DNA of 32,295 nt from Patescibacteria group bacterium (lineage in GTDB: Bacteria; Patescibacteriota; Patescibacteriia; UBA1558; UBA10009): contig JAHISB010000025.1 in the NCBI GenBank assembly GCA_018818425.1, positions 1-32,295 of the forward strand, in the 5' to 3' direction. The position numbers and the translations under genes are program-made. Below are positions 1 through 32,295 of the stretch, piece after piece. Numbering within the stretch: position 1 is the first letter of the stretch; every line of letters starts with the position of its first letter. The notes beneath the pieces are model-generated. The model saw nothing but the letters and a program-made list of their open reading frames with translations, was not told the origin of the DNA and searched no databases.

Positions 1-1
1 C

Positions 2-121
2 TTTAATTGGATGAATAATAATCGCAGGATAGACAGATTTATGGAAAAGAAGACTTCTACTTATCAAGGATTCTGTTATTTAATGTTTATTAAATATTAT
101 CTTAAGAAATTAGCTAGATGA
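2..121 (+). CDS. C-terminal fragment of an ORF entering from the left edge, unknown product
   Basis: Open frame from position 2 (FNWMNNNRRIDRFMEKKTSTYQGFCYLMFIKYYLKKLAR*) to TGA at 119-121; no family recognised. Confidence 0.35.
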   Translation, partial: FNWMNNNRRIDRFMEKKTSTYQGFCYLMFIKYYLKKLAR

Positions 122-178
122 ATTTTGCAACCGTCTCGATATGTTAGTTTAATAAAAAAGCGATTTTAAAAGGTATTA

Positions 179-209
179 CCCGCCCAACAAACAGGGCGGG
201 ATTTTTTTT
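179..209 (+). terminator. Rho-independent terminator
   Basis: CCCGCCC-AACAAACA-GGGCGGG perfect stem followed by ATTTTTTTT. Confidence 0.85.
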
Positions 210-364
210 GGGTCAACCTCGATTTGGGCTCAAATCAGACTTGATTTCTTGTAAAAATATTCAATTTATATTACAATTTGAGAGCAAAATCGGAGAGGTC
301 GCGCCCGCTTTTCCTCTCGGCTTTGCTCGGGGTTTGGCGGGCAAGCAGCGGTCTAATATATCTT

Positions 365-454
365 GGTGGGATCGCATAGTGGTCTAGTGCGTCTGCTTGG
401 AGAGCAGATAGGCCCGCAAGGGTCTCCAGGGTTCGAATCCCTGTCCCACCGCCA
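365..454 (+). tRNA. tRNA-Ser (anticodon GGA), CCA encoded
   Basis: Acceptor GGTGGGA/TCCCACC, anticodon arm TCTGC-TTGGAGA-GCAGA, long variable arm, GGTTCGAATCC T-arm, GCCA tail. Confidence 0.93.
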
Positions 455-687
455 AGTTTTACATTCAGCGAAATTGAAAGAGGTTGCCTCGGCGCAAAGC
501 GCCTCGGCATGGTATTTTTCCGCAATTTTGAAGGCATTTGAAATATACGCCAAAAAAATTTCTATCCACAAAGCGAGGGCGAGGCGAACTCGCCCGCCGG
601 GCCAATCGCGCGTAAAATTAGTTTTAATTTTTTCAAATATACACCGCCAACTTATAATTTTTTAGAGCGATGAGTTGTATCTTTTTT

Positions 688-1584
688 ATGAAATTAAAAA
701 CAACCGGTCAAGAAAATTGTAGATTATCTTCCAAGCCCCGGCCCTATTGGCGCATTAATGCCAAATGGATTACGGGCATATTGCTTTTTTTTGTTCTGGG
801 CTTAACTTTGTTATTTTACAACCTGGTTCAGATAACAAGTGAACAGCCGGCTGTGGAAGCGGTAACAACAGCTTTGGCGCTTTCTTTTAGCCCCCAGGGG
901 CTGGACAATGAAACAGATGTTAATTTGTTTATTCAGCAGCTGCGGAAGAGCCCAGACGGCCGTCTTCAGCCGATCCCGGGGCTAAAAATTATTGTCGAAG
1001 AATCCGCAATTGCCGGGCTTTCGCCGAGAGAAATGCGCCTGTATCTTTTTAGGCAGATTGCCGAACCGCTTTATTGGCAGGGGCCCGAAGGCGTAATTGC
1101 CCTGGCCGATGATTCGGCAATGCAGCAGAAGCTAACAGAGGGGATAGGCCCGATCAGCATTATAACTTTAAAGACGCATCAGACGTTTAATAAAATATTT
1201 ATTGTTTTATTGATTATTTCCTTGGCCCTGTTTTTACCCCTAGTTTTCTTTAGTAATCGCTTTGGTCGCTTAGCCAGTCCGGGTTTTATTATTTTAGCGG
1301 CCAGTTTGCCCGGGACTGTTATCTTCAATTTTATCAGCATAATCTTACAGTCCAATGATATTAATCAGCCGCCGATAGAAGCAGGCGGCCTGAGCGGCAT
1401 GATCGGCTATATAGCTGCCAACGCCCTGCCTCCAATAGTATCGATTATCGCCCGCAACTATTTATTTTTTTCAATTTTAGGCCTGGGCCTTATTTTACTA
1501 GCGGTGGCAGGAAAAATAATCTGGCGGTTATGCCAAAGAAAAGCTGATCAAAAGGTTAATATTAAGCCGTCAACACAAGCTTAA
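688..1584 (+). CDS. Hypothetical multi-pass membrane protein
   Basis: ORF 670..1584; one N-terminal TM, a soluble segment, then several TM segments. Start at the internal Met (688, MKLKTTG) is at least as plausible as 670. Confidence 0.65.
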   Translation: MKLKTTGQENCRLSSKPRPYWRINAKWITGILLFFVLGLTLLFYNLVQITSEQPAVEAVTTALALSFSPQGLDNETDVNLFIQQLRKSPDGRLQPIPGLKIIVEESAIAGLSPREMRLYLFRQIAEPLYWQGPEGVIALADDSAMQQKLTEGIGPISIITLKTHQTFNKIFIVLLIISLALFLPLVFFSNRFGRLASPGFIILAASLPGTVIFNFISIILQSNDINQPPIEAGGLSGMIGYIAANALPPIVSIIARNYLFFSILGLGLILLAVAGKIIWRLCQRKADQKVNIKPSTQA

Positions 1585-1602
1585 GTTATAACTTTAAAGA
1601 TA

Positions 1603-2322
1603 ATGGAACTATTTGTTATTCCGGTTTTAATTCTGGGCATCAGCTTGGGCTTTTTTGTCCAAACTATTGCCGGCTTTGCCGCTCCTTTGGTGGCTCTGCC
1701 GATTATGCTGTTTGTTCAGGATTTGTCGGAAGCCGTGGCTTTAATGTCCATCTTCTTTTTGCTTTTCAGCGTGGTTTTAGTTTATAAAAACTGGAAGGAT
1801 ATCGATAAAAAAATTGTGGGACAATTAGCCATCAGCATAATTTTAGGATTAGTCCTGGGAATTTATTTGTTGAAATTCGGCAATCCGCTGTTGTTAAAAA
1901 AGCTGCTGGGCGTTTTTATTATTTTGTTTGTTGTCCATTCTTATTTTAATAAAAAGAAGATAAAGCTGTTTAAAGGTTCGGGGTGGCTCTTCGGTTTTAT
2001 CGGCGGGGTTATCTCCGGCTTATATACTACCAGCAGTCCTATTTTTGTGGCTTACCTTTATAATAAACTAAGCGATGCCAAAGCCATCAGAGCAACCATT
2101 ATTGGAATTTTGGGCTTGGTGAATCTTTTAAGAGTTCCTTTAATGGCATACAGCGATATTTTAAAGTATGATATAATTATTAAATCCCTGTATATTCTGC
2201 CTTTCTTTTTGCTTTCCTTATATTTAGGCCATGTTTTTTACCGGAAAATCAGCCCCAAGGCCTTTAAGAAAATATTGATGATTTTGCTTCTTTTGTCGGG
2301 CATCTCTTTGATTTTTAGATAA
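1603..2322 (+). CDS. TauE/SafE-like (sulfite exporter family) membrane protein
   Basis: Repeated hydrophobic helices with GFFVQTIAGFAAPLVALPIMLF and GFIGGVISGLYTTSSPIFVAYLY motifs. Confidence 0.75.
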   Translation: MELFVIPVLILGISLGFFVQTIAGFAAPLVALPIMLFVQDLSEAVALMSIFFLLFSVVLVYKNWKDIDKKIVGQLAISIILGLVLGIYLLKFGNPLLLKKLLGVFIILFVVHSYFNKKKIKLFKGSGWLFGFIGGVISGLYTTSSPIFVAYLYNKLSDAKAIRATIIGILGLVNLLRVPLMAYSDILKYDIIIKSLYILPFFLLSLYLGHVFYRKISPKAFKKILMILLLLSGISLIFR

Positions 2323-2323
2323 T

Positions 2324-2453
2324 TATACTCAATTGCTTTAATAATTCCGTATAATGCCCCGAAGCTTTACTTTGAAAAATCCTCTTATATTAAAGTAAAA
2401 AATTCACTTTAATAAATTAGATAAATTCGGAATTATAAAAGCGAAGGGGTATA
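2324..2453. repeat. Dispersed element, copy A (26-bp imperfect terminal inverted repeats)
   Basis: Left TATACTCAATTGCTTTAATAATTCCG (2324-2349), right CGGAATTATAAAAGCGAAGGGGTATA (2428-2453); 21/26 complementary. Two further copies in window. Confidence 0.8.
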
Positions 2454-2472
2454 ATTTTTTAAAAGATTATTT

Positions 2473-2754
2473 ATGACAACGCCAAACAAAAAAAAATTTA
2501 CATCGGGAGAAGCCAAAGAAATCGGCGAAAAGCTGAATATCAACTGGGACAAGTTTGATGTGGACCAGTTTAGAATGGGCATGGATGTGGAGCTGGAGCA
2601 CGGCTTGGTTGACCCCGCTACCAACGTCAGCAATGACGACCCTCTAATCACCGGCAAAATCGCCTTAGCTCACCTTAACGAATTTCCTGATTATTACGAC
2701 CGGCTGGAAAAAATGGAAAAGGAAGCCGAGAAGTATTGGGGAGGGAAAGACTAA
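2473..2754 (+). CDS. Small conserved protein, DUF5661-like
   Basis: 93-aa ORF with FDVDQFRMGMDVELEHG...DPLITGKIALAHLNEFPDYYDRL, recalled as the DUF5661 pattern. Confidence 0.65.
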   Translation: MTTPNKKKFTSGEAKEIGEKLNINWDKFDVDQFRMGMDVELEHGLVDPATNVSNDDPLITGKIALAHLNEFPDYYDRLEKMEKEAEKYWGGKD

Positions 2755-2782
2755 GGAATGATGAATGATATTCAATTATTTT

Positions 2783-3256
2783 ATGAAACTATCTATTATC
2801 AAGGGTTTTAGCTTTGGCTTAACCTCCGGAATCATCACCACTCTGGGCCTGATTGTCGGTTTGCATTCCAGCACCCATTCCCGCACCGTGGTTATAGGCG
2901 GTATTTTGGTTATTGCCATTGCCGACGCCCTTTCCGACGCTTTAGGCATTCATATTTCCGAAGAATCAGAAAATAAACATACTCATAAAGAGGTTTGGGC
3001 AGCGACCTTTTCCACTTTTTTATCAAAATTCGTTTTTGCCCTAACTTTTGTAATTCCTTTTTTATTGTTTCAACTGTCAACCGCTATCATCGTCAGCATA
3101 ACTTGGGGCCTATCTTTAATTGCTTTATTTAGTTACTATATGGCCAGCCAGCAGGAGAAAAAGTCATATAAAGTAATTTTAGAACATTTAACCATCGCCG
3201 TTTTTGTGATAATTATTACTCATTATGTCGGCGACTGGGTGGCAGGGCTTGGTTAA
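2783..3256 (+). CDS. VIT1/CCC1-like membrane protein
   Basis: GFSFGLTSGIITTLGLIVGL ... IAIADALSDALGIHISEESE resembles VIT-family helices; start set at MKLSII. Confidence 0.65.
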   Translation: MKLSIIKGFSFGLTSGIITTLGLIVGLHSSTHSRTVVIGGILVIAIADALSDALGIHISEESENKHTHKEVWAATFSTFLSKFVFALTFVIPFLLFQLSTAIIVSITWGLSLIALFSYYMASQQEKKSYKVILEHLTIAVFVIIITHYVGDWVAGLG

Positions 3257-3288
3257 TTTTCCAGCCCGAGACTGGTCAGCCCTTGGCC

Positions 3289-3390
3289 GACAATTTTCAA
3301 ATACCAAATGTTAATTGAAAATTTAATCATTGAGAATTTATTGATAATTAAAAACCTGTCCCGAGCAAAGCCGAGGGATTGAAAATTGTC
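3289..3390. repeat. Intergenic inverted repeat, 12-bp perfect arms
   Basis: GACAATTTTCAA (3289-3300) and TTGAAAATTGTC (3379-3390), 78 bp apart. Confidence 0.6.
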
Positions 3391-3443
3391 TTTTATTCTT
3401 TCAAATACAGAAGAAATAAAACAAATTAATCATAAATTTACTT

Positions 3444-4142
3444 ATGAAAAATTTTTTTTTAGTCAGTCTATTATTTATCACCTTTTTAATTAGCGGGTGT
3501 ATTTTAAAGACTGCTATTCAAACTAACCAGCAACAATCAACAAATCAGTCTAAAAATTGGCAAACATTTTCCGATCCTATCGTGGGATTCATATTAAAGT
3601 ATCCTGCCAATGTGGAACTAAAAGACATAAATGATTTGCTTCAAGATAATAATTTGACTATTACTGTTTCAAGCAATAAAATCGAATTGCTTGATTCTCC
3701 TTTGGGCTTCAATAAAGAAACAGCATTAAAAGATAGAGAAGCTTTAAGTAAAGGGGAATATGGTTATAGATGGGTTGATTTGCCTATAGAGGATTCGATG
3801 AGTGTGGTAAAAATTGGAAATAAATACGGCAAGAGTTTTACTGTATTCGGCAGATTCGAAGTGTGCGATGTTACTTTTGAAAGAAGATTGGTATTTTATA
3901 ATAACGATTATCAAATTGTCATAACCTTAAGAGGAGCCAAGGATGGTATAATTTCCAGCATGCCTGAATATTTTGATTTTGATGAAGACAATTGTTTCGA
4001 TATTATGGTCTGGAACAGAAAAGAAGACGAACAGATTCAAAATAAGTTTTATCAAACTTTATTAAATAACAACAGCTTGCCAGCAGCTCAAGAATGGTTT
4101 GATACTTTTGATGAAATAATTAAGACTATTGAAATTTATTAA
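3444..4142 (+). CDS. Putative lipoprotein, unknown function
   Basis: N-terminal signal with lipobox LISGC; 232 aa. Confidence 0.65.
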   Translation: MKNFFLVSLLFITFLISGCILKTAIQTNQQQSTNQSKNWQTFSDPIVGFILKYPANVELKDINDLLQDNNLTITVSSNKIELLDSPLGFNKETALKDREALSKGEYGYRWVDLPIEDSMSVVKIGNKYGKSFTVFGRFEVCDVTFERRLVFYNNDYQIVITLRGAKDGIISSMPEYFDFDEDNCFDIMVWNRKEDEQIQNKFYQTLLNNNSLPAAQEWFDTFDEIIKTIEIY

Positions 4143-4147
4143 ATTAA

Positions 4148-5935
4148 ATGCCCTCACAAACAGAAGAAATAAAACAACGTTTAGACATTGTCGATTTAAT
4201 CAAAGAATATGTTCAGCTAACGCCGGCCGGAAGCAATTTAAAAGCCAAGTGTCCGTTTCATAACGAAAAGACGCCCAGTTTTATGGTTTCGCCGGAAAAG
4301 CAGATTTTTCATTGTTTTGGCTGCCAAGCCGGCGGCGATCATTTTGAATTTATCAAGCGCATCGACGGCATCGAATTCCCGGAAGCTTTAAGGATTTTGG
4401 CCGATAAAGCCGGAGTCAAGTTAGATTATCATAATCCGGAAATTCACAGCCGCAAAACTAAAACCTTTGATTTATGCGACGACATTGCCTTATACTGGCA
4501 TCAGAAGCTAAAGAACGATGCCGGCCTATCATCAATCAGAAGCTATTTGGAAGAAAGGGGAGTTAAAAGCCGGACCATTGACGATTTTTTAATCGGTTAT
4601 GCGCTGGAGAGCTGGGACGAGTCCATCAAATATCTTCAGCATAAGGGCTACTCTTTGCTAGAAATCAGCCAGGCAGGCATCAGCTGTGTCAGCGAGAAAG
4701 GCAAGCCCTACGACAGGTTCAGGGGCCGGCTGATTTTCCCTATCCGCAATATCCACGGCAATGCGGCGGGCTTTGGCGCCAGAAAAATGAAGGACGAAGA
4801 CACCGGCGGCAAATACATCAACTCGCCGCAGACAGATATCTACAATAAAAGCGAGATTCTTTATAATTTGGACCAGGCCAAAATGGAAATCAAGCGCCTG
4901 GATTATGCTATTCTGGTCGAGGGCTATATGGACGTGCTGGCTTGCTATCAGGCCGGCACTAAAAATGCGGTGGCTGTTTCAGGCACATCATTAACCGAAG
5001 GCCAGATCAAAATTTTAAAGCGCTACACGCAAAACGTGATGATTGCTTTTGACGCCGATGTGGCCGGCACCCTGGCTAATTTGCGCGGCATCGATTTAGC
5101 TTGGCAGGCCGGCCTTAACGTCAAGGTCATTCATCTGCCGGATGGCAAAGACCCCGATGATATCATCAGAGAATCAGCCGAAGAGTGGCGCCAGCTGGTC
5201 GCCAAAGCTGATAATTATATGGACTATATTTTTAAGGTAACTTTAGAGAATTTGGATCTTTCCAGAATCGACCATAAAAAGAAAGCGGCGCAAAAGCTTT
5301 TAAAGGTCATCGGCAAATTAGGCGACGAAGTGGAAACAGCCCATTATGTCAAAAAACTGGCCCGCGAGCTGGATGTGGCCGAAGAATCTTTGCGAAAGGT
5401 TTTGCTGCGCCTCAAAGCCCAGCTGCGGAATCAAAAATCACCGGCCGGCGAGGAATCAACCTCCTCCGGTTTTGTTAAAATAAGCAACGGGGATTATCAG
5501 CGAGCGCTGGCAGAAAGATTATTAAGCTTATTGATTAAATTCCCCCAGCAAATCTCTTTTATCAGCCAGCAATTGGATCCGGAGATAATTGCCGAAAATA
5601 AGGCCCAGGAAGTTTACAAAATGCTGATAATTCATTATAATAAAGAACAAAGTTTTAATTACCAAAGTTTTATTAAAGAGTTCTCTCAAGAGCACGAGTC
5701 GTATTTGAATAAATTATTACTGCTTTCGGAGGTTGACGAAACAAAAGATACCCATTTGGTTTTACACGAGGAGTTTAAGGTGATTATCGGCCGGCTGAAA
5801 AAGGATCATTTCAACAATAAGATAAAGGAAGTCGGACAAAAAATCGCCCGGGCTGAAAAAGAGAAGAATCAGGATTTGCTGAAAGAATTAAGCGAGGAAT
5901 TTAATAAATTAATGAGCCAGTTAAAAGAAGTATAA
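4148..5935 (+). CDS. dnaG: DNA primase
   Basis: CHC2 zinc motif CPFHNEKTPSFMVSPEKQIFHCFGC, TOPRIM EGYMDVLACYQAG and FDADVAGT. Confidence 0.95.
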   Translation: MPSQTEEIKQRLDIVDLIKEYVQLTPAGSNLKAKCPFHNEKTPSFMVSPEKQIFHCFGCQAGGDHFEFIKRIDGIEFPEALRILADKAGVKLDYHNPEIHSRKTKTFDLCDDIALYWHQKLKNDAGLSSIRSYLEERGVKSRTIDDFLIGYALESWDESIKYLQHKGYSLLEISQAGISCVSEKGKPYDRFRGRLIFPIRNIHGNAAGFGARKMKDEDTGGKYINSPQTDIYNKSEILYNLDQAKMEIKRLDYAILVEGYMDVLACYQAGTKNAVAVSGTSLTEGQIKILKRYTQNVMIAFDADVAGTLANLRGIDLAWQAGLNVKVIHLPDGKDPDDIIRESAEEWRQLVAKADNYMDYIFKVTLENLDLSRIDHKKKAAQKLLKVIGKLGDEVETAHYVKKLARELDVAEESLRKVLLRLKAQLRNQKSPAGEESTSSGFVKISNGDYQRALAERLLSLLIKFPQQISFISQQLDPEIIAENKAQEVYKMLIIHYNKEQSFNYQSFIKEFSQEHESYLNKLLLLSEVDETKDTHLVLHEEFKVIIGRLKKDHFNNKIKEVGQKIARAEKEKNQDLLKELSEEFNKLMSQLKEV

Positions 5936-6132
5936 ATTTATAAATCCTAAGCACTAAATTCCAAATCCTAAATAATATCAAAATACAAAATTCTAATGTT
6001 CAAAACAATCTGCTAAAAAGTTTAGAATTTTGAATTAAGTTACTAAGTTGCTAAGTTTCCATCAAAGGCGAACCTGGGCCAAGGGTCCATCAGCTTATGG
6101 CTCGAAGCCTCTAGCTGGGAATAAGTTCATTT

Positions 6133-6251
6133 TCTACTGATTAACACTGAGAAGCGCTGACAGTTCACTGATCCGCGCGGATGTTACACTGATATCAGCG
6201 AGTCATCAGTGAATAATCCGCGAACTGTCAGTGTATCTCGGTGATGGTAGA
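6133..6251. repeat. ~119-bp imperfect palindrome in the dnaG-rpoD intergenic region
   Basis: Outer TCTAC/GTAGA; arms CACTGAGAAGCGCTGACAGTTC (from 6145) and GAACTGTCAGTGTATCTCGGTG (to 6243); inner TCACTGAT/ATCAGTGA. Flanked by 15-bp direct repeats TAAGTTGCTAAGTTT at 6044-6058 and 6252-6266. Confidence 0.65.
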
Positions 6252-6314
6252 TAAGTTGCTAAGTTTGGACTTATTAACTTAGTAACGTACCAACTAAATC
6301 AACGATTATAAAAT

Positions 6315-7640
6315 ATGCCCCCAAAGAAAAAAACAAATCGAGCCAAATCCTCGGGCCGAGGACTTAAAAAAAAGACAGTCAGGGCCAAAAAGAAACCGGC
6401 TAAAGCCAAGAAAAAACCGGTCAAAAAATCGGTTAAAGCCAAGCTAAAAAAAGCTGTCAAGAAAAAGCCATTCAAGAAAAAAATCGGCCAAGCCCGAAAA
6501 GTCAAAAAAGTTTACTCTGCCCCCAAGGTTGTTTCCGAACCTGTTGAGGCGCCTACCCCAGAGCGAATCAGAGCTTTAATTAATAAAGGCCGATCGCGGG
6601 ATTTTTTAACCGAGGAGGAAATTATCTATCTATTCAAGGATGTTGAGGATTACTTGGATTTGTTTGAAGAATTTTTGGATGAAATTGACAGAGACGGCAT
6701 TCAAATAATTCTTAAAGAAGGCGGGGTTTTAGACGAGGTGGCAGAAGAAAAAAACATCAAAAGCAAGCAAAAGCCGGAAGAAAAGCTGGGTTTAAGAAAA
6801 CTGGATTTAACTGATATTTCTTCTGATTCTATTCAGATGTACTTGCGGGAGATCGGCAAAGTGTCTTTACTCTCCGGCGATGAAGAAGTTCAGCTGGCTA
6901 AACGCAAAGAAAAAGGTGAAATGGAAGCCAGAAAAAAATTAGTGGAAGCCAATTTGCGTTTGGTTGTCAGTATTGCTAAAAAATTTACCGGCCGCTCGCT
7001 TTCGCTTTTAGATTTAATTCAGGAAGGCAACATTGGTTTGTTTAGAGCCGTGGAAAAATTCGATTATCGCAAGGGTTATAAATTTTCCACTTACGCCACC
7101 TGGTGGATTCGCCAGGCCATCACCAGAGCGCTGGCTGACCAGTCCAGAACCATCAGAATACCGGTGCACATGGTAGAAACCATCAACCGTTTTCAGCAGA
7201 TAGAACGCCGCTTAATCCAGGATTTGGGCCGCGAGCCCCTGCCAGAGGAAATTGCCGCCGAAATGGGCGAGCCCATTGACAAAGTCCGCCATATCATTAA
7301 AATATCTCAAGAAACCGTGTCTTTAGAAACTTCGGTGGGCGAAGACGACGAGGATTCCACTTTAGGCGATTTTATAGAAGATGAAAAAACCATTACGCCG
7401 GACAGGGTAGCCGCGCTCCAGCTGTTAAAAGACCACGTTAAGCAGGTTATCTCCGAGCTCACCCCCAGAGAGCAGAAAATTTTAGAGATGCGCTTTGGCT
7501 TGATGGATGGCGTGGCTCATACTTTGGAAGAAGTTGGCCAGGAGTTCGGTGTCACTCGAGAACGCATTCGTCAAATAGAAGCCAAGGCCCTGGAAAGAAT
7601 CGAGGAGCATAAGGATATGATGAAACTAAAAGACTATTAA
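6315..7640 (+). CDS. rpoD: RNA polymerase primary sigma factor with Lys-rich N-terminal extension
   Basis: [83 protein letters not shown]. Confidence 0.95.
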
Positions 7641-7816
7641 TAATCGTGTATCGTGCCGATAGGCCTCGAGCGAACGGAGTGAGTCGAGAGGTATCGTGCT
7701 TGCCCGCCGAAGCCTTGGCGGAGGCGGGTATCGTGCCGGCCAAAGGCCGGTCAGCCTTTCGGCCAGAGGCCGATGGCCTATGGCTCATGGCTGGGAATAA
7801 TAAGAAAAGCGATTTT

Positions 7817-8179
7817 ATGAAATATAATGAACATTATAGTTATATAATTGGTTGTCGGTTATCTAATTTTTTATGGAAAATTGTGAAAAGATGGGATTAC
7901 TTAGACCAAGATACTTTAGGAAAACAGCTTATAAAATCCGCTGATGCAATTTCCAGTAATATTGCCGAGGGCTGGCATAGATATTATAAAAAAGATAAAT
8001 TATTGTTTTACAATTATGCCCGCAGTTCATTTTATGAAGTAATCGACCATATTAATAAAGGAATTACCAGGGGTTTGATTAGTCGGCATGAAGCGCAAGT
8101 AATTAAAGAATTATTGATACAATTTCCAAAGCCAATGAATGGCTTGATAAAAGGCGCCAAAGATAATTTAAAGAAATAA
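7817..8179 (+). CDS. Four-helix-bundle protein (S23 / 23S rRNA intervening-sequence protein family)
   Basis: LGKQLIKSADAISSNIAEGWHRYYKKDKLLFYNYARSSFYEVIDHI is typical of the family. Start set at MKYNEH; the upstream part of the track ORF is repeat-like. Confidence 0.85.
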   Translation: MKYNEHYSYIIGCRLSNFLWKIVKRWDYLDQDTLGKQLIKSADAISSNIAEGWHRYYKKDKLLFYNYARSSFYEVIDHINKGITRGLISRHEAQVIKELLIQFPKPMNGLIKGAKDNLKK

Positions 8180-8226
8180 AACCAAATAATCAAATAGTCA
8201 AATATTCAAATAATCAAATAATTTGT

Positions 8227-8669
8227 TCGGGGATAGCTCAGTGGTAGAGCAACTGGCTGTAAGCACATTAAAAGTGAATGCCTTATGTCAGAAAAGCGGA
8301 AATATAAAGACAGGGCCAATTACCTTATTAAAGCATTCTTCTCTGTTCAAATTGTCATAGGGAAATTCACGGAAAAAAATTGCAGCTTTCTAAGCGAAAG
8401 CTTAGATTGAAACACAAGGTTAATTGACGGGAAGCCTAAACCTTAAGTATTTAAAGGCAAGGTAATCCGCAGCCAAGCCTCCGCCATAGGTGGAGGAAGG
8501 TTCAGAGACTAGAGCGTAAGCTCGTACTGTCAAGCTTAACTTGATGGGAAACGCCTTGTATCTAAGTCGAGCAAAGCTCGATATGATAATGAGATAGTCC
8601 GCCCTTTAGAGAAATCTAGAGATAAGTGTAACCAGTGGGTCGTGGGTTCGAATCCCTCTCCCCGAGCCA
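8227..8669 (+). tRNA. tRNA-Thr (anticodon TGT) split by a group I intron; exons 8227..8258 and 8627..8669
   Basis: Spliced: TCGGGGA-TA-GCTC-AGTGGTA-GAGC-A-ACTGG-CT^TGTAA-CCAGT-GGGTC-GTGGG-TTCGAAT-CCCTC-TCCCCGA-GCCA. Acceptor stem is perfect and the anticodon loop is 7 nt only if the intron is removed after U33. Confidence 0.85.
8259..8626 (+). other. Group I self-splicing intron (no ORF), possibly subgroup IA
   Basis: Core elements in order: TAATTGACGGGAAGCC (P), AATCCGCAGCCAAGCC (Q), GGTTCAGAGACTAGAG (R), GAGATAGTCC (S). P2 TCTAAGC-GAAA-GCTTAGA, P3 ACAAGG (8414-8419)/CCTTGT (8554-8559), P6 CCTCCGCC/GGTGGAGG, P7 GACTA/TAGTC, P8 TCGAGC-AAA-GCTCGA, P9 CTTTAGA-GAAA-TCTAGAG. 5' exon ends in U, intron ends in G. 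Confidence 0.9.
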
Positions 8670-8670
8670 G

Positions 8671-8706
8671 TGAAAAAAGATTAACCTTTGCGTTAATCTT
8701 TTTTCA
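8671..8706. terminator. Terminator after tRNA-Thr (symmetric, possibly bidirectional)
   Basis: TGAAAAAAGATTAAC-CTTTGC-GTTAATCTTTTTTCA. Confidence 0.8.
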
Positions 8707-8845
8707 TTTGTTTTATGATTAACAAGTTAGAGATTCGAACATCGGCAGAGTTGCCGGCAACAAGTCCGCCGTTGCCAAAAGGAATGTTGCCCTTGCCCCA
8801 GCCCTCCCGTGCGCGGGCAAGGAATTAGTACTCCCTTTGCGCCTG

Positions 8846-8875
8846 TTGACAAACATGGTTTACATATGATAACCT
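8846..8875 (+). promoter_or_regulatory. Candidate promoter for the type I RM operon
   Basis: Perfect -35 TTGACA at 8846-8851, with only weak -10 candidates in CATATGATAACCT; lies ~30-55 bp upstream of the preferred hsdM ATG at 8905. Confidence 0.4.
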
Positions 8876-8904
8876 GTATTCATTATAGCCACAAGTCACG
8901 AATT

Positions 8905-10710
8905 ATGCAAAAAGAACAAGAAAACTACATAACTACGGCGGAACTGGCTAAAATGCTTGGCATTAGCCGTGTTTCTGCGGCAAAGCGGGTTACAAAGCTC
9001 ATTAAAGAGGGTGCTGTTACGGCTGCGGAAAAAGGCAAGGGCTACATCATAGATAAGGATTCTTTGCCGGAAGAAATAAAGAACGAAATCCGCAAACAGC
9101 AGGAAGAAGCTGCTAAAAAAATCACCGAGCTTGGCAAAAAGGCAGGCAACGATCTTGAATTTGAAAAGGAGCTTTGGAAGGCCGCGGATAAATTGCGCGG
9201 CAGTATTGATGCCTCGGAATACAAGCATATTGTCTTAGGCCTTCTGTTCCTCAAGTATGTTTCTGATTCTTACTATCAGAGACGTTGGCAGTTGGAGCAG
9301 TGGACGAGCGATCCAAAGAACAAAGACTATTTTATAAAAAACGAAACGGAGAGAAAACATATCGTCAACGATAAAGACCAGTACAAGAGCACGGGAATTT
9401 TCTACATTCCGGAAAAATCCCGATGGGAGCAGTTGCGAAATCACGCAATGCACCACGATATCGGAAAATATATTGATGAGGCAATGGAAGCGATTGAAAA
9501 CGAAAATCCGAAAGAGCTAAAAGGAGTTTTGCCGAAAATTTATACAAAAACCACTCTGGATTATCAAATCCTCGGAGAGCTGGTAAACATTTTTTCAAAG
9601 ATTACATTTGACCACGATATAGATAAAGAAAAAGACATTCTCGGTCGCGTGTATGAATATTTTTTGGGGCAATTCGCGTCTGCGGAAGGCAAAAGAGGCG
9701 GAGAGTTTTATACTCCGCGCTCCATTGTGCGGCTTTTGGTTGAAGTGTTGTCGCCGTATGAAAACGCGCGCGTCTTTGACCCTGCTTGCGGAAGCGGCGG
9801 AATGTTTGTGCAGTCAAGCGAGTTCTTGAAGATGCACCAAAAAGATCCGACCAAAATTTCGTTCTTCGGGCAGGAAAGCAATCCGACAACGCTTCGGCTT
9901 TGCAAAATGAACCTTGCCATTCGCGGCATCATCGGCCAAATGGAAATCGGAAATTCCTATTATGACGACAAATTTCCTGATCTTCGCGCGGACTTCGTGC
10001 TGGCCAATCCTCCTTTTAACGCCGACTGGGAGCCGGGCCGACTTTCCGATAAAGACCCGCGCATTAAATTCGGCACGCCGCCCGGGAGCAACGCTAACTT
10101 TTTATGGATTCAGCACTTTATTCATCATCTTTCCCCCAATGGGATGTCTGGCTTTGTTATGGCAAATGGCGCGCTTGCCGTAGACGCAAGCAAGAGCGAA
10201 GGCAAAATCCGCAGGAAAATTATTGAGGAGGATTTAATTGATGTGATTATTGCTTGCCCGCCAAAGCTTTTTTATAATGTTGCACTCCCAGTTTCTCTTT
10301 GGTTTGTGTCAAAAAACAAGAAAAATGGCAGATTCCGTAACCGCACCGGCGAGACGCTTTTTATAGATGCACGAGATTTATTTGAGCCAGTCTCAGGGTC
10401 AAGAAAGCAAGTTACATTTACCAAAGAGCATATTCAGAAAATCGTTGGTGCAGTTCGCGCGTGGCGCGGAGAAAACGGTGCCGAAAAATATGCCGATATT
10501 GAGGGTTTTTGTAAGGCGACTAAAAAAGAAGAAATAATTAAAAATGGATATGTTCTTACGCCTGGACGCTATGTCGGCGTTGCCGAAGAAGAAGATGACG
10601 GCGTGCCGTTTGAGGAGAAGATGAAAAAGCTGTCCAGCGAACTCGAACAATATTTTAAGGAAAGTGAAAGGTTAGAAGAAAAGATAAAAGATAATTTGAA
10701 AAAGGTATGA
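8905..10710 (+). CDS. hsdM: Type I restriction-modification methyltransferase subunit with N-terminal HTH
   Basis: FDPACGSGGMFVQSSEF (SAM binding), FVLANPPFNADW (NPPF), N-terminal ADKLRGSIDASEYKHIVLGLLFLKYVSD; preceded by ITTAELAKMLGISRVSAAKRVTKLIKEG HTH. GTG at 8809 is an alternative start. Confidence 0.93.
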   Translation: MQKEQENYITTAELAKMLGISRVSAAKRVTKLIKEGAVTAAEKGKGYIIDKDSLPEEIKNEIRKQQEEAAKKITELGKKAGNDLEFEKELWKAADKLRGSIDASEYKHIVLGLLFLKYVSDSYYQRRWQLEQWTSDPKNKDYFIKNETERKHIVNDKDQYKSTGIFYIPEKSRWEQLRNHAMHHDIGKYIDEAMEAIENENPKELKGVLPKIYTKTTLDYQILGELVNIFSKITFDHDIDKEKDILGRVYEYFLGQFASAEGKRGGEFYTPRSIVRLLVEVLSPYENARVFDPACGSGGMFVQSSEFLKMHQKDPTKISFFGQESNPTTLRLCKMNLAIRGIIGQMEIGNSYYDDKFPDLRADFVLANPPFNADWEPGRLSDKDPRIKFGTPPGSNANFLWIQHFIHHLSPNGMSGFVMANGALAVDASKSEGKIRRKIIEEDLIDVIIACPPKLFYNVALPVSLWFVSKNKKNGRFRNRTGETLFIDARDLFEPVSGSRKQVTFTKEHIQKIVGAVRAWRGENGAEKYADIEGFCKATKKEEIIKNGYVLTPGRYVGVAEEEDDGVPFEEKMKKLSSELEQYFKESERLEEKIKDNLKKV

Positions 10711-11552
10711 AAAAACAATCAAAAAACAAAGTCATCGCGATTTTTGAAGGCAAAACAATCCGCCGCCATTGGGATGCGGAAAAAGAACTTTGGTATTTTT
10801 CGGTAGTTGACGTGGTGGGCGTGCTGAGCGCGAGCGACGATCCTAGAAACTATTGGAAAGTGCTGAAAAGCCGTCTAAAACAAGAAGGAAGCGAGGTGGT
10901 TACAAAATGTAACCAACTGAAAATGCGGGCCGCTGACGGCAAATTCTACCTAACCGACGCGGCAGATACAGAAACCATGCTTCGACTCATTCAATCAATC
11001 CCTTCGCCTAACGCTGAACCATTTAAACTCTGGCTCGCTCGTGTTGGGTATGAACGGCTGGAGGAAACAGCGGATCCGGAACTTGCCATCAACCGAGCGC
11101 TAAAAACTTATTTACAAAAAGGATACAGCCCGGAATGGGTGAACCAACGGCTCAAAAGCATTGAAATCAGAAAAGCGCTGACAGATGAATGGGAAAAGCG
11201 CGGCGCAAAAGAAGGCGTTGAGTTTGCGATTCTTACGGATGAAATATCCAAAGCATGGGCGGGATTGACGACGAAAGAATATAAAAACCTCAAGGGTTTA
11301 AAGAAAGAAAACTTGCGCGATAATATGACGAACCTTGAGCTGGTATTGAATATGTTGGCCGAAACCGCGACAACGGAAATTTCTCAAAAGCGCGAACCGA
11401 AAAATTTTCCGGAAAACCGCCAAGTCGCCCGCGAGGGCGGCACTGTTGCCGGCCATGCCCGCAAAGAAATTGAATCCAAAACCGGCAAGAAGGCAATCAC
11501 GAGAAAGAACGCCAAACAGCTTCGCGGCGGTGAGAATAAGAAGTTAAGATAA
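10707..11552 (+). CDS. Bro-N domain / DinD-like protein
   Basis: Bro-N-like N-terminus (WYFSVVDVVGVLSASDDPRNYWKVLKSRL..) and DinD-like C-terminus (NRQVAREGGTVAGHARKEIESKTGKKAITRKNA). ATGA overlap with hsdM. Confidence 0.8.
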   Translation: MKKQSKNKVIAIFEGKTIRRHWDAEKELWYFSVVDVVGVLSASDDPRNYWKVLKSRLKQEGSEVVTKCNQLKMRAADGKFYLTDAADTETMLRLIQSIPSPNAEPFKLWLARVGYERLEETADPELAINRALKTYLQKGYSPEWVNQRLKSIEIRKALTDEWEKRGAKEGVEFAILTDEISKAWAGLTTKEYKNLKGLKKENLRDNMTNLELVLNMLAETATTEISQKREPKNFPENRQVAREGGTVAGHARKEIESKTGKKAITRKNAKQLRGGENKKLR

Positions 11553-11553
11553 T

Positions 11554-12768
11554 ATGACCACGCAAACTAAAACAACTTGGCGGAAGATGAAGTTGGGGGA
11601 GGTGCTTTCTGTTTCTGGTGGCGGCACTCCAAGCACTCATAATTCTGACTACTGGCATGGTGAAATTCCGTGGCTTACTCCAGCGGAAGTTTCTGGATTT
11701 TCCAGTCGCTTTATTGATAAAACAGGGCGAAATATTTCTAAACAGGGCCTCAAACATTCTTCTGCAAAATTAATGCCCGAGGATTCATTACTCCTAACCA
11801 GCCGCGCCACAATTGGGGATGTTGTAATAAATAAAGTTCCGATGGCAACCAATCAGGGCTTTATAAATATTGAGCCAAGCAGCGAAGTTGATCAGATGTT
11901 TCTATTTTATTGGCTCAAGCGCAATCATGATTATTTCAATCAAATTGCGGTTGGTTCAACATTCCCAGAATTAATAAAATCAGTTTTTAAGGAAATTGAG
12001 ATTGAACTTCCAAGTCTGACGGATCAAAAACGCATCGCCAACATTCTTTCCGCTTTTGATGACAAGATTGAGTTGAATAATAAAATCAGCCAGACGCTGG
12101 AGCAAATGGCGCAGGCGATTTTTAAGGAGTGGTTTGTAAATTTCAAATTCCCCGGCCATGAAAAAGTAAAAATGGTTGATTCTGAATTAGGAAAAATTCC
12201 GGAGGGATGGGAAGTGAAGTCTCTTGATGAGATTGCTAACTTTTTGAACGGTCTCGCATTGCAAAAGTATCGTCCAAGTAACGATCGAGACGTTTTGCCC
12301 GTAATTAAGATTCGAGAAATGAACAATGGTATCGATAAAAACACCGAACTTGCCAGCTCAAGTATCGATGAAAAATACAAAGTTAAAGCAGGCGATATTC
12401 TTTTTTCTTGGTCTGGAAGTCTAGAATTGATGCGTTGGACCGAACGGACGGGGGCACTAAATCAACATCTCTTCAAGGTAACATCAGAAAATTATCCCAA
12501 TTGGTTTTTCTATTACTGGATACAGAGGCATTTATCCTTTTTTAGGGTAGTTGCTAGTGGTAAGGCGACTTCAATGGGACACATTCAGCGGCATCATTTA
12601 TCGGAGGCATTAGTTGTCGTCCCACGGCAAGAAATTCTTGATAAGGCAAACGATCTTATTTCTCCAATGTTTAAAAACATTCTTGAATTAAGAATGGAAA
12701 ACCAAAAATTATTCGCGCTCCGCGATTTGCTTTTGCCAAAATTAATGAGCGGGGAAATAAAAGTATGA
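11554..12768 (+). CDS. hsdS: Type I restriction-modification specificity subunit
   Basis: Two TRD halves: KLGEVLSVSGGGTPSTHNSDYWHGEIPWLTPAEV and PEGWEVKSLDEIANFLNG, with conserved coiled coils (LTDQKRIANILSAFDDKIELNNKISQTLEQMAQAIFKEWF). Confidence 0.93.
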   Translation: MTTQTKTTWRKMKLGEVLSVSGGGTPSTHNSDYWHGEIPWLTPAEVSGFSSRFIDKTGRNISKQGLKHSSAKLMPEDSLLLTSRATIGDVVINKVPMATNQGFINIEPSSEVDQMFLFYWLKRNHDYFNQIAVGSTFPELIKSVFKEIEIELPSLTDQKRIANILSAFDDKIELNNKISQTLEQMAQAIFKEWFVNFKFPGHEKVKMVDSELGKIPEGWEVKSLDEIANFLNGLALQKYRPSNDRDVLPVIKIREMNNGIDKNTELASSSIDEKYKVKAGDILFSWSGSLELMRWTERTGALNQHLFKVTSENYPNWFFYYWIQRHLSFFRVVASGKATSMGHIQRHHLSEALVVVPRQEILDKANDLISPMFKNILELRMENQKLFALRDLLLPKLMSGEIKV

Positions 12769-13406
12769 AGAAGAAAATCCAACCATTTAGCAGAGATTTA
12801 AAAATGCCGCGTCTTTATCGCGATGACTTAGAGTCGATAGAAAAGATCATCAAAGATAAGTTGAAACCTAGAGAATACAAGCTGGAAACCAAAGATTTTG
12901 AATATGATGAGCTTGGAACAATCCCGAAAAACAATACACCGATTACAGATTTTCATATTCAGACTCACAGCCCATACATAAGTATTGACTTCAATAGGTT
13001 TAGTGCGCAGATTTATGCAGGCGATGATGACTTAAATACGACCGGTGCGTTGTTTAAAATTAACGATATTCTCTCAAAGAAAGAGAGGAAAGTTTTATTT
13101 TGGTCTCAAAAAATCGCAGTATGGCTTGCTCCGATATTATTCATTGCACCAATCCAAGCACTAACAGAAATCGGAGAGATAAAATCAGTTAAGCATTGGG
13201 TTGCGCTTGGCATGGCGTTTATCGCTGCAATTTGGTGGATAGTGAGTTTTCACTCGAGCATGCATCGGTTTTCGGTAATCACACTTGTCTCTTTCGAAGA
13301 AAAACCAGGATTTATTAGAAGGAACAAAGACCAAATTATTATTGGCTTTGTTGTTGGAATCCCAGTTGCTATTGTCAGTTTTTTATTTGGCTTATTGTTA
13401 AAATAA
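12765..13406 (+). CDS. Unknown membrane protein embedded in the type I RM operon
   Basis: 213 aa; soluble N-terminal ~105 aa, about three TM helices. ATGA overlap with hsdS stop, 3-nt gap to hsdR. Confidence 0.8.
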   Translation: MKKKIQPFSRDLKMPRLYRDDLESIEKIIKDKLKPREYKLETKDFEYDELGTIPKNNTPITDFHIQTHSPYISIDFNRFSAQIYAGDDDLNTTGALFKINDILSKKERKVLFWSQKIAVWLAPILFIAPIQALTEIGEIKSVKHWVALGMAFIAAIWWIVSFHSSMHRFSVITLVSFEEKPGFIRRNKDQIIIGFVVGIPVAIVSFLFGLLLK

Positions 13407-13409
13407 ACT

Positions 13410-16400
13410 ATGAACAAACTTAACGAAGACACATTAACCGAACAGCCGGTCATAGAATGGCTTAAGGAAATGGGCTACGACTATGAATTTGGGCCGGATT
13501 TGGCGCCGGGCCAAGTTTTGAGCGAGCGCGAAGATTTTCGCGAGGTTGTTTTGACTGGCCGCTTGAAACGATCTATTCGTCGGCTCAATCCGGACTTACC
13601 AGAGGCCACGATTGATGATGTGGTGCGAGCTATTACCAGAGTTGAACATCCGAATTTGGAAATTGCAAACAAAGAAGTTTTCAAACTGCTTACCGAAGGC
13701 GTGAAGATTGGTGTGCGCGATGAAGCTGGCGAAGAACGGGGACGGCTCGTTAAAGTTTTTGATTTTGAAAACCCCCAGAACAATGAATTTTTGGTCGTCA
13801 ATCAATTCGCGATTCAAGGATTGGAAAAAGTCCGACGGCCGGATGTGGTGGTTTTTGTGAATGGAATCCCGCTGGCAATTTTTGAACTCAAAAACCCCGT
13901 GCTTGAAAATGCAACAATCTACACTGCCTATGAGCAGCTGCGGGAGTATAAAAAAGATATTCCGGAGATTTTCAAATACAATCAGGTGCTTGTCGTGGGC
14001 GATTTAATTGAAGCGAGACACGGCACAATTTCTTCGGCGTGGGAATGGTTTTCTCATTGGAAAGGCATTGAGAGCGAGGATGAAAAGAATCATGGCATTT
14101 CCGAACTTGAGACGTTGACGCGAGGAATTTTTCACAAGGTTCGGTTTTTAGACATTGTTCAAAACTTCATTGTTTTTGAGGCAGATGCCGAAAGAGACGC
14201 AAGTAAATACACAAAAAAGATGGCGATGTACCATCAGTATTTCGGCGTAAACAAAGCCGTCAGCGAAACCTTGCGCGCCGCAAAACCCAGAGGGAATAAA
14301 AAAATCGGCGTTTTTTGGCATACGCAAGGATCGGGCAAATCGCTTTCTATGGTTTTCTACACGAACAAAGCCAAGCGGCTGGAAGAATTGAAAAGCCCGA
14401 CATTTGTATTTTTGACGGACAGAAATGATCTTGACGGGCAATTTTATAAAACATTTTTACGAAGCGGCTATTCAAGCGCGAAGCAAGCGGAAAGTGTTGC
14501 AGATTTGAAGGAAAGACTGCGCGAAGCGGCCGGCGAACTTATTTTTACGACAATTCAGAAATTTGATACTGAATACGAGGTTTTGAGCGAACGAGAAAAT
14601 ATCATTGTTGTTGCGGACGAAGCGCACCGCTCGCAGTATGCGAAATTTGCCGGCAATGTCCGCGTTGCACTGCCCTCCGCTTCTTTCATGGGCATCACCG
14701 GTACGCCGATAAGTCTGCAAAATCGCGAAACGCGACTTGTGTTTGGCGATCACATCAGCGAATACAAGATAAACCAAGCCGTAGAAGACGGTGCGACTGT
14801 GCCGATTTATTACGAAGGCCGTCTCGTGCCCTTGCACTTGACAAACCAATTTATTGATGAGGAATTTGAGGACTTGACCGGCGAGATAGAATTTGAGGCA
14901 AAAGAGGTGTATAAGCGCAAATGGGCGCGACTTGAGCAGGCTGTAAGCGCAAAGGATCGTCTGGAGCAAGTGGCAAACGATATAGTTTCGCATTTTAACA
15001 ATCGCGGGCTTGAAGGAAAAGGCATGATTGTAACGATTTCAAGAAAGACGGCAGTTGAGATGTATAAAATAATTTCAGCAATTTCGGATGCGCCGGAAGT
15101 GGCGGTGGTTATTTCAAAGCCGGAAGAATTTCCGGAACTTCATCAAAGTAGAGATACAAAAGAATTGGAAAAGAGATTCAAGAATCCGGACGATACCTTA
15201 AAGCTCGTGATTGTATGCGATATGTGGTTGACCGGCTTTGATGTTCCTTCGCTCCACACGATGTATATTGATAAGCCGCTCAAAAATCATACCTTGATGC
15301 AAGCGATAGCCCGCGTCAATAGAATTTTTAAGGACAAGCCCGGCGGTCTTATCGTGGACTATATTGGAATTGCTGACGATCTAAAGAAAGCCCTCTCAAT
15401 TTATAGCTCCGGCATCCAGAAGGAGGCGATGATACCGATTGAGGAAATTATTGCCAAGATGATGGAAAAATATGATATCGTTTGCGCGATGTTTGCCGGC
15501 GTTGAATACCAAGAATGGAAAAAACTGAAAGGTGCGGAGCCCGCACAATTACTACTTCAAGGAATGAACGCCGTTGTTACGAGTATAGATAAAAATGGCA
15601 AGGAAAGACTGGATGAAGAAAAAAAGAAACGTTTTCTTAAAGAAACGGAGTTACTGTCCCAGCTTTTTGCATTTGCTATGCCGCACAAGGAGGCAAACGC
15701 CATACGGAATGAAGTTGAATTTTTCCAAGCAGTGAAGCGCGCGGTCATCAAACGGACTATCGTTCGACCCGAAGGCATTGGTTTTGATGTTGAATCCGCT
15801 GTTCGGGAACTTGTCTCAAAAGCAATATCAGCCGAAGGCGTTATTGATATTTTTGATATGAAAGGTAAAGGAAGGCCGGATATTTCCATATTTGACGAAA
15901 AATTTTTAGAAGAAGTAAAAAATATGAAATACAGGAATCTTTCCGTGGATGTTCTTCGGAAACTCTTGAATGACGAACTCCGAGTGCGGATGAGGAAAAA
16001 TTTGGTTCGTTACAAATCGCTTCTTGATATGTTGGAAGATATAATTGAAAAATACGAAAACAATATCATCAATTCCACAAAAGTTATTGAGAAATTGATT
16101 GAATTAGCAAAGGAAATCAGGAAAGTTGAGAAACAGGGTGAAGGTATCGGCTTGTCGGAGGAAGAAATGGCATTTTATGATGCGATATCAGTCGGCCGCA
16201 AAGCAATCAACGGAAATGGAGAATTGAAGGAATTGGTACGCGAGCTTGTCAAAATTATCAAGAGAGATTTAGCGATTGATTGGATGAATAATGATATAAT
16301 CAAGGCGAGGATACGTGCGAATGTTAAGTTGCTATTGTTGCGAAAAGGATACAAAGCGGAAGAGAGCGAAAAGGTTTTGGATTTGATATATCAACAAGCG

Positions 16401-16439
16401 TTTTCGCTCTATAGAGATTTTGTGCCAGTGATGGCATAA
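13410..16439 (+). CDS. hsdR: Type I restriction endonuclease / translocase subunit
   Basis: PD-(D/E)xK-like [21 protein letters not shown], Walker [13 protein letters not shown] ([10 protein letters not shown]), [34 protein letters not shown]. Confidence 0.95.
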
Positions 16440-16557
16440 AATCTCATCCCGCCTCTGTAAAAAATTTCTTTCGGAACGCCAAAATTCAGCGTTCAGATTT
16501 TCGCTAAAAAAAGTCCCTTCAATAGACTCAGGACAAGTCGGATTTCGTTCAGCGTTC

Positions 16558-16677
16558 GGAGCCATCAAATTTTTATCAAGCGACCTGCCTGCCCTCCAAA
16601 GCTTTCTTGACCTCCGAAGTTTTAACGAAGGAGGTAGCGGAAGTGGGAATGCGTCATAAACTCATTAGAATATCAAA
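16558..16677. repeat. 120-bp direct repeat, copy 1
   Basis: GGAGCCATCAAATTTTTATCAAGCGACCTGCC...AGAATATCAAA; 119/120 identical to 17432-17551. Confidence 0.95.
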
Positions 16678-16791
16678 TAAATACAATATCCACAGGCCTA
16701 CTTGATTTTTTTAAGAATATACTGTATATTACAGATGTGCTTGTGGGGCGTCAGCCCTATTCGGCTAACTCATAAGCTGAAGGCAAGCATA

Positions 16792-16823
16792 CAAAAAAAC
16801 CGCTAAAATAAGCGGTGTTTTTG
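16792..16823. terminator. Terminator-like hairpin (likely bidirectional)
   Basis: AAAAAAACCGCT-AAAATA-AGCGGTGTTTTTG. Confidence 0.7.
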
Positions 16824-16839
16824 TTTATATTTTTATTAT

Positions 16840-17319
16840 TTAATCTTTATCTGGATTGCCTTTCATTGTGGTGATAAATTTAATATCTCGGTATTTATTG
16901 GTCGTCCAAGCTGGGACTATGCTCCAAAAGTGCATTTTACCGTTCTCGCCGATTTTTCTTAAAATCACTTTTATTTTACGGCCGTCAATAATAGCTATTA
17001 TGCCCCAGTATTTTACTGGTTGAGAGATATTTACTCTTTTTTTATGCCTTTTAACATTAAATTCCTTAATGGTTTCTTCAAATTCCTGAAAGGTAGTTGA
17101 AATTTCAACCAGTTTGCGAGCCAGTGGCAAAAGCTTAAACCTTAAAATTTGCGACGTCCTTTCTCTTTCAGTTCGTGCTGTTTTGTAAACAATATGATTA
17201 AAGCCCTCCGCATTAAAACCAACATTCTCGCTAAATGCTGGGGAGTGAAGTTTGCCAATGCTGTTGTAATAATTATTGGCGTCTTCTTTTAGTTTTTCAT
17301 AGTTGGATAAATTTTCCAT
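16840..17319 (-). CDS. Hypothetical protein, possible phage-associated nuclease-toxin (PBECR/BECR-like) C-terminal domain
   Basis: 159 aa; C-terminus YWGIIAIIDGRKIKVILRKIGENGKMHFWSIVPAW resembles compact RNase-toxin folds; assignment is pattern memory only. Confidence 0.5.
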   Translation of the reverse strand: MENLSNYEKLKEDANNYYNSIGKLHSPAFSENVGFNAEGFNHIVYKTARTERERTSQILRFKLLPLARKLVEISTTFQEFEETIKEFNVKRHKKRVNISQPVKYWGIIAIIDGRKIKVILRKIGENGKMHFWSIVPAWTTNKYRDIKFITTMKGNPDKD

Positions 17320-17431
17320 ATAAATTTAGTTTAAGCTTTTTTAAGATAAAATCAAGCGTAGTCTTCCATTTTTGGAATGTAGATATACTCTTTTTTCTTC
17401 TTGAATATAGTTATAATATCGTTAACCAAGG

Positions 17432-17551
17432 GGAGCCATCAAATTTTTATCAAGTGACCTGCCTGCCCTCCAAAGCTTTCTTGACCTCCGAAGTTTTAAC
17501 GAAGGAGGTAGCGGAAGTGGGAATGCGTCATAAACTCATTAGAATATCAAA
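17432..17551. repeat. 120-bp direct repeat, copy 2
   Basis: Same sequence as 16558-16677 with one substitution (AAGT vs AAGC). Confidence 0.95.
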
Positions 17552-17599
17552 AGACCGTCTAATCTAATAAAGGCGGTTTTTTTGATAGAGAAGAGATTT

Positions 17600-17837
17600 T
17601 ATACTCAATTGCTTAAATAATTCCGTATAATGCCCGGAAGATTAGCATGAGAGCATGGGAGCATGAGAGCAAGTGCTCCAATGTTCCAATATTCCAATGC
17701 TCCAATATTCCAATGCTCCAATGCTCTCATGTTCCAATGCTCTCATGCTCCAATGCTCCCATGTTCCAATGCTCTCATGTTCCAATGCTCTCATGCTAAG
17801 CTCCGCCGCTTCGGAATTATAAAAGCGAAGGGGTATA
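17600..17837. repeat. Dispersed element, copy B, interior occupied by octamer array
   Basis: Left TATACTCAATTGCTTAAATAATTCCG (17600-17625), right CGGAATTATAAAAGCGAAGGGGTATA (17812-17837, identical to copy A right end). Confidence 0.85.
17645..17798. repeat. 8-bp tandem repeat array with opposite-orientation units at its left end
   Basis: 14 in-register octamers 17681-17792 (ATGTTCCA, ATATTCCA, ATGCTCCA, ATGCTCTC...), preceded by GCATGAGA GCATGGGA GCATGAGA (17645-17668), the reverse complement of the same unit type. Confidence 0.95.
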
Positions 17838-17849
17838 ACTCTCAATATT

Positions 17850-19640
17850 TTATTTATTTCTGCTTGCCTTGGTTCTTTCGTTTTCAGTTAGAAATCGTTT
17901 TCTTAAGCGAATATTATTTGGAGTAATTTCTAGGTATTCATCCCCGCTCATAATACTCATGCCTCTTTCAAGCGTCAGTTTCATGGGAGAAGTTAAATTA
18001 ATTGCTTCATCGGATCCCGAGGCGCGCATATTTGATAATTGTTTTCCCTTTGTTGGATTTACAGCCATATCATCTCCTTTGGCCGTATTGCCAATAACCA
18101 TGCCTTCGTACACTTCGGTAGTAGCTCCAATATATAAGGCCCCCCTGTTTTGAAGATTATAAAGCGAAAAGCCAAGGGCTTTTCCGGTGGCCATCGAAAT
18201 CATGGAACCGACGTTACTTTTTTTAATCTCGCCAACGTAAGGTTTAAATCCAACAACGCGGGTATAAAGAATGCCTTCGCCTCTGGTATCAACTACAAAT
18301 TCATTCCTGTAGCCCAGCAGTCCCCTGGTGGGAATTTCAAAAATAATTCTTATATTACCGTGTTCCTGGGCCATCTCTAGCATTTTGCCGCACCTGCTGG
18401 AAAGTTTTTTAATAACAGTTCCGGACATTTTTTCGGGCACGCTAATTGTAACCTCTTCGAATGGCTCTTGTTTTACGCCAGCTTCTTCTTTAATAATTAC
18501 GCGGGGTTGTGATACTTGCATTTCGTAGCCCTCGCGGCGCATATTTTCTAAAAAAATGGCAATGTGCATTTCGCCCCGGCCGTAAATTTTGTAATAATCT
18601 ATAGCCGAAAAATCAATCTTTAGACCAACATTGACTTCCAATTCTTTTTCCAGCCTTTCTTTGAGTTGTCTGTTGGTAACATATTTGCCGTCTTGGCCGG
18701 CAAACGGCGAATTGTTTACCAGTAAATTTAAAGAAATTGTCGGTTCGTCGATGTTTATGGCCGGCAAAGCTTCTTGCCTAGCATCCAAGCAAATAGTTTC
18801 TCCGATAAATATATTAGGCAGGCCGGCAACCATTACAATGTCGCCGGCTTTAGCCGCTTTTACTTCTTTTCTTTTGAGCCCTTCGAAAGTAAATAGCTTG
18901 GTAATTTTGCCCGTGCGAGTTTTTCCTTTGATATCTTTAATAATTACTCTGGAGCTGTCTTTTATTTCTCCTTCATAAATTCTTCCCACAGCCAGCCGCC
19001 CCAAAAAGTTATCGTAAGCCAGGTTAAAGGGCTGCAAACGCAAAGGTTTATTTTCTGCTTCTTCGCTCGAGGAAACCGGCGCTTCTTTTATAATTCTATC
19101 TAAGAGAGGGGTTAAATCTTTGGAATCGTCTTCTAAATATGTTTTGGCAATGCCTAACTTGGCGTTTGCATAAATTGTGGTAAATTTAAGCTGTTCGTCA
19201 TTTGCTCCTAAATCGAGAAAAAGTTCATAAACCATTTCTTGGACAATATCGGGCCTGGCAGCCGGCTTGTCTATTTTATTTAAAACGAGAATCGGTTTTA
19301 AGCCTAAATCGAGGGATTTTTTTAAAACAAATTTTGTTTGCGGCATAGGGCCTTCTTGGGCGTCGACTAATAAAAGGACCGAATCAATAGAACGCAAAAC
19401 ACGCTCGACTTCCGAACCAAAATCGGCGTGGCCAGGCGTATCCACGATATTTATTTTTGTATCCTTGTAGTAGATAGAAGTATTTTTTGAATAAATTGTT
19501 ATACCTCTTTCTAGTTCAAGCGTATCGCTGTCCATGCTGTCTCCGGCTTCCGACATGCCTGTTTGTTGCATCAAGGCATCAGTCAGGGTTGTTTTGCCAT
19601 GATCAACATGGGCGATAATTGCAATATTTCGTATTTCCAT
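17850..19640 (-). CDS. typA: Translational GTPase TypA/BipA
   Basis: MEIRNIAIIAHVDHGKTTLTDALMQQTG, DTPGHADFGSEVERVL, NKIDKPAARPD, C-terminal SGSDEAINLTSPMKLTLERGMSIMSGDEYLEITPNNIRLRKRFL. Confidence 0.95.
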   Translation of the reverse strand: MEIRNIAIIAHVDHGKTTLTDALMQQTGMSEAGDSMDSDTLELERGITIYSKNTSIYYKDTKINIVDTPGHADFGSEVERVLRSIDSVLLLVDAQEGPMPQTKFVLKKSLDLGLKPILVLNKIDKPAARPDIVQEMVYELFLDLGANDEQLKFTTIYANAKLGIAKTYLEDDSKDLTPLLDRIIKEAPVSSSEEAENKPLRLQPFNLAYDNFLGRLAVGRIYEGEIKDSSRVIIKDIKGKTRTGKITKLFTFEGLKRKEVKAAKAGDIVMVAGLPNIFIGETICLDARQEALPAINIDEPTISLNLLVNNSPFAGQDGKYVTNRQLKERLEKELEVNVGLKIDFSAIDYYKIYGRGEMHIAIFLENMRREGYEMQVSQPRVIIKEEAGVKQEPFEEVTISVPEKMSGTVIKKLSSRCGKMLEMAQEHGNIRIIFEIPTRGLLGYRNEFVVDTRGEGILYTRVVGFKPYVGEIKKSNVGSMISMATGKALGFSLYNLQNRGALYIGATTEVYEGMVIGNTAKGDDMAVNPTKGKQLSNMRASGSDEAINLTSPMKLTLERGMSIMSGDEYLEITPNNIRLRKRFLTENERTKASRNK

Positions 19641-19929
19641 AAATAAATCAAAACCGCCTTTTAAAAAGCGGATAAGTAGCTTTTAATTAGATTAGGTTGG
19701 TATATTTATACTATAGATTTTTAAAAAAGTCAATGATAAGGGGCTTAAGTTCAATAAGTAAGTACAACACTCTAGCCAGATACCCCTCAAATACCCTTGA
19801 ATATTGACCCCAAAAGGTTCTTAAACTAGCTAGGGGAGCCAAGGAAAGAAGATTAACGTTTTGTTGTCTTTCTTGTTTTTATTTAAAATTGTGCTATAAT
19901 TATAAAACATTAATCATTAATCTTTTTAT

Positions 19930-19998
19930 ATGGCCAAAGGCAATAACTCTCATAAAAAAGAGGTTAAGAAACCCAAAAAAAACAAGAAAAAAAAGTAA
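19930..19998 (+). CDS. 22-aa Lys-rich microprotein MAKGNNSHKKEVKKPKKNKKKK
   Basis: Complete ATG..TAA; upstream consensus -10 TATAAT in GTGCTATAATTATAAAAC. Absent from ORF track (too short). Confidence 0.55.
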   Translation: MAKGNNSHKKEVKKPKKNKKKK

Positions 19999-20008
19999 TC
20001 AAGCGTTT

Positions 20009-20135
20009 TATACCGCATTGCTAAATTAATTCCGTATATGCTCCAAAGCTTAACTTTAATAAATTAGCTAAAGTTAGTTAAGAAAGCAAGCTCATAAAAA
20101 TTATAAAATCGGAATTATTAAAGCGAAGGAGTATA
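20009..20135. repeat. Dispersed element, copy C
   Basis: Left TATACCGCATTGCTAAATTAATTCCG (20009-20034), right CGGAATTATTAAAGCGAAGGAGTATA (20110-20135); interior shares AAGCTT..ACTTTAATAAATTAG-type sequence with copy A. Confidence 0.8.
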
Positions 20136-20291
20136 ATTTTGAATTATAAAAAATCATTTGCATTTGCCAGTGTTTTTTGTTTTATCTCGCCTTGAGTGGA
20201 TTAAAAATTTTACTTGATTTTTAGCTTGATTAAATAAGCCCTCGGGTGTAAAGTACCCTATTATAGGTCAAGAAAGATTATTTTATTAGAT

Positions 20292-20323
20292 AAATTAACT
20301 ATTAGCTTAACTCGTTTTGTTAT
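20292..20323 (+). repeat. 32-bp direct repeat, copy 1
   Basis: AAATTAACTATTAGCTTAACTCGTTTTGTTAT; overlaps the ATG of the 20322 ORF. Confidence 0.9.
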
Positions 20324-20831
20324 GAATAATCAAATCAAAAACCAATCTTTCGACATGGCTCAGGACAAGATGGAATGTTGCCCAAAGTTCGATCCCGCCC
20401 CTTGGAGTGGAAAAATCTTTGAGTGGGACAATAAAAAATTTATCAAAGATAAAGTTTTTACCTTGTTTTATATGCCGCTTAACTTCGGCTCGGTTGTAAA
20501 AAGAATGATGGCTAAAATCGAAAAAGCCGGAGCCAAGGCGCAGTATTGGATGGGTCTTTCTGACCATACCTCTAAGTGGAATATGGATTTGTATGTGGCA
20601 GTAGACAAAGAAATACCCGGCGCGGAAAATGTAACTTTAAGCGGGAAGTTTTTAAGCAAAGTATACGAAGGCAATTTCAAAGATACTGGAATTTGGATGA
20701 AAGATTTTGAAAATTACGCTAAAGGCGAAGGCATTTCAGTCAAAAAAACGTATATGTGGTATACTACCTGCCCCAAATGCGCCAAAAAATACGGCAAAAA
20801 TTATGTGGTGATTATTGGTCAGATTAATTAA
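20322..20831 (+). CDS. Conserved protein of unknown function with CxxC motif
   Basis: 169 aa, FDPAPWSGKIFEWDNKKF ... YTTCPKCAKKYGKNYVVIIGQI; internal start MECCPK (20370) is possible because the first residues (SFDMAQDK) look repeat-derived. Confidence 0.65.
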   Translation: MNNQIKNQSFDMAQDKMECCPKFDPAPWSGKIFEWDNKKFIKDKVFTLFYMPLNFGSVVKRMMAKIEKAGAKAQYWMGLSDHTSKWNMDLYVAVDKEIPGAENVTLSGKFLSKVYEGNFKDTGIWMKDFENYAKGEGISVKKTYMWYTTCPKCAKKYGKNYVVIIGQIN

Positions 20832-20862
20832 AATTAACTATTAGCTTAACCCGTTTTGTTAT
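20831..20862 (+). repeat. 32-bp direct repeat, copy 2
   Basis: AAATTAACTATTAGCTTAACCCGTTTTGTTAT; one mismatch to copy 1. Confidence 0.9.
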
Positions 20863-20882
20863 AGCAAAATGGAAACAATTTT

Positions 20883-21476
20883 ATGAAAAATTTTAATCAG
20901 CGCAACAGAAATGATAGGGGAGGCTTTAGCGGCCGGGATTCCGGCCAGCGTTCCATGCACCGGGCCACCTGTGACGAGTGCGGCCAGTCTTGCGAAGTGC
21001 CTTTTAGACCCTCGGGCGGCAAACCAATTTACTGCAGCAACTGTTTTGGAAAAAATAAAAGTTCGGATTACGGCCGGTCCGGCGGGCGGGATTCCGGCAA
21101 AGGAAGCTATGGCAATAATCAGATGTTTGCGGCGGTCTGCGATAAATGCGGTAAAAATTGCGAAGTGCCCTTTAAGCCCTCGGGCGGCAAACCAATTTTT
21201 TGCAACGAATGTTTTAGCCAGAATCGCGGCGCCGGCAGTAAAAACATCCTGCCCGCCAAAGAACAATTTGAGATAATAAATTCTAAACTTGATAAAATAC
21301 TCATGGCCTTAAATCTGGTTGTTAAAGAAGCTGACGGGGCAAAGTCGAAAAAAGACGCTTTAGCTTTAGTCCAAAAAAAGGCCGGGCCAAAAAAAGCGGC
21401 TAAGAAAAAATCAGCCGTTTCTGCTTCAGCCAGGCCAAAGAAAAAGAAGTCCGCCAAAGGCGGAGTAAACAAATAA
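20883..21476 (+). CDS. Tandem CxxC-x(n)-CxxC zinc-ribbon protein with Lys-rich C-terminal tail
   Basis: Two near-identical modules: ATCDECGQSCEVPFRPSGGKPIYCSNCF and AVCDKCGKNCEVPFKPSGGKPIFCNECF; tail KKAGPKKAAKKKSAVSASARPKKKKSAKGG. Confidence 0.8.
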   Translation: MKNFNQRNRNDRGGFSGRDSGQRSMHRATCDECGQSCEVPFRPSGGKPIYCSNCFGKNKSSDYGRSGGRDSGKGSYGNNQMFAAVCDKCGKNCEVPFKPSGGKPIFCNECFSQNRGAGSKNILPAKEQFEIINSKLDKILMALNLVVKEADGAKSKKDALALVQKKAGPKKAAKKKSAVSASARPKKKKSAKGGVNK

Positions 21477-21498
21477 ATTAAACAAATAATACTGACAA

Positions 21499-21996
21499 AT
21501 GAGGGTTCCTATCAGAAAAGCCGGCGAATTCACCCGCATTGTGCCGGATCCATATCTAACAGTTGGAAAGTTCAACGAACTTAACAAAAAATTAAAGCAA
21601 TTAAAAGTTTTATTGCCTCAAGCCGTTTCCGAGGTTAAAAGATTGGCCGAGATGGGGGATTTTTCCGAGAATGCGGCTTACCAAATGGCTAAGGGCCGCC
21701 TCCGCGGCCTTAATCAGCATATTTTTGATTTAGAAGAACAGCTTAAGCTGTCCATAATAATTAAGCCCGGCCATAATAAAAATAAAATTCAGCTTGGCAG
21801 CAGAGCGACTGTTAAAATGGCCGGCCGGCAAAAAACTTATTTAATCCTCGGCTCTTCGGAAATAGATGTAAAAAACAATATTATTTCGCATAATTCGCCA
21901 ATCGGCTCCGCTTTAATGGGGAAAAAGGCCGGCGACTCCGTTAAGATACAATTGGCCGGTAGCGAGGTTGAGTTTAAAATAATTAAAATTGTCTAA
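21499..21996 (+). CDS. greA: GreA/GreB-family transcription elongation factor
   Basis: VKRLAEMGDFSENAAYQMAKGRLRGLNQHIFDLEEQL and SPIGSALMGKKAGDSVKIQLAGSEVEFKI. Confidence 0.85.
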   Translation: MRVPIRKAGEFTRIVPDPYLTVGKFNELNKKLKQLKVLLPQAVSEVKRLAEMGDFSENAAYQMAKGRLRGLNQHIFDLEEQLKLSIIIKPGHNKNKIQLGSRATVKMAGRQKTYLILGSSEIDVKNNIISHNSPIGSALMGKKAGDSVKIQLAGSEVEFKIIKIV

Positions 21997-22040
21997 GCAT
22001 TGCTTGAGTTATAAATTTTAGCGGGCCTTCTCCCTGCCAA

Positions 22041-22095
22041 TCAAAAAATCACCTCTCGACTCCGCTCGAGGACTTTGTTCAAGGCGATTTTTTTA
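22041..22095. terminator. Terminator-like hairpin between convergent genes
   Basis: AAAAAATCACCT ... AAGGCGATTTTTTT arms with an inner CTCGA/TCGAG. Confidence 0.6.
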
Positions 22096-22097
22096 GT

Positions 22098-23453
22098 TTA
22101 ATAGCGTTTGGTGCCTTTCCGGCTTCTTTGGAAGAATTTTCCTGAATTTGATTTTGAAGAATTTTTGGAAAAGTTCGGCGAGGCCTTTGCTTTCTGTTTG
22201 GCATAAGGCCGGTGGTTGGATGGAGAAAATTCTTGTTTTAAAGCAGTTCTTTTTTCCGGGAGCTTTGGCAAAGGCGAAACTGACAGCTGGGTTTTAATCA
22301 ACCTTTCTATATTTTTAACATCCCGCGACTGGTTAGGAGTGGCAAAGGAAATGGCGTGCCCCTGGTGGCCGGCGCGGGCAGTCCTGCCGATGCGGTGCAC
22401 ATAATCTTCGGGGTTTTCCGGCAAATCATAGTTGATTACCAGTTCAATGCCGGTCACATCAATGCCGCGCGAGGCAATGTCTGTGGCTATCATAATGCGG
22501 TATTTGCCCAGCTTAAATCCGGACATGGCTTCCAGCCGTTGGTTAAGCGAGCGGTTGGAGTGTATTTCCGTGGCGTTGTGTCCAATTTTTCTCATAGCCA
22601 AGGCAATTCTTTTAGCGCCAAATTTAGTCCGGCTGAAGATTAAAACACTGCCGCGGTATTCGTTTAAAACTTTTTCCAACAGCTGCAATTTAGAACTGGC
22701 GCTGACAAAAAATAATTCCTGGGTGACTTTTTGCGAAATTGTTCCCGAAGGCGCCACCTCTACCCGGATCGGCAGTTTCATGTAGCTGGTCGCCAGACTG
22801 ATTATTCCCTGAGGCATAGTGGCCGAGAACAGCATGGTTTGCCGGTCGCGGGGCGTTTTTTTAACAATCCTGTCTATTTGCGGGGCAAAGCCCATATCCA
22901 GCATGCGATCAGCCTCATCCAGCACTAAAATTTTAACTTGGTCAAGCTTGATATTTTTTTGCTCCAGATGATCGTTTAACCGGCCGGGCGTGGCAATAAT
23001 AATGTGGGGGTTCTGCCTTAATGAGCGCAACTGTTTTTCGGGCGATTCGCCGCCGATTAAAACTGCGGTTTTTAAGCCAACGCTTTTGCCGATTTGCAGC
23101 AAGCTTTCGCTGACCTGGATAGCCAGTTCGCGGGTCGGCAGAATCACCAGGCCTTTAGAGCCCTTGGCTTGCGCCAGTCGCTGAATCATGGGAATGCCAA
23201 AGGCCAGTGTTTTGCCGGTGCCTGTTTGCGCCACGCCCATAATATCCTTGCCTTCGCAGGCAGCCGGAATGGATTGGCGCTGAATAGGAGTGGGGATGAT
23301 AAATTTGAGATTATCCAGTATTTCAAGAATCTTAGGCGCAATGCCTAAGCCGTTAAAACTCTGATTTACAGTAGTAAGTGAAGTCATTTGATTGGTTTTA
23401 GGTGTATTAGTAATATAAACAATAATTATAGCAGGTTTATAATATTTTGTCAA
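22098..23453 (-). CDS. DEAD-box RNA helicase (RhlE-like)
   Basis: GVAQTGTGKTLAF, LVLDEADRMLDMGF, LFSATMP, DIASRGIDVTGIELVINYDLPENPEDYVHRIGRTARAG; start may be internal (MTSLTTVNQ). Confidence 0.93.
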   Translation of the reverse strand: MTKYYKPAIIIVYITNTPKTNQMTSLTTVNQSFNGLGIAPKILEILDNLKFIIPTPIQRQSIPAACEGKDIMGVAQTGTGKTLAFGIPMIQRLAQAKGSKGLVILPTRELAIQVSESLLQIGKSVGLKTAVLIGGESPEKQLRSLRQNPHIIIATPGRLNDHLEQKNIKLDQVKILVLDEADRMLDMGFAPQIDRIVKKTPRDRQTMLFSATMPQGIISLATSYMKLPIRVEVAPSGTISQKVTQELFFVSASSKLQLLEKVLNEYRGSVLIFSRTKFGAKRIALAMRKIGHNATEIHSNRSLNQRLEAMSGFKLGKYRIMIATDIASRGIDVTGIELVINYDLPENPEDYVHRIGRTARAGHQGHAISFATPNQSRDVKNIERLIKTQLSVSPLPKLPEKRTALKQEFSPSNHRPYAKQKAKASPNFSKNSSKSNSGKFFQRSRKGTKRY

Positions 23454-23549
23454 TTTAAATCTTTAAAAACCCCTAAAAAATGAAGGTTTGATTATATTTT
23501 AAGAAAATGTTAGAATATCCTATATTTAATCATCTTATAAAATATTTAT

Positions 23550-23666
23550 ATGGCAAAAAGACGAAAAGCTTTTGGGAGAAGGCAAAAATCAAACTCTCAT
23601 AAAACTAAAAAAAGATTAGAAATAAAAAAGCTGATGCTGGAAGCAAAAGCTAAAAAGCGCAAATAA
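23550..23666 (+). CDS. 38-aa Lys/Arg-rich microprotein MAKRRKAFGRRQKSNSHKTKKRLEIKKLMLEAKAKKRK
   Basis: Complete ATG..TAA after an AT-rich promoter-like region; shares an NSHK motif with the 19930 microprotein. Absent from ORF track. Confidence 0.55.
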   Translation: MAKRRKAFGRRQKSNSHKTKKRLEIKKLMLEAKAKKRK

Positions 23667-23806
23667 AAAATATTACCTTTAGTAGCGGTTTTTAAGGATA
23701 TTTATTTTATTATCAAAATCGATTAATCGGTACGAACTTGATAAAGCCATAAAATTATTGCGAAGCGGCTTTAACTTTTCGGCCCTTGTTGGGCGTAATT
23801 AAAATC

Positions 23807-24598
23807 ATGAACATCATTGAAGTTGATAATTTAACCAAAAAATTCAAAGAATTTACCGCGGTTGATGCAATTTCTTTCCAAGTTAAGCAGGGAGAAGTCT
23901 TTGCTTTTTTAGGCCCGAACGGCGCTGGCAAAACCACCACCATCAAGATTTTAACCACCCTGCTCAAACCCACTGCCGGCAAGATCAGTTTAAACGGCTG
24001 TGATCCGGTAAAAAACGCCAATCAGGCCAGGCATTCGTTCGGCATTGTTTTTCAGGACCCGTCTTTGGACGATGAATTAACGGCTTTTGAAAATATGGAG
24101 TTTCACGGAGTAATTTACGGCCTGGCTAAAAAAGTCAGACGTGAAAGGATAGAACAGCTGTTAAAAATTGTGGAGCTGTGGGATCGAAAAAAGGAGCTGG
24201 TCAAAAATTTTTCCGGCGGCATGAAGCGGCGTTTGGAAATCGCCCGCGGCCTGTTGCATCATCCCAAAATTTTATTTTTGGACGAACCGACGCTGGGCCT
24301 GGATCCGCAAACCCGCAACCATATCTGGTCATATATTAAAGATTTAAACAAAGAAGAGGGGATTACGGTTTTTTTCACCACCCATTATATGGAGGAAGCC
24401 GACCGGGCGGCCGATGCCATTGCCATAATCGACCATGGCAGAATTGTTATTCAAGGTTCATCAAATGAACTAAAAGAAAAAACCGGCGCTGCCACTCTGG
24501 AAGACGCTTTCATCAATTTAACCGGCAAGCCTATCCGCCAGGAAGAAGTTTCTGGCTTGGACCGTTTGCGTCAGAACCGGCGTTTATTTAGACATTAA
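23807..24598 (+). CDS. ABC transporter ATP-binding protein (DrrA/CcmA-like)
   Basis: FLGPNGAGKTTTIKIL, NFSGGMKRRLEIARGLLHHPKILFLDEPTLGLDPQTR, FFTTHYMEEAD. Confidence 0.93.
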   Translation: MNIIEVDNLTKKFKEFTAVDAISFQVKQGEVFAFLGPNGAGKTTTIKILTTLLKPTAGKISLNGCDPVKNANQARHSFGIVFQDPSLDDELTAFENMEFHGVIYGLAKKVRRERIEQLLKIVELWDRKKELVKNFSGGMKRRLEIARGLLHHPKILFLDEPTLGLDPQTRNHIWSYIKDLNKEEGITVFFTTHYMEEADRAADAIAIIDHGRIVIQGSSNELKEKTGAATLEDAFINLTGKPIRQEEVSGLDRLRQNRRLFRH

Positions 24599-24609
24599 TT
24601 TGGAGCATT

Positions 24610-25353
24610 ATGAAAGTAATATACATTTTGTGGCTCAGGCAGATAAAAAGATATTTGCGTTCGCGAGCGCGGATCGTCGGTTCTATAGGCCAGCCATTAT
24701 TATTTTTATTAGCTTTAGGTTTTGGCTTCGGGCCGGTTTTTCAGCGGGCCGGCGAAGGCAGCTATTTGCAGTTTTTATCACCGGGCATTATTGCCATGAG
24801 CATTCTGTTTACGGCGGTTTTTTCCGGCATCGAAATTATTTGGGACAGGCAGTTCGGCTTTTTAAAAGAAACTCTAGTGGCGCCGGTTTCCAGGCTGGAA
24901 ATTATGATCGGCCGGACTTTGGGCGGCGCCACGGTGGCTTTTTTTCAAGGACTGGTGATTTTTATCATCACCATTCCCCTTGGCTTTCACCCTGAATTTG
25001 TTACGATACCTTTAGGACTCTTGTTTATGTTGCTAATCGCTTTTTTCTTTACGGCGCTGGGGACAGCTATCGCTTCGATCTTAAAAGATATGCAGGGCTT
25101 TCAACTGATAATGAATTTTATTATTATGCCAACCTTTTTTTTATCAGGAGCCCTGTTTCCGGTCAATGATTTGCCTCAGGCGCTCAAGGTTATTTTAGCC
25201 GTTAACCCTTTAGCTTACGGCGTTGATGGTTTAAGAGGAGCTTTGGGAGGAGCTGTTTATTTCGGCATCGGATTTGATTTATTGATTTTAGGATCAGCGA
25301 CTATTTTATGCTTGGGCTTGGGCAGTTTTCTTTTTACCAAAATTCAGGTTTAA
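24610..25353 (+). CDS. ABC-2 type transporter permease
   Basis: Six hydrophobic helices; FSGIEIIWDRQFGFLKETLVAPVSR and FFLSGALFPVNDLP. Confidence 0.9.
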   Translation: MKVIYILWLRQIKRYLRSRARIVGSIGQPLLFLLALGFGFGPVFQRAGEGSYLQFLSPGIIAMSILFTAVFSGIEIIWDRQFGFLKETLVAPVSRLEIMIGRTLGGATVAFFQGLVIFIITIPLGFHPEFVTIPLGLLFMLLIAFFFTALGTAIASILKDMQGFQLIMNFIIMPTFFLSGALFPVNDLPQALKVILAVNPLAYGVDGLRGALGGAVYFGIGFDLLILGSATILCLGLGSFLFTKIQV

Positions 25354-25376
25354 AAAACCTCCTTTAATATTTTTAA

Positions 25377-26876
25377 ATGAAAAGATTTTTAAAATCGTTC
25401 AACCAATCTCTTAATGAAGCTTTTGCCCGTAACGAGTATATTATCAGGTGGCGCCAAAAGTATCCTAAGTTAAGCCGGCGGTTTTCATTTGCTAAACCAT
25501 TCGGTTTTTATTTTAGTCTGGGAGTTATTTTGAGCTCTTTCATATTTTTTTATTTTGCCAATTTGGCTTTTGAAATCGTTACTAATAATTTATACAGCGA
25601 AGCTGATATCCGCTTGATGAATTTAATTGCCGCTTATCGCAGCTTGGCCATAGCTAAAATATTATTGCTCTTTACTTATTTGGGTAATTGGCAAATTATG
25701 GTGACTCTGGGAATTATTATAGTGGTTATTCTCCGGTTATTAAAAGAGCGAAGGAAATTATTTTTCTTTATCATCGGTTTAATTGGCAGCGGGTTGTTTT
25801 ATAATTTATTAAAACTGATTTTTCACCGCCAGCGCCCCGAGGCGGTTTTTTCTTTAATCGTTCAAAACGGTTATTCATTTCCCAGCGGCCATGCCGTAAT
25901 GGCAGTGGTTTTTTATGGCCTGATCGGTTATATTCTTTTAAAAAATATTAAACACTGGCGGTCAAAATTATTATTGGCCATTTTAATTATCGGCTTAATT
26001 CTGCTTGTTGGTTTTTCGCGGGTGTATTTGGGCGTCCACTGGACCACGGATATTTTAGCCGGCTGGCTTTTGGGCCTGGCTTTATTAATTTTGATTATCA
26101 CTTTTTTTAAGAATCAAGAAAGGTATCGTCCGGAAACAAAAGCTAACAGAATTTTAGGTAAAAAATTTATTGTTCTTATGGTTTGTTCGCTTTTTATGAT
26201 TGAGGGAATTTTCTTTTATTATTTTTATAAAACCCATCCTTTAATAGAACCTCCAGTGAACAATTTAGAAAAAATTACCATAGCTTCGGCGGTTAATCTG
26301 CCGGGCATTGCTTTAGTTGATAATTTTCCTAAATTTAGCGAGAATTTGGCGGGACAGAAAATGGAACCGATTAGCTTTGTTTTTATTGGTTCCCGGGAGA
26401 AGATTGTTCAGATTTTTAAGCAGGCCGGCTGGGATTTGGTTGACGAACCTCGCCGTTTAGCCAATCTTTACCGTTTGGCAGCGGCGGCCCTTTTCAACCG
26501 CTCATATATTGGAGCGCCAGTCACTCCGGCTTTTCTCAAAACTCAGCCAAATGCTCTGGCTTTTGAAAAGCCGACAGCGGCCCAAACAGTCAGGCAAAGG
26601 CATCATATTCGTTTTTGGCCAACTGAATTTTTTTGGCGAGGCGCGGAGGTTTGGGTGGCGACCGCCAGTTTTGATGACGGTTTAAGGTATTTGATCGCCC
26701 ACAAAATTAGACCTAATATCGATGTGGAACGCGATTATATAAAAAGCGATTTAGAAAAAACCGGTTTAATCAAAGAAGCGGAACAAATTCAATTAGTCGA
26801 GCCCTTGTTAGGCAAAAATCAAAGCGGCGACCAGTTTTTCACCGACGGCAAGACTTATCTGCTTTTGTTAAAGTAG
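25377..26876 (+). CDS. PAP2-family phosphatase fused to LssY C-terminal-like domain
   Basis: KLIFHRQRPE, YSFPSGHAVMAVVFYG, SRVYLGVHWTTDILAG; C-terminal FIGSREKIVQIFKQAGWDLVDEP..VWVATASFDDG. Confidence 0.85.
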   Translation: MKRFLKSFNQSLNEAFARNEYIIRWRQKYPKLSRRFSFAKPFGFYFSLGVILSSFIFFYFANLAFEIVTNNLYSEADIRLMNLIAAYRSLAIAKILLLFTYLGNWQIMVTLGIIIVVILRLLKERRKLFFFIIGLIGSGLFYNLLKLIFHRQRPEAVFSLIVQNGYSFPSGHAVMAVVFYGLIGYILLKNIKHWRSKLLLAILIIGLILLVGFSRVYLGVHWTTDILAGWLLGLALLILIITFFKNQERYRPETKANRILGKKFIVLMVCSLFMIEGIFFYYFYKTHPLIEPPVNNLEKITIASAVNLPGIALVDNFPKFSENLAGQKMEPISFVFIGSREKIVQIFKQAGWDLVDEPRRLANLYRLAAAALFNRSYIGAPVTPAFLKTQPNALAFEKPTAAQTVRQRHHIRFWPTEFFWRGAEVWVATASFDDGLRYLIAHKIRPNIDVERDYIKSDLEKTGLIKEAEQIQLVEPLLGKNQSGDQFFTDGKTYLLLLK

Positions 26877-27095
26877 ATTTTGGACTTAAATTTATCCGCC
26901 TTCGCGGAAGACCGCTTGCATAAGCCCCATGATGAAGTCGCGGACTTTTTGCTTTAGCGGATTCCGCTCCGCCGAAGAAATTAGAGATACCGCAGGCGTA
27001 AGACTGCGAAGCTTCATTAAAGCGGCTTGGCATAAATACGGTTGTTGTTTAAAAATAATTTTTGTATACTAAAATAAGGGGATTAAATAGTTTAA

Positions 27096-27800
27096 ATGTC
27101 AAACATAGCCAAAATTATATACGTGCTGGTTCTTTTAGCTTTGATAGTTAAACCATTTTTGATTCCAGACAACCCTTCTTTTATCCCCGAGGATTTTTTC
27201 AGATCGCTCACTAATTTAATTTTGATTTTAATAGCTTTTCTTTTTTATTATTTTCATCAAAAAGATATTGAACGTAAAGAACAAGAAAAAAAGGTTATGG
27301 AAAAAAAATTGGAAGTTTCCACTAAAAAATTAATTGAATCTTTTGAATATATCGGCTTGGTCAACCGCCGTCTGCCGCTTTTGGAGGAGATAACTACCAA
27401 AATTTTAAGCAAATCAAGCGACACCAGACAGGCAAAAAAATATATTTTCCAGACTCTTTTAGCCACGGCAGTTAATTCCATAACTAAGGCCGATTGGGGA
27501 CTATTCCGTTTTGTAAAAATAGATGAGCAGAAAACAATGAAAGAATTTAGCTATGCCAAGAATAACTATATTTTGTTAACTACCAATATCACCAATCATC
27601 AGTTGGCGCAGATGAGAAGAAATGGGGGGAGGATCAAAAAAATTGAAAAGCTTAATTGTATCTACTCTTCGGATTATAATTCGTCCGTTCAATGCATTTT
27701 AATTTTACCTGAATTAGTTAAGGAGCTGGATACAGAATTAACGGTTTTACAGAGCATCACCGACCAAGCTAAGCTATTTTATAAATATTTTTACTCTTAG
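27096..27800 (+). CDS. Hypothetical membrane-anchored coiled-coil protein
   Basis: Two N-terminal TMs, Lys/Glu-rich coiled coil, soluble C-terminal domain. Confidence 0.6.
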   Translation: MSNIAKIIYVLVLLALIVKPFLIPDNPSFIPEDFFRSLTNLILILIAFLFYYFHQKDIERKEQEKKVMEKKLEVSTKKLIESFEYIGLVNRRLPLLEEITTKILSKSSDTRQAKKYIFQTLLATAVNSITKADWGLFRFVKIDEQKTMKEFSYAKNNYILLTTNITNHQLAQMRRNGGRIKKIEKLNCIYSSDYNSSVQCILILPELVKELDTELTVLQSITDQAKLFYKYFYS

Positions 27801-27867
27801 AAATTTTATGACCCATTTTCTGTTAAATAATTTCGTAGATAAAAAATTAGGCAGGTAATCAAAAAGC

Positions 27868-27891
27868 GCCAAGACAAGCTTGGCATTTTTT
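27868..27891 (+). terminator. Rho-independent terminator
   Basis: GCCAAG-ACAAG-CTTGGC-ATTTTTT. Confidence 0.7.
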
Positions 27892-27907
27892 GGTATAATT
27901 AAACTGT

Positions 27908-28222
27908 ATGAAAAAATCAAAATTAACTTTAATTGGTTTATATCAGGCCTTGGGGCTGATTATTTATGTCTCGCTGACGGCTTATTTAATGAGCGCTTTA
28001 AGCCAGACTTTTTTAACGCCGCCAGGTCTGCTGGGTTCGATTTTTATTTTGTTTCTGCTGGTTTTTTCCGCGGCCGTCTGCGGCCTGATTGTTTTCGGCT
28101 ACCCGGCCTATTTAGTTATCAATAAAAGAGCTAAAGAAGCCATCCTGCTTTTAGTTTCTACTTTGCTTTATTGTCTGGGTATTATTGCTGTTATTCTAGT
28201 TGTTTTGTTTTCGGTTTTGTAG
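27908..28222 (+). CDS. Hypothetical small membrane protein (three TMs)
   Basis: 104 aa, mostly hydrophobic; TATAAT-like element just upstream (27894-27899). Confidence 0.6.
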   Translation: MKKSKLTLIGLYQALGLIIYVSLTAYLMSALSQTFLTPPGLLGSIFILFLLVFSAAVCGLIVFGYPAYLVINKRAKEAILLLVSTLLYCLGIIAVILVVLFSVL

Positions 28223-28321
28223 TCAGTTTTCAAGGTAGAATATTGAAATAAATCCCATTTTTATGGCGGGGTTTTATGTTTTACAAAATTTATAAAAAAT
28301 AGTATAATTATTAGGAAATTT

Positions 28322-29614
28322 ATGAATAAAATTGCTATTGCTCAAGCAGCTGATTTTATTGACCAAAAAGTCAAAATTCAGGGCTGGGTTTATAACTTAC
28401 GCTCATCGGGCAGTATTTATTTTTTGCAAATCAGAGACGGCTCCGGCTTTATGCAGGCAATTATTAGCAAGTCGAATGTAGAAAGCGGTGTGTGGAAGAA
28501 ATGCGAAAAAATTACTCAAGAATCATCTGTAAAACTTCAGGGCAAAATCAGCAAACATCCCAAAAAAGAAGAGTATGAGCTTCAGGTTTCTGAATTAGAG
28601 ATTATTCAAATTGCCGAAGAATATCCGATTAGCAAAAAAGAGCACGGGCCAGATTTTTTATTGGATAATCGCCATTTATGGCTGCGTTCAAACAAGCAGT
28701 GGGCCATCATGAAAGTCAGGTATCAGGTTTTTTTAGCCCTGACCAATTTTTTTGATCAAAAAGGATATACCAGGGTTGATGCGCCGATTTTTACGCCCTC
28801 GGCCTGCGAAGGCACCACTACTTTGTTCGGAGTGGATTATTTCGATTTAGGCAAGGCCTACCTTTCCCAGAGCGGCCAGCTGTACTCCGAAGCGGCCATC
28901 AGAAGCTTAGGCAAAGTTTACGATTTTGGCCCGGTTTTCAGAGCGGAAAAATCCAAGACGCGCCGCCATCTCACCGAATTCTGGATGCTGGATTACGAAG
29001 AGGCCTTTTTAGAGCATCAGGACAATCTGGAAGTCATCGAAGACTGCCTTGTTTACGTAGCAGAACATATTTTAAATAACTGTCAAAAGGAACTGGAAAT
29101 ACTAGAAAGAGATACAGGTCCGTTAAAGAAAATTAAAAAACCATTCATCAGAATGAGCCATCAGGAAGCAGTAGAAAAACTGCATCAGCTGGGTTCAAAC
29201 ATCAAAGCAGACGACGACTTAGGCGGAGATGACGAAACAATTTTAACCAAAGAATTTGACCAGCCAATTCTCATTGATAAATACCCGGCCAAAGTCAAAG
29301 CTTTTTATATGAAAAGGGACCCTCAAGATGAAAGCCGGGCTTTGTGCGTTGACTGCCTGGCGCCTGAGGGCTATGGCGAGATTGTCGGCGGCAGCCAGAG
29401 AGAAGATGATTATCAAATTCTTTTAAAAAGACTTAAAGAACATAAATTGGCTAAAAAAGATTTTGACTGGTATCTGGATTTAAGAAAGTACGGCTCTGTT
29501 CCTTCAAGCGGCGCCGGCATTGGCCTGGAACGTTTAGTCGGCTGGTTGTGCGGCACCCACCATGTGCGGGAGACCATTCCCTTTCCGAGGATGATAACAA
29601 GATTACGACCGTAA
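28322..29614 (+). CDS. asnS: Asparaginyl-tRNA synthetase
   Basis: OB-fold VKIQGWVYNLRSSGSIYFLQIRDGSG, FGPVFRAEKSKTRRHLTEFWMLDYE, SSGAGIGLERLVGWLCG. Confidence 0.93.
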   Translation: MNKIAIAQAADFIDQKVKIQGWVYNLRSSGSIYFLQIRDGSGFMQAIISKSNVESGVWKKCEKITQESSVKLQGKISKHPKKEEYELQVSELEIIQIAEEYPISKKEHGPDFLLDNRHLWLRSNKQWAIMKVRYQVFLALTNFFDQKGYTRVDAPIFTPSACEGTTTLFGVDYFDLGKAYLSQSGQLYSEAAIRSLGKVYDFGPVFRAEKSKTRRHLTEFWMLDYEEAFLEHQDNLEVIEDCLVYVAEHILNNCQKELEILERDTGPLKKIKKPFIRMSHQEAVEKLHQLGSNIKADDDLGGDDETILTKEFDQPILIDKYPAKVKAFYMKRDPQDESRALCVDCLAPEGYGEIVGGSQREDDYQILLKRLKEHKLAKKDFDWYLDLRKYGSVPSSGAGIGLERLVGWLCGTHHVRETIPFPRMITRLRP

Positions 29615-29621
29615 ATAATAC

Positions 29622-29670
29622 ATCCGCAACTGGCAGCCGACAGCCTGGCTATCGGCTGCCAGTTGCGGAT
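29622..29670. repeat. Perfect 19-bp inverted repeat between asnS and aspS
   Basis: ATCCGCAACTGGCAGCCGA-cagcctggcta-TCGGCTGCCAGTTGCGGAT. Confidence 0.95.
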
Positions 29671-29682
29671 AATCAAAAACAT

Positions 29683-31101
29683 ATGAAACTCAATAACATA
29701 CAAACAACCGATAAAATAGGAGAAAAAGTTTTGCTCAAGGGCTGGGTCAACACTATCCGCAAAATGGGCAAAATTGTTTTTGTGGATCTTCGCGACAGGT
29801 CTGGGATCGTTCAAATTGTTTTAGTCCCGTCAGAACTTGATAAAGAATCAGAACAAATCAGCAAATCAATAAAACCGGAATATGTTTTGGAAATTGAAGG
29901 CGAGGTTCAGAAAAGGGGCGATAAGCAAATCAACAAAGAGTTGCCCACTGGCACAGTGGAAGTTTTAGCCAAGTCAGTCAAAATTCTTTCTGAATCACAA
30001 ACACCGCCGTTTGAAATAGACAACGAAGACCGCCAGGCCAACGAGGAGCTGCGGCTAAAATATCGCTATTTAGATTTAAGGCACGAAAGAATGAAGAATA
30101 ATATGGTCAAGCGCCATCAAATGATCAAGTTTTTCAGGGATAATTTAAACGATCAAGGTTTTATCGAAGTTCAGACCCCAATTTTAACCAAGTCCACGCC
30201 CGAAGGCGCCAGAGACTACCTTGTGCCTTCCAGAGTTCATCAAGGCAAATTTTTTGCTTTGCCCCAGGCGCCACAGCAGTATAAGCAGCTTTTGATGGTA
30301 GCCGGCATAGAAAAATATTTTCAGATTGCGCCGTGCTTTAGAGACGAAGACGCCCGCTCCGACAGGTCGCCCGGCGAGTTCTATCAGCTGGATATAGAAA
30401 TGAGCTTTATCGCCCAAGATGAATTATTGAATTTGGTTGAAAAGCTCTTTACTGAAATGGTTAAAGAAGTTTTTCCGGAAAAGAAGATTTTAACCTCGCC
30501 TTGGCCACGATTAACTCACGCCGAAGCCATGGGAAAATATAAATCAGACAAGCCGGATTTAAGGGAAAATAAAGATAATAAAGATGAATTAGCTTTTTGC
30601 TGGGTGATTGATTTTCCATTATTTACTGATCAAACCAAAGAAGAAGAAAAATTCGTTGGCGCCGGCCGTTGGGCGCCGTCGCATAATATGTTTACCAGGC
30701 CCAAAGAAGAAGATTTGAAACTTTTGGATAAGGAGCCCGGCAAAGTAAAATCGTATCAGCATGATTTAGTTTTAAACGGCTTTGAAGTCGGCGGCGGAGC
30801 ATTAAGAATCTACGATTCAAAGATTCAAGAAAAAGTTTTTGATTTAATCGGTTTTGATGATAAGCAAAAAAAGCAGTTCAGCCATTTATTAGAAGCTTTT
30901 AAATACGGCGTGCCCCCGCACGGCGGTATTGCCCATGGCATCGACCGATTATTAGCCGTGATTTTGGGTGAAAAGTCCATTAAGGAAGTAATTGCCTTCC
31001 CGTTAACCTCCGATGCCCGAGATCCGTTGATGGGCGCGCCGGCCAAGGTTTCTAAAGAGCAGCTTGAAGAGTTGGGGATAAATCTAGTAAGTAGGGAGTA
31101 G
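29683..31101 (+). CDS. aspS: Aspartyl-tRNA synthetase lacking the GAD insertion
   Basis: LKGWVNTIRKMGKIVFVDLRDRSGIVQIVL, RDEDARSDRSPGEFYQLDIEMSF, HGGIAHGIDRLLAVILGEKSIKEVIAFPLT; start set at MKLNNIQ. Confidence 0.93.
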   Translation: MKLNNIQTTDKIGEKVLLKGWVNTIRKMGKIVFVDLRDRSGIVQIVLVPSELDKESEQISKSIKPEYVLEIEGEVQKRGDKQINKELPTGTVEVLAKSVKILSESQTPPFEIDNEDRQANEELRLKYRYLDLRHERMKNNMVKRHQMIKFFRDNLNDQGFIEVQTPILTKSTPEGARDYLVPSRVHQGKFFALPQAPQQYKQLLMVAGIEKYFQIAPCFRDEDARSDRSPGEFYQLDIEMSFIAQDELLNLVEKLFTEMVKEVFPEKKILTSPWPRLTHAEAMGKYKSDKPDLRENKDNKDELAFCWVIDFPLFTDQTKEEEKFVGAGRWAPSHNMFTRPKEEDLKLLDKEPGKVKSYQHDLVLNGFEVGGGALRIYDSKIQEKVFDLIGFDDKQKKQFSHLLEAFKYGVPPHGGIAHGIDRLLAVILGEKSIKEVIAFPLTSDARDPLMGAPAKVSKEQLEELGINLVSRE

Positions 31102-31111
31102 GTTGTAGGGA

Positions 31112-31162
31112 TGTTGTCATTTCGACTGGAGCGAACCGAGAGAGCGAAACGGAGAAATCCCT
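31112..31162. repeat. REP-like interspersed repeat (GTCATTTCGACTGGAGCGAACCGAGAGAGCGAAACGGAGAAATCCC)
   Basis: Matches a widespread GTCATTTCGA..GAGAAATC-type bacterial repeat, from memory. Confidence 0.55.
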
Positions 31163-31178
31163 TAAATAAATCAACGAT

Positions 31179-31613
31179 ATGAAAAACATAGAAGATAGCT
31201 TTGAAAAGTTTACCATTAGCCAATGTGGCTTATTTATAGATGATAACAAATGTCTTTTAGGAGAATTTAAATCACATCCTGGTTTTTGGGGATTGCCCGG
31301 AGGAAGAATCGATAAAGGCGAAGAAGGCGGCCAAGCATTTAAAAGAGAACTTCAGGAAGAGATTGGATTAAAGGAATTTAAGATTATCGCATTAGTTGAT
31401 TTTTGTATTTGGTATAACCCTAAAAATGTTGCTAGATGCGCAATAGTATATTTGATTAAGGCAGGTATCGAAAAAGTTAAAGCAGGTGATGAATTTTTAA
31501 AAATTCATTGGGTAGAAGAAAAAGATTTGAAAAAATATAATTTTGTATGGCCGCACGCAACTAAAGCGATAAAAAAAGGATTCGAGATACATAGAAAAAT
31601 AAAAATATTATAA
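31179..31613 (+). CDS. NUDIX hydrolase
   Basis: Nudix box GGRIDKGEEGGQAFKRELQEEIGL. Confidence 0.9.
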   Translation: MKNIEDSFEKFTISQCGLFIDDNKCLLGEFKSHPGFWGLPGGRIDKGEEGGQAFKRELQEEIGLKEFKIIALVDFCIWYNPKNVARCAIVYLIKAGIEKVKAGDEFLKIHWVEEKDLKKYNFVWPHATKAIKKGFEIHRKIKIL

Positions 31614-31736
31614 ATATATTTAAACGACACACCTGTCCGCCTTTGGCGGGAATATTCACTAACACCCGCGAACCTATTCATCAATAATGTCAGCGGTCAG
31701 CGGATGTTCGCGCAGTTTCGCGTCGTCAGCGATTTT

Positions 31737-32036
31737 ATGAAACTCTCAGCCCTGCAAAAATTTATTCTTGGCCAGGCCTATGGCAAAGAGAAAAGGATTA
31801 ATCGCAGCCGTTTTTATCGATTCTATAATGGCCGTCAAAAGCCGCCTAAAGGCGAAGATAAGGTTAAGATTGTCACCAAAAGCATCGAAAGGTTGATTGA
31901 TAAAGGTTTAATGGTCGGTTTTGGCCAAAGAACCAAGTATAAGTGGTATATCAAGGATGTTCAGCTAACTGCGCCGGGCCGCCGGCTGGCTAAAAAGATG
32001 ATGGGCGAACAAACCCAGCTGCCCTTTAAAAAATAG
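31737..32036 (+). CDS. Small basic protein, possible winged-helix
   Basis: MKLSALQKFILGQAYGKEKRINRSRFYRFYNG..KIVTKSIERLIDKGLMVGFGQRTKYKWYIKDVQLTAPGRRLAKKMM; the start at 31704 runs through an upstream repeat-like region. Confidence 0.6.
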   Translation: MKLSALQKFILGQAYGKEKRINRSRFYRFYNGRQKPPKGEDKVKIVTKSIERLIDKGLMVGFGQRTKYKWYIKDVQLTAPGRRLAKKMMGEQTQLPFKK

Positions 32037-32295
32037 TAGACTATTTGATTATTAGATTATTTGATTATTTGAATAATTGTGTAAATTAGATAAGAAAATA
32101 CCCTATCAGTCAAATATTCTAATAATATATCAATTTATTATAATTCTAATATTTGGGATGATTAGGTTAATTATGTGTAATGGTTAGTTAATTTAATAGT
32201 TCTTTTACAAGCAATTTTGGTGATTTTAAGAGACAATTCAGATGTATGAAAACATTACATCTGAAATCTCCTTGCTGCCGGGAGACGATCCAACA

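Follow-up and report, generated by a model that had tools for sequence, protein, structure and literature searches.

We report a group I intron of 368 nt in the window, the whole 32,295-nt stretch (contig JAHISB010000025.1, positions 1–32,295) of a Patescibacteria group bacterium that was analysed. With a probability of roughly 93%, the split gene at 8227–8669 is tRNA-Asn(GUU) interrupted between U35 and U36, would be spliced to the anticodon loop CUGUUAA, and carries an intron descended from a mobile form with an HNH endonuclease gene that is now inactivated. An earlier sequence-only reading of the same DNA had given the correct outer coordinates and intron length for a split tRNA, but had named the host tRNA-Thr(UGU) and the insertion site U33/U34. 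All features of the split gene described below lie on the forward strand.

The boundaries read CUGU|AAGC...AAGUG|UAACC, and two junctions are compatible with a 5′ exon ending in U and an intron ending in G: 8258^8627, which gives the loop CUUGUAA (Thr UGU), and 8260^8629, which gives CUGUUAA (Asn GUU). The rule had been used in favour of the first junction, where it does hold, but it holds equally at the second. Of 38 genomes searched within the same order, about 20 have an uninterrupted tRNA-Asn(GUU) gene. In the matches to these genes, query positions 1–34 (or 8–34) and 403–443, corresponding to window 8227–8260 and 8629–8669, abut without a gap, which sets the junction at 8260^8629 and shifts each of the earlier exon ends by 2 nt. 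These empty-site genes have the loop CUGUUAA, and ARAGORN types them as tRNA-Asn(GUU). With introns allowed, ARAGORN also called tRNA-Asn(gtt) in the window, with i(35,368), a 368-nt intron after position 35; a plain search for tRNAs in the window missed the one at 8227–8669, as expected for a split gene. The 5′ exon (8227–8260) ends in GGCUGU at U35, and the 3′ exon (8629–8669) starts at U36 and includes discriminator G73 (8666) and an encoded CCA. An intrinsic-terminator-like hairpin with a T run (8669–8708) was marked directly after the CCA by a consensus scan.

The intron (8261–8628) begins with A8261 and has G8628 as its terminal G. Comparison with Rfam using cmscan gave a match to RF00028 over the full model at 8357–8621 (76.6 bits, E = 5.3e-18, gathering score 50), in agreement with the earlier proposal of a group I intron in a tRNA anticodon loop. 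The conserved catalytic core P3–P8 (8407–8600, from the RF00028 alignment and motif coordinates) is present with its P (~8424–8434), Q (~8464–8474), R (8499–8511) and S (up to 8600) elements. The P2 hairpin UCUAAGC-GAAA-GCUUAGA (8389–8406) appears in the unconstrained fold, and a P9 hairpin with a GAAA loop (8603–8621) in both the fold and the alignment. The 443-nt unit folds better than 100 of 100 shuffled sequences (z = –4.0). P1 also forms in the unconstrained fold, by pairing of 8255–8262 (exon GGCUGU plus intron AA) with 8380–8387, and has a U8260·G8382 wobble at the 5′ splice site. The 3′ strand of P1 contains the guide sequence (IGS) GCAGCU (8382–8387), which pairs with exon GGCUGU and places U35 in the wobble. 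For P10, the UAA of the 3′ exon pairs weakly, by inspection, with the bases 5′ of G8382.

The guide and the junction were compared with those of 57 distinct related tRNA-Asn introns, which had been selected by script for a fit to 35/36 and a terminal G. GCAGC is found in 57 of 57, at 206–330 nt before the 3′ splice site, and is complementary to the invariant loop sequence CUGU; the guide was located by a position-limited search, and an R-element-like GCAGCCA occurs elsewhere in some of the introns, including that of the window. Since both strands hardly vary, this pattern is conservation and not covariation. All 57 fit the 35/36 site as selected, and 9 of them cannot use 33/34. G73 is present in the hosts of 56 of the 57.

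Splicing at 8260^8629 gives anticodon GUU together with G73, as in tRNA-Asn. The product is identical to a relative's tRNA-Asn at 68 of 75 positions, compared with 54 of 76 for the genome's own tRNA-Thr(UGU) and 54–57 of 76–81 over its Thr tRNAs, and a particular similarity to the latter was not found. G73, earlier remarked on as slightly atypical, fits Asn. The T-T mismatch of the T stem is likewise there, and an uninterrupted relative (L034) is also unpaired at 50:64.

A tRNA-Thr(UGU) interrupted after U33, with the junction 8258^8627, would obey the same U and G rule and have a plausible Thr loop in CUUGUAA, and ARAGORN makes the same call for many relatives, in which it confuses Thr and Asn likewise. 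This reading is very improbable given the CUGUUAA loop of the empty-site tRNAs, the pairing of the conserved guide GCAG with CUGU rather than with the bases before U33, and the 9 of 57 related introns in which the junction is unusable. Intact tRNA-Thr genes for UGU, GGU and CGU are moreover encoded elsewhere in the genome, and all three have U73 where the split gene has G73. Alternative splicing at both junctions, such that a single gene would yield tRNA-Asn(GUU) as well as tRNA-Thr(UGU), is if anything slightly less probable still: in 48 of the 57 related introns either junction would have a U before the intron and a G at its end, but only the U35 site lies opposite the guide G, Thr(UGU) is already encoded, and the second option does not exist in the other 9. 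From the empty-site homologues, the guide, G73, the tRNA set of the genome and the 57 related introns, the host is identified as tRNA-Asn(GUU), with the intron between U35 and U36, inside the anticodon.

The 368-nt intron contains no complete ORF, which is the part of its earlier description as 'ORF-less' that stands; a truncated HNH gene lies within its P1 loop. A relative of the same family (G030) has the same intron at 554 nt, with a 116-aa ORF (L031:1263–1613) in the P1 loop. The 305 nt common to the two introns show 79% identity, and the 3′ exons are identical. Aligned to this ORF, the remnant in the window consists of an N-terminal part, MSEKRKYKDRANYLIK, comprising the first 16 codons (8285–8332), and a C-terminal part in another frame (8333–8427), which contains NCHREIHGKKLQLSKRKLRLKHKVN (8350–8424) followed by a stop. 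The distance from ATG to NCHR, which starts at 8350, is 65 nt in the window versus 261 nt in the relative, corresponding to a deletion of ~196 nt plus a frameshift; the first half of the HNH motif is thereby lost and the reading frame disrupted, so that an intact ORF is not present. The C-terminal remnant shares sequence with the guide, P2 and the first part of the core. Intact ORFs of relatives likewise occupy the P1 loop, and the guide is contained in their last conserved codons (TQLP or LQLS). The protein of G030 is an HNH endonuclease by its match to PHROG 2255 (E = 2.7e-25); its match to Pfam HNH is weak, and that of a sister protein is above the cut-off. Judged by this alignment, the window intron is not ancestrally ORF-less, having lost its HNH gene by internal deletion and frameshift.

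The genome is a 1.23-Mb draft in 54 contigs, 94.5% complete. No other tRNA-Asn was found among the 45 other tRNA matches in this draft, and tRNA-Gln(UUG) and tRNA-Pro(UGG) were also not found in the assembly. The gene for the enzyme that would charge tRNA-Asn, asparagine-tRNA ligase (asnS, 28322–29614, forward strand; NCBIfam NF003037, 522 bits, cut-off 414), lies in the same window 20 kb from the split tRNA. The cell thus appears, from its gene content, to depend on the ribozyme for all asparagine decoding, although a second tRNA-Asn could lie in an assembly gap of so fragmented and incomplete a draft. That the split gene is a dead, unspliced pseudogene alongside such a second copy would agree with the state of the assembly and its two other missing tRNAs, but is most unlikely: a complete tRNA, with an encoded CCA and the Asn identity base, can still be assembled from the exons, the core scores well above the Rfam cut-off, the 3′ exon has stayed identical to that of G030, and the same split gene occurs in many relatives. 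A split tRNA-Gln(UUG) gene was also considered for this genome and rejected, only tRNA-Gln(CUG) and a shared 3′ end being found. The host of this genome's second group I intron is 23S rRNA sequence, not a tRNA (L029, G000:C32, ~1008–1314, minus strand); by eye, the ORF after it looks like a LAGLIDADG homing endonuclease.

Group I intron matches were present in 175 of 389 genomes of the class, and the tRNA-Asn U35/U36 intron in at least 57 of the 389, a lower bound from the loci examined, which cover the stronger matches. Relatives of the HNH protein were scanned in one genome per species, and the best 80 loci were all inside or beside split tRNA-Asn genes. The ORF lies within the split tRNA-Asn in 77 of the 80; at one further locus (L231) the contig stops short of the 3′ exon. 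At the remaining two (L270, L271) the HNH gene is just upstream of the split tRNA-Asn and not inside the intron. The record titles of these loci include Falkowbacteria, Magasanikbacteria, WWE3, Kazan and others within the Patescibacteria, and beyond them Nitrospira (L261, L267, L272), Omnitrophota (L223, L241, L269), Elusimicrobiota (L230, L243), Acetothermia, Burkholderiales (L244) and Pyrinomonadaceae (L264). Most of the records are metagenome bins, in which misassignment is possible, and the occurrences in other phyla may reflect transfer or misbinning. Related HNH proteins were also found in 428 phage records, mostly at <60% identity. Other tRNAs of the class are interrupted as well: tRNA-Phe(GAA) genes are often split after U33 (U33|G34; L070, L071, L075, L100 and ~25–30 other loci), and group I introns are found in tRNA-Tyr (35/36) and tRNA-Met (33/34).

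Mobile introns go through a known cycle, in which invasion is followed by decay of the endonuclease and then by loss. Within the family of the window genome, the tRNA-Asn of two genomes (G031, G032) is uninterrupted. The intron is present with its HNH gene in G030, at 213 nt without an ORF in another genome (G033), and in the decayed form in the window, a pattern that seems to fit this cycle. We tentatively suggest, at somewhat less than even odds, that tRNA-Asn(GUU) U35/U36 introns with a P1-loop HNH gene whose C-terminal codons encode the guide make up an undescribed mobile family of the Patescibacteria and several other phyla, of which the window represents the endonuclease-loss stage.

Splicing would proceed as follows. 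In the precursor, the guide GCAGCU would fold onto the anticodon stem and loop sequence GGCUGU, with U35 opposite G8382. Exogenous guanosine would attack after U35, the freed U35 would attack after G8628, and the joined exons would form an uninterrupted tRNA-Asn with the loop CUGUUAA. We hypothesize that the ancestral intron was a mobile form whose P1-loop HNH homing endonuclease cut intron-less tRNA-Asn genes; endonuclease activity and target are suggested by the family and position of the protein, and cleavage of intron-less tRNA-Asn by its near-exclusive association with this tRNA. Since an internal deletion and its frameshift have disabled the HNH gene, the intron is probably now passively inherited, and since the cell needs tRNA-Asn, it would still have to splice.

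Just upstream of the tRNA, the window encodes a four-helix-bundle protein of the 23S rRNA intervening-sequence family (7646–8179), and downstream of it lies a type I restriction-modification operon (8809–16439; hsdM, a BRO-N protein, hsdS and hsdR). The tRNA was considered as the attachment site of this restriction island, which was rejected as the tRNA 3′ end was found only once in the window. In G030 (L031:1931–1949 and 2138–2163) and G033 (L032, after 1590), by contrast, the tRNA-Asn 3′ end is repeated downstream of the gene, in copies that look like relics of element integration.

The locus shows how an essential tRNA gene can acquire a homing gene and how that homing gene can decay, with the HNH gene intact in one relative, deleted in the window, and the tRNA-Asn uninterrupted in two genomes of the family. 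The split gene accounts for the seeming absence of tRNA-Asn from such genomes, and automatic tools can misname split tRNA-Asn genes as tRNA-Thr(UGU). Dependence on selfish introns could be tested cleanly in a reduced genome of this kind, which apparently requires a ribozyme for all asparagine decoding.

Bacterial group I introns are also found in tRNA-Leu(UAA) and tRNA-Arg(CCU). Like these and the introns of tRNA-Ile(CAU) and tRNA-fMet, the window intron is a short group I ribozyme in an anticodon loop; it differs in its host, tRNA-Asn(GUU), and in its site, U35/U36, inside the anticodon. Introns in bacterial tRNA-fMet and tRNA-Ile2 have been described (PMC8450103), and tRNAs with group I introns have been noted, without detail, in circularised genomes that are nearly all CPR (PMC8172020). 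A preprint by Nakagawa et al. (2025; 10.1101/2025.07.03.662931), cited in PMC12641178, announces in its title a novel group I insertion site in tRNAs of Patescibacteria; to judge from that title it shares the bacterial group and the gene class with the window, and priority for site 35/36 is accordingly not claimed here. The CPR rRNA introns (PMC11270868) are mobile group I introns with homing endonucleases from the same bacterial group, but they have rRNA hosts and LAGLIDADG or GIY-YIG nucleases, and the main text of that paper contains neither tRNA nor HNH. On sequence comparison, the window intron belongs to a widespread mobile intron family. Like this family, the tRNA-fMet intron of Synechocystis PCC 6803 (PMC3073962) has a tRNA host and, in P1, a homing endonuclease ORF that overlaps P1/P2. 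The nuclease there is of the PD-(D/E)-XK type, in contrast to the HNH type here, the host is another tRNA, and in the window the HNH gene has been deleted.
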